Assembly: GCF_014396785.1 (NCBI RefSeq)
Contig: NZ_CP060718.1
Span: forward strand, 888,501-952,500
Direction of reading: 5' to 3'
Length of the DNA: 64,000 bases
Source: Sphingomonas lutea
Lineage (GTDB): Bacteria; Pseudomonadota; Alphaproteobacteria; Sphingomonadales; Sphingomonadaceae
Part shown: piece after piece, positions 1 to 64,000 of the stretch
Layout: each line of letters begins with the position of its first letter
Position numbering within the stretch: position 1 is the stretch's first letter
The notes under the pieces: generated by a model
Told to the model about the DNA's origin: nothing
Database searches by the model: none
Seen by the model: only the letters and a program-made list of their open reading frames with translations
Position numbers and translations under genes: made by a program

Positions 1-2
1 CG

Positions 3-1007
3 GTGACGATTTCGCACCCGGTCTTGCCGACGGGCGCATCGATGATCGGAACGAGCACGTTCGCAACGATCCTCGAGGCACCGCCAAGCCCGACCGGCGA
101 TGTCGCCCCGCAGCGCAACGACTTCGTCAGCCAGGAACATTGGTACGCGCGCGAGAACGGCATCAGCGTCGCCGAAGCGAAAAAGCGCATGGCAGATCAG
201 CAGGCGATCAGCGCCGAGTTCGAGGGGCTGCGCGCGCGCCTGGCGGCGAACGAAAGCGACAATTACACGGGCGTGCGCATGGTCCACCAGCCCGACTGGG
301 GCTATATTTTCTACTTCAAGCGCGACGCCGCCGCGACGCTCGCCCGCCACACGCGCAACCCGCGCTTCCGGGCAGCGCCGGGCCGCTTCACCGATGCCGA
401 AATCAAGGCGTTGGTCCAGCCCTGGGCGGAGCGCTTCGGCAAGGCCGGGATCATGGGCGGCTACGGCGTCGACGGCACCACCGGCACGGCGCAGATGATG
501 ATGAGCGTCGACCGCGAGGAATATCGCGCGATCGCGGCGCGCGAAGGCTGGGGTACGCCGCCCGACGGAATTGCGCTCGAATTCAGCCGCTCGTTGGCAA
601 TCCCGGCTGTCGACCCGCGCGTTGCGGGCCTCCTTCGCGGGTTCGCTTATGAATCGCGCGCGACGGTGATCCAGCTCGAAGCGGGCTTTTCGGGCCGGAT
701 CATCCTTCATGACGGCTGCTTGCGGCTCGGCAAGGCCGACGGGCCGCTCGTGGTGTTCCACCGCGAAACGGGCATCGGGCTCGACCGCCAAGGATATCTT
801 GCGCTGATCGACCGCCACAGCGGCAAGCCGCTCGGGCGCATCGGCGAAATGATGAGTTGGGCCGGACCGAACGAGGCCAAGGACTATGTTGGTCTCGACG
901 CGCTCAAGGCGGCGTGCGGCGGCAACGGGTCGGTGATCAACGCCGGCAGCCCCGAGAGCCGGGCGCGGTTCGAGGCGCGTCATCCTTCGTCCCGGTCGCG
1001 GGGCTAG
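3..1007 (+). CDS. hypothetical protein, probably 5'-truncated by the window
   Basis: I do not recognise this 334-residue protein. The first usable start is a GTG two bases into the window, with no visible ribosome site, so the true start probably lies upstream. An early segment (about residues 46-66, containing HWYARENGISVAEAKKR) is helical with regularly spaced Ala and Arg. It is followed by an aromatic stretch (DWGYIFYFKRD) and a Gly-rich centre, and no catalytic motif stands out. Two Cys (in HDGCLRL and AACGGNG) could form a disulfide if the protein is exported, but the N-terminus is missing and a signal peptide cannot be judged. The gene ends 46 bases before the glycoside hydrolase gene on the same strand. 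Codon use resembles its neighbours and nothing suggests transfer. Confidence 0.6.
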   Translation: MTISHPVLPTGASMIGTSTFATILEAPPSPTGDVAPQRNDFVSQEHWYARENGISVAEAKKRMADQQAISAEFEGLRARLAANESDNYTGVRMVHQPDWGYIFYFKRDAAATLARHTRNPRFRAAPGRFTDAEIKALVQPWAERFGKAGIMGGYGVDGTTGTAQMMMSVDREEYRAIAAREGWGTPPDGIALEFSRSLAIPAVDPRVAGLLRGFAYESRATVIQLEAGFSGRIILHDGCLRLGKADGPLVVFHRETGIGLDRQGYLALIDRHSGKPLGRIGEMMSWAGPNEAKDYVGLDALKAACGGNGSVINAGSPESRARFEARHPSSRSRG

Positions 1008-1053
1008 CCGCGCCCAGGGCTCGATTCGCGCGCCCAAGCATTGATGCGGCCTC

Positions 1054-2208
1054 ATGACCGGACAACATGGCCAGATGTTTGCCAGCTTCTTCCAGGCTGG
1101 GTTCGAATGTTCGTCGCATCGGCGGCGCGATGGCGTGCGCCTCGACCTCATCCGCGCCACCGGGCACGATCGGCATGCGCTGGGCGATTATCGCCAGTGC
1201 CGCGAACACGGGCTGCGCACCATCCGCGATGGCCTGCGCTGGCACCGGATCGAGACCGCGCCGGGCCACTATGATTGGTCGAGCTGGCTCCCGATGCTCG
1301 AAGCGGCGGAGGAAGCGGGGGTCGAAATCATCTGGGACCTGTTCCACTACGGCTCGCCCGACCATGTCGATCAGGCCGGCCGCGACTTTTCCAAGCGCTT
1401 CACCGATTTCGCCATGGCCGCGCTGGAGGTGCGCAAGTCGGTCACCGACGCCGCGCCGCGGGTGTGCCCGCTCAATGAGATCAACTTCCTCGCCTGGGCG
1501 GTGGACGACGGTTACATCCCGTCCGACGGGCCCGACGAACGCGGCTGGATGAAGGAACAACTGGTCCGCGCGGCCATCGCGTCGTCGAAAGCGATCAAGC
1601 GAGACTACCCGGACAGCATCGTCATTTCGGCCGAACCGCTGATTCACATCGCGCCGCATGACCGGCGCCGAAGCACCGTGCGCGCCGCCGAAGCCAATCT
1701 CCGCGGCATGTACGAAGCCTATGACTGGATCATGGGTTTCGAAGCGCCCGAATTGGGCGGCGATCCTTCGCTGATGGATGTCGTCGGCCTCAACTTCTAC
1801 CCGCACAACCAATGGTATTTCGAAGGCCCGACTATTCCCCTGGGCCACCATGAATATCGCCCGCTGGCCGACATGCTGGTTGAAATGGCGACGCGTTACG
1901 GCAAGCCCCTGATGCTGTCGGAAACCGGGGCCGAGGGGTCGGGCCGGGCGTCATGGCTGCACTATGTCTGCGGCGAGGTGCGAGAGGCGATGGTCAAAGG
2001 CGTGAAGGTGGAAGGGATTTGTCTTTACCCGATCACCGCCTACCCGGGCTGGGACAACAGCCGCCACTGCGATGCCGGATTGTTTTCAACCATCACGGCC
2101 AACGGCACGCGGCACGTGGACGGGCGCCTGCTGGCTGAGCTTGAAGCGCAGCGTGCGTTGTTCGGGAGCGGAGACGCGAAGACGCCGCGGCTTTCCCTGG
2201 CTAGGTAA
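1054..2208 (+). CDS. clan GH-A glycoside hydrolase, beta-glucosidase-like
   Basis: This 384-residue protein has the look of a TIM-barrel retaining glycosidase. An Asn-Glu pair at residues 141-142 (CPLNEINF) fits the acid/base of clan GH-A, and Glu290 in LMLSETGAEG fits the nucleophile at the end of strand seven. The strand-one region, GFECSSHRRRDGVRLDLI, and the following DYRQCREHGLRTIRDGLRW are typical of GH1-like proteins in polysaccharide loci. There is no signal peptide, so it is probably cytoplasmic. Start choice is uncertain: ATG at 1054 is used, ATG at 1075 is possible, and neither has a strong ribosome site. It converges on the GH43 gene with an 8-base overlap of the 3' ends. The exact substrate cannot be read from the sequence. 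Confidence 0.75.
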   Translation: MTGQHGQMFASFFQAGFECSSHRRRDGVRLDLIRATGHDRHALGDYRQCREHGLRTIRDGLRWHRIETAPGHYDWSSWLPMLEAAEEAGVEIIWDLFHYGSPDHVDQAGRDFSKRFTDFAMAALEVRKSVTDAAPRVCPLNEINFLAWAVDDGYIPSDGPDERGWMKEQLVRAAIASSKAIKRDYPDSIVISAEPLIHIAPHDRRRSTVRAAEANLRGMYEAYDWIMGFEAPELGGDPSLMDVVGLNFYPHNQWYFEGPTIPLGHHEYRPLADMLVEMATRYGKPLMLSETGAEGSGRASWLHYVCGEVREAMVKGVKVEGICLYPITAYPGWDNSRHCDAGLFSTITANGTRHVDGRLLAELEAQRALFGSGDAKTPRLSLAR

Positions 2209-3210
2209 TCGGCGCCGGTTGCGGGCCTTCCGACGGGGTGCCGACGAACGGCCAGCCGTCGCGCCAGATGATGCGGTCGATAAGGAGGATGCGGCGGCTG
2301 TTGATCAGGTCGTCCTGATGCTGGCGTGGCCGGTTCACGTCGATCGCATGATAGACGATCCAATGCTGTCCGGCCTTGTCGGTGACGATCGCATTGTGCC
2401 CGGGCGCGAGCCAACGCTCGCTTTTGAACAGCATCAGGCTGTGGGGGATACCGCGCGCCTCCTCGAGTGTCTCGAACGGGCCGGTGGGGAGGGTGAGCGG
2501 GCAACCATCACGCCATATTCGGCATCCGGCCCGCAGCAATTGTCGCCCGAGTAGAACAGATAATAGAATCCGTCGTGGGCGATCACCCAAGCGGCTTCCA
2601 CCAGGCGCGGGAATGCGCCGGGCAGGGGATTCGGCCAGATCAGATCGACCGGCACGCTGTCAGGCGCGAAGGACAACCCGTCGGCGCTCAGTTCCTGCAC
2701 GCGAATCGGCTGGAAGCCCGATCCCCAATAAAGATAGCGCTTGCCCGACGCGGGATCGTCGAGGACCATCGGGTCGATATATTCGAAGCCCAGTCCCAGC
2801 AGCAGCGGCATGCCGGCATCGACGAACGGCCCCGAGGGCGATGTTGCGGTCGCAATGGCCAGGCAATGACCGCGCTCGGGCACATCGCAGACATCCGGCG
2901 TCGCCGAATAATACATGACGTACCGGTCGCCATCGCGAACGACATAGGGCGCCCAGAAATCCTGCGTTTCGCGCGCCCAGCCGGGACGGTCGGGAAAGGC
3001 GTCGCCCAGATGCTGCCAATGGACCAGGTCGCGTGAGCGAGCGACCTGGATGTTGACCCACGCGCCTTGCCGCTTCGTCTGCGTGGCATAAGCATAATAG
3101 AAGCCGTCCGGGGCAAGCAGCACGGATGGATCGGGGAAATCCTCGTCCAGGATCGGGTTGGCGTAGGTCCCGGTGACGGTAGCTGGGATCGCTAGGTCAG
3201 GCGCATTCAC
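2201..3210 (-). CDS. GH43-like glycoside hydrolase (frameshifted in this sequence)
   Basis: Five-bladed propeller glycosidase of the GH43/GH32 type, acting on arabinose, xylose or galactofuranose-like sugars. The N-terminal part carries the base Asp in DFPDPSVLL, the pKa-modulating Asp in EYIDPMVLDD and the acid Glu in RLVEAAWV. The reading frame breaks at the GGGG run 2486-2489: reading the minus strand, VARSPSP loses frame, while one extra C restores VARSPSPTGPFETLEEARG and continues to the stop at 2201. The complete protein would be about 336 residues. It starts with GTG at 3210, which overlaps the glf stop by 4 bases (GTGA), so it is translationally coupled to glf. With a 3-residue catalytic set intact, I take the break to be a missing base in the assembly rather than real decay. 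Confidence 0.75.
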
Positions 3211-4367
3211 GCAGCGGCAACGGCATCCGCGTTGTGAGGTTCCCGCTTCCCGTCCATCCGCCGGAAGGTCGCCAGCGCCTGCCCGACGATCTGGTCCATA
3301 TTGTAATAGCGGTACGTCGCCAGGCGCCCGACGAAGGTCACACCCTCCGTCTCGTCGCCAAGCGCTTCGTAGCGCTTGAACAGTTCCTGGTTCTCGGCAC
3401 GCGGGATCGGATAATAAGGATCACCCTCGGCCGACGGATATTCGTAGGTGATCGTCGTCACCGGCGCCTGCTGGCCGGTCAGATGCTTATATTCGCTGAT
3501 CCGCGTGTAGGGAACGTCCGGGGCAGGATAATTGACCGTGCCCGTGTCCTGGAAGCGCTCCTGCTCGAGCGTCTGATGGTCGAACGTCAGGCTGCGGTAG
3601 GGCAATTTGCCGAAGCGGTGATCGAAATATTCGTCGATCGGCCCTGTAAAGATCAAATGCCCGTAGTCGACGCTGTCGCGGACCTCGCGGAAATCGACCC
3701 CGGTGCGCACCTCGATATTGGGGTGGTCAAGCATCCGCTCGAACATCCGCGTGTAGCCCTCCGCCGGCATCGCCTGGAAGCTGTCGGTGAAATAGCGGTC
3801 ATCGGTGTTGGTTCGCGTCGGGATGCGCGACGTGACCGACTTGTCGAGCTCGCTTGGGTCGAGGCCCCATTGCTTGCGCGTATAGCCCTGGAAGAACAGC
3901 TCGTAGAGCTCGCGCCCGACGGCATTGACGACCACGTCCTCGGACGTTTGGATATCCGCCACCGGCTCGGCGCGCGACGCGAGATAGGCGGCGGCGTCCT
4001 CGTCGGTCTTGAGGTCGAGGTCGAACAATTCGTTGAGCGTCGTCCGGTTGATCGGGATCGGCACCAGCCGGTCACGCACGACTGCGCGGACGCGGTGCTC
4101 GTACGGCCGCCATTCCGTGAACTGCGACAGATAATCGACGACCTGGTCGCTGTTCGTGTGGAAGATGTGCGGCCCGTACTTGTGATAGAGGATGCCCGCC
4201 TCATTGGGCTCGTCATAGGCGTTGCCGCCAATGTGCGGCCGCCGGTCGATCAGCAGCACCTTGGCGTCATGCTGGGAGGCAAGGCGCTCGGCAAGCACGG
4301 AGCCGGCAAAGCCGGCTCCGACGATCAGATAATCGTAATGCTCGCGGCCCGATTGGTCGCCGATCAT
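3207..4367 (-). CDS. glf: UDP-galactopyranose mutase
   Basis: FAD enzyme that interconverts UDP-galactopyranose and UDP-galactofuranose, feeding galactofuranose into surface glycans. The 386 residues match the family length. The dinucleotide-binding site YDYLIVGAGFAGSVLAERLA is at residues 11-30, followed by the characteristic HIGGNAYDE and YGPHIFHTNSD segments. Arg-rich and aromatic substrate-site signatures such as YTRKQWG and PVTTITYEYP are present, and the C-terminal ATYRYYNMDQ loop is typical. ATG at 4367 overlaps the stop of the upstream glycosyltransferase by 4 bases (ATGA), and its own stop overlaps the GH43 start, so the three minus-strand genes form one tightly coupled operon. Confident assignment. 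Confidence 0.93.
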   Translation of the reverse strand: MIGDQSGREHYDYLIVGAGFAGSVLAERLASQHDAKVLLIDRRPHIGGNAYDEPNEAGILYHKYGPHIFHTNSDQVVDYLSQFTEWRPYEHRVRAVVRDRLVPIPINRTTLNELFDLDLKTDEDAAAYLASRAEPVADIQTSEDVVVNAVGRELYELFFQGYTRKQWGLDPSELDKSVTSRIPTRTNTDDRYFTDSFQAMPAEGYTRMFERMLDHPNIEVRTGVDFREVRDSVDYGHLIFTGPIDEYFDHRFGKLPYRSLTFDHQTLEQERFQDTGTVNYPAPDVPYTRISEYKHLTGQQAPVTTITYEYPSAEGDPYYPIPRAENQELFKRYEALGDETEGVTFVGRLATYRYYNMDQIVGQALATFRRMDGKREPHNADAVAAA

Positions 4368-5608
4368 TCGGCCGCCACGAGCAGCGCGGGATTGTCGACT
4401 TGTTCGCCCATGACCTGGTCGATCAGGCCCGCCATGCGCGCCTGGACGATGTCCCAGCTGGCCGCGGACAGCATCAGGTCGGCTTCCGCCAGCCAGCCGC
4501 TTTCAGGATCGCGGCTAAGCGCAAGCGCCTTGTCGCATGCCTCGGCAAAGCCTTCGGCGTCCCCGGCGATCTGCACCCCTTCGAGGTGGCCGTAATGGCG
4601 CACGACGTCGCGCACCGGGGTCGACACGACAGGCTTCCCACCGGCGAGATATTCGGGCGTCTTGGTGGGCGAGATGAATTCGGTCGATTCGTTCATCGCG
4701 AAGGGCATCAGCGCCACGTCCCAGCCAGCAAGATAGGCCGGAAGCTGGCCGTAGGTCTTGCTGCCGAGATAGTGGATGTTGGGCCGCTTGGGCAGATCCT
4801 CGTCCGAGATCTTGACCACCGGGCCGACCATCACGAACGACCAATCGGGGCGCATTTCGGCGACCTTGGCAAGAAGGTCGACATCGAACCGCTCGTCGAG
4901 GACGCCGTAGAAGCCAAGGCGCGGCTTGGGCAGCTCTTCCTGGTCGGCTGGGTCGAACAGGCGTGCGCGGGCTTGGGCGAAGTGCGCGCGATCGACCGAC
5001 GAGGGGAAGCAATGGACGCTGTGATGGCGGTCCTTCTTCGCCTCGTACAGGCTCGACCCGCCCGTGAAGACGAGGTCGGCGCGGTCAATGAGTTCCTGCT
5101 CGAGCTCGAGCAATTTGACCGGCGCAAATTTGAACTTGGACAATTCGTCCATCGCATCGAACACGGTCACGTCGGCCGCAAGATGCCGCGAGAACGGCAG
5201 CATCATGGGCGTGTAATACCAGCTGAGCAGCGGACCCTTGATCGTCGCGACATGCGCATCGAGCAGGCGCGCCAAGGCGGCATCGCGCGCGTCCTCGGGC
5301 ATGCCCTCGGGCAAATGGGGCACGACAATGCGCACGTTGGCGACATCGTCCGCCTCGCGCACCTTGAGGAACGGCGTCTCCTTGCGGCCGATCTCGACCG
5401 GTTCCTCCCAGTAGATGACAGGCATCGTCCGCGCGAAGCGGCTCATCAGATGCTGCGGGCGCTGAAACACGAAATTCCACCGCAAGTGCGAAAAGCAGAT
5501 CAAGGTTGGGGCGTGCGGATCCTTCGCCGGTTGTTCGGACGAAGTCTCGACAGGCACGCCGACGCGCGTAAGCATTTCTCTGTTTACCCCTATGAATGGA
5601 CCCAACAT
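4364..5608 (-). CDS. GT-B glycosyltransferase (GT4-like)
   Basis: Cytoplasmic sugar transferase of 414 residues. The N-terminal half starts around LICFSHLRWNFVFQRPQHLMSR, a segment common in transferases encoded beside glf. The C-terminal half carries the nucleotide-sugar half-site: GFYGVLDERFD, NIHYLGSKTYGQLPAYLAGWDVALMP and then SPTKTPEYLAGGKPVVSTP, where a Lys and Glu fit the GT4 donor site. First gene of the operon with glf and GH43, so a galactofuranosyl or related transferase is a reasonable inference, but the acceptor is unknown. Start is uncertain: ATG 5608 gives 414 residues with no ribosome site, whereas ATG 5575 (residue 12) has AGGGG about 11 bases upstream. Confidence 0.82.
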   Translation of the reverse strand: MLGPFIGVNREMLTRVGVPVETSSEQPAKDPHAPTLICFSHLRWNFVFQRPQHLMSRFARTMPVIYWEEPVEIGRKETPFLKVREADDVANVRIVVPHLPEGMPEDARDAALARLLDAHVATIKGPLLSWYYTPMMLPFSRHLAADVTVFDAMDELSKFKFAPVKLLELEQELIDRADLVFTGGSSLYEAKKDRHHSVHCFPSSVDRAHFAQARARLFDPADQEELPKPRLGFYGVLDERFDVDLLAKVAEMRPDWSFVMVGPVVKISDEDLPKRPNIHYLGSKTYGQLPAYLAGWDVALMPFAMNESTEFISPTKTPEYLAGGKPVVSTPVRDVVRHYGHLEGVQIAGDAEGFAEACDKALALSRDPESGWLAEADLMLSAASWDIVQARMAGLIDQVMGEQVDNPALLVAAE

Positions 5609-5754
5609 CTGAACGGCAGGCCGCCGACGCTGGTTCCGTCGAACTAATCGAAGTTAGGTAATAATCCCACATATTGCAGTGCAGCACGCGCCAGCGCGCC
5701 CGATTGACGCGCCAAGCCGCCCTGTGGAACAGCGCGGGGAACAGGGAGGCCATC

Positions 5755-7287
5755 TTGGCGACAACCATCGAGGAACTGGAAAAACGCCGCGAACAGGCCC
5801 GTTTGGGCGGTGGCGAGAAGCGCATTGCGGCGCAGCACGCCAAGGGCCGGCTGACCGCACGGGAGCGGCTGAGCGTGCTGCTCGATTCCGGCAGCTTCGA
5901 AGAATATGACATGTTCGTCGAACATAATTGCGCCGACTTCGGGATGGAGACGCAGAAGATCCCCGGCGACGGCGTCGTCACCGGATCGGGCACGATCAAC
6001 GGCCGGCTGGTCTATGTTTTCGCGCAGGATTTCACCGTGTTCGGCGGGTCGCTGTCGGAACGCCATGCGCAGAAGATCTGCAAGATCATGGACATGGCGA
6101 TGAAGGTCGGCGCGCCGGTCATCGGCCTCAACGACAGCGGCGGTGCGCGCATCCAGGAGGGCGTCGCCAGCCTCGGCGGCTATGCCGAGGTGTTCCAGCG
6201 CAACGTCCTCGCCAGCGGCGTCGTGCCGCAGATCAGCCTGATCATGGGGCCGTGCGCGGGCGGCGCGGTCTATTCGCCGGCGATGACCGACTTCATCTTC
6301 ATGGTGAAGGACAGCAGCTACATGTTCGTCACCGGCCCCGACGTGGTGAAGACGGTAACCAACGAGGTGGTGACGCAGGAGGAACTGGGCGGCGCGGTCA
6401 CGCATACGACCAAGTCGGGCGTCGCCGATGTCGCGTTTGAGAACGACATCGACGCATTGCTCGCGACGCGCGAATTCTTCGACTTCCTGCCTTTATCCAA
6501 CCGCCACGATCTGCCCGAGCGGCCGAGCGAGGACCCGGCCGAGCGCATCGAGGACAGCCTCGACACCCTGATCCCGCCGAGCGCGGCAACGCCCTACGAC
6601 ATGCACGAGCTGATCCGGAAGGTTGCCGACGAGGGCGATTTTTTCGAGCTCCAGCCCAAGCATGCCGCCAACATCCTGACCGGGTTCATCCGCATCGAGG
6701 GGCGCACGGTCGGAGTCGTCGCCAACCAGCCGATGGTGCTCGCCGGCGTGCTGGATATTGCGTCATCGAAGAAGGGCGCGCGTTTCGTCCGTTTTTGCGA
6801 CGCCTTCGACATCCCGATCCTGACCTTTGTCGACGTCCCCGGCTTCCTCCCCGGCGTCGCGCAGGAGCATAACGGGATCATCAAGAACGGCGCCAAATTG
6901 CTGTTCGCCTATGCCGAGGCGACCGTGCCCAAGATCACCGTGATCACGCGCAAGGCCTATGGCGGCGCCTATGACGTGATGGCCTCCAAGCACCTGCGCG
7001 GCGACCTCAACTACGCCTGGCCGACCGCCGAGATCGCGGTGATGGGCGCCAAAGGCGCGGTCGAAATCATCTTCCGCAAGGATGCCGGCAACGCCGAGGA
7101 AATCGCCAAGCGCACGGCGGAGTATGAAGAGCGCTTCGCCAACCCCTTCGTCGCCGCAAGCAAGGGCTTCATCGACGAGGTGATCATGCCGCACTCGACG
7201 CGGCGTCGCGTGGCGATGGGGCTACGCAAGCTGCGCAACAAGCAGCTCGAGAATCCGTGGAAGAAACACGATAATATTCCGCTGTGA
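5755..7287 (+). CDS. pccB: propionyl-CoA carboxylase beta subunit (carboxyltransferase)
   Basis: Carboxyltransferase subunit that moves CO2 from carboxybiotin to propionyl-CoA, giving methylmalonyl-CoA; it partners with PccA encoded at 10957. Crotonase-fold halves are clear: the N-terminal half contains [20 protein letters not shown] and the oxyanion Gly-Gly of [16 protein letters not shown]; the C-terminal half contains [19 protein letters not shown] and [14 protein letters not shown] chose TTG 5755 because GGGAGG sits seven bases upstream and the resulting 510 residues match the family; an in-frame start at 5674 would add 27 residues unlike the family. The gene diverges from the glycosyltransferase across about 146 bases that must hold both promoters. 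Its stop overlaps the next start (GTGA). Confidence 0.95.
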
Positions 7288-7741
7288 GCGCCTACACCGC
7301 CACCATCCGCTGGACCCGCTCAGGCGAGGGCGACTTCGTGAAGGGGCAGTACAGCCGCGCGCATGAGTGGGTGTTTGATGGCGGCGCGGTGGTGCCGGCG
7401 TCGGCGAGCCCGCACATCGTGCCGGCCCGTGGTTCAACGCGGCGGGGGTCGATCCGGAGGAGGCGTTCGTGGCGTCGTTGTCGTCGTGTCACATGCTGTT
7501 CTTCCTCGACTTCGCGAAGCGGGGCGGCTGGACGGTTGAGGGCTATGTCGATGAGGCCGATGGCGTGATGGGCAAGCGTGCCGACGGCAGGATGGCGATG
7601 ACCCGCGTGACCCTGCGGCCGAAGGTCGAATGGGCCGGCGACGCGCCGGATGCGGCGGCGATCGCGGATCTTCACCACCGGGCGCATGACGCCTGCTTCA
7701 TCGCCAATTCGGTGACCAGCGAGGTCGTCATTGACCACTAA
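7284..7741 (+). CDS. OsmC-like family protein (frameshifted in this sequence)
   Basis: Small peroxiredoxin-like OsmC/Ohr-fold protein. The N-terminal strand pair [14 protein letters not shown]...[12 protein letters not shown] and the core helix [16 protein letters not shown], with the conserved Cys, are typical. The frame breaks at the CCC run 7426-7428: one extra C gives [28 protein letters not shown] and reaches the stop at 7741, for about 152 residues. GTG at 7284 overlaps the pccB stop. I see only one of the two Cys used by Ohr/OsmC peroxidases in the usual positions; a second Cys lies near the end (HDACFIANS), which fits the family pattern. Genes of this type often sit inside propionate operons, but a role in that pathway is unproven. 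Confidence 0.72.
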
Positions 7742-7745
7742 CCGC

Positions 7746-7831
7746 TCGTCCTGAGCGGAGCGCGAAGCGCGGAGTCGAAGGGCGCGTGGCACGACCGCCT
7801 TGCCAGCGCCCTTCGACTTCGCTCAGGACGA
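7746..7831. repeat. palindromic repeat (TCGTCCTGAGC type)
   Basis: Inverted repeat filling most of the gap between the OsmC-like gene and mce. The left arm TCGTCCTGAGC (7746-7756) pairs with GCTCAGGACGA (7821-7831), with inner arms around GGAGTCGAAGGGCGC and GCGCCCTTCGACTTCGC. The same element recurs inside coding sequence at 9813-9885 and 49364-49436. It could fold in RNA and act as a processing or attenuation hairpin, but I cannot show that. Confidence 0.85.
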
Positions 7832-7858
7832 ACCAATGTTGTTCAAGGACAAAGCACC

Positions 7859-8272
7859 ATGAAGCTGGGCAGACTGAACCATGTCGGCGTGGCAACGCCG
7901 TCGATCGAGCGGAGTCTCGAGACCTACCGCACCCTGTTCGGCGCCGAGCCGCATGGCGAGCCGTTCGACCTGCCCGCACAGGGCGTCCGTGTCTGCTTCG
8001 TCGATGCGCCCAACAGCCAGATCGAGCTGATCGAGCCGCTGGGCGCGGACTCGCCGATCGCCAGATTCCTCGAAAAGAACGCGGAAGGCGGGCAGCATCA
8101 CGTTTGCTTCGAGGCGGAGGACATCGACGAGGCGCGTGCGCATTTCGAGGGCAAGGGCGTCCGCATTCTCGGCCCCACCCGCATCGGCGCGCACGGGACG
8201 CCGATCTTCTTCCTCCACCCCAAGGACATGGGTGGCGTGCTCACGGAAATTATGGAAACTCCGAAGCATTGA
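7859..8272 (+). CDS. mce: methylmalonyl-CoA epimerase
   Basis: Vicinal-oxygen-chelate enzyme of 137 residues that converts (S)- to (R)-methylmalonyl-CoA between carboxylase and mutase. Two beta-alpha-beta-beta-beta modules are visible. Metal ligands fit His in LNHVGVATP (about residue 7), a Glu in the QIELIEPLG strand, His in GGQHHVCFEAED and the late Glu in VLTEIM. AAGGAC lies about seven bases before the ATG. Placement between pccB and the mutase agrees with the pathway order. The upstream palindromic repeat means transcription from pccB may be modulated here. Confidence 0.92.
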   Translation: MKLGRLNHVGVATPSIERSLETYRTLFGAEPHGEPFDLPAQGVRVCFVDAPNSQIELIEPLGADSPIARFLEKNAEGGQHHVCFEAEDIDEARAHFEGKGVRILGPTRIGAHGTPIFFLHPKDMGGVLTEIMETPKH

Positions 8273-8291
8273 CGGCTAAGGACCGTCGCGC

Positions 8292-10511
8292 ATGACCGAC
8301 AAACCGTCAAAGAGCGATTGGGAAGCCCTCGCCGCCAAGGAATCGCGCGGCCGTGACCTGAGCCGCGAGACGGTCGAGGGCATCACGCTCAAGACCGTCT
8401 ACGGCCCCGAGGACGCGGCCGGGATCGACAGCGGCTTTCCCGGCCTGCCGCCCTACACGCGTGGGCCCTATGCGACGATGTATGCCGGGCGCCCGTGGAC
8501 CATCCGCCAGTACGCCGGCTTCTCGACCGCCGAGGAATCCAACGCCTTCTACCGCCGCAACCTCGCCGCCGGGCAAAAGGGCCTCTCGGTCGCCTTCGAC
8601 CTCGCCACTCACCGTGGCTACGACAGCGACAATCCTCGCGTCGCGGGCGATGTCGGCATGGCAGGCGTTGCGATCGATAGCGTCGAGGACATGAAATTGC
8701 TGTTCGACGGCATTCCGCTTGGCGAAATGTCGGTGAGCATGACGATGAACGGCGCGGTGTTGCCGGTGCTCGCTTTCTTCATCGTCGCGGGGGAGGAACA
8801 GGGGGTCGAGCGCGCCGCGCTGACCGGGACCATCCAGAACGACATCCTCAAGGAGTTCGCGGTCCGCAACACCTACATCTACCCGCCCGAGCCGAGCATG
8901 CGGATCGTCGCCGACATCATCGCTTATTGCGCGGCAGAGATGCCCAAGTTCAACAGCATCTCGATCAGCGGTTATCACATGCACGAAGCCGGGGCGACGG
9001 CAGTGCAGGAGCTCGCCTACACGCTCGCCGACGGCATGGAATATGTCCGCGCCGCGCAGGCCAGCGGGCTCGATATCGACGCTTTCGCGCCGCGCCTGTC
9101 CTTCTTCTGGGGCATCGGCATGAACCTGTTCATGGAGGTCGCCAAGCTGCGCGCGGCGCGGACCCTGTGGGCACAGATCATGACCGATCTCGGCGCGAAG
9201 AATGAGAAATCTAAGCTGCTGCGCACGCACTGCCAGACGAGCGGCGTCAGCCTGACCGAGCAGGACCCGTACAATAATATCGTCCGCACCACGGTCGAAG
9301 CGCTCGCGGCGGTGCTCGGCGGCACGCAGTCGTTGCACACCAACAGCTTCGACGAAGCCATCGCGCTGCCGACCGATTTCAGCGCGCGCATCGCTCGCAA
9401 CACGCAGCTGATCCTGGCCGAGGAAAGCGGCGTCACCGCGGTCGCCGACCCGCTCGGCGGCAGCTGGTACGTCGAGGCTCTCACGCGAGAACTCGAGGAG
9501 AAAGCGCAGGCGCTGATCGACGAGGTCGAGGCGCACGGCGGGATGACCAAGGCGGTTGCCGAGGGCCTGCCGAAGCAGCGCATCGAAGAAGCCGCCGCTG
9601 CGCGCGCGGCCAAGGTCGATACGGGCGAGACGGTGATCGTCGGAGTCAACCGCTACCGGCTGGCTGAGGAGGATGAGATCGACATCCTCGCGGTCGACAA
9701 TGCCAAGGTGCGCGCGGGCCAGATCGCTCGGCTGGAGCGCGTGCGGGCGGGGCGCGACGAGGCGGCGGTTCGGGCGGCGTTGGATGCGTTGACTGCGGCG
9801 GCCAAAACTCCGTTTGTCCTGAGCGAAGTCGAAGGGCGCGGTTCGGACGTCGGTGCCAGCGCCCTTCGACAAGCTCAGGACGAACGAAACTTGTTGCGGT
9901 TGGCGGTGGAATGCGCCCGCGCCCGCGCCACGCTCGGCGAAATCTCCGACGCGCTCGAACGCGCCTTCGGCCGCTACGCGACCAAGCCCGCGCCGGTCAG
10001 CGGCATCTATGGTCAGCGCAGCGACGAACGCTGGAGGGGCGCGGTCGCGGGGACGCAAAGCGTTGCGCAGCGGCTCGGCCGCGCGCCGCGCATCTTCGTC
10101 GCCAAGATGGGGCAGGACGGACACGACCGCGGCGCCAACCTCGTCAGCTCGGCATTCGGCGATCTCGGGTTCGAGGTCATCGCGGGCGCGCTGTTCCAGA
10201 CGCCGCGCGAAACCGCCGAGCAGGCGATCGCGGCGGATGTCGACGTGGTCGGCGCGTCGAGCCTGGCCGCGGGCCACAAGACTTTGATCCCCGAACTCAT
10301 CGGCCATTTGCGCGACCTGGGCCGCGCCGACATCAAGGTCGTGGCCGGCGGAGTCATCCCGCCGCAGGATTATGCGATCCTGCGCGAAGCCGGCGTTCAG
10401 GCGATCTTCGGCCCCGGCACCAACCTCGCCGACGCCGCCGACGAAGTGCTGCGCCTGCTCGGCCACAACCGCCCGCCGGCAGGCGAAGCGCTCAATGAGG
10501 CTGCGGAGTAG
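8292..10511 (+). CDS. scpA: methylmalonyl-CoA mutase with a repeat-derived insertion
   Basis: Adenosylcobalamin enzyme (739 residues) that isomerises (R)-methylmalonyl-CoA to succinyl-CoA. The N-terminal barrel contains [38 protein letters not shown] and [13 protein letters not shown]; the C-terminal B12 domain has the base-off DxHxxG as [11 protein letters not shown] near residue 610, followed by [11 protein letters not shown]. Residues 508-533 ([25 protein letters not shown]) are encoded by a palindromic repeat and are not part of the family sequence; they fall between barrel and cobalamin domain, where an insertion is likely tolerated. The single chain carries both domains, so no small subunit is needed. 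It follows mce by 19 bases in the same operon. Confidence 0.95.
9813..9885. repeat. palindromic repeat inside the mutase gene, in frame
   Basis: TTTGTCCTGAGC at 9813-9824 pairs with GCTCAGGACGAAC at 9873-9885, and inner arms GAAGTCGAAGGGCGC and GCGCCCTTCGAC also match. It is the same family as 7746-7831. Read in the mutase frame it gives an open peptide (FVLSEVEG to ALRQAQDER), so the element did not break the gene. Confidence 0.85.
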
Positions 10512-10520
10512 GGGCGGCAG

Positions 10521-10868
10521 ATGGAAATAAGCTCAGAAGAACGTTTGGCCGCGACCGGCGACGGCGCGCTGCTGCTCTACGATTACTTCAAGCATATGAC
10601 GACGCTGGCGCTGGTCACGCTGGGCGGCATCCTCGCCATCCCGCAGTCGATCGGAACCCAGATGACCGTTCGCGAACTGCTCCCGTCGCTCGGCCTGATC
10701 GCCCTGTCGGGCGCCTTTTCGCTCTACGCAATGGAAGCCATCATCAAATCGCGTCTGGAGAGCCGTCCACTGCCGAAATCGATGCGCTGGAACCGCTTGA
10801 TTGTGGGCGGCACGTTCGGCATCGGCGTCGGTGCCTTCCTCGGCTTGTTCATGGACCTGATCCAATGA
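10521..10868 (+). CDS. small hypothetical membrane protein
   Basis: I do not recognise this 115-residue protein. It has a soluble N-terminus of about 23 residues, then three likely membrane helices: [17 protein letters not shown] (about 25-41), [20 protein letters not shown] (about 53-72) and [20 protein letters not shown] (about 93-112). A basic loop ([15 protein letters not shown]) separates helices two and three. It follows the mutase by 9 bases and its stop overlaps a 27-codon frame leading into pccA, so it is probably co-transcribed with the propionate genes; a role there is unknown. Confidence 0.7.
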
Positions 10869-10948
10869 TGACGCCGCGCACTCTTCATACGGAGCTTGTT
10901 TCAGCAGCCATTTTCGGGAAGGTCGAAGCAATCGACGTGACGGCGTAA
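10865..10948 (+). CDS. possible 27-residue leader or coupling peptide
   Basis: A short frame starting ATGATG at 10865 overlaps the stop of the membrane-protein gene (ATGA) and ends at TAA 10946-10948, eight bases before pccA. It would encode [20 protein letters not shown] and seven more residues. I cannot assign a family. It may only serve to carry ribosomes toward pccA, or may be chance. Confidence 0.3.
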
Positions 10949-10956
10949 GGGGCGCG

Positions 10957-12965
<2,009 letters not shown>

Positions 12966-13126
12966 AATTCGGCGTCTCAACCAAAAAACACTTCAATTCG
13001 GGCACGAAACGCTTAAGGAGCAGAAATCATTGGTTTCCTTGCCCTTTCGCTAGGATTGGGCCGTCGAGGACGTTCAAGATATGATACCGATCGAACCGTC
13101 GCGGGGCTGCGCCGACGCTGTCGCCG

Positions 13127-14146
13127 TTGCCCGGCACGCCGGATTCGGACGTTGCCGACGCGCACGATTTCTTAGGCGCGTCCGATTTGTCGATGACCTC
13201 TGTCGTGCTCAGCCTGCTGGAGCAGAGCGACGATTGCATCAAAGTCGTCGCCGTCGACGGATCGCTGCAATTCATGAACTGCAACGGCAAGAAAGCGATG
13301 CAGATCGACGATTTCGCAACGTTCGCGGGGCTGCCGTGGCATACGCTGTGGCCGGCCGAATCGCAGCTCGCAGTCCAGCATTCCGTCACCGAAGCCAACG
13401 AAGGTCGCGCTCATCGCTTCGAGGCCTTCTGCCCGACCGCCAAGGGCGACCCGCGCTGGTGGGAAGTGACCGTCTCCCCGCTGCGGAACCGTGACGGAGA
13501 TGTCAGCGCCATCCTGTCGACTTCGCGCGATATTACGGCGCGTATCCAGCGCGAGGACGAATTGCGGACCATTGCTGCCGAAATGCGCCATCGTCTGCGC
13601 AATGCGCATACGCTGGGTGCGGCGATCGCAATGGCGGCGTCGCGCGATGCGCCCGAACATCGTCCATTCGCCATGCGGCTGGCCGAGCGGCTGTCGCGGC
13701 TTGCCGACGTCCAGGCGCATTTGTTCGATGCAGGGGAAGGCATGACGGTCAAGTCGCTGTCGGACCGCACCTTTTCGGCGTTCGACGACGGCACCGGGCG
13801 GATTGTCTGCACGGGTGGCGAGGATGTCGAGCTGGGCGAGCAGGGAACGCGGACGCTTGCGCTGGTGCTCGGCGAGCTGGCGACTAACAGCGCCAAATAT
13901 GGCGCGCTTGGCCGCGGCGGCGAGGTGCGTGTCGAAACCTCGGTCCGGGACGATCATGTCGAGATCGTCTGGGAGGAGCGTTTCGCCAGCGATGCGCAGT
14001 CGCCGCTTGCCGCGCCGTCGAGCGGACAAGGAACGGGTCTGATGCAGCGCATGATCGCGCTCATGGGTGGCCAGGTACAAGGCGAAGCACGTCCGGACGG
14101 CTATCGCGCAACGATCTCGGTGTCGCTGGCCAAGGTCGCGCAATAA
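13127..14146 (+). CDS. PAS-domain HWE-family sensor histidine kinase
   Basis: Soluble two-component kinase of 339 residues. A PAS-like sensor (about residues 25-140, with VVAVDGSLQFMNCNG and the PAC-like ILSTSRDITARIQRE) precedes the phosphoacceptor His near residue 155 in AAEMRHRLRNAHTLG. The N box LGELATNSAKYGALGRGG and the WxE motif in VEIVWEERF mark the HWE group, common in alphaproteobacteria, and GQGTGLMQRMIALMGG fits the G box. Start is uncertain: TTG 13127 is used, while ATG 13193 (residue 23) would keep the PAS domain. No response regulator is adjacent, so its partner is unknown. It ends one base from the convergent ligase gene. Confidence 0.82.
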   Translation: MPGTPDSDVADAHDFLGASDLSMTSVVLSLLEQSDDCIKVVAVDGSLQFMNCNGKKAMQIDDFATFAGLPWHTLWPAESQLAVQHSVTEANEGRAHRFEAFCPTAKGDPRWWEVTVSPLRNRDGDVSAILSTSRDITARIQREDELRTIAAEMRHRLRNAHTLGAAIAMAASRDAPEHRPFAMRLAERLSRLADVQAHLFDAGEGMTVKSLSDRTFSAFDDGTGRIVCTGGEDVELGEQGTRTLALVLGELATNSAKYGALGRGGEVRVETSVRDDHVEIVWEERFASDAQSPLAAPSSGQGTGLMQRMIALMGGQVQGEARPDGYRATISVSLAKVAQ

Positions 14147-14147
14147 G

Positions 14148-15845
14148 CTATTTCGGTTCGCGCAACTCCGACCTCCGAAGCTTGCCCGTCGCCGTCTTCG
14201 GCAACGCTTCCACGAAGGTGATCTCGCGCGGATATTTGTAGGGGGCGATCTGCTCCTTGGCGAAGTCCTGGAGCTTGGCGGCGAGCTCGTCGCTGGCTTC
14301 GGCGAACCCCGCCAGCACCACGAACGCCTTCACTTTCTGCCCGCGCTCGGGACAGGGCACGCCGATCACCGCGCATTCGGCGACGGCGGGGTGCGCGAGC
14401 AGCGCATTCTCCACCTCGGGTGCGCCGATGTTGTAGCCTGAGCTGACGATCATGTCGTCGCTGCGCGCAAGGTACCAGTAATAGCTGTCGGCGTCCTTGC
14501 GGTAGGTGTCGCCGGTGACGTTCCAACCATCGACGACGTAGTTTTTCTGCCGCTCGTCATCGAGATAGCGGCAGCCGGTCGGTCCCTTGAGCGCGAGGCG
14601 GCCGGTGCCTTCGTCCATCGGCTGGTCGTCGGCGTCGAGCACAGTTGCGGTGTAGCCGGGCACCGCCTTGCCGGTGGAGCCGGGGCGGATGTCGTCGCCC
14701 GCGGCGGAGATGAAGATGTGCATCATCTCGGTCGATCCGATGCCGTCGGTGATCGCGATCCCCGTTCGCTCGTGCCAGGCGCGCCACGTCGCTTCGGGAA
14801 GGTGTTCGCCGGCGGAGAGGCAGTAGCGCAGGGTCTTCAAGGCCCGGCTCAATGCGCTGTCCGACGAAGGCGCCCCTCGACTTCGCTCGGGACGAACGGA
14901 GTGGGGATCTTCCACAACCTCCGTTGGTGTCGAGCGAAGTCGAGACACGTCGGGCCCGTCCCCTTCGGTCGCGAGCATCGCCTTGTAAGCGGTCGGGGCG
15001 GTGCCGAGGTGGGTCACGCCGTGCTTGGCAATCGCCTCAAGCATCGCCGGCGGGCTCGGCTGTTCCACCGTGCAGCAGGCGGCGCCCGCGCGCAGCGGGA
15101 ACAGGAAGGCCGCGCCGAGCCCGAAGGTGAAGGCGAGCGGCGCGCTGGTCAGCGCGATGTCGCCCGGCTTCATCCCGATCAGGTGGCGCGCGAAGCTGTC
15201 GCATGGCGCGAGGACGTCGCGGTGGAACTGGACGCAGCCCTTAGGCACGCCGGTTGTGCCGCTGGTGAAGGCGATCAGCGCCGGATCGTCACGGCCGGTG
15301 TCGGCGGGCGGCAACGGGTCGAGCGCGGCGGTGCGCGTCTCGAGCTCGCCGCGGCCGTGATCGCCGTCGTAGCGCAGGATGTGCTTGACGCTGTGGGTCT
15401 GTTCGACGGCCTGCCGGAAGTCGCCAATGAAGCGGCTGTCGACGATCGCGTGGCTGATGTTCGCGCGCTCGATCACGGTCGCGATCTCGCCTGGGCGAAG
15501 CAGCGGCATGGTCGCGACGACCACACCACCGGCCTTGAGGACGCCGAGCCAGGCTGCGAACATGGTGTAGCCGTTGGGCCCGCGCAGGAGCACGCGGTTT
15601 CCCGGGACGAGCCCCTCCTGATCGACGAGCAGCCGCGCGATGCGCCCGCTGAAATCGTCAAGATCGGCATAGGTCCAGCGGCCGTAATCGTTGACGAAGG
15701 CGAGGGCGCCCGGGTCGCCGCCCTTGAGCAATTCCGCCGCGGCGTTGAGCCGTTCGGGATATTGCAGCTCGGGCAGGTCGAAGCGGAACTCGGGCAGCAA
15801 TTCCGTCGGCGGCAGGCGGTCGCGGACGAAGGAGTCGATCGTCAC
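14148..15845 (-). CDS. AMP-dependent acyl-CoA ligase, benzoate/aminobenzoate-CoA-ligase-like
   Basis: Adenylate-forming enzyme of 565 residues that activates a carboxylic acid to its CoA thioester. The ATP loop is IAFTSGTTGVPKGCVQFHRD, the A5 region is ITDGIGSTEMMHIF, and the hinge and catalytic Lys appear as LARSDDMIVSSGYNIGAPEVE and LPKTATGKLRRSELR. Layout most resembles benzoate- and 2-aminobenzoate-CoA ligases, but substrate cannot be fixed from sequence. Residues about 299-325 (SRLRSTPTEVVEDPHSVRPE and following) come from two half-palindromes and are an in-frame insertion. GTG at 15845 overlaps the RidA stop (GTGA). Last gene of a five-gene coupled operon. Confidence 0.85.
   Translation of the reverse strand: MTIDSFVRDRLPPTELLPEFRFDLPELQYPERLNAAAELLKGGDPGALAFVNDYGRWTYADLDDFSGRIARLLVDQEGLVPGNRVLLRGPNGYTMFAAWLGVLKAGGVVVATMPLLRPGEIATVIERANISHAIVDSRFIGDFRQAVEQTHSVKHILRYDGDHGRGELETRTAALDPLPPADTGRDDPALIAFTSGTTGVPKGCVQFHRDVLAPCDSFARHLIGMKPGDIALTSAPLAFTFGLGAAFLFPLRAGAACCTVEQPSPPAMLEAIAKHGVTHLGTAPTAYKAMLATEGDGPDVSRLRSTPTEVVEDPHSVRPERSRGAPSSDSALSRALKTLRYCLSAGEHLPEATWRAWHERTGIAITDGIGSTEMMHIFISAAGDDIRPGSTGKAVPGYTATVLDADDQPMDEGTGRLALKGPTGCRYLDDERQKNYVVDGWNVTGDTYRKDADSYYWYLARSDDMIVSSGYNIGAPEVENALLAHPAVAECAVIGVPCPERGQKVKAFVVLAGFAEASDELAAKLQDFAKEQIAPYKYPREITFVEALPKTATGKLRRSELREPK
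14873..14950. repeat. two palindromic repeat halves inside the CoA-ligase gene
   Basis: CCTCGACTTCGCTCGGGACGAACGG (14875-14899) and GGTGTCGAGCGAAGTCGAGACACG (about 14926-14949) share the core GAGCGAAGTCGA in opposite orientation. The ligase frame stays open across both. The same pair of halves occurs at 29194-29265. Confidence 0.75.
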
Positions 15846-16234
15846 GCGGGCACCACGGCGGTCGTCTCGATCTCGATCTTGGCCGCGCTTTCGACAAGGC
15901 CCTTGACCTCGACCAGCGCCATGGCCGGATAGTTCGCGCCCATGACTTCGCGCCAGGCTGCACCGATCTCATCGCGCGAGCTCAGATATTCGTGCCGGTC
16001 GGTGACGTAGCAGGTCATTCGCACCACATGCTCGGGCCCCGCACCGTCCTCGGCGAGGATCGCGATCACATTCTTCAGCGCCTGGGCGAATTGCCCATGC
16101 AGGGAATATTCCCGGAAACATTCCGCTTCGTCCCAGCCGACGACGCCGGCAGTGAAGATCATCCGGCCGCTGGCCGAAATGCCGTTGGAATAGCCCTTCG
16201 GCCGCGGCCAGCCGGGCGGTTGGAGGATTTTCAT
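15842..16234 (-). CDS. RidA/YjgF family protein
   Basis: A 130-residue RidA-fold protein, usually a trimer that hydrolyses reactive imine or enamine intermediates. The fold signature is clear: RPKGYSNGISASGRMIFTAG near the start, the helix FAQALKNVIAILAEDGAGPEHVVRMTCYV, and the end ANYPAMALVEVKGLVESAAKIEIETTAV. The position of the Arg that contacts ligand in canonical RidA is less certain here. Encoded between the acyl-CoA dehydrogenase and the ligase with 4-base overlaps on both sides (ATGA and GTGA), which fits pathways where a nitrogen-containing CoA intermediate releases ammonia. Confidence 0.87.
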   Translation of the reverse strand: MKILQPPGWPRPKGYSNGISASGRMIFTAGVVGWDEAECFREYSLHGQFAQALKNVIAILAEDGAGPEHVVRMTCYVTDRHEYLSSRDEIGAAWREVMGANYPAMALVEVKGLVESAAKIEIETTAVVPA

Positions 16235-17376
16235 CAGCGGACCTCCTTGAGCAGGTCCCGCGCAATGATCTGGCGCTGCACTTCGCTCGCCCCTTCATAA
16301 ATCCGCAGCGCACGGATTTCGCGATAGAGTTCCTCGACCTTGACTCCGCGCGTGACGCCGGCGCCGCCATGCATCTGCACCGCATCGTCGATTACCTGCT
16401 GCGCGCATTCGGTCGCATGGAGCTTGGCCATCGCCGCGGCGCGGCGGTGGTCGGTGCCGCCGACGTCCTGCTGCCATGCCGCGCGATAGATCAGCAGCGC
16501 CGAGGCATCGACGGCGAGCGCCATGTCGGCAAGCTTGGCCTGCGTCACCGCATTTTCAGCAAGCGTGCCGCTTCCCAGTCGCCGATCCCGCGCGAACGCC
16601 AGCGCCTCGTCCAGTGCACGCCGCGCGAAGCCATTGGCCGCCGCGGCCACCGTCACGCGGAACAGGTTGAGCGTCTCCATCGCGATTCGGAAGCCCTCAC
16701 CCGGCTCGCCGATGATGGCGTCGGCGGGCAGGCGGACGTTGTCATATTTGAGGCGCGCAAGCGGATGCGGTGCGACCACGCCAATGCGCTCCGCAACCTC
16801 AACCATCTCGGCGGGCACGACGAACGCCGACAGGCCGCGCGCGCCTTCGCCCTCGCCGGTGCGCGCGAAGGTCACGTAAAAATCCGCGATGCCGCCGTTG
16901 GAAATGTAGGTCTTCTCGCCGACCAGCACCCATTCATTGCCGTCGCGCATCGCCGAGCTTTGCATGTTTGCCGCGTCCGAGCCGCATTCGGGCTCGGTCA
17001 TGGCGAAGGCGGCGATCGCCTCGCCCGACGCGACGCGCGGCAGCCACGCGCGCTTCTGCTCGACCGTTCCGAACAGGGAAATCGCGCCCGACCCCAGGCC
17101 TTGCATCGCGAAGGCGAAGTCGGCGAGCCCGCTGTGGTAGGCGAGCGTTTCGCGCGCGATGGCCAGGCTGCGCACGTCGGGCCGACGGTCGCCTTGCGCA
17201 ACGGCAAGCTTGAGGAAGCTTGCGCCCCCAAGCTCCCGCACCAGTGTCCGGCATTCATCGTCGAGGTTCTCGGCATAGCGCCCGCCGAGATTCTCGCGGC
17301 ACCAGCGATCGAGCTCATTGGCCAGCTCGCGATGGCGCGGCTCGAAGAACGGCCAGGCAAGGAAAGCGCGGTCCAT
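16234..17376 (-). CDS. acyl-CoA dehydrogenase
   Basis: FAD enzyme of 380 residues that oxidises an acyl-CoA to the enoyl-CoA. Family features include [34 protein letters not shown], the mid-domain [27 protein letters not shown] and the C-terminal [34 protein letters not shown]. The last Glu (YEGASE) lies where the catalytic base usually sits in this family. ATG at 17376 overlaps the enoyl-CoA hydratase stop (ATGA); the same frame is open upstream but that part is the shadow of the hydratase. Its stop overlaps RidA. Substrate chain is not determinable. Confidence 0.9.
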
Positions 17377-18185
17377 CAGTCCCCCTGGAAGTCCGGCTGC
17401 CGCTTGTTTGCAAACGCCTCGAAGGCGCGATGGAAGTCGCGCGTTTGCATGCATTCGGCCTGCGCCCGCGCTTCCATTTCGATCGCCTCCTCGATCGACA
17501 CATGCCATTCCGCATCGAGCATCTTCTTGGTCACGAAATGCGCCCGGCTCGGCCCGCTCGCAAGTTGTCGCGCAAGGGTCTGCGCTTCGGCCAGCGGATC
17601 GTCCGCAAGACGGTTCCAGAAGCCCCAGGCCGCGCCTTCCTCGGCGCTCATGTTGCGACCGGTGAACAGCAATTCGGCGGCGCGCCCGTGGCCGATGATC
17701 CGCGGCAGGATCGCGCACGCGCCCATGTCCGCGCCGCTCAGGCCTACGCGGGTGAACAGGAAGGCGGCTTTGGCATCGGGCGCGGCGAAACGCAGGTCGC
17801 TGGCCATCGCCAGGATCGCGCCTGCGCCAGCGCACACGCCCTCGACCGCGGCGATCACGGGCTGCGGGCAGGCGCGCATCGCCCGAACGAGGTCGCCGGT
17901 CATCCGGGTGAAGGCTAGTAGCCCGTCTTCGTCCATCCTGGTCAGCGGCCCGATAATCTCGTGCACGTCGCCGCCGCTGCAAAAATTGCCGCCTGCGCCC
18001 GTCAGCACGATAGCCTTCACGTCATAGCTTTTGTCGAGCGCCCAAAAGGTGTCGCGCAATTCGTCATAGCTGTCGAAGGTCAGCGGATTCTTGCGCTCGG
18101 GACGGTTGAGCGTGATCGTCGCGACCCCGTCGTCGAAGCCCCACAGGAAATGCCTCGGGGCGAAGGTCGCAGGGTCGAAGCTCAC
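17376..18185 (-). CDS. enoyl-CoA hydratase/isomerase family protein
   Basis: Crotonase-fold protein of 269 residues. It has [23 protein letters not shown], the oxyanion-forming [15 protein letters not shown], and [24 protein letters not shown]. In the second acidic position it shows [15 protein letters not shown], so the canonical hydratase Glu is replaced by Asp or shifted, and another crotonase reaction (hydrolysis or ring cleavage) is possible. GTG 18185 was chosen because it forms a GTGA overlap with the SDR stop and gives the usual length; a longer frame to 18248 reads into the SDR gene. Second gene of the operon. Confidence 0.88.
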
Positions 18186-18946
18186 GCGCTGGTCGCGCCG
18201 TCGATGGTGATCGCGGCGCCGCTGATGTCCCCGCTCTGCGGTAGGCACAGGGTCATGACCATCGTGCCGATGCCGTCGGGTTCCACCAGCCGTCCGCTGG
18301 CATTCATGTTGGTGATCGCGTCGCGCGCGAATTCCTCGCCGCGGCCGGTGAATTGCGACACGCGCGCGACCGACTGGTCGGTCATCGGCGTGTCGACATA
18401 GCCCGGGCAGACCGCGTTCACGGTCAACTTGGTCTTGGCATATTCAGACGCCAGGCTGCGGGAGAGGCCGAGCAGCCCGTGCTTCGAGGCGGCATAATGC
18501 GCGGCATAAGGCACGCCGCGCAGGCTCGCGACCGAGGCGATGAAGACGATGCGCCCATGCTCGCTCTTCAAAAGGTCGCCGATCGCCGCCTGCGCGCAAT
18601 CGAACGCGCCGGTGAGGTTGACGGCCATGATCCGGTCCCAGCTTTCGCGCGTCATCTTGTGGAACGGTGCGCTTTCGGCGATCCCGGCATTGACGATCAG
18701 CATTTCGATCGAGCCGTTGGCGGCACGCGCTTCGTCGAAGGCGCGGTCGATTTGCGCGCGGTCGGCGACGTCGCATTGGATGGCGGTTCCCTCGACGCGG
18801 CCCGCGACCTGCTGCAGCGGCTCCATCCGCCGCCCGAGCAGCGAGACCTTTGCCCCTGCCGCGTGCAGGTGCGTCGCGCAGGCGGCGCCGATACCTGTGC
18901 CGCCGCCGGTGATCAGTGCATGGCGTCCCTGCAGCCAATCGGGCAT
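18182..18946 (-). CDS. short-chain dehydrogenase/reductase, likely 3-hydroxyacyl-CoA type
   Basis: NAD(P)-dependent SDR of 254 residues, first gene of the operon. Cofactor loop [19 protein letters not shown] is at residues 9-27; LIVNAG and the catalytic Ser, Tyr and Lys ([20 protein letters not shown], then K) follow in normal spacing; [14 protein letters not shown] is the usual segment after the active site. With the dehydrogenase, crotonase and ligase it would complete a beta-oxidation-like sequence, so a 3-hydroxyacyl-CoA substrate is inferred. GGAGGA lies about 7-12 bases upstream of the ATG. It diverges from adhC across 82 bases. Confidence 0.87.
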
Positions 18947-19028
18947 CGACGTCCTCCTTCATTTCCGCATTGGCCGAAGCGGTTTCCGGTGGCAATGGCG
19001 AGCAAATCCGTCAGGGGAATCCGAGTCC

Positions 19029-20140
<1,112 letters not shown>

Positions 20141-20150
20141 GGAGGCGAAT

Positions 20151-20522
20151 ATGTACAGCCACGTCATGGTCGGATCGAACGATCCCGAACGGTCCAGGAA
20201 ATTCTACGACGCCTTGTTCGAGAAGGAAGGGCGCACCGACGACAAGGGGCGCACGGCCTACGGCCGCAAGGGCAGCGTGTTCATGATCTCCAAGCCGATC
20301 GACGGCCAGCCGGCGACGCATTCGAACGGCGGGACAATCGGCTTTGCCTTCGACAGTCCCGAGGAGGTCGATGCCTGGCACCAGCGCGGGCTCGCCGCGG
20401 GCGGAACGGCGATCGAGGATCCGCCGGGCTATCGCGAAAATGCGTTCGGCAAGCTCTACCTTGCGTATCTGCGCGATCCCGACGGCAACAAACTGTGTGG
20501 GCTGTACCGGCCCGAGCAGTGA
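20151..20522 (+). CDS. VOC (glyoxalase/bleomycin-resistance-like) family protein
   Basis: A 123-residue vicinal-oxygen-chelate protein starting at ATG 20151, ten bases after the repaired adhC stop, with GAGGAGG at 20139-20145 as an excellent ribosome site. Typical segments are [20 protein letters not shown] at the start and [18 protein letters not shown] at the end. Because of the adhC frameshift this region is in frame with adhC, but the internal ribosome site and ATG show a separate gene. Its stop overlaps fghA (GTGA). Wedged between the two formaldehyde genes, it may help with glutathione adducts, but the substrate is unknown. Confidence 0.85.
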
Positions 20523-21358
20523 GTTTGGAGATTCTCTCCGAAAACCGGTCGCACGGCGGGCGGCAGCTCGTCGTCAAGCACGCGTCCGCCGCGACGGGCA
20601 CGAAAATGACCTTCTCGATCTTCCTGCCGCCGCAGGCCGAGTCGGGGCCGTGCCCGGTGGTCTGGTATCTGTCGGGCCTGACCTGCAGCCATGCCAACGT
20701 GACCGAGAAGGGCGAATATCGCGCCGCCTGCGCCGAGCATGGCCTGATCTTCGTCGCGCCCGACACCAGCCCACGCGGCGAGGAGGTGCCGGATGGCGAG
20801 GGCTATGATTTCGGCAAAGGGGCGGGCTTTTACGTCGATGCGACGCAGGCGCCGTGGTCGCAGCACTTTCACATGTGGACCTACGTCACGCAGGAGCTGC
20901 CAGCGCTGATCGCCGCCGAATATCCGGTCGACATGGGCCGCCAGGCGATCACTGGCCATTCGATGGGCGGGCACGGCGCGCTGACGGTCGCGCTGCGCCA
21001 TCCCGATCGCTTCCGCAGCGTCTCGGCCTTCGCACCGATCGTCGCGCCAAGCCAGGTGCCGTGGGGGCAGAAGGCGCTCGGCGGCTACCTTGGCAACGAC
21101 CGCGCTGCGTGGCGCAAGCACGACGCAGTGGCGCTGATCGAGGATGGCGCGCGCGTGCCCGAACTGCTGGTCGACGTCGGCACCGCCGACAATTTCCTCG
21201 AGCAGGAGTTGCGCCCCGCATTGCTCGAACGCGCCTGCGCCGACGCGGGGATTGCGCTGACGCTCAACCGCCGCGAGGGTTACGACCACAGCTATTATTT
21301 CATCTCGACCTTCATGGCCGATCACTTGGCCTGGCACGCGGAGCGGCTGCGGGCATGA
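20519..21358 (+). CDS. fghA: S-formylglutathione hydrolase
   Basis: Serine esterase of 279 residues that splits S-formylglutathione into formate and glutathione, the step after AdhC. The fold begins with [24 protein letters not shown]-like oxyanion strand and [15 protein letters not shown] follow; the nucleophile is Ser in [19 protein letters not shown]; the Asp is in [15 protein letters not shown] and the His in [16 protein letters not shown] 20519 was chosen since it overlaps the VOC stop (GTGA) and matches family length. The stop in turn overlaps the next start (ATGA). Confidence 0.94.
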
Positions 21359-22614
21359 TCCCCGGCCTCGAGCCGTGGGCGCAGGAGGCGCTCGGGGCCG
21401 GAGTCGGGCTCGCCATCGGTGCGCTGGTCGGGCTCGAGCGCGGCTTCAAATTGCGCGACCAGAAAGCGGGGACGCGGGTCGCGGGGGTGCGCACCTTTTC
21501 GCTGATGGGGCTCGCCGCGGGAATCGCGGGGGTCATCGCCCATCGCCAGCCGCTCGCCGCCGCGGCGGTGCTCCTGGCGATGCTCGGCTACCTCGCCATC
21601 GCCTATGCTCCACGGCTCACGGCCAAGGGCGACGCGACCAGCCCGATCGCCGCCGCCGCGACCACCGCCGCAGCCTTTCTCGCGGGGCTCGGCAGTATCG
21701 GGCTGGCGCTCGCCACGGCGGCGGTGATCGTCTTCATCCTTGCGCTCAAGGACGACCTCCACGAATTCGTCGATCGGCTCGACAAAAAGGACATTCACGC
21801 GCTCGCCCGCTACGGCATCATCGCGCTCGCCGTCCTGCCCTTCCTGCCCGACCAGCCGATGGGGCCGTACGGCGCGTGGAACCCGTCGAAGCTGTGGTGG
21901 GTGGTGGTGCTGGTCACCGGCTTCTCCTTCGCCGGTTACGTCGCCAACCGCATTTTCGGCGCGCGCCACGGGACCATTGCCACAGCCTTGATCGGCGGCG
22001 CTTACAGTTCGACCGCGGTCACCCAGTCGCTGTCGCAGCGGCTCGGTTCGGGCGAGGGCGGCGGGGCCGAGCCGGCCGGGATCGCGCTCGCCAGCGCGGT
22101 CATGTATCTGCGCGTCATCGTGCTGGTGGCGATCCTCGCCAACCGCATCCTGATTCCCTTCGTGCTCCTGCTCGCGCCTGCGCTGATCATCGCCTGGGTC
22201 GCAGGCTGGTGGCTGTACCGAAAGGCCGAGCATAGCGATGCGCCGATCCCGCCGGGCAATCCGATCGCACTCAAGCCGGCGCTCGGCTTCCTTGCTTTCG
22301 TCGCCATCGCCGCGGTCGTCGCGCGCTGGGCACAGGGGACGTTCGGGGAGCAGGGCATCGCCGTGCTGCTGTTCCTGATGGGGTCGATGGACGTCGATGC
22401 CTCGATCGTCACCGCTGGCGGATTGCCGCCACAATCGATCGGCGCGGCGCTCGCGGCGATCGCCATTGGCGGGACCATCATCGCCAATATGGCGGTGAAA
22501 ATCGGCGTGGTGTTGAGCTATGCGAAGGGCAAGGGGACGTCGGCGGCGCTTGCGCTGCTGGCCAGCACCCTGGTCCTGGCGGGCAGCATCGCAGTGGCGT
22601 GGATGCGGCTCTAG
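21355..22614 (+). CDS. MgtC/DUF4010-like membrane protein
   Basis: Inner-membrane protein of 419 residues with roughly eleven to twelve hydrophobic helices. The N-terminal part (GAGVGLAIGALVGLERGFKL, then AGTRVAGVRTFSLMGLAAGI) carries the MgtC-like signature; the rest resembles DUF4010 proteins, including GGAYSSTAVTQSLSQR. Function in this family is not settled, though MgtC relatives affect survival in low magnesium. It is joined to fghA by ATGA and so lies in the formaldehyde operon, probably by position only. It overlaps the 3' end of the convergent cupin gene by 4 bases. Confidence 0.8.
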   Translation: MIPGLEPWAQEALGAGVGLAIGALVGLERGFKLRDQKAGTRVAGVRTFSLMGLAAGIAGVIAHRQPLAAAAVLLAMLGYLAIAYAPRLTAKGDATSPIAAAATTAAAFLAGLGSIGLALATAAVIVFILALKDDLHEFVDRLDKKDIHALARYGIIALAVLPFLPDQPMGPYGAWNPSKLWWVVVLVTGFSFAGYVANRIFGARHGTIATALIGGAYSSTAVTQSLSQRLGSGEGGGAEPAGIALASAVMYLRVIVLVAILANRILIPFVLLLAPALIIAWVAGWWLYRKAEHSDAPIPPGNPIALKPALGFLAFVAIAAVVARWAQGTFGEQGIAVLLFLMGSMDVDASIVTAGGLPPQSIGAALAAIAIGGTIIANMAVKIGVVLSYAKGKGTSAALALLASTLVLAGSIAVAWMRL

Positions 22615-22952
22615 CGCGGTTCGACGATCAGATATTGGACCGTCGTGGCGCCGATATTCAGCACCTCGTGCCAGGCGATGCCCTCGCTCGAAAAGCTGCT
22701 GCCCGGCTTGATCTCCGCCTCGCGAACACCCTTCGCGTCGGTGATCCGCATCCGCCCGCCGGACAGAGCGTAGCCGAAGTGGCGGTCGTGCAGGTGGCGC
22801 TCGTGCCCTACGCCGGGCGCGAAGGTGCAGCGCAGCACGCGCTGGTGTGCGTCGTCATGCAATTTCTCGCACACCGGCCTGCCCTGCCAGCCCGCCGCGA
22901 GCGGATCGGGCAGGGGCGCGGCACCTTGCAGGGCCAGCCACAAAGCAATCAT
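22611..22952 (-). CDS. small cupin-domain protein
   Basis: A 113-residue protein with one cupin barrel. Likely metal ligands are the His cluster in GHERHLHDRHFGYALSGG and His in GIAWHEVLNIG. The N-terminus MIALWLALQGAAPLPDPLAA may be a weak export signal, and the pair Cys-Cys (VCEKLHDD, LRCTFAP) could form a disulfide if it is exported. ATG 22952 overlaps the stop of the upstream gene (ATGA), so the two are coupled. No substrate can be read. Confidence 0.7.
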   Translation of the reverse strand: MIALWLALQGAAPLPDPLAAGWQGRPVCEKLHDDAHQRVLRCTFAPGVGHERHLHDRHFGYALSGGRMRITDAKGVREAEIKPGSSFSSEGIAWHEVLNIGATTVQYLIVEPR

Positions 22953-24190
22953 CGGCTGACGATCCGCCGCGCGGTGATCAGCACCTGCAACTCGTCGGTG
23001 CGCGGATTGAGGAAGTCGAGCCGGACGCGCCCGTCGGGCAGCTCGCTGGTGATCGCCGGTGCCGAACTGTTGGTCAGCGCCCAGCCCGCGGGCAAGACCA
23101 CGGCATTGGCGGCGCGCCCGAATGTCCGGTCCCACACCAGTTCATCGCCAACCATCTTGTAGCGCTCGGGATCGGTATAGGTCTCGGTGATGCGGATGCG
23201 CGTGCTTCCGCCGCGCGGCACAGGCGGGAAGGAGAAGACCACCGCCTCGGTTTCCGGGGTGACGTCCTTGGTGTCGGGGGCGGCGCGTGTGATCGCGGCG
23301 CCCCTCAGCACTTTGTGCCGCAGCGGCGCACCGGTATCGAGCACCATCCCGCCCGGATCGGCGACGCTGCTGCCGGCGCGTACGACGTTGACGTAAGTCC
23401 CGACGCCGGCCTTGGTCTCGGTATAATCGTGCGACAGGTCGAAGCGGTGCGTTTCGGGCTGCTGAAGATAATAGACAATCTCGCGCGTCTGCGCGGCACG
23501 CTCGTCGAGCCGCGCGGCGGGCACGCTGCTGGGGCCGGACGCGACCGCGGCGGGACGGGCCTTGATGACCAGCGGCGACTGCGCCGGGCTGACGTCGATG
23601 AAACTGACCTTGATGCGGCCGTCGCGTTCCTGAAGCACCTGCGCGGGCATGCTGGAATAGGTCAGGCGATAGCCCGCGGGCAGCACGACGGCATTGCGGT
23701 CGATTCCAAGCGGCCGGCTGAAAACGATGGTGTCGCCTTCGACAAAATAGCTCTTCGCATCCTCATAGGTCTTGTCGATCAGGATACGACCCTCACCGCC
23801 CTTGGGCACGGGCCGGGCGAGCGTGACCTGGACATATTCGCCCTCCGGGTCGGCATTCTTCGATCCGGCAGCGCGCGCGGCGGTGCCCGGCACGATGCGA
23901 AACGGCAGAGGCTTGCCCGTGGCGAGGTCGGTGACCCGCTCGTCGGACGCGCGGCTGCCCTTGCGGATCGGGTTGAAATATTTCGTCGCGCCCGCGTCGG
24001 TCGCGCTGACCCAGTAGAGGATTCGGAACTTGGCCGACCCAGGCACGAGCAATTCGTAGCGCGTGTAGGAATCGTCGGTCAGCTGGGTGGCTGCGGTATC
24101 TTCCGGCGGCTGCGAGTCCCTTGCGAGATTTTGCGCCTGCGCGGGGGACAGGACCAGGATTAGCGCCCAGGCCGCATGTTTGCTCGGCAT
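22949..24190 (-). CDS. hypothetical secreted protein with a duplicated beta module
   Basis: I do not recognise this 413-residue protein. It begins with a signal peptide (MPSKHAAWALILVLSPAQAQ). The mature part holds two copies of one module: each has a variable front, then a strand set ending in AVVLPAGYRLTYSSMPAQVL with RIKVSFIDVSP...LVIKAR in copy one (about residues 165-215), and AVVLPAGWALTNSSAPAITS with RVRLDFLNPRTDELQVLITA in copy two (about 360-410). This points to internal duplication of a beta-sandwich, probably periplasmic or surface-exposed. A proline/alanine-rich linker separates the copies. Coupled with the cupin gene and adjacent to tRNA-Glu. Confidence 0.65.
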   Translation of the reverse strand: MPSKHAAWALILVLSPAQAQNLARDSQPPEDTAATQLTDDSYTRYELLVPGSAKFRILYWVSATDAGATKYFNPIRKGSRASDERVTDLATGKPLPFRIVPGTAARAAGSKNADPEGEYVQVTLARPVPKGGEGRILIDKTYEDAKSYFVEGDTIVFSRPLGIDRNAVVLPAGYRLTYSSMPAQVLQERDGRIKVSFIDVSPAQSPLVIKARPAAVASGPSSVPAARLDERAAQTREIVYYLQQPETHRFDLSHDYTETKAGVGTYVNVVRAGSSVADPGGMVLDTGAPLRHKVLRGAAITRAAPDTKDVTPETEAVVFSFPPVPRGGSTRIRITETYTDPERYKMVGDELVWDRTFGRAANAVVLPAGWALTNSSAPAITSELPDGRVRLDFLNPRTDELQVLITARRIVSR

Positions 24191-24212
24191 CCGGGCGGGA
24201 CCTTTCCGAAGA

Positions 24213-24287
24213 TGGTGACCCCTACGGGAATCGAACCCGTGTTTCAGCCGTGAAAGGGCCGCGTCCTAACCGCTAGACGAAGGGGCC
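24213..24287 (-). tRNA. tRNA-Glu (anticodon TTC)
   Basis: On the minus strand the sequence starts GGCCCCTTCGTCTAGCGG and ends GGTTCGATTCCCGTAGGGGTC followed by A and an encoded CCA. Acceptor arms GGCCCCT and AGGGGTC pair with one G-U. The anticodon arm reads CGGCCCTTTCACGGCTG with TTC in the loop. It lies between the recJ 3' end and the start of the secreted-protein gene. Confidence 0.95.
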
Positions 24288-24341
24288 GTGAGGCGCGAGG
24301 GCCGGTTAGGCGAGGGGTCGCGCCCGGTCAACCTCAAGCGA

Positions 24342-26093
24342 TCAGGCGATCGCCGCATCCTCGACGTGCATCTCGGCCGCGTTGCCGCCATTCCACTCGT
24401 CGCGCTTGATCGTCCCCGCCAGCCACCAGCGCCGATCGGCGGGGGAGGCGAGCAGCGCCTGGCCAAGCTCGGTCTCGGCGCTGCGGAAGGCGATCCACTT
24501 GAAGCTCTTGCCATCGTCGCCGCAGGCAATGCCGCGGACGTGGCCGTCGCCGACGATCCCGGCCTTGAGCAGCCGCGCCGGGCCGGCCGCAACGCGCGGC
24601 GCGGGCCAGCCGGCGCCATAAGGCCCGGCACTGTCGAGCGCATCGCACAAAGCCGCCGCAACTCCGCCCGGCGCAAGCAGGGCATCGAGCATCAGGGCGC
24701 GGTCGCCGCGCGCCTTCTCGACATCCGCCGCCACCCGCGCATTGAGGAACTCGCGCAACGGCTCAAGTCCGCCAGCCGGAAGCGTTAGCCCCGCTGCCAT
24801 CGCGTGACCGCCGCCGGCGAGCAGCAGCCCGCTGTCCTTGGCGGCGAGCACCGCCGCGCCAAGGTCGACGCCCGAGATCGATCGGCCCGAGCCCTTGCCC
24901 GTGCGATCGTCGCATTCGGCGATGACGATCGCCGGACGCCCGAACCGTTCCTTGAGCCGCGCCGCGGCGATGCCGATCACGCCCTGGTGCCAGCCGGGGC
25001 TCATGACCACGATCACCGGATCGTCGGCATGCTTGTGCGCCTGGATCTGCGCCTGGTCGGTGACCAGCATCTCGATCGCCCGGCGCTCTTCGTTGAGGCG
25101 GTCGAGCTCGACCGCGATGGTCCGCGCTTCCTCGGGGTCGGTCGCGGTCAGCAGGCGCACGCCAAGGTCCGACTTGCCGACGCGCCCGCCGGCATTGATC
25201 CGCGGGCCCAGTGCGAAGCCGAGGTCGCGGCACACCGGCGGCTTCACCAGCCGCGCCGCTTCGGCAAGCGCGCTCATCCCGATATTCTGCCGCGCCGCCA
25301 TGACCTTGAGGCCTTGCGTCACAAAGGCGCGGTTGAGCGTCTTCAGGCGCGCGACGTCGGCCACCGTGCCGAGCGCGACGAGATCGAGCAGGTCGAGAAT
25401 CCTGGGCTCCTCGCGCTCCGTAAAAAATCCCCGCCCGCGCAATTCGCGCAGCAGCGCCACCCCGAGCAGGAAGGCGACGCCGACCGCGGCGAGATGTCCG
25501 TGCGCGGCGCCGTCATCGCTCTCGTCGAGGCGGTTGGGATTGATCATCGCGAACGCATCGGGAAGGCGGCTGGCGCATTGGTGATGGTCGACGACGATCA
25601 CGTCGAGGCCCGCTGCCTTGGCCTCGTCGAGCGCCTCGAAGGCCTGCGCGCCGCAATCGACACACACCGCCACGCCCGCGCCGCGCCCCTTGAGCTCGAC
25701 CAGCGCCTTGCCCGAGGGGCCATAGCCTTCCATCAGCCGGTCCGGGATGTAGGCGATCGGCGTCGCGCCCAGCCGCCGCAGCAGCAGCACGAGCAAGGCC
25801 GCGCTGGTCGCCCCGTCGACGTCGTAATCGCCGAAAATCGCGATCGTCTCGCCGCTCTCGATCGCATCGGCAAGCCGCGCCGCGCCCTTGTCCATGTCCT
25901 TGAAGCAGGACGGATCGGGCAGAAAATCGCGGATGCGCGGGTCGCGATGGCGCGCCAGGTCTTCGCGCTCGACCCCGCGGGCGAGCAGCAGTTCGTCGAC
26001 CAATGTGTCGAGGCCCACGGCGGGCTCGGCTGCGCGGCGCCAGCGCCACGGCTGGCCGCTGACCGACTTTTCGATGCCGAGGGCAAGGCTCAT
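24342..26093 (-). CDS. recJ: single-stranded-DNA-specific exonuclease RecJ
   Basis: DHH-family 5'-3' exonuclease of 583 residues used in recombination and mismatch repair. The phosphoesterase motifs are IAIFGDYDVDGATSAALLV, VCVDCGAQ, VIVVDHHQ and ALGTVADVARL; the DHHA1 part has GRSISGVDLGAAVLAAK and LLLAGGGHAMAAGLTL; an OB-like domain closes the protein. The catalytic Asp/His set is complete. ATG 26093 overlaps the stop of the PH-domain gene (ATGA), so it is the last gene in a run that begins with glpX. Confidence 0.94.
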   Translation of the reverse strand: MSLALGIEKSVSGQPWRWRRAAEPAVGLDTLVDELLLARGVEREDLARHRDPRIRDFLPDPSCFKDMDKGAARLADAIESGETIAIFGDYDVDGATSAALLVLLLRRLGATPIAYIPDRLMEGYGPSGKALVELKGRGAGVAVCVDCGAQAFEALDEAKAAGLDVIVVDHHQCASRLPDAFAMINPNRLDESDDGAAHGHLAAVGVAFLLGVALLRELRGRGFFTEREEPRILDLLDLVALGTVADVARLKTLNRAFVTQGLKVMAARQNIGMSALAEAARLVKPPVCRDLGFALGPRINAGGRVGKSDLGVRLLTATDPEEARTIAVELDRLNEERRAIEMLVTDQAQIQAHKHADDPVIVVMSPGWHQGVIGIAAARLKERFGRPAIVIAECDDRTGKGSGRSISGVDLGAAVLAAKDSGLLLAGGGHAMAAGLTLPAGGLEPLREFLNARVAADVEKARGDRALMLDALLAPGGVAAALCDALDSAGPYGAGWPAPRVAAGPARLLKAGIVGDGHVRGIACGDDGKSFKWIAFRSAETELGQALLASPADRRWWLAGTIKRDEWNGGNAAEMHVEDAAIA

Positions 26094-27658
26094 GCGGGCA
26101 GGTCTAGCAGGTCCTTGCGCAGCGCGCGCGCCGTGGCGCTGGGGATTGCGGGGATAATGTGCCCGTCCGCGCCGCCCCCCGCGACGCCGAAATGCAACGT
26201 CGCGGTCCCGAACAGCCGCGAGACGAGGTTTTCAGTCAGGTCGATGCTCTGGATCTTGGCCGTCGGCAGGATCGTCAGCCGCCGCCGCCACCAGCCGCTG
26301 CGCACCAGGAGGCGGTCGCCGTCGAGGGCGTAAGCGGCGCGATGCCACGCCAGCCAGCGCAGCAGGGTCGCGCCGACGACCACGGCCAGCAGGATGGTGG
26401 CGGACAGGCGCATCGGCCGCAGCGATTCGGAGACGTTCGCGGCAACCACCGGGTCGAGCATCGGCGGCACCAGGACCAAGGCGCCGACGATCAGGCCGAG
26501 CAGCAGGATGACTGGCGAAAGGCCGATGGCAAAGGCGGTGACGTAGGCCTTGGACAGGCGCTGCCATGCGGCGTCGCGCGCAATCGGCCGCCACGCCAGC
26601 TCATCCAACACCCGGTCCACCTCATCGTCGTCGGCGAGCGGGGCAAGGACGTGGTCGCCGCTGCCCTCGTCGCGCGCCAGGCTCTGCAGCTTGAGCTCAC
26701 GCCAGCCGAAGCGGTCGCGGACCGGGCCGGTGGCGACGACCACTGCCTGCGCGCGGCGCGCGGGCAGAGTGACGTCGGTGCGCGTGAGAAGCCCGCGGCG
26801 GCGGCGTAGGCCCGCCCCGGTGCGGTCCAGCCGAAAGCCGAAATCGCGCACGATGGTGCGGACCACGCCCGTTGCGAGGCCGACCACCAGCAGCAGCAAG
26901 GTCCCCGCGACCGCCGCACCGGCGCGATGCTCGACCAGATATTGCGCGAGCGGGTGGTTGCCCTCGGCAAGGCCAATCCAGAAGCGGCGGTTGAGCGGAT
27001 CGAAGCCGAGCAGGTCGCCCATGGTCTGGGTCAGGCCGAACAGCCCGGCGAACACCGCGAGCGAGAAATTGAACGTGCCCGACAGGAACAGTCGCCGAAG
27101 GTCCATCGCATAGACCGGCGGCCGTTCGTCGCCGGCGTCCGCCTCGACCGCCGCCGCCGCGACGCCCCGCCGCGCCCGGACAAGGTCGCGGATTTCGTGC
27201 GCGCGCCGCAGCGTGATGGCGTGGATCACGGCCTCTTCGCCGTCGCCCCCGCCGCCGCCACTGCCCGTTTCGAATTTTACTTCGGCCAGGCCGAGCAGGC
27301 GGGCGAACAGGGGCTGCTTGATGTCGACGTCCTGGATCCGGTCGAACGGGATCGATCGGTGGCGGCGGCTGATGATGCCGCTGTCGATGCGGATGTCGGA
27401 CGCGCCGACGCGGAAGGAAAAGCGCGTCCAGTAGAGGAAGATGCCGATGACCAGAAATGCCAACAGGCCGATCGCGCCGAGCAGCGCCGTGGTCCACCGC
27501 CCCGACACCGCAAGGTAGCCGATCGCGACATAGCCGCCGGCGATGCCGCGCAGCGCTCCGCCCAGGCCCGACAGCAGGAACAGCGGATGCAGGCGCTCGG
27601 GCGCGCCCTCTTCGGGACGGTCAGGCGAAGTCGGTTCGGACATGTTCGCGAATGGCAT
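26090..27658 (-). CDS. membrane protein with bacterial PH domains (YdbT-like)
   Basis: Membrane protein of 522 residues with paired helices and three DUF304/bPH2-type domains: one after the first helix pair (RFSFRVGASDIRIDSGIISR...SIPFDRIQDVDIKQ), one in the middle (DFGFRLDRTGAGLRRRRGLL) and one at the end (RAAYALDGDRLLVRSGWWRR...KIQSIDLTENLVSRLFG). This is the architecture of YdbT-type proteins, which work with a smaller YdbS partner, encoded just upstream here. ATG 27658 gives 522 residues; ATG 27643 (MSEPTSPDRPEE) is equally possible. A glycine-rich insert (GSGGGGGDGEE) lies in the first PH domain. Confidence 0.8.
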   Translation of the reverse strand: MPFANMSEPTSPDRPEEGAPERLHPLFLLSGLGGALRGIAGGYVAIGYLAVSGRWTTALLGAIGLLAFLVIGIFLYWTRFSFRVGASDIRIDSGIISRRHRSIPFDRIQDVDIKQPLFARLLGLAEVKFETGSGGGGGDGEEAVIHAITLRRAHEIRDLVRARRGVAAAAVEADAGDERPPVYAMDLRRLFLSGTFNFSLAVFAGLFGLTQTMGDLLGFDPLNRRFWIGLAEGNHPLAQYLVEHRAGAAVAGTLLLLVVGLATGVVRTIVRDFGFRLDRTGAGLRRRRGLLTRTDVTLPARRAQAVVVATGPVRDRFGWRELKLQSLARDEGSGDHVLAPLADDDEVDRVLDELAWRPIARDAAWQRLSKAYVTAFAIGLSPVILLLGLIVGALVLVPPMLDPVVAANVSESLRPMRLSATILLAVVVGATLLRWLAWHRAAYALDGDRLLVRSGWWRRRLTILPTAKIQSIDLTENLVSRLFGTATLHFGVAGGGADGHIIPAIPSATARALRKDLLDLPA

Positions 27659-28100
27659 CGCGCATTTCCGCCGCGCGCTCCGGCCCCAGGCCGGGCAAAG
27701 TGACGATGCTGTTGTGCGTCCCCGCGGTGTGGACGACGAGGGTCGCGGTGCCGAACATCTTGTCGAGCGGACCCCGCGTCACGTCGAGATGCTGGACCCG
27801 CACCAGGGGCACGACGGTGTCGCGGTGGAACAGCCAGCCGCGCACCACCTGGAGCAGGCGCTCGCTGAGGCCGTAGCGAAGCCGCTGGTAGATCCGCTGG
27901 GGGGCGACGGCGACGCCCGACAGGCCAAGCGCGGCGAATAGCGCGGGCAGAGCGCCGGCAAAGCGCGTCTCGTTGAGGAGGACGGCGTTGATGACCAGGG
28001 AAATGCCGATCAGCACCAGCCAGGTGATGGCGATGCGCACGCGCAACACGTTCTTGTAGCCCGGCTCGACCGGCTGCAGCTGCGGCTCGTCCCCCTCCAT
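27621..28100 (-). CDS. PH-domain membrane protein (YdbS-like)
   Basis: Companion of the gene above: 159 residues with two membrane helices (AITWLVLIGISLVINAVLL and ALFAALGLSGVAVAPQ) followed by one bPH2 domain whose core is RYGLSERLLQVVRGWLFHRD, VVPLVRVQHLDVTRGPLDKM and FGTATLVVHTAGTHNS. ATG 28100 is used; the frame continues upstream but only into glpX shadow. It overlaps the YdbT-like start by about 20-40 bases, so the two are coupled. Precise role in the envelope is unknown. Confidence 0.8.
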   Translation of the reverse strand: MEGDEPQLQPVEPGYKNVLRVRIAITWLVLIGISLVINAVLLNETRFAGALPALFAALGLSGVAVAPQRIYQRLRYGLSERLLQVVRGWLFHRDTVVPLVRVQHLDVTRGPLDKMFGTATLVVHTAGTHNSIVTLPGLGPERAAEMRDAIREHVRTDFA

Positions 28101-28132
28101 GGCGCTAAGATGGGTGACCGCTGGCCCGCGGT

Positions 28133-29130
28133 CTAGAGAGTGCGCTGGCTGCCGAGCTTGTAATGCTCGGTCGCGACGCGGCGGACGGTGCCGGAGCTGG
28201 CGCGCATGACGATGCTTTCGGTCGTCACCCGGTTCTTTTCCTTGTGCACGCCCTTGAGCAGGGATCCGTCGGTGACGCCCGTGGCGGCAAAGATGCAATC
28301 GCCCTTGGCCATGTCGTCGAGGGTGTAGACGCGGTCGAGGTCCTCGATCCCCCAGCGCCGCGCGCGGGCGATCTCGTCGTCGTTGCGGAACAGCAGCTTG
28401 CCCTGGATCTGCCCGCCGACGCAGCGCAACGCCGCCGCGGCCAGAACACCCTCGGGCGCGCCGCCGCTGCCCATATAGACGTCGATGCCCGTGTCGGGGT
28501 CGGCGGTGGCGATGACGCCGGCAACGTCGCCGTCGGGGATGAGCTTGATGCCGCAGCCCAGCGCGCGCAGCTCGGCGATGATCTCGGCATGTCGCGGCCG
28601 GTCGAGCACGCAGGCGATGATGTCGCGCGGTTCGACGCCCTTGGCCTTGGCGATGGCGCGGACATTTTCGGTCGGCGACTTGTTGAGGTCGATCGTGCCT
28701 TCGGGATAGCCGGGGCCGACGGCCAATTTCTGCATATAGGTGTCGGGCGCGTTGAGCAGCCCGCCGCTTTCGGCAATCGCCAGCACGGCGAGCGCGTTCG
28801 GCCCGGCATTGGCGGTCAGCGTCGTGCCTTCGAGCGGATCGAGCGCGATGTCGATCCGCGGCCCGCTGCCCTGCGCGCAGCCGACTTCTTCGCCGATGAA
28901 CAGCATCGGGGCCTCGTCGCGTTCGCCTTCGCCGATGACGACGGTGCCGTGCATCGGCAGCTCGTTGAGCGCGGCGCGCATCGCTTCGACCGCGGCGGCA
29001 TCGGCGGCATCATTATCGCCGCGCCCGATCCATGCCGAAGCGGCGACGGCGGCAGCTTCGGTCACCCGGACCATTTCAAGCACGAGGACACGATCAAGGG
29101 CGGAAGGAGCGTTCGAGGGGTGCGGTTCAT
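28133..29130 (-). CDS. glpX: class II fructose-1,6-bisphosphatase (start region frameshifted)
   Basis: Gluconeogenic phosphatase that hydrolyses fructose 1,6-bisphosphate. The family signatures are LVLEMVRVTEAAAVAASAWI, TVVIGEGERDEAPMLFIGEE, RIDIALDPLEGTTLTANAGP and GIDVYMGSGGAPEGVLAAAA, in order. The N-terminus is disturbed: the frame that starts at ATG 29130 (MNRTP) enters the conserved frame only if one C is added to the run at 29117-29120, giving SNAPSALDRVLVLEM and about 332 residues. Without that change the first in-frame ATG is 29074, which would remove a conserved helix. I therefore place the start at 29130. A palindromic repeat lies upstream. Confidence 0.88.
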
Positions 29131-29193
29131 GGCGCAGCCGATAGGCGAGAGCCCCCGCGTTTGTCGAGGCGGCGAAAGCTGAGCCCCAAGTCC

Positions 29194-29265
29194 GTTTGGT
29201 GTCGAGCGCAGTCGAGACACGTTCGCCCGCGCGATGGTCCCTCGACTTCGCTCGGGACAAACGGG
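29194..29265. repeat. palindromic repeat pair upstream of glpX
   Basis: GTTTGGTGTCGAGCGCAGTC (29194-29213) continues GAGACACG and pairs in core sequence with CCCTCGACTTCGCTCGGGAC (about 29239-29258). Same pair of halves as inside the CoA-ligase gene (14873-14950). It fills most of the gap between glpX and the DUF2059-like gene and may act as a hairpin between them. Confidence 0.75.
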
Positions 29266-29271
29266 CTGTGA

Positions 29272-30006
29272 TTAGTCTTTGCCCTTCTTCATCGTTTTCT
29301 CCGGCTTGGGCAGGTGCGCGGTCTCCGCTTCCAGCCGCATGACCGCGCCTGGCATTGCGGTGATCATTTGCGGAAACGCTTGGACCATCGACCGCATGAC
29401 GTCGGGGTCGATCCACAGGCGCATCGTCTGCCCGGCGAAAGCGCGGCCGCTGTCGGTCGCCATGAAAGCGTTGATCTCGGTCAGCTGCTTCTCGTCGAAG
29501 CGGCGCGCGATCGACCGCGCCAGGCCCTCGCGCATCTTCGGCTCCATCAGCGCGCTGATCTTCACCAGCTCCTCGCCAATTACGCGCCGGATGATCTTCA
29601 GCCGTTCCTCGAAATGGGGATCGTCCTTGGCCAGCTCCTGGCGCAGCGTCAGGCCGCTCACCGGCTTTTTCTTCGTGTCCTTGGTGACGAAGTCGGCTTC
29701 GCGCAGCGACAGGAAGTGGTCGACCATGCCCCCGGCGAATTCGTCGAACATGCTGGCATAGGTCCCGACGGGCAGCACGCCCGCCGCCGTCGCCCGCGCC
29801 AGCGCCAGCCGCTGCGGCGCGGGGTCGGGCTGGGCGGGAAACAATTTGTCGAACATGCCCATCAACTGGGACATGTCGAAGTCGCTGGGCTTGAGCCTGG
29901 ACTCCCCGGACGCCTTTTCGGCGGCTTCCTCCGGCACGGGCTTGGCCAGCGTCGGCGTGGCAAAGGCGCCGGCAAGCAGCGCCGCACTGATCAGAATGAA
30001 TCGCAT
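29272..30006 (-). CDS. DUF2059-like secreted protein
   Basis: A 244-residue protein with a cleavable signal peptide (MRFILISAALLAGAFATPTL, cleavage likely after ALA-type residues). The mature part is helical; the C-terminal half (KMREGLARSIARRFDEKQLT, then EINAFMATDSGRAFAGQT) matches the helical repeat style of DUF2059 proteins. It ends in a Lys-rich tail (KPEKTMKKGKD). ATG 30006 was chosen because the signal peptide begins there; the frame upstream lacks family features. Function unknown. Confidence 0.75.
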   Translation of the reverse strand: MRFILISAALLAGAFATPTLAKPVPEEAAEKASGESRLKPSDFDMSQLMGMFDKLFPAQPDPAPQRLALARATAAGVLPVGTYASMFDEFAGGMVDHFLSLREADFVTKDTKKKPVSGLTLRQELAKDDPHFEERLKIIRRVIGEELVKISALMEPKMREGLARSIARRFDEKQLTEINAFMATDSGRAFAGQTMRLWIDPDVMRSMVQAFPQMITAMPGAVMRLEAETAHLPKPEKTMKKGKD

Positions 30007-30052
30007 CGATACCCCCGGCCGCAACCTATCAAGCCAAAGGGTGACCATCCAG

Positions 30053-30541
30053 CTAATCGCCGTCGGGATCGACCATATGCTCGAGGATTTCGGTGCGGAT
30101 TCGCACGGCGCGCGACCCGACGCGCGTTTCCCACAGGAAGACGGCAAAGCCGAGCCCGACCGAGATCATGCAGGCGATGAACAGCAGCGCCACCGCGGTG
30201 CCGATATGCGCGCCGGTGAGCGAGGCGGCGAACAGCAGCACCACGACCAGGCAAATGAGAACCGCGGCGAGCACCGACAGGAAGATCGCCCAGCTGACCA
30301 AAGCCATGCGGCGGTCGAGCACGCGCATCTCGGCAAGGCGGCGGTCATGTTCGAGACCTCGCGCGGCCAGCATCAAGGGCTCGACGGCGCGCGCGCGGTC
30401 GACGATGCGCGACAGCCGCCCGGCGCAGACGTTGAGGAACGCGCCGATCCCCGCGAGCAGGAAGACGGGCGCCACCGCGAGCTGGATGATCTGCGCCACC
30501 GCGCTGACGCTGGTGTCGGCGGCCGGGAGCGACTGAAACAT
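30053..30541 (-). CDS. DUF2721-like membrane protein
   Basis: A 162-residue inner-membrane protein. A first helix (IIQLAVAPVFLLAGIGAFLN) is followed by a basic amphipathic stretch (RLSRIVDRARAVEPLMLAAR) and two further helices (MALVSWAIFLSVLAAVLICL and AVALLFIACMISVGLGFAVF). This order is that of DUF2721 proteins, whose function is not known. ATG 30541 overlaps the stop of the upstream gene (ATGA), so it is the second gene of a pair. Confidence 0.75.
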   Translation of the reverse strand: MFQSLPAADTSVSAVAQIIQLAVAPVFLLAGIGAFLNVCAGRLSRIVDRARAVEPLMLAARGLEHDRRLAEMRVLDRRMALVSWAIFLSVLAAVLICLVVVLLFAASLTGAHIGTAVALLFIACMISVGLGFAVFLWETRVGSRAVRIRTEILEHMVDPDGD

Positions 30542-31119
30542 CAGGCGTTCAACTGCTCCCGCTCGCAACTCGCAACCTCGAGCAACAGCAGGCCGGTGGC
30601 GACGAAGCTGGCGGCGAGAATCCAGGAAAAGGTGGCGATCAGCGGCGGCGTCGGGCCGAACAGGCTAACGACAACCGCGGCGATCGACAGGCCGGCGATC
30701 AGCAGCACCGCCAGCAGGAAGTCGGTGCCGGCCGACAGCGCCGTCCACATGCGCACCGACCCCGATGTGTGCGTGCTTGCATAGGCCAGGATCAGGCTGC
30801 GAATCAGGAGCCAGCCGGCGATCGGCCAGACGGTCGGGAAGAAGCGCGTTTCGGGATTGATCAGGAACAGCATCCCGGCCGCGGCGGTGACCGCGCCGGC
30901 GGTCATCTCATAGGGCCGGACGTCGCGCCGCAGCGATCCGGCAATGACTTCGATCAGGCCCGCCGCGACCAGCAGCGCGCCCAAAACGTCGGATGAAATG
31001 CCCGTTTCGGCGGGCAGCAGGGCGGCCCCCACGCCGAGCAGGATGATCGACACCCCCGCGACTCGAATACCCCGCGCCCGGGTCCGGTCCGATAAGTTCG
31101 CGCGTTCTGCCTTGTTCAC
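30541..31119 (-). CDS. HdeD/DUF308-like membrane protein
   Basis: A 192-residue membrane protein with about six short helices arranged in pairs, for example VAGVSIILLGVGAALLPAE, DVLGALLVAAGLIEVIAGSL and MTAGAVTAAAGMLFLINPET. The repeated helix-loop pattern with GLIEVIAG resembles DUF308/HdeD proteins, in which some members are linked to acid stress. That link is only by family resemblance. It is coupled to the DUF2721-like gene. Confidence 0.7.
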   Translation of the reverse strand: MNKAERANLSDRTRARGIRVAGVSIILLGVGAALLPAETGISSDVLGALLVAAGLIEVIAGSLRRDVRPYEMTAGAVTAAAGMLFLINPETRFFPTVWPIAGWLLIRSLILAYASTHTSGSVRMWTALSAGTDFLLAVLLIAGLSIAAVVVSLFGPTPPLIATFSWILAASFVATGLLLLEVASCEREQLNA

Positions 31120-31135
31120 TGCTTTGGCCTCGATC

Positions 31136-31684
31136 TTAAGCGCCCTCGTCGCCGGTGCATTGTCCGCGGTGCCGGGCGTCCACCCGCATCTTCATCGCCA
31201 TGCCGGCGGATGCGGCGCCCTCACCCTGCATGGTCATCGTCATATTATACGTCGTCGGCGAATAATTGCCCTGCATGGTCATGGTCTGGGTGCCGCCCTC
31301 ATTGCTGCACTTCATCACGGCGTCGATCTTGCCGTCGGCCATGGTGAAGCGGTCGTAGCGGCAGCTCTTGTTGTTGCCGGCGAAGAAATCCTCGCGCGGC
31401 CGCTTGGCTTCCGCTTCGGTCAGGCAGCTGACGCTGGTCTGCTCTTGCCCCTGCATTCCGCGCATCTCGCGCGATGCTTCGGCCGGCATGCCGGGGATGC
31501 TCATCTCCTCGATCGTCACCGTCGATTCCCAGCGGCCGGGGCGAACGAAATTGGTCGCGCCGCCCGCGTCCGCGACCTTGTTCGCGACCTCGGCGACGCT
31601 GGCATTCTCCTCGCGGATCTCAGGGCCCTTGTCGCAGGCGGTCAGCGCAAGTGCGGTCGAGCAGGCGAATATGGCGGCTTTCAT
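31136..31684 (-). CDS. DUF3617-like lipoprotein
   Basis: A 182-residue lipoprotein: MKAAIFACSTALALTAC gives a lipobox with Cys17. The mature part contains FVRPGRWESTVTIEEMSIPG near its start and a DUF3617-like core with SVSCLTEAEAKRPREDFFAG and CRYDRFTMADGKIDAVMKCS, including Cys residues that could pair in the periplasm. A Met-rich strand (TMTMQGNYSPTTYNMTMTMQ) follows, which might bind metal but is common in this family. GGGGAGA lies just before ATG 31684. Confidence 0.78.
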   Translation of the reverse strand: MKAAIFACSTALALTACDKGPEIREENASVAEVANKVADAGGATNFVRPGRWESTVTIEEMSIPGMPAEASREMRGMQGQEQTSVSCLTEAEAKRPREDFFAGNNKSCRYDRFTMADGKIDAVMKCSNEGGTQTMTMQGNYSPTTYNMTMTMQGEGAASAGMAMKMRVDARHRGQCTGDEGA

Positions 31685-31759
31685 GCGTCTCCCCTTGTTG
31701 GCGGCGTCGATGATAGACGGCCCGACCACGGCGCACTAGCGCCCCTCGCTTCAATACGG

Positions 31760-33345
31760 TCAGCGGCGGAAATCGGGCACCGTCCCCGTTTGGCGCCAAT
31801 AATCATTCAGTCCGATGCGATCGAGCAGATCGTCGAAGGACCGCTCGCGCCACATGGGCCGCATCATCGGCTGGAACAGCGGGCTGGTGACGCGATCCTC
31901 GTCGCCACCGGCGGGGGCGAGCGCCTTCCATTCCCCCTCCCCGAAATAATAGCCGCGCAGCAGCGCGAACGCGGCCGCCGCGTCGCCCAGCGCAACGCAG
32001 GCTTGGGCCACCTGAAGCGCGGCCGACGGGTTCCCTTCGAGATATTCAAGCGCCGTGCGCCGTGCTTGTTCGGGCGGGCGTTTTCCGGCGAGCGCTTCGG
32101 CGGTGGCGCGGATCGCGGCAATGAAGTCCGGCCGGATCTCGATCGGCCAGTCGGCCGTACGTCCCAGGATCTCGAGCGCCTCGCCAGGCCGGCCGGTGAA
32201 CATGAGATACGAGAGCCGGGTGCGGAAAATCTGGGGTGCTGCGGCCATTGTTTCACGGCCACGTCGAGCATCCGATCGGCCGCCGGCAAGTCGCCCGCGG
32301 CCCACAGGTTGATGATCACCTTGCGGTCGGCACCGGGGAGCATGAACCTCTTGCGGTCGAACCGGTCCGAATATTGCCGCGCCTCCTGCCAGCGGCCGAC
32401 GTGGCCGAGCAGGTCGGACATCGTGAACAGCAGGATCGGGAAGGTTGGGTTGCGCTGCAATGCGGCCCTGTGGCCCCGCTCGACCGCGATCCAGTTGCGA
32501 TAGGGCGCTTCCAGCATGCGCAATGCGCCCGTCGCTCGCCCTTCCCGGGGATCAAGCTCGAGCGCGGCCTTTGCCGCCGCACGGCTTCGGGCATCCACGC
32601 CGCGGCGCTCGCCCGGCGGGACAACGCGCTTGCGCACGGCATAGGCCATCGCCAGGCCGCCCCACGCGACGGCTGAATCCGGCGCCAGTTGCGTGGCGTC
32701 GGACAGCAAGGCAATCGCCGTCAGAGTCGACCCGGGATCCTGGGTTTCCAGCGCGTCGTTCTGCTGGAGGGAGTCGAGGCCCTTCTGCAACACCATTTGT
32801 GCCTCAGGCGACATCTTCGGCCGGTCTCGCAATAGCCAGGCCGCGCCGCCGAGTGCGCCGAGGCCTGCGACCACCCCGCCGCCCACGAGCATCTGTCGTC
32901 GCGATGTCCCCTGGGGTGGGAGATGCCGGGGTACGGCTCCTCCACCACTCGCTTCGCGGCCCGCCAACTCGGCCACGCTCGCAACGACGCTCTCCCAGGC
33001 CGCAGTGTCGGGCTTATTGTTCCAATTGCGCAAGTCGACGCACTGCAGCTGGTCGAACGGCATGGGGAGACGCGCGTCGTCCAGGCGGACCTGGACCAGG
33101 CGGTGCTTTTCGCGTCCACGATTGGCTTCCGACCGGACCCATTGCGACGCCACGGCCTCGGTTGACCACAGGACAAGGACGGAGCTCGCGGCTTCGAGCT
33201 GTTCTTCGATGACGTCGCTGAATGCGCGGTGCGCCGGAAGGCTTTCGTCATACCAGACCGAAAACCCGCAGGCGCGTAGCAGCGCGGCGACGCGCTGTGC
33301 CGCGCCCAGATTCGTCCGGGCGCAAGAAAGAAAAACGTCCGCCAT
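31760..33345 (-). CDS. TIR-domain, membrane-anchored TPR protein (frameshifted in this sequence)
   Basis: About 529 residues when repaired. Residues 1-130 form a TIR-like domain (MADVFLSCARTNLGAAQRVA, FSVWYDESLPAHRAFSDVIE, SSVLVLWSTEAVASQWVRSE). Box 1 reads SCARTN rather than the usual SYARxD. Residues 151-172 (QMLVGGGVVAGLGALGGAAW) make one membrane helix; the rest is TPR-like helices (LLSDATQLAPDSAVAWGGLA, AALELDPREGRATGALRMLE). The frame breaks at GGGG 32233-32236; one more C on the minus strand rebuilds WPQHPQIFRTRLSYLMFTGR and runs to the stop at 31760. TIR domains can cleave NAD or act in signalling; I cannot confirm a catalytic Glu. No adjacent defence genes. Confidence 0.78.
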
Positions 33346-33429
33346 CCGCGCCCCTGTTCCGCGCAAGGCAATTAGCAGTTCGCGCCCTGCCTTGGCGAGA
33401 CGCAGCTCGCTGCGGCCCGCGCTCCCGGA

Positions 33430-34776
33430 TCAGTCGTCCGCAGCCGCCGCGCCCGGCTTCATCAGGTCGAGGACCGCGGCGGTCATCGCGATGGTTGCGT
33501 TGGTGATGGCCGGTTCGGGCGTGATCTTGAACAGATTGCTGTGGTGCGACGGAACCGGCGGCCCGCCCGCCTTGGCCGCGTCGAACGCCGCCTGCGGCGT
33601 CCCGCCGATCCCGAAATAATAGCCGCGCACGCCCGATCCCGGCGGGATGAAATAGGGAAAGTCTTCGGCCCCCATGTCGGTCTGCACGAACGGCTTGAAC
33701 GCCGCTTTGCCCAGCGCTGCGCTGATCGTTGCGTTGAGCCGTCGGGCGAGCTCGGGGTCGTTGTTGGTGACCCCGGTGCCTTCGGGCACGGTCACGACCG
33801 GCATCTTGTCCGCGGGCATCCCGTTCATCTCACCGACGCCGTGCGCCACGCGGCGGATCCCGTCGATCAGCCGCTTGCGCTCCTCCTCGGTATTGGCGCG
33901 CACCGTCAGTTCCAGCTTGGCCTCATTCGAAATGATGTTGGCCTTGAGCCCGGCGTGGAACGAGCCGACGGTGATGACCGCGGGGGCGAGCGGCATTCGC
34001 TCGCGGCTCACCAGACCCTGCAGCGCGATCACCAGCTGCGACGCCATGTAGATCGGGTCCTTGCCGGTATGCGGCGAGGCGCCATGCGCGCCGACCCCGG
34101 GGACCGTGATATTGACGGTGTCGGCGGAGCTGTACTGAAGCCCTTCGGCGGCGCTGAACATGCCGGTCGGCATTTCGGAATCGACGTGGAAGGCGAGCGC
34201 ATATTGAGGCTTGGGGAAGCGGGTGTAGAGCCCGTCCTCCATCATCTTGCGCGCGCCGCCGATGCGCTCCTCGGCCGGCTGGACGACGAACAGGATCGTG
34301 CCCTTCCAGCGGTCCCGCATGGCCGCAAGCCGGCGCGCGGTGCCGATCATGCTGGTGATGTGCGTGTCGTGGCCGCAGGCGTGCATCACCGGCTTTTCGA
34401 CGCCGTCGATGTCGACCTGGCGCACTTTGCTGGCGTTGGGCAGGCCCGAATCCTCATGGACCGGAAGTCCGTCCATGTCGGCACGCACCAGCACCACCGG
34501 GCCGGCGCCATTGCGCATCACGCCGACGACGCCCGTCCCGCCGACCTTTTCGGTCACCGCCATGCCCGGCACGCCGCGCAGTTCCTTGGCCATGCGCGCG
34601 GCGGTCAGCATCTCCTTGAACGACAGTTCGGGGTTGCGGTGGAACCAGTCGAACAGCCCGCCCAGCGACGCCTGATAATCGGCGCGGACGGCAGGCGCGT
34701 AATCGGGCTCGGCGAATGCCGGCGTTGCGGCGAGCATGGCCAGGACGGCGGCTGCGCAGCGAAGACGATGGTTCAT
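33430..34776 (-). CDS. secreted M20-family amidohydrolase/peptidase
   Basis: Zinc hydrolase of 448 residues with a signal peptide (MNHRLRCAAAVLAMLAATPA, then FAEPD). Features include DWFHRNPELSFKEMLTAARM, LVRADMDGLPVHEDSGLPN, the metal Cys/His segment HACGHDTHITSMIG and the acidic VVQPAEERIGGARKMM; the second metal His is in PVPSHHSNLFKITPE. This is the aminoacylase/hippurate-hydrolase type of M20. GGGGG lies eight bases before ATG 34776. It diverges from uvrB over 36 bases, and the long open frame upstream on this strand is a uvrB shadow. Confidence 0.88.
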   Translation of the reverse strand: MNHRLRCAAAVLAMLAATPAFAEPDYAPAVRADYQASLGGLFDWFHRNPELSFKEMLTAARMAKELRGVPGMAVTEKVGGTGVVGVMRNGAGPVVLVRADMDGLPVHEDSGLPNASKVRQVDIDGVEKPVMHACGHDTHITSMIGTARRLAAMRDRWKGTILFVVQPAEERIGGARKMMEDGLYTRFPKPQYALAFHVDSEMPTGMFSAAEGLQYSSADTVNITVPGVGAHGASPHTGKDPIYMASQLVIALQGLVSRERMPLAPAVITVGSFHAGLKANIISNEAKLELTVRANTEEERKRLIDGIRRVAHGVGEMNGMPADKMPVVTVPEGTGVTNNDPELARRLNATISAALGKAAFKPFVQTDMGAEDFPYFIPPGSGVRGYYFGIGGTPQAAFDAAKAGGPPVPSHHSNLFKITPEPAITNATIAMTAAVLDLMKPGAAAADD

Positions 34777-34812
34777 TGAGTTCCCCCTTTGCGGCAACCA
34801 TATGCGACTGCG

Positions 34813-37011
34813 ATGGCGATTCAAATCCGCACCAGCCTGGCCGAGCCCGAGACGGGCGAGACCTTCGTTCCCCACAAGCCGGCGCGGCCCGACAAGGCCG
34901 AGGGCGGCAAGCGCTTCAAGATCGTCTCCGATTATGAGCCTGCGGGCGACCAGCCGACCGCGATCGCCGAGCTGGTGGAGGCCGCGCGCGAGGGCGAGAA
35001 GAGCCAGGTGCTCCTCGGCGTCACCGGGTCGGGCAAGACCTTCACCATGGCGCAGGTGATCGAGACGCTGCAGCGCCCCGCGCTGGTGCTCGCGCCGAAC
35101 AAGATCCTCGCCGCGCAACTCTACGCCGAATTCAAGAGCTTCTTCCCGGACAACGCGGTCGAATATTTCGTCAGCTACTACGATTATTACCAGCCCGAAG
35201 CCTACGTGCCCCGGTCCGACACCTACATCGAGAAGGAAAGCTCGGTGAACGAGGCGATCGACCGCATGCGCCACTCGGCGACGCGCTCGCTGCTCGAACG
35301 CGACGACGTGATCATCGTCGCTTCGGTCAGCTGCCTCTACGGCATCGGGTCGGTCGAAACCTATTCGGCGATGACCTTCAGCCTCAAGAAGGGCGCGTCG
35401 GAGGATCAGCGCGAGATCATCCGCAAGCTGGTTGCGCTGCAATATCGTCGCAACGACCAGGCGTTCACCCGCGGCAGCTTCCGCGTGAAGGGCGACAATC
35501 TGGAGATCTTCCCGTCGCACTATGAGGACAGCGCCTGGCGCATCAGCTTCTTCGGCGATGAGATCGAAGACATCACCGAATTCGATCCGCTGACCGGCAA
35601 GAAGACCGCGCAGCTCGACTACGTGAAGGTCTATGCCAACTCGCACTACGTGACGCCCGGCCCGACGCTCAAGCAGGCGATGGAGGCGATCCGCCACGAG
35701 CTTGCCGAACGGCTCAAGGAACTGGAAGCCGAAGGCAAGCTGCTCGAGCTCCAGCGGCTCGAGCAGCGGACCAATTTCGACCTCGAGATGATCGCCGCGA
35801 CGGGCAGCTGCGCGGGGATCGAGAATTATTCGCGCTTCCTCACCGGGCGGCTACCCGGCGAGCCGCCGCCGACGCTGTTCGAATATCTGCCGGACAATGC
35901 GCTGCTGTTCGTCGACGAAAGCCACCAGACAGTGCCGCAGATCGGCGCGATGGCGCGGGGCGACCACCGGCGCAAGATCACGCTCGCCGAATATGGCTTC
36001 CGCCTGCCGAGCTGCATCGACAACCGCCCGCTGCGCTTCAACGAATGGGATGCGATGCGCCCGCAGACGACCTTCGTCAGCGCGACGCCCGGCCCGTGGG
36101 AAATGAACGAGACCGGCGGCGTCTTTTCGGAGCAGGTCATCCGCCCGACCGGCCTCATCGACCCGCCGGTCGAGATCAAGCCGGTCGAAGACCAGGTCGA
36201 CGACCTCGTCAACGAAGCCAAGATCACCGCCAAGAAGGGTTATCGCACGCTCGTCACCACGCTGACCAAGCGCATGGCAGAGGACCTTACCGAATATCTC
36301 CACGAAGCGGGCTTGCGCGTTCGCTACATGCACAGCGACGTCGAGACGCTCGAGCGGATCGAGCTGATCCGCGAGCTTCGGCTCGGGGTCTATGACGTTT
36401 TGGTCGGGATCAACCTGCTGCGCGAAGGGCTCGACATTCCCGAATGCGGGCTGGTCGCGATCCTCGACGCTGACAAGGAGGGCTTCCTGCGCTCGGAAAC
36501 GTCACTCATCCAGACCATCGGCCGCGCCGCGCGCAACGTCGACGGGCGCGTCATCCTCTACGCCGACACGATCACCGGATCGATCGAGCGCGCGCTTGCC
36601 GAAACCAACCGCCGCCGCGATCGCCAGCTTGCTTACAATGCCGAACACGGCATCACGCCGGAGACGATCAAGCGCCAGATTCACGATGTCATGGCCCATG
36701 TCGCGACGCGCGACGGCGTGGTGATCGACACCGGCGACGACGAACGTCCGCACCTCGTCGGCCACAACCTCAAGGCCTATATCGCCGATCTCGAAGAGCG
36801 CATGCGCAAGAGCGCCGCCGACCTCGAATTCGAAGAAGCCGCCCGCCTCCGCGACGAAATCCGCCGGCTTGAGGAAGACGACCTCGGCATCCCGCACGAT
36901 CAGCGCGCCGCCCCGCGCCCCCTCGGCAATTCGACCGAAGGCAAACCCGGCACCCGCAAAGGCCGTTTCGGCCGCCAGCAGCGCACGCGCTTCGGCGGCC
37001 GCCGCGGCTAG
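34813..37011 (+). CDS. uvrB: excinuclease ABC subunit B
   Basis: Helicase-like DNA damage verification subunit of nucleotide excision repair, 732 residues. Walker A is [20 protein letters not shown]; the beta-hairpin region is [20 protein letters not shown]; Walker B is [16 protein letters not shown]; motif VI is [19 protein letters not shown]; the UVR motif that binds UvrC is at the end ([20 protein letters not shown]). A Gly/Arg-rich tail follows ([15 protein letters not shown]). ATG 34813 is preferred; an in-frame ATG at 34789 would add eight residues. I see no LexA-type box upstream. Confidence 0.96.
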
Positions 37012-37012
37012 A

Positions 37013-37467
37013 TCAGCGCAGCACGCCCTTCGCTGCCTGCGCCCGCGCGTAGAGGTACAAGCCCACCGCAATCGCAATGATCAGGTAGGGCACCACGGCG
37101 TTGAACCCGCCGTCCATGCCCGCGATCTGCGCCGGGTTCATGATCTGGTAGCCGATGCCGATCACCGCCCCGACGAGGGAGATCAGCAAAGCCGTTGGCG
37201 CCCAGCGGCTGCGCATCAGGATCAGGACCGACCCGCCAGGCCCAGCCACACGCCGAGGCCCCAACCGGCGCTTGCCCAGACCGGAAAGGCGTTGACGTAG
37301 GCCATGAAGCCGTCGGCATCCATGCCCGGCATCATGGTGCGGATGTAATCCGCGCCTTGCGTGCGCGTCATGAAATAATCGTAGCAGCCGAACGCATTCC
37401 ACAGCGTCGCCAAGGCGCCGACGATCCACAAATGCGCGGGTGTCCGCGCTTGCACCATGTCCTGCAT
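37013..37467 (-). CDS. four-helix hypothetical membrane protein (frameshifted in this sequence)
   Basis: About 151 residues when repaired, function unknown. The first half, from ATG 37467, contains AHLWIVGALATLWNAFGCYD, YFMTRTQGADYIRTMMPGMD and WASAGWGLGVWLGLAG; the second half contains SVLILMRSRWAPTALLISLV and NAVVPYLIIAIAVGLYLYAR. The two lie in different frames and meet at the CCC run 37232-37234; one more base gives WLGLAGSVLILMRSRW. Four membrane helices result. It ends two bases from uvrB in convergent orientation. Confidence 0.68.
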
Positions 37468-37534
37468 TTTTAGTCCCCCATTGTTCGGCGTTCGCTGCCG
37501 GCCATCGCCAGGAAACGCCTTGTTGAAGCCGCTG

Positions 37535-38089
37535 TCAATTTCCTCCGCGCGGCCCATGCGCGGGCAGGAAGCCGGGGTTGCGTAGCAACGCCGCCGAGAC
37601 CAGCGCGACGACAAGCCCGACCGGCAGGATCTCGGCCATGATCATCGGGATCCGCAGCAGCGGATTGCGCATCTGCGCGCTGAGCGCACTAAGCTCGGCC
37701 GCCTGCGCGGCAATCGCGGCGGGCGCGGCGCCATTGGCGCGCATGTCGTCGAGCGTGCTGCGGCTGTAATCGGCCATGAAGTCATATCCGGTCAGCGCAA
37801 CGTACAGCTCCCACCCCGCGGCATAAGCGATCGCCGCGACGACGGTGATGGCCAGGCCGAGCGCGAACGCCGGGCCGAAGCGGATCACCCCGCCGCACTC
37901 GACGTCGCGATAGCGTTTGACGCCGACGAACAGCAGCGACAGCGCGGCCAGCATCACCAAATAGCCGAGCCACATCGAATGGCCGGCGATGTCGACCGAG
38001 AGAGTCACGCAGATCAGCGCGATCGCGGTCGCGCCGGCGAGCGCGCCATAGACCAGCGCATGGCGCGTCGGCCGCGCGGCGGCGCTCAC
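37535..38089 (-). CDS. DUF4199-like membrane protein
   Basis: A 184-residue membrane protein. Helices are VYGALAGATAIALICVTLSV, MWLGYLVMLAALSLLFVGVK, FGPAFALGLAITVVAAIAYA and IMAEILPVGLVVALVSAALL; the loop YRDVECGGVIRFGPAF and the acidic loop YDFMADYSRSTLDDMRANG fit DUF4199 proteins. GTG 38089 overlaps the stop of the VOC gene (GTGA), so the two are translated together. No known function. Confidence 0.75.
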   Translation of the reverse strand: MSAAARPTRHALVYGALAGATAIALICVTLSVDIAGHSMWLGYLVMLAALSLLFVGVKRYRDVECGGVIRFGPAFALGLAITVVAAIAYAAGWELYVALTGYDFMADYSRSTLDDMRANGAAPAAIAAQAAELSALSAQMRNPLLRIPMIMAEILPVGLVVALVSAALLRNPGFLPAHGPRGGN

Positions 38090-38460
38090 GCCTCCGGCTC
38101 CCACAGCTCGATCGGATTGCCCTCGGGGTCGTGGATGCGGGCGAAGCGGCCGACCCCGTCCATCGTCTCCTCGCGGCTAATCTCCTCGCCCGCGGCGCGC
38201 AGCTCGGCGAGCAGGCCGTCGAGGTCGCGCACGCGCAGATTGACCATCGCCGTGCGGTCGGCGGGGAAATAGTCGCTGTCCTGCTTGAACGGTTCGAACA
38301 CCATCGGCCCGCCCTGGTGGAACCACACCCACTCGTGGGGCTCGCCCTTGTCGTCGGTACCGCAGCCGCCGCCGACGCCGAGCCGGTCCTTGTACCAGGC
38401 CTTGAGCTTGGCGGGGTCCTTCGCGCGGAAGAAATATCCGCCCATTCCGATCACTGGCAT
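38086..38460 (-). CDS. VOC-superfamily protein
   Basis: A 124-residue glyoxalase/dioxygenase-fold protein: MPVIGMGGYFFRAKDPAKLK at the start, AWYKDRLGVGGG, EWVWFHQGGPMVFEPFKQDS in the centre, and ARIHDPEGNPIELWEPEA at the end, with the last Glu in the usual metal-ligand position. The first position usually holding His is Gly-Tyr here, so metal binding may be altered. ATG 38460 is used. It is coupled to the DUF4199-like gene. Confidence 0.78.
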   Translation of the reverse strand: MPVIGMGGYFFRAKDPAKLKAWYKDRLGVGGGCGTDDKGEPHEWVWFHQGGPMVFEPFKQDSDYFPADRTAMVNLRVRDLDGLLAELRAAGEEISREETMDGVGRFARIHDPEGNPIELWEPEA

Positions 38461-38513
38461 GCACGCCTCCTTACTGACCCTGCTGCAATAAGCGCGAAGC
38501 GCGGCGCGGCCTA

Positions 38514-38531
38514 TCACCTCGATGGGTGATT
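38514..38531. terminator. short hairpin between VOC and LuxR-type genes
   Basis: ATCACC and GGTGAT arms flank a six-base loop (TCGATG) between two minus-strand genes. No T-run follows, so its action as a terminator of the LuxR-type gene is only possible. Confidence 0.3.
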
Positions 38532-38554
38532 CGGGCCGGAATCGTCCGTCCGGC

Positions 38555-38956
38555 TTAGGGGATCAGCGCCAGCCAGCGCGCCTTGTCCACGGCATGGGCG
38601 CGGCGCTCGACCTCGAGCTTGCCGTAGACGTGCGCGACGTGGGTCTTGACCGTGTTGGGGGAGATCGCCAGCGCCCGCGCCATTTCCTTGATCGACTGGC
38701 CGCGGGCGAGCAGCTCCAGCACCTCGCATTCGCGCGGGGTCAGCCCGAGCGAGCGGATGGCGTTCGCGTTACGCTGGAATTCGGCCGGGCGAGGGGCCGG
38801 CGTCAGCCGCCGTCCGACCCAGATGCCGAGCGCGACGAACCCGACCGCCAGCAGCGCGATATAGATTTCGGTCGAGAAGGCGCGGGTCGCATGGCGGTAC
38901 TCGAGCGCGTCGAGGATGCCCGCCGCAAGCGCCAGCGCCAAGGCGTAGAGGATCAT
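38555..38956 (-). CDS. membrane-anchored LuxR-type transcription regulator
   Basis: About 133 residues. Two N-terminal helices (MILYALALALAAGILDALEY and EIYIALLAVGFVALGIWVGR) anchor a C-terminal LuxR/FixJ-type HTH (LGLTPRECEVLELLARGQSI, KEMARALAISPNTVKTHVAH, VYGKLEVERR). No receiver domain is present, so this is a one-component membrane regulator of a type seen in sphingomonads. The start at about 38956 is my choice because the first helix begins there; the frame is open further up to 39139 but overlaps the ArsR gene. Target genes are unknown. Confidence 0.75.
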   Translation of the reverse strand: MILYALALALAAGILDALEYRHATRAFSTEIYIALLAVGFVALGIWVGRRLTPAPRPAEFQRNANAIRSLGLTPRECEVLELLARGQSIKEMARALAISPNTVKTHVAHVYGKLEVERRAHAVDKARWLALIP

Positions 38957-39018
38957 CGTCCGGGCCACATTCGGACGCTGCCAGACCACGCGCCGCGATG
39001 ACAAGAGCAAGCCCGGCC

Positions 39019-39348
39019 TTAGCCCTGCCGTTCGAGCGCGCGCTTCAACTTCGCCAGCCGGGCCGTCGCGCTGGCCGCGTGCGGGCCGATCCAACGTTCG
39101 TGAATGTCGTGGATGGGCAGGGGGTTGAGGTGGTTCCACCGCTCACGCCCACGGCGTTCGGCAATCACCAGTTCGGCTTCTTCCAGCACGCGCAGGTGCT
39201 GCATCACCGTGCAGCGGTCGATCTCGGAAAAATGCTTGCACAACGCGCCGGTCGTGAGCGGTTGATCGCGCAGGTCATCGAGCATCTGACGCCGGATGGG
39301 CGATGCGAGAGCCTTGAACACCAAATCGATCCCGTCCGGTTTTGACAT
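39019..39348 (-). CDS. ArsR-family winged-helix repressor
   Basis: A 109-residue regulator with a winged helix: FKALASPIRRQMLDDLRDQP, TTGALCKHFSEIDRCTVMQH, LRVLEEAELVIAERRGRERW. Members paired with an AHSA1/SRPBCC gene typically control that gene. Cys residues lie in the recognition region (ALCKHF and DRCTVM), but I see no classic metal site. It diverges from the SRPBCC gene over 51 bases that hold a palindrome touching its own start codon, so it likely represses both. Confidence 0.87.
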   Translation of the reverse strand: MSKPDGIDLVFKALASPIRRQMLDDLRDQPLTTGALCKHFSEIDRCTVMQHLRVLEEAELVIAERRGRERWNHLNPLPIHDIHERWIGPHAASATARLAKLKRALERQG

Positions 39349-39364
39349 GTTATATAACTATAAC
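39349..39364. promoter_or_regulatory. palindromic operator between ArsR and SRPBCC genes
   Basis: GTTATATAACTATAAC: six-base arms GTTATA and TATAAC with four bases between. It starts at the base next to the arsR-type ATG and is the only AT-rich stretch nearby. Its position suggests the ArsR-type protein binds here and blocks both promoters; it also looks like overlapping -10 elements. Confidence 0.6.
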
Positions 39365-39399
39365 ATAAGAGCATGAGACTCAAGACGGGAGGACATCGC

Positions 39400-39885
39400 A
39401 TGGACCTGAAATTCCGCGTCGCCGCCCGGATCGCTCGGCCAGTGCATGACGTGTTCGAAGCCATCGCCGATCCGGCGCAGCTGTCGAACTATTTCACCAC
39501 CGGCGGCGCGCAGGGGCGGCTGGAAACGGGAGCGACGGTGACGTGGGACTTTCACGATTATCCGGGCGCCTTCCCGGTCGAGGTGGTTGAGGTCGTGCCC
39601 GACGAAAAGATCGTCCTCAAATGGGAAGCGAGCGAAGGCGAGCCGCCGAATGTCGAGGGCGGCGGCGTCACCCCCGCCGCCTACAAGACGACGGTGACGA
39701 TGACCTTCAAACCTCTCGATGGGAACCGCCGCACCCTGGTCGAGATCAAGGAGGAAGGCTGGCGCGAAACGCAGGGGGCGCTCGACGCCAGCTACGGCAA
39801 TTGCCAGGGCTGGAGCCAGATGCTGTGCGCGCTCAAGACCTGGCTTGAGCACGGCATCAACCTGCGCGACGGCATGTACGTCTGA
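39400..39885 (+). CDS. SRPBCC (AHSA1-like) family protein
   Basis: A 161-residue START-like fold: MDLKFRVAARIARPVHDVFE at the start, then AIADPAQLSNYFTTGGAQGR, a beta-rich centre (VTWDFHDYPGAFPVEVVEVV) and a C-terminal helix (YGNCQGWSQMLCALKTWLEH). This fold binds hydrophobic ligands; members beside ArsR-type genes are usually stress- or compound-responsive but have no set reaction. GGGAGGA is about ten bases upstream of ATG 39400, which I prefer to the in-frame ATG 39373. Confidence 0.85.
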   Translation: MDLKFRVAARIARPVHDVFEAIADPAQLSNYFTTGGAQGRLETGATVTWDFHDYPGAFPVEVVEVVPDEKIVLKWEASEGEPPNVEGGGVTPAAYKTTVTMTFKPLDGNRRTLVEIKEEGWRETQGALDASYGNCQGWSQMLCALKTWLEHGINLRDGMYV

Positions 39886-39905
39886 TCTGGGCGAGCGCCC
39901 GGATC
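39884..39905. terminator. bidirectional hairpin between convergent genes
   Basis: GATCTGGGC and GCCCGGATC (one G-U pair) flank the loop GAGC, covering the two converging 3' ends. No T-run on either side, so efficiency is unclear. Confidence 0.5.
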
Positions 39906-41768
39906 AGAAGCCCATGTTGAAGCCCAGCTGAAGCCCGAATTCGCGGCCGTCCTTGCGCCCGAACGTGCTGCTGATCGCCGTGTTGAGCGTCGCACCCTGC
40001 CACAGGTCGAAGCTCGCGCCACTCGACAGGCGGCCGTAGGTCCCGCCCTCGCGGACGACATTCCACTGGTTGACGATTTCCGGCGCGCTGTTCTGCGCGA
40101 ACAGGATCGTGCGGCCGTCCTTGCCGAATTCGCGTTCGGCGGTGAGCGTCGTAAACGAACGCACGCCCTCGATAAGGCTCAGCCGCCCTTCGATGCCGAG
40201 TTGGCCGGTGGTCGATTTCAGCGTCTGTTCGCTGACGCTCAACGACAGCGCCGCATCGCCGTCCTCGCTATAATCCTCGACCTTGGCCTGCGCATGGTCG
40301 AACGCGATGACCGGCCCGGCGCGCAGGCCGGCGATGAGGCCGTCGAACCCGATCAGATAGCCTGCTTTGGCGCCCACGGAATAATGCGTGCCGTCCGGCC
40401 GCGCGCTGAGATTGTCGATCACGCCTGCGCGCCGAATGCGGTGCTCGTCCTTGCCGTATGCGGCATGGCCCTGAGCGAACAAGCCGCCCGACGCGAAGCC
40501 GCCATAGGCGCCGATCTGCCAGCTGGTCACGCGGTTGCGCGAAGCATCGATGGCGAAATCCGACTTGGAACGGCTGTAATTGAGCGCCACGCCGCCCATC
40601 GCTGCGCCGAAATTGCTTTCCGCGCCGAGCGTCGCGCCGACGCCGTCATTCTCGTAGGAGAAGTTGCTCAGCGTCTCGTCAATGTCGTTGGAAATGAAGT
40701 CGCCGACCGCGAAAATGCGGACGCCTTCGGCCGGTGCGTTGCCGCGCGCTAAATCGACGCGCGAGGTCAGCGTGCGTCCGAACTGGCGCGAGATATCGAC
40801 GCCAAGGCTCACCGGCGCTTGCAATGTCAGCGGTGCGTAGGTCTGCGCGGCAACATAGCGGGCGATGATCGCCGACGCCGCCGAGGTCGGGTGCAGCTGG
40901 TCGCCGTAGAACAGATATTGCGCTGCGGCGGCACTGCTGAGGACGCAGGTCAAGTCGCCCGGAGGCGCTGCCGGTCCGGCGGGCGCCGGGAAGGCCGGGC
41001 AGGCCAGGCCCGTCAGGCCATAGGCGCCAAGATCCTCGGAAACACGCTCCAGGATGAGGTTGAGGTCAAGGTAATGGACGATGACGCCATCGTCGGCATA
41101 GCCGGCGAGCAAATCCTTCATCCCGTCGCTGAATACGTCGGAAAAGGCGCTGCGGATCGCCCGCGCGCCCGCCGGGTCGGGCGCGAAATTGGTTTCGGGC
41201 GCATTGGCCGTGTCGAGGCCAAGGAAGCTGATCGTCGGCGCGCCCGCCGCGACCAAAAGGTTCAGGTTCGCGGCCGCAGACGCCAGCGATGCGGTCGCGG
41301 CGGCGGGCGCGCCCGCGACGGTGCTGCCGGCGCTCCGCTGATAGGTGCGCGCATCGTTGCCCCCAACCGACACGGTGACCAGGTCGCCTTCGTCGAAGCT
41401 GTTCTGGACGCTCGGAAATGCGCCTCCGCCCCCGGCAAGGAAGCTCTGCACCTCGAAGGTGAAGCCCGGGACCCCGGGGTCGTGTTGGTGTTGTTGGTCA
41501 GCGCGCCGCCGATGGCGAAATTTTCGACCGGTGCATTGAGGAGATCGCTCAGCACGTCGATGTAATTGACGCCGCCGGTGAAGCGACCCGTCGAATAAGG
41601 CGTTCCAATTGGCGACACGCCGGTGATCTGGAAGAAATTGCCGTCGTCGGCCAGGCTGTCGCCGAACGTGACGATGCGGTCGATATGCTGTGCGGCGGCC
41701 GGCGCCGGCAGCGCGGCGATCGCGATAAGTGACGCGGACAGCAATTTGGCGAAATGGCGACGGCGCAT
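39904..41768 (-). CDS. GDSL esterase autotransporter (frameshifted in this sequence)
   Basis: About 621 residues when repaired: signal peptide (LLSASLIAIAALPAPAAAQ), a GDSL/SGNH lipase passenger, and a C-terminal outer-membrane barrel. Block I is IVTFGDSLADDGNFFQ, block III is VSVGGNDART, and the Asp/His are in YGDQLHPTSAAS. The last about 270 residues are alternating strands ending LQLGFNMGF, with the terminal Phe typical of autotransporter barrels. The frame breaks at CCCC 41472-41475; one more base gives NTTPGVPGFTFEVQSFLAGG. Acts at the cell surface on esters of unknown type. ATG 41768 is used. Similar in plan to EstA-type esterases. Confidence 0.88.
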
Positions 41769-41836
41769 ATTGTTTCTCCCCCTCGGCGCAGTCGCGCCGT
41801 AACGTTCCGCCGCTATCGTGCCGAATATTGACACGC

Positions 41837-41874
41837 GTGCAAGCAAATGTGCGATTTTACCGCGCATCTTGCAC
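41837..41874. promoter_or_regulatory. inverted repeat in the esterase/amidohydrolase promoter region
   Basis: GTGCAAG (41837-41843) and CTTGCAC (41868-41874) are perfect arms, with inner arms TGTGCG and CGCGCA (one mismatch). TTGACA lies just left at 41828-41833. The 196-base region separates two divergent exported-protein genes, so a shared regulator is possible. Confidence 0.4.
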
Positions 41875-41964
41875 ACAAGGTGCGGCAGCCCTGCAACAGC
41901 AGCGGCGCGCTTCCTTTGCCCTCTCTCCAACGCTAGGCTTAGGCAAAGCTTGAAGGGGAATTTC

Positions 41965-43566
41965 ATGCAGTTGAAGATCTTGGGCGCGGTCGCCGCGCTG
42001 GCGCTCGCCGGTGCGTTCGCGCCTCAAGCTGCGCTTGCGCAGGAAGAACGGATGCAGCGTGTGCCCGACCGGCGCCCCGGTGAGGGCGCGGGTCCGTTCC
42101 GCAAGCTCGTCATCCGCGGCGCGATGCTGATCGACGGCAGCGGCGGCCCGGCCAAGGGTCCGGTCGATATCGTCGTCGAAGGTAATCGTATTGCCGCGAT
42201 CATGGGCGCGGGCACGCCCGGGCTGCCGCTTAGCCCGAACCGCGCCCCGCGCGATTTCGACCACGAGATCGACGCCACCGGCATGTACGTCATGCCCGGT
42301 TTCGTCGACACGCACGGGCATAACGGCGACCCCGACAAGGCGCCCAACGCGACCTACGGCTACAAACTGTGGCTGGCGCATGGTGTCACCGCGGTACGCG
42401 GCGTCGGCCTTTACGGCGGCCCCAACAACCAGGCGCTGACGGACAAGCAGCGCAGCGCCGCCAACACCATCGTTGCCCCGCGCCTGTTCAATTACGCCGT
42501 GCTCGGCGACGTGTGGAATGGCGGGTCCATCAACTCGCCCGAGCAGGCGCGCGCCTGGGTTCGCTGGGCGAAAAGCGCCGGGCATGACGGGATGAAGATC
42601 TTCAATAGCGAGCCACGCGCAGTCACCGCCGCTGCGCTCGACGAAGCGCGCAAGGTCGGCCTCGGCACCGTCGCGCACCTCGGGCAGGGCGGAGTCGCCG
42701 AAGTCAATGCGCGCACCGCGGGTGAGTTCGGGCTCGGCACCGTCACGCACTTCTACGGGCACTTCGAAAGCTTGCTCAAGGACGGCAGCATCCCGCGCTA
42801 TCCGGCCGACTATAATATGTTCGACGAGCAGGACCGCTTCTACGAAATCTCCAAGCTCGCCGATCAGATCGTCGAGCCCGGCGGCCCCGAATGGAAAGCC
42901 TATCTCGACGCGCAGCTGGCGCGCGGCGTGATCTTCAACCCGACGCTCAACATCTACAGCGCGGGGCGCGATGTCATGCGCGCGCGCAACGCCGACTGGC
43001 ACGTCAAATATACTTTGCCCAGCCTCAACGCTTTCTTCCAGCCGAGCCGCGTCAATCACGGCTCCTATTGGTACGACTGGACGACCGAGAAGGAGATCAG
43101 CTGGCGGCGCTTCTACGTGCCCTACATGCGGCTGATGAACGATTATAAGAACATCGGCGGGATCGTCACCGTCGGCTCCGACCCCGGCTACATCTACCAG
43201 ACCTGGGGCTTCTCCTACATTCAGGAGATGGAGATGCTGCAGGAAGCGGGCTTCACCCCGCTCGAGGTGATCCGCGCCGCGACCAGCCACGGCGCCTATG
43301 AAATCTACCGCCCCAAGGGCATTGCGGCGCCATTCGGCACGGTCCGCGCGGGCATGCTCGCCGACCTCGTCATCGTGCCCGGCAACCCGCTGCACAACCT
43401 CAAATTGCTCTACGGCACCGGCTTCGAAAAGCTCGACGCCAACGGCAAGGTCGAGCGCGTCGGCGGCGTCAAATATACGATCAAGGACGGCATCGTATAC
43501 GACGCCCACGCCCTCCTCGCCGACGTCGCGGCAATGGTCGAGGCGCAGAAGGCGGCGGGACGCTAG
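41965..43566 (+). CDS. secreted amidohydrolase-family protein
   Basis: A 533-residue metal hydrolase with a signal peptide (LGAVAALALAGAFAPQAALA). The composite beta domain (LVIRGAMLIDGSGGPAKGPV, DIVVEGNRIAAIM) leads into a barrel with the metal motif as MPGFVDTHGHNGDP, later HxG-type segments (GTVAHLGQGG, GTVTHFYGHF) and an Asp in TVGSDPGYIY; the end (GIAAPFGTVRAGMLADLVIV) is typical. The family includes dipeptidases and lactamases; the substrate is unknown. AAGGGGA is seven bases upstream of ATG 41965. Its stop and that of the convergent lipoprotein gene share the sequence CTAG. Confidence 0.85.
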   Translation: MQLKILGAVAALALAGAFAPQAALAQEERMQRVPDRRPGEGAGPFRKLVIRGAMLIDGSGGPAKGPVDIVVEGNRIAAIMGAGTPGLPLSPNRAPRDFDHEIDATGMYVMPGFVDTHGHNGDPDKAPNATYGYKLWLAHGVTAVRGVGLYGGPNNQALTDKQRSAANTIVAPRLFNYAVLGDVWNGGSINSPEQARAWVRWAKSAGHDGMKIFNSEPRAVTAAALDEARKVGLGTVAHLGQGGVAEVNARTAGEFGLGTVTHFYGHFESLLKDGSIPRYPADYNMFDEQDRFYEISKLADQIVEPGGPEWKAYLDAQLARGVIFNPTLNIYSAGRDVMRARNADWHVKYTLPSLNAFFQPSRVNHGSYWYDWTTEKEISWRRFYVPYMRLMNDYKNIGGIVTVGSDPGYIYQTWGFSYIQEMEMLQEAGFTPLEVIRAATSHGAYEIYRPKGIAAPFGTVRAGMLADLVIVPGNPLHNLKLLYGTGFEKLDANGKVERVGGVKYTIKDGIVYDAHALLADVAAMVEAQKAAGR

Positions 43567-44153
43567 GGCAGGCGCGCAAGCGCCTTTTGCGCGATCGCCA
43601 GCGCCATCTTGCGCTTGTCTTCGCTCGACAGCAGCGGGCTTCCGCTCGACATGCGCGAGCGCATCATCGGCGGTTCGACCGCCAGATAGACGTCGCCCTT
43701 GCGCACGCTCAGCCGCGCATTGATGTCGAACAGGGCTTCGTCGCCGATTCCGGGTGCGCTGGCGGAATCCTTGAGCATCGCATCGACATCCGCGCCGGCC
43801 GCGCCTTCGCCCGCGACCGCGCCGCCCATCTTGCCCAGCACCCGCGCCGTGTCGCGCTCGACCTTCATATGGTTCGCAGCATCCTTGTGATCGACCTCGA
43901 TAGTGACGGTCGATGCCGCCGCGTCCGCGGTCTCGTAATTGCATCGACCCTCGGCCGGCTTGGCCGCGACGATCGTGTCGCCGACGATCGCGCCGACCTC
44001 GCCCGCCGTGACCAGGCTGCACGGATCGATCGCCTTGCCCGCCGCCACGACGACATTCGCGCCCTTGGCCGAATTGCCGGCGTCCCCGCCCGATCCGCAC
44101 GCTGCCAGCGCCAGCAGGGCCACGCCCGCCCCGATCATCCGCATCGCAAACAT
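43563..44153 (-). CDS. hypothetical lipoprotein
   Basis: A 196-residue lipoprotein with lipobox LALAAC (Cys19 from ATG 44153; a second in-frame ATG at 44144 is possible). The mature part contains AIDPCSLVTAGEVGAIVGDT and GRCNYETADAAASTVTIEVD, a pattern like DUF3558-type or other small periplasmic beta proteins with a Cys pair, then a helix and LSVRKGDVYLAVEPPMMRSR. No enzyme motif. GGGGG lies immediately before the ATG. Function unknown. Confidence 0.72.
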   Translation of the reverse strand: MFAMRMIGAGVALLALAACGSGGDAGNSAKGANVVVAAGKAIDPCSLVTAGEVGAIVGDTIVAAKPAEGRCNYETADAAASTVTIEVDHKDAANHMKVERDTARVLGKMGGAVAGEGAAGADVDAMLKDSASAPGIGDEALFDINARLSVRKGDVYLAVEPPMMRSRMSSGSPLLSSEDKRKMALAIAQKALARLP

Positions 44154-44285
44154 CCCCCGTTTCGCCGCGCAGCCTAACCGCCGTGCGCCGCCGCGCAATA
44201 TCTCCGCCCGTTCGTCGATCTTCGGCTTGCCTTCGTGGCGCGGCACCGCTTGGTTGCGCTCCGCTGATTCGGGAAGGGGAAGTCC

Positions 44286-45779
44286 ATGAAATTTCTGATG
44301 TTTGGCGCCGCGGCCGCGGCTGTATTGGCGGCCGGCGTTCCGGCGTTGGCGCAAGACAAGAAGCCCGACGCACCGGTCGAGGTGCGCGAACCCCAGGTTC
44401 GCACCACGCGCATGAGCGGCACCTTCGGCGGGCAGAAAATGAACTACACCGCGACGATCGGCGAAACGATCCTCAAGGCCGAAGACGGCACGCCCAAGGC
44501 GGCGGTCGTCACCACCGCCTACGTCCGCGAACCGCGCGATCCCAATCGCCCCGTCACCTTCCTGTTCAACGGCGGCCCCGGCTCCGGATCGGTATGGCTG
44601 CAGATGGGCGCCTTCGGTCCGACCCGCGTCGTCATCCCGTCGGACGCGCGCGACGATGGCGCGCCGCCCTATCCGGTGGTGCAGAATCCCGACAGCATCC
44701 TCGACGTCACCGACCTGGTCTTCATCGATCCGCCCGGCACCGGTTTCTCGCACATCCTCGGCAAGACCGAGCCCAAGGAGTTCTACGGCGTCACTGCCGA
44801 TGCCAAGGCGGTGGCCGAAGTCATCCGCCGCTGGCTCAACGACAATGGCCGCTGGTCCAGCCCCAAATATCTCGGCGGTGAAAGCTACGGCACCACGCGC
44901 ACCGCGGCGGTGGTCAACCAGCTCGAAGCCTCGACCTACAACGACGTCGGTTTGAACGGCCTGCTGCTGATCTCGACCGTGCTCGATTTCGCCGCCGGCG
45001 CCGATACGCCCGGCAACGAACTCAGCTACATCACCAACCTGCCGTCGATGGCCGCGACCGCGCTCTATCATGGCAAGACGCAAGGGCCCCCGACCGCGCA
45101 GTTCGTCGAGGAAGCGCGCCAGTTCGCGATCGGCCCCTATGCCGCCGCCTTGCTCAAGGGCCAGAAATTGCCGCCGGAAGAACGCGCGTCGATCCGCCGC
45201 CAGCTTGCACGTTTCACCGGGCTTAGCGAAACCTATCTCGAACAGGCTGACCTGCGCGTCACGCCGGGGCGCTTCTACAAGGAGCTTTTACGCGACCGTG
45301 GCCTCACCGTCGGCCGCCTCGACGCGCGCTACACCGGCAAGGATTATGACAATGCCGGCGAAGAACCCGACAACGACCCCAGCTTCTACGGCATCGACGC
45401 CGGCTACACCGCCGCGGTCAATCAGTGGCAGCGCGGGGCCTTGGGCTTCAAGACCGACCGCGAATATCAATCGATCGGCGGGCTTGGCGCGCAGTGGGAT
45501 TGGCGCATCGGCGGGCGCGACGCCAACGCCTACCTCAACGTCACGCCCTACATCGGCAAGGCAATGCGCGAGAATAGCGGCTTGCGCGTGTTCGTCGCGC
45601 AGGGCTGGTACGATTTCGCAACGCCCTTCTTCGCCGCCGAATATGCGCTGACCCGGACGGGCATCCCACAGGACCGCGTCGAATATCATTATTACGACGC
45701 GGGCCACATGATGTACGTGCGCGACCAGGACCGCGTGAAGCTGTCGCGCGATATCCGCGACTTCATCCGCCGGCGGTAA
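44286..45779 (+). CDS. S10-family serine carboxypeptidase-like protein
   Basis: Secreted alpha/beta-hydrolase peptidase of 497 residues (signal MKFLMFGAAAAAVLAAGVPA). The oxyanion/substrate segment is VTFLFNGGPGSGSVWLQMGA, followed by LVFIDPPGTGFSHILG; the nucleophile Ser, about residue 200, is in YLGGESYGTTRTAAV; the Asp is in VAQGWYDFATPF and the His in YYDAGHMMYV. Typical of S10 carboxypeptidases encoded in sphingomonad genomes, cleaving C-terminal residues from peptides in the periplasm or outside. AGGGGAA precedes ATG 44286. Confidence 0.9.
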   Translation: MKFLMFGAAAAAVLAAGVPALAQDKKPDAPVEVREPQVRTTRMSGTFGGQKMNYTATIGETILKAEDGTPKAAVVTTAYVREPRDPNRPVTFLFNGGPGSGSVWLQMGAFGPTRVVIPSDARDDGAPPYPVVQNPDSILDVTDLVFIDPPGTGFSHILGKTEPKEFYGVTADAKAVAEVIRRWLNDNGRWSSPKYLGGESYGTTRTAAVVNQLEASTYNDVGLNGLLLISTVLDFAAGADTPGNELSYITNLPSMAATALYHGKTQGPPTAQFVEEARQFAIGPYAAALLKGQKLPPEERASIRRQLARFTGLSETYLEQADLRVTPGRFYKELLRDRGLTVGRLDARYTGKDYDNAGEEPDNDPSFYGIDAGYTAAVNQWQRGALGFKTDREYQSIGGLGAQWDWRIGGRDANAYLNVTPYIGKAMRENSGLRVFVAQGWYDFATPFFAAEYALTRTGIPQDRVEYHYYDAGHMMYVRDQDRVKLSRDIRDFIRRR

Positions 45780-45782
45780 GGT

Positions 45783-47093
45783 CTAGCGTCGCTCGCGCGC
45801 CAAGCGGCTCATCAGGATTGCGGCGCGCTTGGCCTGCTTGGCGATCGACGGGATGTCGACCACTTCGCCGGGCGCGTGCGCGCCGCGGCCGTCGGGGCCA
45901 AGACCCGCCAGGCTGTCGACATCCTTAGCGACGAAGCCGATGTCGCCCGCGCCGCGCTTTTCGGGGTCGAGCTCGCCCATTTCCGGCAGCCCCATGTCGC
46001 GGTTGACGGCATTGAGCTTGGCCAGGACGGCGCGGTTACCCTCGGTCGGCGCCATCGGCGGATAGCCGCCGTCGTCGAAGACGATCTCGGCCTTCGCGCC
46101 CGCCAGCGGCTGGGCGACGATCGCCCGCATCTTGTCCTTGGTCCGCGCGATCTGCTCGGGCGTCAGCGCGCGCAAATCGCCGCGGGCGATCGCGATCGGG
46201 GCGATGATATTGGTCTTGCCCGTCGCGCTCGCGCTGATCGACCCGGCGCCCAGCTTGGCCGTCTCGCCACCGGTGATCAGCCCGACATTATAGGTCAATT
46301 TGTCCTCGCGCAGCTCGCGCCGGAAGCTGTCGAGGATCCGCGCCAGCTCGTAATTGGCGCCAAAGCCGACGCCCTCGCGGAAGATGCCGCTCGAATGGCC
46401 GCTTTTGGCCGTCACCGTCACCGTCCAGCTGTCCGAGCTGCGCCGCGCGGTCGACCCCATGTCGCGCCCATTGTCCGTCGCCAGACCTTCGAAATCTAGC
46501 GCGACGTCGGCCCATTTGCCCGCCGCGATCAGCGGCGCGCGCGTCGTTTCGATCGGGCTTGCCGCATCCTCCTCGTCGCCGGTCATGACGACCATGATGT
46601 CGGCGCCTTTCAGCGTCCCCGCCGCCTGCATCGCGCGCAGCGCCGCGACGATCACCGCAATCCCGCCCTTGTCGTCCGCCGCGCCCGGGCCTTCGCCGTC
46701 ATTGCCCTTGCGCGTCCAGCGCTGGAACGGCGAATGCGGTTCGAACACCGTGTCGAGGTGGGCGATGAGCAGCATCTTTTTGCCGCGCCCGTTGCCTTTG
46801 TGCGTGGCGACCAGATGGCCCGCGCGGCCGATATGCTTGAGGTCGATCCATTCGGTCTTGAAGCCCAGTGCGTCGAACTCCGGCCGCACCATCTTCCCCA
46901 CCGCCTCGACGCCCGCGACATTCAGCGACCCGCTGTTCTGGTTCACCCAGCGCTCGAGCAGGCCGATCGTCCGCTCCTGCTCGGCATCGACCGTGGCGAT
47001 CATCTTCTGCTCGGCGGAGGTGAGCCGCGCCGACGCGGGTGTTGCAAGAAGGGCGGAACAGGCGGCGATCGCGACCAGGAAGCGTGACGTCAT
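45783..47093 (-). CDS. secreted M20/M28-type metallopeptidase
   Basis: Zinc peptidase of 436 residues with a signal peptide (MTSRFLVAIAACSALLATPA). Metal-site motifs in order: MLLIAHLDTVFEPHSPFQ, GPGAADDKGGIAVIV (bridging Asp), VVMTGDEEDAASP (Glu-Glu), LDFEGLATD, and GRGAHAPGEVVDI with the last His. This is the carboxypeptidase-G2-like M20 layout. It converges on the S10 gene with a three-base gap, so the two peptidase genes end side by side. Likely periplasmic glutamate-type carboxypeptidase or aminoacyl hydrolase; the specificity is open. Confidence 0.88.
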   Translation of the reverse strand: MTSRFLVAIAACSALLATPASARLTSAEQKMIATVDAEQERTIGLLERWVNQNSGSLNVAGVEAVGKMVRPEFDALGFKTEWIDLKHIGRAGHLVATHKGNGRGKKMLLIAHLDTVFEPHSPFQRWTRKGNDGEGPGAADDKGGIAVIVAALRAMQAAGTLKGADIMVVMTGDEEDAASPIETTRAPLIAAGKWADVALDFEGLATDNGRDMGSTARRSSDSWTVTVTAKSGHSSGIFREGVGFGANYELARILDSFRRELREDKLTYNVGLITGGETAKLGAGSISASATGKTNIIAPIAIARGDLRALTPEQIARTKDKMRAIVAQPLAGAKAEIVFDDGGYPPMAPTEGNRAVLAKLNAVNRDMGLPEMGELDPEKRGAGDIGFVAKDVDSLAGLGPDGRGAHAPGEVVDIPSIAKQAKRAAILMSRLARERR

Positions 47094-47210
47094 GACGCCA
47101 GCCTAGCGCCGCCACCAGCCCGCGTCATCCCCTCCATGCGAACCAGAGAGCTTTCCTACAACCAACCAAAAAGGTTAGTCCGGCTCGACTCGGAGATCAG
47201 GGAGGCACTT

Positions 47211-47758
47211 TTGGACGACGAACTGGACAGCTTGCTCGACGCGCTCATCGATCGCGAGGGAGGTTATGTGAACCATCCCGCCGACAAGGGCGGGCCGACC
47301 TGCTTCGGGATCACCGAAGGGGTTGCGCGGGCACACGGCTATCGCGGCGCGATGCGCCAGTTGCCGCGTGCGGAGGCGGTCGCGATCTACAAGCGGCTCT
47401 ACTGGCTGCGGCCGCGTTTCGACCAGATCGCGTTGCGCAGCCCGCGCGTCGCGGCCGAATTGTTCGACACCGGCGTCAACATGGGCCCGGCGGTCGCCGC
47501 GACCTTCCTTCAGCGCGCGCTGACCGCGCTCAACCGCAACACGACCGATTATGCCGATCTGACGCCCGACGGCCGCATCGGCGCGCAGACGCTCGCCGCG
47601 CTCGACGCCTTCCTGCGCATTCGCGGCAAGGCGTCGGGCGAACAGGTGCTGCTGCGCGCGCTCGAGGCGCTGCAGGCGAACGCTACCTGCGCCTGGCCGA
47701 GCGCCGCCCAGCCAACGAAGCGTTCCTCTACGGCTGGCTCGCGAACCGGATCGGTTAG
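47211..47758 (+). CDS. GH108 N-acetylmuramidase, phage-type endolysin (frameshifted near its end)
   Basis: Peptidoglycan-cleaving lysozyme. Catalytic Glu is in LIDREGGYVNHPADKGGP; the family continues TCFGITEGVARAHGYRG, IYKRLYWLRPRFDQI and AELFDTGVNMGPAVAATFLQ. A C-terminal peptidoglycan-binding domain (PDGRIGAQTLAALDAFLR) follows. The frame is lost at 47675-47676; one extra G gives LQGERYLRLAERRPANEAFL and the stop TAG 47756-47758, about 182 residues. TTG 47211 is preferred because AGGGAGG sits just upstream; ATG 47136 would add 25 residues unlike the family. No signal peptide, so it needs a holin for release, fitting the downstream gene. Confidence 0.87.
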
Positions 47759-47824
47759 CGCTGCCCGCGCCTTCGCGCGCGTAGCGAGTGCGACCTTTTG
47801 TGACTTTCCAAGCAGGAGAAGCCC

Positions 47825-48136
47825 ATGAAAACCCTACCGCCGCCCGGCACGTTCGCCGAGGGCCAACGCTATATTTACGGTCTGCTCGCCGCCGCCGGCG
47901 GCATGTTCTGCGGCGCCTGCGCGCTCCTCATGGTCGCGCTTTTGATGTGGGGCGGCTGGTCGGTCGAGCACCAGCGGCTGATCCTGGTGATTTTCGGCTG
48001 GTCGCTCGGCGGCTTCATTGCGGCGATGGTCGCGGTCATCGTCGGCCTCCTCGCCGGCGGTCCGGTGGGCCGCTTCAAGGTCGCCGCCAACCGCGACGGC
48101 GCCTCGATCGAGGCCGATTGCGAAGGCCGGCCATGA
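47825..48136 (+). CDS. two-helix membrane protein, possible holin
   Basis: A 103-residue protein with two membrane helices (about residues 17-43, YGLLAAAGGMFCGACALLMV; and 52-77, LILVIFGWSLGGFIAAMVAV), an N-terminal Pro-rich tip and a polar C-terminus ending in EADCEGRP. AGGAG lies six bases upstream of the ATG. It follows the endolysin by 66 bases and overlaps the spanin start (ATGA). Position, size and helix count fit a class II holin, but holins diverge too much for a firm call from sequence. Confidence 0.6.
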   Translation: MKTLPPPGTFAEGQRYIYGLLAAAGGMFCGACALLMVALLMWGGWSVEHQRLILVIFGWSLGGFIAAMVAVIVGLLAGGPVGRFKVAANRDGASIEADCEGRP

Positions 48137-48675
48137 TGCTCCTGCGCCTGCTCGGGCCCAAGGGCGTTGCCGGCATTGCCGTCGCCCTCTGCCTGTCGCT
48201 GCTCCTCCTGCTGCAAAAGGCCGAGACGCGCCGCTTCCGCGCGCTCAGCGACGCCAACGCGCAGCGCCATCGTGCCGAACAAGCCGCCCATGCCGGCACC
48301 GTCGCCAATTACCGCGCCGCCGCCGCCGCCGCCCGCGCCGCCGACAAGGCCAATGCCGCGCGCATCGCCACCGAGCAGCGCGCCATCAACGAAAGGACGT
48401 CCCATGATTTCGAAGCCCGCCTGGCCGCTGCTCGCGCTCGCGCTGACCGCCTGCGCCGCGAAGGACAAGGTGCAGCCGATCCCCGCGCACGCGGAGATGC
48501 GGCAATGCCCAGCTTACCCGCTACCGCCGCCATCCCTGCTCAAGGCCCCGTCGAAAATCGACTTCCTCACCCCGACGCCCTGATCGCGACCGAACAAGCG
48601 ATCCAGCTCGACGAACTGATCAAATGGGTTCGGGCGCAGCATGCCGTGCGGGTCGACGGCGGGCCTGGGGGATAG
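48133..48675 (+). CDS. i-spanin (Rz-like) candidate
   Basis: A 180-residue protein with one N-terminal membrane helix (residues 11-28, GVAGIAVALCLSLLLLLQ) and a long Ala/Arg/Gln-rich coiled-coil stretch (RALSDANAQRHRAEQAAHAG, later FEARLAAARARADRLRREG). This is the layout of phage inner-membrane spanins that span the periplasm. A separate lipoprotein gene lies entirely inside it in the +1 frame, the classic Rz/Rz1 arrangement. The C-terminal half (QAIQLDELIKWVRAQHAVRV) is shared coding space only in part. ATG 48133 overlaps the holin-like stop (ATGA). Confidence 0.7.
   Translation: MMLLRLLGPKGVAGIAVALCLSLLLLLQKAETRRFRALSDANAQRHRAEQAAHAGTVANYRAAAAAARAADKANAARIATEQRAINERTSHDFEARLAAARARADRLRREGQGAADPRARGDAAMPSLPATAAIPAQGPVENRLPHPDALIATEQAIQLDELIKWVRAQHAVRVDGGPGG
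48404..48583 (+). CDS. o-spanin (Rz1-like) lipoprotein nested in the i-spanin gene
   Basis: A 59-residue lipoprotein read in the +1 frame within the 48133-48675 gene. The signal is MISKPAWPLLALALTAC with the acylated Cys at residue 17; the mature part is short and Pro-rich (PAYPLPPPSLLKAPSK and the end FLTPTP), as in lambda Rz1. AAAGGA lies eight bases upstream of ATG 48404. This fits an outer-membrane spanin that fuses the membranes with its Rz partner at the last step of lysis. The frame choice is supported by the lipobox and ribosome site, not by length. Confidence 0.7.
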   Translation: MISKPAWPLLALALTACAAKDKVQPIPAHAEMRQCPAYPLPPPSLLKAPSKIDFLTPTP

Positions 48676-48689
48676 TGGCAGTCGCCGAA

Positions 48690-48708
48690 GGGGCCCTCTC
48701 GAGGCCCC
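48690..48708. terminator. hairpin after the lysis genes
   Basis: GGGGCC and GGCCCC flank a seven-base loop, 15 bases after the i-spanin stop. There is no T-run, so it is a possible rather than proven terminator separating the lysis genes from hslV. Confidence 0.4.
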
Positions 48709-48767
48709 AAAGCGAAGAGCGCGGCGCGCAGTTGTGGCAGATCCGCCGCACCCGCGCCGACGGTCAT

Positions 48768-48795
48768 CTTGATCGGTGAGGGCTGTACTCCCCAT
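48768..48795 (+). promoter_or_regulatory. heat-shock (RpoH-type) promoter of hslV
   Basis: CTTGAT (48768-48773), 16 bases, then CCCCAT (48790-48795) followed by AT, matching the sigma-32 consensus (CTTGAA, CCCCATNT). The expected transcription start lies at about 48802, almost at the hslV ATG, where no ribosome site is visible; the mRNA may be leaderless. Confidence 0.65.
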
Positions 48796-48804
48796 ATCGT
48801 CTCG

Positions 48805-49350
48805 ATGACCTTGGAGCAGTTTCACGGGACCACGATCCTCGGCGTCAAGAAAGGCGGAAGGACCGTCATTGCCGGCGACGGCCAGGTCAGCCTTGGCAAC
48901 ACAGTCATCAAGCCCAATGCCAAGAAGGTGCGGCGGCTGGGCGAGACGGGCAGCGTCATCGGCGGCTTCGCCGGCGCCACCGCCGATGCCTTCACCCTGT
49001 TCGAACGGCTGGAGCGGAAGCTCGAGCAGTATAACGGCCAGCTGCTGCGCGCCGCGGTCGAGCTAGCCAAGGACTGGCGCACCGACAAATACCTCCGCAA
49101 CCTTGAAGCGATGATGATCGTCGCCGACGCCGAGCAATTGCTCATCCTCACCGGCAACGGCGACGTGCTCGAGCCCGAAGGCGGGGTTGCGGCGATCGGG
49201 TCGGGCGGCAATTACGCGCTCGCCGCGGCGCGCGCGCTGTCGGATTACGAACAGGATCCGGAGGTGCTCGCCCGGCGCGCGATGCAGATCGCGGCGGAGG
49301 TGTGTGTCTTCACCAACGACCGCCTGACGATCGAGACGGTTGGCGAGTGA
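48805..49350 (+). CDS. hslV: ATP-dependent protease HslVU, peptidase subunit
   Basis: Threonine peptidase of 181 residues, proteasome-like core of HslUV. A short propeptide (MTLEQFHG) precedes the likely catalytic Thr in [19 protein letters not shown], and [40 protein letters not shown] and [14 protein letters not shown] are all family signatures. ATG 48805 was chosen over the in-frame TTG 48769, which lies inside the promoter. Its partner hslU starts at 51419, two genes later, all on the same strand with small gaps or overlaps, so they are likely one transcript. Confidence 0.95.
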
Positions 49351-50526
49351 TGGAAATGATCCGTTCGTGCTGAGCGAAGTCGAAGCGCGCTGGCCCGCCC
49401 GTTCCAAGAGCGCCCTTCGACAAGCTCAGGACGAACGCACTCTGTTGGATCGCAGGGCATTCACGCTGGGCAGCTCCGCCGCGCTGCTCTCGGCCTGCGC
49501 GACCGTGCCGCGCAGCGCGGGTTGCACCCCGCTGCCGCGCGTCCTGGTTGACGAAAGCCGCATCATCCGCCGGGTCGCCGGCCTTCGTCCGTACCGCGCC
49601 GCCGGCTTCGTCGTCCGCCGCGAGGCGCTCGGCGACAAGGCATTGGTGCACAATTACGGCCACGGCGGCGCCGGAATCACGCTCAGCTGGGGCAGCTCGC
49701 GCCTTGCTGCCGACCTTGGGCTGCAAGGTCACAGCGGGCCGGTCGCCGTTCTCGGCAGCGGGGTCATGGGACTCACCACCGCGCGGCTGGTGCAGGAAGC
49801 GGGGTTTCCGGTCCGCATTTACACCGCCGCGCTCCCCGCCAACACGACCTCGGCGGTTGCCGGCGGACAGATTTCGCCCTTCGGCCATTTCCGGGAGGAT
49901 TCGGTCACGCCCGCGTGGATGGCGCAGTTCCAGGCGGCGATGGCCTATAGCTGGAAGCGCTTCCAGACCCTGGTCGGCGATCGCTACGGCATCCGTTGGC
50001 TGCCGACCTACGAAGAATCGCGGAACGCATCGTTCGCCGACGACTGGCTTAATCAGTATCACGCCAACGCCCGCGCGCTGCGCCCCGACGAGCATCCCTT
50101 CCCGGTCGAGAACATCGTCCGCTTCGACACCATGTATGTCGAAACCCCGCGCTTCATGGCCTGGCTGACCGATGAGTTTCTGAAGGCCGGCGGGACGATC
50201 CGCATGCGCAAGTTCGACACACTCGCCGACGTCGCGACGCTGCCCGAACGCCTGGTGTTCAACTGTACCGGCGTCGGCGCAAAGCAGCTGCTCGGCGACG
50301 ATATTCTAACGCCGGTGCGCGGCCAGCTCGCGGTGCTGCAGCCGCAGCATGAGGTGCGCTACGCTTTCGCCGGCGATGCGGGCTACATGTTCCCGCGCGG
50401 CGACGGCATTCTGCTCGGGGGACGTTCGAGCGCGGCGTCGACGACCCGACGCCCCAGCCGGAAGATATCGCGCGGATCGTCGCGTCGCACCGCGAACTGT
50501 TCGCCAGCTTCCGCTGCGCCGCATGA
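49340..50526 (+). CDS. D-amino-acid-oxidase-like flavoprotein (frameshifted; repeat-modified N-terminus)
   Basis: FAD oxidoreductase of the DAO type. Nucleotide loop: [20 protein letters not shown]; later [54 protein letters not shown] and [13 protein letters not shown]. The frame breaks at GGGGG 50417-50421; one more G gives [20 protein letters not shown] and stops at 50524-50526. Residues before [16 protein letters not shown] (a Tat-like or lipoprotein signal) are encoded by a palindromic repeat, so the true start may be TTG 49445 rather than TTG 49340. Substrate is likely a D-amino acid, inferred by family. The stop overlaps the next start (ATGA). Confidence 0.85.
49364..49436. repeat. palindromic repeat at the start of the oxidase gene
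   Basis: TTCGTGCTGAGCGAAGTCGA (49364-49383) and TCGACAAGCTCAGGACGAAC (about 49417-49436) are matching arms, with inner GCGCGC and GCGCCC. It belongs to the same family as 7746-7831 and 9813-9885 and lies between hslV and the oxidase signal sequence. Confidence 0.8.
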
Positions 50527-51422
50527 CCCGCCGCTTCGCCCTCCTTTCCGCATTGTCGAGCGCGGCCCTGTTCGGCTGCTCGCCCGCCGGCCTGCTCAAC
50601 GGCGCAAGCCGGATCGCGGGCGATTCGGCGCGGCTTGCGGCATCGGGCGTGCCCTATGGCGCCGATCCGCGGCTCAAGCTCGACGTCTGGGTGCCCAATG
50701 GCCGGCCAAGCGGGAAGCTGCCCGTGGTCGTCTTCTTCTACGGCGGCGGCTGGGTCGCGGGGGAGCGCGCCGATTACGGCTTCGTCGGCCGGGCATTCGC
50801 CGCGCGTGGCTTCGTCACCATTGTCGCCGATTATCGGCTGGTACCGCACGTTCGCTTCCCGGTGTTCGTCCAGGATGCGGCGCAGGCCGTCCGCTGGACC
50901 CGCGACCATGTCGCCCAATATGGCGGCGACCCGGGGCGGATCCATCTCTCAGGCCATTCGGCCGGCGCCTATTTGGGCGCGATGCTCGCCCTTGATCGCC
51001 GCTATCTGCGCGGCGCCGGGGTCGATCCGGCGATCATCCGCTCGGCGGCGTTGCTGTCCGGCCCGTACGATTTCTACCCCTTCACCGAACAGCGTGGGCG
51101 CGACGCACTCGGCGCCTGGCCGCGCCCGGCCGAGACGCAGCCGATCACTTTTGTCCGCGGCGATGCGCCGCCGATCCTGCTGATGCACGGCACCGCCGAC
51201 ACCGTCGTCCAGCCGCGCAATTCGCAGCGGCTCGCCGCCGCGCTCAAGGCGTCGGGCGCCACGGCAGTGCTGCGGATGTACCCGGGCAAAAGCCACATCG
51301 ACACGATCAAGTCGCTGTCGCCCTTGTTCCGTGGCACGACCAGTGCGCTTGCCGACAGCGTCGCCTTCTTTCGCACGCACGACGCCGCCGGGTTGAAGGC
51401 CGCGCCCGCGCGTCCAACATGA
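50523..51422 (+). CDS. alpha/beta-hydrolase lipoprotein, carboxylesterase-like
   Basis: A 299-residue esterase-like protein with a lipobox in [19 protein letters not shown] (Cys19). Oxyanion segment [18 protein letters not shown], nucleophile Ser in [19 protein letters not shown], Asp in [17 protein letters not shown] and His in [14 protein letters not shown] make a complete triad. The subfamily is that of kynurenine-formamidase/HSL-like enzymes. It starts inside the oxidase stop (ATGA) and its stop overlaps hslU (ATGA), so translation of hslU may depend on it. Substrate unknown. Confidence 0.87.
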
Positions 51423-52768
51423 CTGCCGACATGAACTATCATTCCCCCATTCCGCAGGGCGGTGACGACGTGCTCAAGGACAAGCTCACGCCCAAGGCGA
51501 TCGTCGCCGCATTGGACGAACACATCATCGGCCAGGACGATGCCAAGAAGGCGGTCGCGGTCGCGCTGCGCAATCGCTGGCGCCGCCAGCAGCTCGGCCC
51601 CGAATTGCGCGACGAGGTCACGCCCAAGAACATCCTGATGATCGGCCCCACGGGGTGCGGCAAGACCGAGATCAGCCGGCGCCTGGCGAAGCTCGCCGAC
51701 GCGCCGTTCGTGAAGGTCGAAGCGACCAAGTTCACCGAGGTCGGCTATGTCGGCCGCGACGTCGAGCAGATCGCCCGCGACCTGGTCGAGGAAGCCGTGC
51801 GGCTCGAGCGCGAGCGGCGCCGCAACAAGGTCCGCGCCGCGGCGGAGGAGGCCGCGATGGAACGGCTGCTCGACGCGCTGACCGGCAAGGGATCGAGCGA
51901 GGCGACGCGGGCCACCTTCAAGCAGCGCTTCACCGAAGGCAGCCTCGACAGCGCCGAGGTCGAGATCGAGGTCGACGACGCGCCCGCCATGCCGTTCGAG
52001 CTTCCGGGCATGGGCGCGCAGGTGTTCGACTTGAAGTCGATGATTGGCAAGCTCGGCGGGCAGCAGCCCAAGGCGCGGCGCAAGCTCAAGGTGCCCGACG
52101 CCTTTGCCCGGCTGACCGATGAGGAAGCCGACAAGCGCCTTGACCCCGACGACGTTAATCGCGCCGCGCTTGCGGATGCGGAGGCCAACGGCATTGTCTT
52201 CCTGGACGAGATCGACAAGATCGCGGTCAGCGACGTGCGCGGCGGATCGGTCAGCCGCGAAGGCGTCCAGCGCGACCTGTTGCCGCTAATCGAGGGGACG
52301 ACGGTTGCGACCAAATACGGCCCGCTCAAGACCGACCACATCTTGTTCATCGCCTCGGGCGCGTTCCACATCGCCAAGCCCGCCGACCTGCTCCCCGAAT
52401 TGCAGGGCCGACTGCCGATCCGCGTTGAATTGAAGGCGCTGACACAGGAGGATTTCGTGCGCATCCTGTCGGCCACCCGCGCCAGCCTGACCGAACAATA
52501 TCAGGCCCTGCTCGGCACCGAGGGCGTGACGATCGAGTTCGCCGAGGACGGCATCGCCGCGCTCGCCCGCATTGCCGCCGAGGTCAACGAGAGCGTCGAG
52601 AATATCGGCGCGCGGCGGCTTCAGACAGTGATGGAAAAGCTTCTCGAGGACGTCAGCTTCGAAGCCGAGGACCGGCGCGGCGAAACGTTGCTGGTCGACG
52701 CTGCCTTCGTCGACGCGCAGCTTAGCAGCATCGCCCGCAACGCCGATTTGAGCAGGTATGTCTTGTAA
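51419..52768 (+). CDS. hslU: ATP-dependent protease HslVU, ATPase subunit
   Basis: AAA+ unfoldase of 449 residues that feeds Hsl[21 protein letters not shown] at the start, Walker A in [20 protein letters not shown], the pore motif in [20 protein letters not shown], the I domain (about residues 110-240), Walker B in [20 protein letters not shown], and the sensor region [16 protein letters not shown]. The C-terminus ([14 protein letters not shown]) inserts into HslV in known structures. ATG 51419 overlaps the hydrolase stop. A GC hairpin follows the stop at 52772-52795. Confidence 0.96.
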
Positions 52769-52771
52769 CAT

Positions 52772-52795
52772 CCTCCCCGCGGGTTCGCGGGGAGG
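52772..52795. terminator. strong GC hairpin after hslU
   Basis: CCTCCCCGCG and CGCGGGGAGG are perfect ten-base arms around GGTT, three bases after the hslU stop. It is the first part of a longer compound repeat. No T-run; it may stop transcription or mark the 3' end. Confidence 0.55.
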
Positions 52796-52915
52796 TGGCA
52801 ATCCGAAGGATTGACGGAGGGGTTCTATCCCATGTTGCGGGCAAGAACCCCTCCACCATCCTCGCTCGCGCGAGGATGGTCCCCCTCCCCGGCAACTGCC
52901 GGGGCGGATGGCTTA
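52772..52915. repeat. compound hairpin repeat
   Basis: Four stacked inverted repeats: CCTCCCCGCG/CGCGGGGAGG; GAGGGGTTC/GAACCCCTC (about 52817-52857); ACCATCCTCG/CGAGGATGGT; and CCCCGGCA/TGCCGGGG near 52886-52905. This style of mosaic is common between sphingomonad genes. The right part (52825 onward) is translated as the C-terminal end of the DUF2459 gene. Confidence 0.75.
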
Positions 52916-53583
52916 CGATACCGCCACGTCAGTCCCTGGACGAACGGCGGCCACAGGCTGGTCTTTACCCCCGCCAGCCGAAGCTTGCCCGCGGCCCAGC
53001 TGTTGCATGTTCGAATCGCATTCGCCTTGCCCGTCGCGCGATAGAAGGCGTCGTTGGGGCCATAGCCCGGATGGTCGATGCGCCGCGGCGGGCCGCCGAA
53101 GTCGCTTCGGATCGCGGCCCACAGCCGGCGATATTCCTCGGGCCGCAAGGTGATCGCCCGCATCCCCGAATGCGGTTCCGGCAGATATTCGACGTGCATC
53201 ACTTGCCTGCCGCCGGTCAGCGCCGACCAGATGGTTCGCGGCGTGATGTCCCACCAGGTCGGGGTGTTGAGATAGACGCGTTCTTCCCCCGCCCCGAACG
53301 CGACCCAGCGGGCGTCGGGCGGCGGCGCGGCGAAGTCGCGCTTGGGCACCAGCGGCGCCCAGTCGAGCCCGTTGGCCCGCACCGGCATGACGATGTCGGC
53401 ATGGACGCCGTTGCTGGCGAGATAGACGGTGACGCCCTCGTCGGGCTCGACCCAGCCGCGATTGACCGGGACCAGCGACCCGATCAGCGCGGCGAGCAAA
53501 TAGAGCAGGGGCACTGCGAGCAGCGCCGCCGCGAACCTTTTGCCTGCCTTGCCGACTTTCCCCCTGCGCCGTCGCCGTGCCAA
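52825..53583 (-). CDS. DUF2459 (TIGR02117-like) protein with a repeat-encoded C-terminus
   Basis: A 252-residue protein with one N-terminal membrane segment (FAAALLAVPLLYLLAALIGS) after a very basic start (MARRRRRGKVGKAGKR). The core has VTVYLASNGVHADIVMPVRA, WVAFGAGEERVYLNTPTWWD and TCNSWAAGKLRLAGVKTSLW, marking the DUF2459/TIGR02117 family; a conserved Cys (TCNSW) suggests a cysteine-hydrolase fold. After GLTWRYR the last about 29 residues (KPSAPAVAGEGDHPRASEDG and following) come from the compound repeat and are not family sequence. Function unknown. Confidence 0.75.
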   Translation of the reverse strand: MARRRRRGKVGKAGKRFAAALLAVPLLYLLAALIGSLVPVNRGWVEPDEGVTVYLASNGVHADIVMPVRANGLDWAPLVPKRDFAAPPPDARWVAFGAGEERVYLNTPTWWDITPRTIWSALTGGRQVMHVEYLPEPHSGMRAITLRPEEYRRLWAAIRSDFGGPPRRIDHPGYGPNDAFYRATGKANAIRTCNSWAAGKLRLAGVKTSLWPPFVQGLTWRYRKPSAPAVAGEGDHPRASEDGGGVLARNMG

Positions 53584-53635
53584 CCGCGTGTCCCTTGCCT
53601 TGCTGATGAGGGCTGCCTAGATGCGCCAGCCTAGT

Positions 53636-53712
53636 CGGGGCGTAGCGCAGCCTGGTAGCGCATCACACTGGGGGTGTGGAGGTCGCTGGTTCGAATCCAG
53701 TCGCCCCGACCA
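53636..53712 (+). tRNA. tRNA-Pro (anticodon GGG)
   Basis: CGGGGCGTAGCGCAGCCTGG at the 5' end pairs with CGCCCCG at the 3' end, followed by A and an encoded CCA (ends 53712). The anticodon arm TCACA-CTGGGGG-TGTGG puts GGG in the loop; the T arm is GCTGGTTCGAATCCAGT. It lies 30 bases upstream of yajC on the same strand. Confidence 0.95.
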
Positions 53713-53742
53713 TCGAATTTCAACGAAAGTCACAATTCGCGA

Positions 53743-54087
53743 ATGTTGGACCAACCCATTTTGCTGATGGCGCAAGCGGCACCGGCCGGAGAACCGAGCG
53801 GAACTTCGCAGATCCTTGTCGGGATCATGCCGTGGCTTCTGATTTTCGTCATTTTCTATTTCCTCATGATCCGTCCGCAGCAGCGCCGGGTGAAGCAGCA
53901 CCAGGCGGCGATTGCGGCGGTGAAGAAGGGCGACCAGGTGATCACCGGCGGCGGCATTCGCGGCAAGGTGGTCAAGGTCAGTGATGACGAGGCCGAGGTC
54001 GAGATTGCCAAGGATGTCCGCATCCGCGTCATCAAGTCGACCATCAGCCACGTGCTCGACCCCGCGACCAAGCCGGCCAACGACTAA
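53743..54087 (+). CDS. yajC: preprotein translocase accessory subunit YajC
   Basis: A 114-residue inner-membrane protein. One helix (ILVGIMPWLLIFVIFYFLMI, about residues 22-41) is followed by the signature RPQQRRVKQHQAAIAAVKKG, then DQVITGGGIRGKVVKVSDDE and a beta end. It binds SecDF near the SecYEG channel. ATG 53743 is used; ATG 53767 (MAQAAPAGE) is a possible alternative. Neither has a ribosome site, so a start close to a processed 5' end is possible, since the tRNA-Pro ends only 30 bases upstream. secD starts 12 bases after the stop. Confidence 0.92.
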   Translation: MLDQPILLMAQAAPAGEPSGTSQILVGIMPWLLIFVIFYFLMIRPQQRRVKQHQAAIAAVKKGDQVITGGGIRGKVVKVSDDEAEVEIAKDVRIRVIKSTISHVLDPATKPAND

Positions 54088-54099
54088 GGTTCGACGAGG

Positions 54100-55692
54100 G
54101 TGCTCGATTTCCCGCGCTGGAAGATATTCCTGATCACGTTGGTCGTCGCGGCCGGCGTGTTCTTTTCGATTCCCAGCCTGATCGCCGGCACGTCGCTGGC
54201 CGACAAATGGCCCTCATGGTTGCCGGGCGACAAGATCAATCTCGGCCTCGACCTTGCCGGCGGCAGCCACTTGCTGCTGGAGGCCGATTCCGTCGACGCC
54301 GCGAAGCAGCGCCTCCAGGCGATGGAAGATACGGTCACGACGGAGATGCGCCGCTCACCGCGCGTTGAGATCGGTGACATTTCGACGACCGGCGGCCGCG
54401 TTTCGTTCATGGTCCGCGATCCGCGCCAGGTCGACACGGCGGTCGAGCGGCTGCGCGCGGTCACTCAGCCGGTGGGCATGACGGGAAGCCGCGACTGGGA
54501 TGTCCAGGTGATGGATTCGACCCGCGTCGTGATGACTCCGACCGCGAGCGGCAATCAGCGCGCACTCAAGGATGCGATGACCGTCGCCCGTGACGTCGTC
54601 CGCCGCCGCATCGACCCGCAGGGCACCAAGGAAATCACCGTCATCAACCAGGGTGAACAGCGAATCCTGGTCCAGGTGCCGGGCGTCGAAGATCCCGAGG
54701 CGCTGAAGACGCTGATCGGGCAGACGGCGCGGCTGGAATTCAAGCTGGTCGACACGACGGCCGATCCCAATCTCGTCCTTCAGGGCCGGGCCCCGGCGGG
54801 TAGCCAGGTGCTGCCGATGGCCGATGGGACGGGCGCGGTCGCGGTCAAGCGGCGCGTCATGGTCTCGGGCGATCAGTTGGTCGATGCCAAGCAATCGTTC
54901 GACCAGAATGGACAGCCGGTGGTGTCGATCACCTTCAATTCCGCGGGTGCGCGCCGCTTCGGGCGGGCAACGCAGGAAAACGTCAACAAGCCCTTCGCCA
55001 TCATCCTCGACGACAAGGTTCTATCGGCGCCGAATATCAACGAGCCGATCCTTGGCGGTCAGGCGCAGATCAGCGGCAATTTCACCGTCGAAAGCGCCAA
55101 TGCGCTCGCCATCTCGCTCGCCTCGGGCAAATTGCCGGTGAAGTTGAACGTGATCGAAGAGCGCACGGTCGGCCCCGACCTCGGCAAGGATTCGATCGAA
55201 AAGGGCGCCATCGCAAGCATCGTCGCGACGCTCGGCGTGATCGCCTTCATGCTCATCACCTACGGCCGCTTTGGGGTGTATGCGACGCTTGCGCTGATCG
55301 CGAACGCCTTCCTGATCCTGGCGATCATGGCCTTTTTCGGCGCATCGCTGACGCTGCCCGGAATCGCCGGCTTCGTCCTCACCATCGGCGCGGCGGTCGA
55401 CGCCAACGTGCTGATCAATGAGCGCATCCGCGAGGAACAGCGGCGCGGCCGGCGAATCCTCGATGCGATCGAAACGGGGTACAAGGAAGCTTCGACGGCG
55501 ATCTTCGACGCCAACATCACCAACGTCATCGCCGCCGGGCTGATGTGGTATTTCGGGTCCGGCCCTATTCGCGGCTTCGCCGTGGTGCTGATGATCGGCA
55601 TCGTCACTTCGGTGTTCACCGCGGTCAATTTCACCCGGATGCTCGTAGCCCTATGGGTCAAGAGCAAGCGTCCGCGCGTGCTGCACATTTAG
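54100..55692 (+). CDS. secD: protein translocase subunit SecD
   Basis: Proton-driven export subunit of 530 residues that pulls proteins across the inner membrane. An N-terminal helix (FLITLVVAAGVFFSIPSLIA) is followed by a large periplasmic part with INLGLDLAGGSHLLLEADSV and the P1 region (QRLQAMEDTVTTEMRRSPRV), then five more helices including the conserved LTIGAAVDANVLINERIREE. GTG at 54100 is the start; a GACGAG just before it is a weak ribosome site. It is followed by secF after nine bases. Confidence 0.95.
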   Translation: MLDFPRWKIFLITLVVAAGVFFSIPSLIAGTSLADKWPSWLPGDKINLGLDLAGGSHLLLEADSVDAAKQRLQAMEDTVTTEMRRSPRVEIGDISTTGGRVSFMVRDPRQVDTAVERLRAVTQPVGMTGSRDWDVQVMDSTRVVMTPTASGNQRALKDAMTVARDVVRRRIDPQGTKEITVINQGEQRILVQVPGVEDPEALKTLIGQTARLEFKLVDTTADPNLVLQGRAPAGSQVLPMADGTGAVAVKRRVMVSGDQLVDAKQSFDQNGQPVVSITFNSAGARRFGRATQENVNKPFAIILDDKVLSAPNINEPILGGQAQISGNFTVESANALAISLASGKLPVKLNVIEERTVGPDLGKDSIEKGAIASIVATLGVIAFMLITYGRFGVYATLALIANAFLILAIMAFFGASLTLPGIAGFVLTIGAAVDANVLINERIREEQRRGRRILDAIETGYKEASTAIFDANITNVIAAGLMWYFGSGPIRGFAVVLMIGIVTSVFTAVNFTRMLVALWVKSKRPRVLHI

Positions 55693-55701
55693 GGCCCCAT
55701 C

Positions 55702-56652
55702 ATGAAGCTCCTGAAGCTTGTTCCCGACAACACCAACATCGACTTCATGCGGTGGCGCAACCTTGCGCTCGTCCTGTCGCTCCTTGCCACTCTCGCCAGC
55801 CTGACCTTGGTTGGGGTTCGCGGTCTCAACCTGGGCGTGGACTTCGTCGGCGGGCAGATGATCCGCACCACCTTCGCGCAGCCAATCGAGGTCGAGCAGT
55901 TGCGCAGCCGGGTCGGCGCGCTCAATCTGGGCGATGCCAGCATCCAGGAATTCGGCGGTCCGACCAGCTATCAGATTCGTCTGCCGCGTCCCGAGGGCGG
56001 AGAAGCGGCTGCCAACCAGGCCGCAAGCCAGGTCCGCAACATGTTGGAGCGCAGCTATCCGGGGGCGCGCGTCGATTCGGTGGAGACCGTATCAGGCAAG
56101 GTCAGCGAGGAGCTTGCCACCGACGGCGCCTTGGCGATCGCGTTGGCGATGTTGGGGATCGCCATCTACATCTGGTTTCGCTTCGAATGGCAGTTCGGCG
56201 TGGGCGCACTGCTCACGCTTGGGCATGACGTGTCGATGATCTTCGGCTTCTTCGCACTGACCCAGCTGCCGGTGGACCTCAACGTCGTTGCGGCATTCCT
56301 GGCAGTCGTCGGCTATTCGCTCAACGATACCGTCGTCATTTACGATCGAATCCGTGAAAATCTGCGGAAATTCCGGAAGATGGCTATCGTCCCCCTCATC
56401 AACCTGTCGCTTAACGAGACCCTTTCGCGGACGATCGTGACCTCTGGTTCGATTCTTCTCGCCCTGGGCACCTTGCTGTTGCTTGGTCCGGAAGTGATTT
56501 TTCCGCTGACCCTTGCGATCTTCCTCGGCACGGTGATCGGCACCTATTCGTCGATCTACATCTCGGCTCCGGTGCTGGTGTGGCTGGGGGTCAAGCCCGA
56601 CAGTTTCCTGCGCACGGCGAATGACGAAGTGCCGGAAGGCCACGCCGCCTGA
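55702..56652 (+). CDS. secF: protein translocase subunit SecF
   Basis: Partner of SecD, 316 residues, with six helices and a periplasmic domain after the first (VGVRGLNLGVDFVGGQMIRT). The conserved region VGYSLNDTVVIYDRIRENLR is present, with the Asp and Arg used in proton flow, followed by NLSLNETLSRTIVTSGSIL. It ends the yajC-secD-secF operon. A palindromic repeat follows in the gap before bamD. Confidence 0.95.
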   Translation: MKLLKLVPDNTNIDFMRWRNLALVLSLLATLASLTLVGVRGLNLGVDFVGGQMIRTTFAQPIEVEQLRSRVGALNLGDASIQEFGGPTSYQIRLPRPEGGEAAANQAASQVRNMLERSYPGARVDSVETVSGKVSEELATDGALAIALAMLGIAIYIWFRFEWQFGVGALLTLGHDVSMIFGFFALTQLPVDLNVVAAFLAVVGYSLNDTVVIYDRIRENLRKFRKMAIVPLINLSLNETLSRTIVTSGSILLALGTLLLLGPEVIFPLTLAIFLGTVIGTYSSIYISAPVLVWLGVKPDSFLRTANDEVPEGHAA

Positions 56653-56666
56653 TCCGTTCAGCCTAG

Positions 56667-56742
56667 GTTCGTCATTGCGAACGGAGTGAAGCAATCCACG
56701 TGGCGGGGATGCTTCGTCGCAAAGCTCCTCGCAATGTCGGGT
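56667..56742. repeat. imperfect palindrome between secF and bamD
   Basis: CGTCATTGCGAACGGAGTGA (from 56670) and its near complement in TTCGTCGCAAAGCTCCTCGC...AATGTCGG (to 56740) form the arms. The type (GTCATTGCGA...TCGCAATG) differs from the other repeats in the window and is widespread in alphaproteobacteria. Confidence 0.7.
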
Positions 56743-56794
56743 AAGGCTTGTTCCTGCCTTGGCCTGTCACGGGGCCCACGCTAATGAGGTTCAG

Positions 56795-57607
56795 ATGCTC
56801 AAGCTTTCGCGTTCCGCTCTCCTTCTGATGACCGTCGCTGCCGTGCCCCTGGCCGGATGCGCTTCGGGCGGGACCAAGGGTGCCGACACGGCCTATGTCG
56901 CGCGCGATGTGAACACGCTTTACGCGGCGGCCAAGCGCACGCTCGACAGCCGCGATTATGAGACCGCTGCCAAGCTGTTCGATGAAGTCGAGCGCCAGCA
57001 TCCTTATTCGGTGTGGGCCCGCCGGGCCCAGCTGATGAGCGCCTTCAGCTATTATATGGCGCGCAAATATCCGGACACGATCAGTTCGGCGCAGCGATTC
57101 GTTACCATTCACCCCGGCAACGCCGATGCGCCCTACGCCCATTACCTCATTGCGATGAGCTATTATCAGCAGATCGAGGACGTCACGCGCGACCAGGCGA
57201 CCACGCAGCAGGCGTCGAGTGCCTTCGGTGAGCTTATCCGCCGCTATCCCAGCAGCCGCTACGCCGCCGATGCGCGCCTCAAGCTCGACCTCATCAACGA
57301 CCATCTCGCCGGCAAGGAGATGGAGATCGGCCGCTTCTACCAGCGCTCGGCCAACTGGCTCGCGGCGAGCATGCGCTTTCGTGAGGTCGTCGATAAATAT
57401 CAGACCACCAGCCACACGCCCGAAGCGCTCGAACGGTTGGTCGAAACCTATCTCGCGCTCGGCGTCCCCGAAGAGGCCAAGAAGACCGCCGCGGTGCTTG
57501 GGCGCAATTATCCCAACAGCTACTGGTACCGGCAGGCGCTTCGCTTGCTCCTGAAGCACTATCCCGGTGCGACCCCGGTCCAGGCGCAGACCGCGACGCG
57601 CGGTTAA
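56795..57607 (+). CDS. bamD: outer-membrane assembly lipoprotein BamD
   Basis: A 270-residue lipoprotein of the BAM complex that inserts barrel proteins into the outer membrane. Lipobox LAGC with Cys22 from ATG 56795 (LLLMTVAAVPLAGC). TPR-like helical pairs follow (TLYAAAKRTLDSRDYETAAK, LFDEVERQHPYSVWARRAQL, YPDTISSAQRFVTIHPGNAD, EMEIGRFYQRSANWLAASM). ATG 56795 has TGAGGT upstream and is preferred to a longer start. recN follows 27 bases later. Confidence 0.94.
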   Translation: MLKLSRSALLLMTVAAVPLAGCASGGTKGADTAYVARDVNTLYAAAKRTLDSRDYETAAKLFDEVERQHPYSVWARRAQLMSAFSYYMARKYPDTISSAQRFVTIHPGNADAPYAHYLIAMSYYQQIEDVTRDQATTQQASSAFGELIRRYPSSRYAADARLKLDLINDHLAGKEMEIGRFYQRSANWLAASMRFREVVDKYQTTSHTPEALERLVETYLALGVPEEAKKTAAVLGRNYPNSYWYRQALRLLLKHYPGATPVQAQTATRG

Positions 57608-57634
57608 CCTGACTCGGCGGGCGCTCGGCAGCGG

Positions 57635-59286
57635 ATGCTGAGGCAGCTCGCCATCCACAATATCGTGCTGGTCGACCGGCTCGAGCTTGAGTTCGCGCCG
57701 GGGCTGGGCGTGCTCACCGGGGAAACCGGCGCGGGCAAGTCGATCCTGCTCGATTCGCTTGGCTTGGCGCTGGGCGCGCGCGCCGACACGGGCCTCGTCC
57801 GCAGCGGCGAGCAAGGCGCAGCGGTCTCGGCCGAACTCGAACTTCCCCCCGATCATGCGGCGATCGCCCTGCTCGCCGACCAGGGGGTCGAGCGCGAACC
57901 GGGCGAGCCGCTAATCTTCCGCCGCACGCTCAAGGCCGACGGCGCCAGCCGCGCCTTCGTCAATGGCGCCTCGGTCCCCGCCGGGCTGCTGCGCGAGATT
58001 GGCGCGCTGTCGGTCGAGATCCACGGCCAGCATGACGATCGCGGGTTGCTCAATCCCAAAGGCCACCGCGCCTTGCTCGACGCGTTCGGGCGGATCGACA
58101 CCGCGCCGGTCGCGGCGGCGTGGAGCGAGGTTTCGCGGATCGAAGCCGATCTTGCCCGCGCCCGCGACGATGCCGCCGCCGCCGAGCGCGACCGCGAATG
58201 GCTCGAACATGCCTCCGAGGAAATCGCCAAGCTTGCGCCCGAGGAAGGGAGGAGACGCGCCTGTCCGAAGAGCGCGCGGCGATGCAGGCCGGGGTCAAGG
58301 CGGGCGAGACGCTGACCGGGCTCGACGATCTGCTCGGCGGATCGGAGGGCGCGCTGGCCCTGTTGCGCCAGGCAGCTCGGCGAATCGAGCGCGGGGCTGC
58401 CGATCATCCGTTGCTTGGCGAGGCCCTGGCATCGCTCGACCGCGCGGTGATCGAAACGAGCGAGGCCGAGGAGCGCATCGCCCGCGCCGCCGATGCGCTG
58501 GCGTTCGACCCCGACCGGCTCGAACGCACCGAGGCGCGGCTGTTCGATATCCGCGCGCTTGCCCGAAAGCATCGCGTGGAGGCGGACGCACTTGCCGCGC
58601 TTGCCGCGCAGATGGGCGAGCAATTGGCGAGCATCCAGGCCGGCGGCCGGCGCATCACCGAGCTTGAGCGCGAACTTGCCTCCGCGCGCGAAAGCTTTGC
58701 CGCTGCGGCACGGCGGCTGAGCGATGCTCGTGCCGAAGCCGCCACGCGTCTCGACGCCGCGGTGGCGACCGAGCTTGCGCCGCTCAAGCTCGACGCCGCG
58801 CGGTTCCGCACCGCCATTGCGACCGCCGAGCCCGGCCCGTCGGGCACCGACCGCGTCGAGTTCGAAATCTCGACCAACCCCGGTGCGCCGTTCGGTCCGC
58901 TCACCCGCATCGCCTCGGGCGGCGAACTGTCGCGCTTCATCCTCGCGCTCAAGGTCGCGCTGGCCGAAGCGGGAAGCGCGGCGACGATGATCTTCGACGA
59001 GGTCGACCGCGGCGTCGGCGGTGCGGTCGCGAGCGCCATCGGCGACCGGCTCGCGCGCCTGGCCGAACAATCGCAGGTGCTGGTCGTGACGCACAGCCCG
59101 CAGGTCGCGGCCCGCGCCGCGCATCATTATCGCATCGAAAAGTCGCATGGCGACGGCGGCACCCGCACCCACGTTCGCAAGCTCAGCGACGCCGAGCGGC
59201 GCGAGGAGATTGCGCGCATGCTGTCGGGCGCGGCAATCACCGACGAGGCCCGCGCCCAGGCCGCGCGCCTGCTCGACGCCGCATGA
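57635..59286 (+). CDS. recN: DNA repair protein RecN (frameshifted in this sequence)
   Basis: SMC-like ATPase for double-strand-break repair, about 551 residues when repaired. N-terminal ATP site: LAIHNIVLVDRLELEFAPGL, GVLTGETGAGKSILLDSLGL; then HGQHDDRGLLNPKGHRALLD. Long coiled coil in the middle. C-terminal ATPase: RIASGGELSRFILALKVAL, ATMIFDEVDRGVGGAVASAI and VVTHSPQVAARAAHHYRI. The frame breaks at GGG 58247-58249; one more G restores KLAPEEGEETRLSEERAAMQ. Both halves are well conserved. ATG 57635. Its stop overlaps the next gene (ATGA). Confidence 0.93.
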
Positions 59287-59788
59287 CGTCTTACGTGGCG
59301 CTGCTGCGCGGCGTGAACCTTGGAAAACGGCAGCTGAAGATGGAGGATCTGCGGCGCATTGCCGGCGATCTCGGTCTCGAAAATCCCTCCACCTATATCG
59401 CCAGCGGCAACCTTCTCTTCGCCAGCGAAAAGAGCGAGACGGCGTTGAAGTCCGCGCTGGAAGCGTCGCTCGCAGCCCATATGGGCGCGCCGGTCGGGGT
59501 GATGATCCGCACGGCGGCGGAAATGGCGGCGGTTGCGGCGGCGTGCCCGTTCGACGTGCCCGGCAATCGCGCTGTCGCGATCTTCCTCGACGCCCCACCG
59601 CCCGCCGATGCCGCAGAGCACGCCAAGAACCAGGCGAATGAGGAGATCGCGCTTGGGGGGCGCGAGCTCTACGTCCATTATCCCGACGGGCAGGGGCCGT
59701 CGAAGCTGGGTCTTCCGGCGGCGGCCAAGGGCACTGCGCGTAACATGAACACGGTGGCCAAGCTGGCCGAGCTGGCTATGGGAAAAGC

Positions 59789-59792
<4 letters not shown>
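59283..59792 (+). CDS. DUF1697 family protein
   Basis: A 169-residue protein with the full DUF1697 pattern: YVALLRGVNLGKRQLKMEDL, NPSTYIASGNLLFASEKSET, LAVAIFLDAPP-type centre and YVHYPDGQGPSKLGLPAAAK, then TARNMNTVAKLAEL. No biochemical function is established for the family. It is coupled on both sides by ATGA overlaps (recN and the hydrolase gene). Confidence 0.88.
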
Positions 59793-62535
<2,743 letters not shown>

Positions 62536-62542
62536 GCTTCGC

Positions 62543-63124
62543 TCAGCAGGTGCGCCCGCCGCGGCGGCAATCGGTGTCGCCTCGCTTGCCCTGGTATTGC
62601 CCCCAATGCTCCTGCATCTGATAGCGGGAAAGCACCCATTCGCGCTCGGTCATGCAAGTCCGCTCGTAGCGGAACAGCGAGCCGGTAATCAGCGTCCGCT
62701 TGCAGATCTTCGCGTCCGGCGCCGCGTCGCCCAGGCGAATCGGATTGAAGGCCGGCTGCTCCCGCCCGGGAATGCGCCAATTGACCACGCCTTCGTGAAC
62801 CGAACGGGTCGGCTTGCCATTGGGCCCAATCACCGACTTGAACACCGCATGGCGGACGATCATCGCGCAGGTTTCCTCGTCGAGCCGCGGATGGCCGCTG
62901 CCGTGGGTCACTTCGCAGCTGGTCGGGCTGGCCTTGTCGTCGAGACGCACGACGAAGAAGACCGGGCCCTGCTCGCCCGCGGCAAGCGCTCGCGCGGGAT
63001 AATTCTGAAACACGACTTCGCTGATCTGCTTCATCCGCCGCGATTGCTTGTCGGACGTCTCGCGCGCCGCGAGCGGGCCCGGGATCATCAGCGCGGACAT
63101 TAGGGCGATCGACAGGGCGCGCAT
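62543..63124 (-). CDS. secreted hypothetical protein, TonB-C-terminal-like
   Basis: A 193-residue protein with a signal peptide (LSIALMSALMIPGPLAARET). The middle (ISEVVFQNYPARALAAGEQG, FFVVRLDDKASPTSCEVTHG and SGHPRLDEETCAMIVRHAVF) resembles the TonB C-terminal or related beta-alpha-beta fold, with a Cys pair (TSCEV, ETCAM). The C-terminus is rich in Cys and Arg (KICKRTLITGSLFRYERTCM, TDCRRGGRTC). ATG 63124 is used; AAGGAGA is about seven bases upstream. It is convergent with ligA and downstream of prmA on the same strand. Function unknown. Confidence 0.7.
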   Translation of the reverse strand: MRALSIALMSALMIPGPLAARETSDKQSRRMKQISEVVFQNYPARALAAGEQGPVFFVVRLDDKASPTSCEVTHGSGHPRLDEETCAMIVRHAVFKSVIGPNGKPTRSVHEGVVNWRIPGREQPAFNPIRLGDAAPDAKICKRTLITGSLFRYERTCMTEREWVLSRYQMQEHWGQYQGKRGDTDCRRGGRTC

Positions 63125-63157
63125 CGCACGTCTCCTTTTATTCGACTCGGCCTGATC

Positions 63158-64000
63158 CTACGCTTTTGCCGCCGGACCGGCCAGTGTCAGCACGGGCCAC
63201 TCGCCCGCGCCGCGATCGGCCACCGCTAGGCCGTGCCGCGCATAAGCGTCGATCACGGCTTTGGACTGGGTATCCAGCAAGCCGGCAAGGATCACAGTCC
63301 CGGCCGGCGCAAGCGCCTGCGCAAAGTCGGGGGCAAGGTCGATCAGCGGGCCGGCGAGGATGTTGGCGATGATCAGGTCGAACGGCGCGCGCGCCGCAAG
63401 CAGCGGCGAATCCATGCCTTCGGCAACGCCCAGCAGCAATTCGTCCGCGCCATGACCGACAGCGACACGATTGATCGCGGCATTGTCGCGCGCGACGTCG
63501 ATCGCGACCGGGTCGATGTCGGTCGCGATGCAGCGCGCGCCTGGCCACAGCGCCAGCGCGGCAAAGGCGAGCAGCCCGGTGCCGGTGCCGATGTCGGCGA
63601 TATTGGCGAAACGGGCGCCGCAACTCTCCAAGGCGTCGAGCGCCGCGAGGCAACCCGCGGTCGTTGCGTGCTGGCCCGTGCCGAACGCCAGGCTGGCGTC
63701 GATTTCGAAATTGATGTGGCCGGGTTCGGGCGGGTGCGTGGGGGTGTGGACGGTGAAGCGCCCGGCGCGGATCGGCTGAAGCCCCGCCTGGCTCATCGTC
63801 ACCCAATCGTCCTCGCCCAGCTGCTCGACCTCGGGCGTGCCATGCCCGAGCGCCGCAAGCGCGGCGAGGTCGCCAGCGCCGGGCGGGTGATCGAAATAGG
63901 CGTGGATCAGCCAGTCGTCGGGGCGGGCCGGATCGGGCTCGTCCGCGACCAGGACGGGCGGGCGCTCCCCGGGTAAATCAACCGTGTCGGCGACCGCCTG
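63158..64000 (-). CDS. prmA: ribosomal protein L11 methyltransferase, 5' end outside the window
   Basis: AdoMet-dependent trimethylase of ribosomal protein L11. The cofactor motif is NIADIGTGTGLLAFAALALW, followed by CIATDIDPVAIDVARDNAAI and the NPPY-equivalent LIIANILAGPLIDLAPDF; the upstream substrate region has GHINFEIDASLAFGTGQHAT. The frame is open from the stop at 63158 to the window edge at 64000 (280 codons plus the stop), with DDWLIHAYFDHPPGAGDLAA near the edge, so the N-terminus lies beyond the window. A GTG at 63802 is internal, not the start. Confidence 0.93.
   Translation of the reverse strand, partial: QAVADTVDLPGERPPVLVADEPDPARPDDWLIHAYFDHPPGAGDLAALAALGHGTPEVEQLGEDDWVTMSQAGLQPIRAGRFTVHTPTHPPEPGHINFEIDASLAFGTGQHATTAGCLAALDALESCGARFANIADIGTGTGLLAFAALALWPGARCIATDIDPVAIDVARDNAAINRVAVGHGADELLLGVAEGMDSPLLAARAPFDLIIANILAGPLIDLAPDFAQALAPAGTVILAGLLDTQSKAVIDAYARHGLAVADRGAGEWPVLTLAGPAAKA

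Follow-up and report, generated by a model that had tools for sequence, protein, structure and literature searches.

A lysis cassette beside hslV in Sphingomonas lutea as the probable dispersed lysis locus of an RcGTA-like gene transfer agent

Four lysis-type genes, located at positions 47211-48675 of the window (the whole 64,000-nucleotide stretch of Sphingomonas lutea DNA that was analysed) and bracketed by a minus-strand M20 peptidase gene and hslV, probably constitute the dispersed lysis locus of a Sphingomonadales gene transfer agent (GTA) of the RcGTA-like kind, placed at hslV and orphaned in this host genome (G000; one contig of 2,417,654 bases, 98.8% complete). The locus has the gene content of a lysis cassette and a conserved place, a promoter element common to GTA-type genes precedes it, and three GTA markers are absent from the genome. 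As the head-tail cluster, sought by these three markers, was not found, the cassette is not attributed to a functional GTA.

According to the accessible parts of two reports (PMC3423380, PMC6854486), the lysis genes of the Rhodobacter capsulatus GTA lie outside its head-tail cluster. Our locus is likened by layout to the RcGTA pair rcc00555 (endolysin)/rcc00556 (holin), as far as that pair is described there, since a lysis pair lies away from the head-tail cluster. It differs from rcc00555/rcc00556 in that G000 has a two-helix protein and a nested spanin pair, and in that no head-tail cluster was detected.

Genes of the cassette

The features of the locus are collected in Table 1. The endolysin matches PF05838 (Glyco_hydro_108) at E 9e-27, with 93.8 bits against a curated cut-off of 21.2, and falls into the PHROG endolysin family phrog_315 (E 3e-38). 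Its C-terminal PF09374 match is incomplete (5e-6; model positions 2-51 of 76), and no signal peptide was seen on it by eye. Matches to this endolysin were obtained in 555 phage records; as the identities are 55-62% among the 20 listed of these 555, the protein does not belong to a GTA-only lineage.

Table 1. Features of the lysis locus and its neighbours (positions in the window)
Feature	Positions	Strand	Basis	Remark
M20 peptidase	45783..47093	-	PF01546, synteny	upstream neighbour, in many relatives too
Promoter/operator-type element with AACC-N5-GGTT dyad	47151..47177	+	exact sequence match, conservation	operator role putative
RBS-like GGGAGG	47200..47205	+	sequence	precedes TTG start at 47211
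Endolysin (GH108 muramidase)	47211..47828	+	PF05838, partial PF09374	conserved frame only to ~47675
Two-helix holin-like protein, 103 aa	47825..48136	+	hydropathy, position by endolysin	putative holin
i-spanin-like protein, 180 aa	48133..48675	+	hydropathy, orthologues	putative i-spanin
o-spanin-like lipoprotein, 59 aa	48404..48583	+	lipobox LTAC	+1 frame inside i-spanin gene
hslV	48811..49350	+	PF00227, synteny	conserved neighbour
hslU	51431-52768			downstream of hslV
yajC	53674-54087			downstream of hslU

Hydropathy places two hydrophobic helices in the 103-aa protein, at residues 23-41 and at residues 55-73. The protein gave no hit to a PHROG or, above cut-off, to a Pfam family, and none at E 0.01 among 50,697 phages. 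It is thus a small protein with transmembrane helices inside a lysis cassette, as holins are, and would presumably act as one. The 180-aa protein has a single N-terminal helix by hydropathy and was likewise without a Pfam match above cut-off, a PHROG match or a phage record (50,697 phages, E 0.01). Within its gene, 271 nt from the start, begins the 59-aa lipobox ORF, so that the two components of a spanin pair, an N-terminal helix protein and a lipobox lipoprotein in a nested frame, are both present; their spanin activity is predicted. Lambda-type Rz/Rz1 spanins are encoded by embedded genes, the o-spanin lipoprotein lying out of frame within the i-spanin gene, and the nested arrangement here is alike, although the i-spanin of G000 has no sequence match to phage records. 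When the i-spanin was used in tblastn searches, any match was seen in 20 genomes and a substantial one in 16. The nested lipobox ORF is present in the same frame, at offsets of 259-277, in 12 of these 16 (G000 included); among the other four, one is cut by a contig end and three were missed by the search pattern.

An earlier sequence-only reading had assigned an endolysin, a two-helix holin-like protein and an i-/o-spanin pair to this locus and had pointed to a preserved nested frame; all four genes were confirmed to be present, and the frame is indeed kept in the 12 genomes just mentioned. Its statement that the base composition is like that of the surroundings was also borne out, as the GC content of the cassette (0.692, compared with 0.665 in the window as a whole and 0.664 +/- 0.021 in same-size windows) is unremarkable. 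A horizontal island is disfavoured, since the GC content deviates from the window by about 1.3 sd or less and the location is common across the genus. The phage-like gene order, together with the identity to phage endolysins given above, would also suit an ordinary prophage remnant unrelated to any GTA, but the holin-like and i-spanin-like proteins, matching no phage record, argue against such an origin.

The endolysin gene itself raises a further question. In the G000 assembly it is FRAMESHIFTED at its 3' end, and intact endolysins of relatives nearly all terminate in a LQGERYLRLAERRPANEAFLYGWLANRIG-type motif. The G000 gene departs from the relatives' conserved frame at about position 47675; positions 47684-47755, read in another frame, encode a stretch with 96% identity to residues 170-193 of the endolysin of a relative (G015). 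Between hslV and hslU, a FAD-oxidoreductase gene (49442-50422) likewise loses the reading frame of the relatives compared towards its 3' end, and an assembly error is therefore possible for the endolysin as well, in which case the orphan cassette would be intact. We give this explanation somewhat less than an even chance: the second apparent frameshift nearby and the G015-like tail past the shift, which is without signs of decay, speak for it, but the same protein (P0001) has been reported from two contigs, which are perhaps not independent assemblies.

Location at hslV and the usual holin partner

Counting fragments, 68 of the 71 genus genomes have an endolysin match. The search was run in two batches, yielding 36 of 37 genomes (G000 included; G036 missed) and 32 of 34 (G068 and G079 missed). 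In G036, an i-spanin remnant sits between the M20 peptidase gene and hslV; in G068 and G079, hslV is present and the cassette is absent. The hslV gene lies downstream of the endolysin in 56 of the 68 genomes, G000 included, and among the 67 loci of relatives it is found 0.2-4.5 kb downstream on the same strand in 55, being absent from the fetched stretch in the other 12. The contig stops before hslV, or nearly so, in G012, G034, G080 and G028; hslV is about 0.7 Mb from the endolysin in G007; and it was not found near the endolysin in G003, G064, G069, G081, G087, G088 and G089. In other genera of the family, 28 loci around a three-helix (3TM) holin were inspected: the endolysin adjoins the holin in 12 and does not in 16, hslV lies within the 1.5-kb flank in three (L196, L199, L200), and yajC is present in six.

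The cassette is not a recent insertion, and its location at hslV is probably inherited. The sequence-only reading had proposed that synteny around hslV be compared, and in most of the genus, as well as in some further genera of the family, the site proved not to be empty. That reading had also named two findings that would count against it. One, a site empty in all relatives, is contradicted by the endolysin counts of the genus; the other, a full prophage adjoining the cassette, did not come true; in many relatives the neighbours are likewise the M20 peptidase gene and hslV. A place conserved to this extent also argues against a prophage remnant.

The two-helix protein is not the usual companion of the endolysin. 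The Pfam family GTA_holin_3TM (PF11351), which is the commoner endolysin partner in the genus, matches in 41 of the 71 genus genomes and in 118 of 147 genomes sampled from the order, genus members included, and in 42 of the 67 loci of relatives its match and that of the endolysin are 46-380 nt apart. This family was not found in G000, which has the unmatched two-helix protein instead. The latter stands by the endolysin in 15 of the 67 relatives' loci, giving 16 genomes with G000. On a tree of hslV, hslU and yajC, which covers 61 of the 71 genomes and in which some rows are less than half filled, one clade of 10 is entirely of the two-helix type (G036 by its remnant), further two-helix genomes (G062, G026, G016, G033, G083) are scattered beyond it, and the holin type has changed at least 6 times.

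Promoter element and head-tail clusters

Upstream of the endolysin lies an exact copy of the element CTKTCCTACA-N3-AACC-N5-GGTTA; even with as many as 3 mismatches allowed, the window holds no other (0.00 matches expected). A second AACC-N5-GGTTA match, at 47744-47757, falls within the 3' end of the endolysin gene and probably reflects conserved codons. Upstream sequences from the genus were usable in 66 cases, of which 48 carry a tight form of the element and 57 a looser one; in other genera, it precedes 10 of 11 endolysins. An exact scan of the public genome collection returned at least 120 matches, compared with about 4 expected by chance in the whole collection by a hand estimate that assumes uniform base composition. 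By record titles, 115 of the 120 listed are Sphingomonadales, four are unclassified and one is labelled Bacillus. The last (L360, Bacillus sp. 2B10) has a Sphingomonadales endolysin, holin and element, and is probably contamination or a wrong label.

The genes downstream of the 120 listed matches fall into a few kinds. Lysis genes follow in 45 (36 with endolysin and holin, five with a holin only, four with an endolysin only), TerS-like genes in 36, fibre-like genes in six, and a phrog_3758 virion protein and a GDSL-like protein in one each. No family could be given to what follows the remaining 31; nine of these have fewer than 500 bases left, and the 22 with at least 600 bases match none of the families sought, with the possible exception of L258. 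At this last locus (L258:1621-2316), the gene after the element encodes a PG_binding_1 protein that also matches CHAP weakly and may be another kind of lytic enzyme. The TerS-like proteins (at L263, L273, L256, L295 and L329, among other loci) match phrog_4044, the terminase small subunit, in five of the five tested, as does the TerS of the head-tail cluster of the relative G063. Their stand-alone genes start at a median of 11 nt past the element (34-locus cluster), and several genomes hold both a lysis locus and a TerS-like locus with the element. The fibre-like family, named by eye, occurs near the element at L261, L278, L280, L324, L339 and L348; the two proteins tested (L261, L348) gave no Pfam or PHROG match.

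Five viral contigs also carry the full element, and in three of them (L375, L377, L378) a gene with distant similarity to portals (30-31% identity) is located some 2.6-3 kb from it. Some prophage-like elements may, to judge from these contigs, use the same promoter as the lysis cassette, and the three contigs with a portal-like gene are a point in favour of a prophage remnant at our locus.

All 71 genomes of the genus were searched for three GTA markers, PF05065 (HK97 capsid), PF23666 and PF23845; three were found in 17 genomes, two in 8, one in 13 and none in 33. These counts serve as a rough label, since not every genome is complete and a capsid that is the only marker of its genome probably belongs in some cases to a prophage. 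GTA_TIM (PF13547) was dropped as a marker, since it matched in 0 of the 71 genomes, although it did match in Caulobacter. No match to any of the three was obtained anywhere in G000, and a prophage remnant is very unlikely, being disfavoured by the missing structural markers as well as by the conserved synteny.

Sister species do carry RcGTA-like clusters. Those of G063 and G009 contain an HK97 portal, an HK97 capsid, an Rcc01695-type tail protein with DUF2460, a TIGR02218 hub, a megatron-like Rcc01698_C protein and DUF2793, with TerL seen in G063 only. In cluster-bearing relatives, e.g., G063, G032 and G011, one contig holds both the lysis pair and the capsid gene, at a great distance from each other. 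The sequence-only reading had suggested a whole-genome search for a GTA cluster, and this was run with the three markers, finding none in G000 and clusters in sister species. The precedent it had invoked, GTA lysis genes that lie apart from the main cluster, gained support from these clusters, from the GTA_holin_3TM partner and from the promoter core described below. Its interpretation was supported in part, by way of this precedent, but had overlooked the absent head-tail markers, the endolysin frameshift, the unusual holin and the promoter element.

The full lysis element has no strict match, and one loose match, in 20 fetched capsid loci. Twelve of these loci (L162-L169, L171, L172, L178, L180) were chosen for having RcGTA-like genes and a readable cluster start. 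In nine of the 12, at a distance of 100-500 nt before the first identified gene (TerS, TerL or portal), the sequence NACC-N5-GG[T/C] is followed by TTGAC within 18 bases and by a short match further downstream; L162, L163 and L166 lack this pattern. As the pattern was shaped by eye on the first four clusters seen, the fairer figure is five of the eight others (L164, L167, L169, L172, L178). Elsewhere on the strand concerned, none of the 12 loci has a match to the pattern; a simpler dyad-plus-TTGAC pattern, run on both strands of the 20 loci, gave six matches, three at cluster promoters and three elsewhere. Lysis loci and clusters have only the AACC-N5-GG dyad core in common, and it is differently placed relative to the promoter: from the sequences, it seems to lie between the -35- and -10-like boxes in the lysis promoter, and upstream of the -35 in the cluster promoter.

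For R. capsulatus, the accessible text of PMC6363796 states that GafA binds both the GTA promoter and the lysis promoter, and that of PMC9765227 reports gafA homologues in all GTA-bearing alphaproteobacterial orders. The lysis locus of RcGTA, as described there, has a promoter tied to this GTA regulator; a candidate counterpart here, as a putative operator, would be the dyad core seen at nine of 12 clusters. By analogy, a GafA-type regulator is the natural candidate for recognition of the dyad. The scheme that we propose is as follows: a regulator (GafA/GafYZ-like by analogy) would recognise the AACC-N5-GGTT dyad at the head-tail cluster and at the lysis locus; the same regulator would act on the dyad at the scattered TerS-like and fibre-like genes; the holin would permeabilise the inner membrane; the endolysin would cut the peptidoglycan; and the spanin pair would disrupt the outer membrane, so that particles would exit by lysis of the producer. 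In G000, with no head-tail cluster detected, the cassette would be an orphan.

Another example of host lysis genes dedicated to GTA release is LypABC of the Caulobacter GTA (PMC13236601, accessible text). It differs from our cassette in not being a holin-endolysin system, and C. crescentus is reported in that text to be without canonical holin-endolysin homologues. In the accessible parts of the literature searched, we found no description of how Sphingomonadales GTAs exit from the cell, of a Sphingomonadales GTA lysis locus or of such a promoter. What is new here is the promoter element and the dispersed gene set that it marks. A conserved lysis locus with a searchable element allows a direct test and offers a route to the dispersed GTA genes (TerS-like, fibres) of the order.

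Endolysin decay and selection with and without GTA markers

If the cassette serves GTA release, its fate in genomes with and without head-tail markers is of interest. The endolysin was scored as broken or absent in 12 genomes: broken in G000, G008, G014, G016, G025, G030, G033, G076 and G081, where some breaks may be sequencing errors, and absent in G036, G068 and G079; three ambiguous cases (G028, G080, G091) were counted as intact. Broken or absent endolysins occur in 10 of the 33 marker-less genomes and in 2 of the 38 with at least one marker (Fisher one-sided p 0.006). The association holds when two or three markers are required (p 0.029 and 0.027, respectively), and among genomes at least 95% complete, counted by hand, decay is seen in 6 of 21 marker-less genomes versus 1 of 31 (p 0.013). 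A phylogeny-corrected pairs test on 61 genomes went in the expected direction and was not significant (means 4.5 vs 0.6 pairs, median p 0.22).

These results are to be weighed against an alternative, the second idea of the sequence-only reading, in which a stand-alone lysis module was kept after loss of the particle genes, either for the release of DNA, nutrients or vesicles or for altruistic death. Although we consider it unlikely, particle-free lysis retains some probability, since an intact endolysin is still present in many of the relatives without markers: it is not scored broken in 23 of the 33 (two of these ambiguous), or in 15 of the 21 that are at least 95% complete (hand count). Omega is also low in marker-less genomes, at 0.093 for the endolysin (25 sequences, drawn from 25 of the 33 genomes) and 0.074 for the 3TM holin (17 sequences). 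In genomes with all three markers, the values are 0.084 (17 sequences) and 0.057 (10 sequences), respectively, and those for hslV are 0.047 without and 0.037 with markers. In a clade whose members have at most one marker each (G001, G018, G019, G035, G067, G074), omega is 0.074 for the endolysin and 0.041 for the 3TM holin. Quick trees were used for these estimates, with the first 155 endolysin residues as input and sequences with coverage below 85% or with stops excluded. A dN/dS test for relaxed selection detected no clear difference by marker state. Moreover, Sphingomonas hankyongi (L273), apparently marker-less, still has the element and a TerS-like gene.

Purifying selection both without and with markers implies that either the losses are recent or lysis itself has been kept. 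The GTA state has changed at least 19 times on the tree, so the losses may be recent and omega may still reflect the past; together with the commoner decay of the endolysin where markers are missing and its frameshift in G000, this weighs against a stand-alone module, and we retain the orphaned GTA lysis locus as the preferred reading. The view of the sequence-only reading that the genes are under selection thus holds for the relatives, but the status of the G000 copy, with its endolysin frameshifted at the 3' end, is uncertain.

A broader reading, which we hold only tentatively and think doubtful in its entirety, is that the element defines an undescribed dispersed GTA regulon of Sphingomonadales, the lysis arm of which outlives the particle genes and is selected as a particle-free lysis programme in many genomes. 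If true, the regulon would comprise the lysis cassette, the stand-alone TerS-like genes, the fibre-like genes and, via the dyad core, the head-tail cluster. Within the genus, GTA clusters are found at several stages of decay, often with the lysis gene left, which bears on the question of why cells keep genes that kill them. Decaying RcGTA-like clusters were observed at L171 (G010), L164 (G020) and L180 (G065), the decay taking the form of frame breaks in several genes or of an internal loss that joins the capsid gene to the megatron-like gene.
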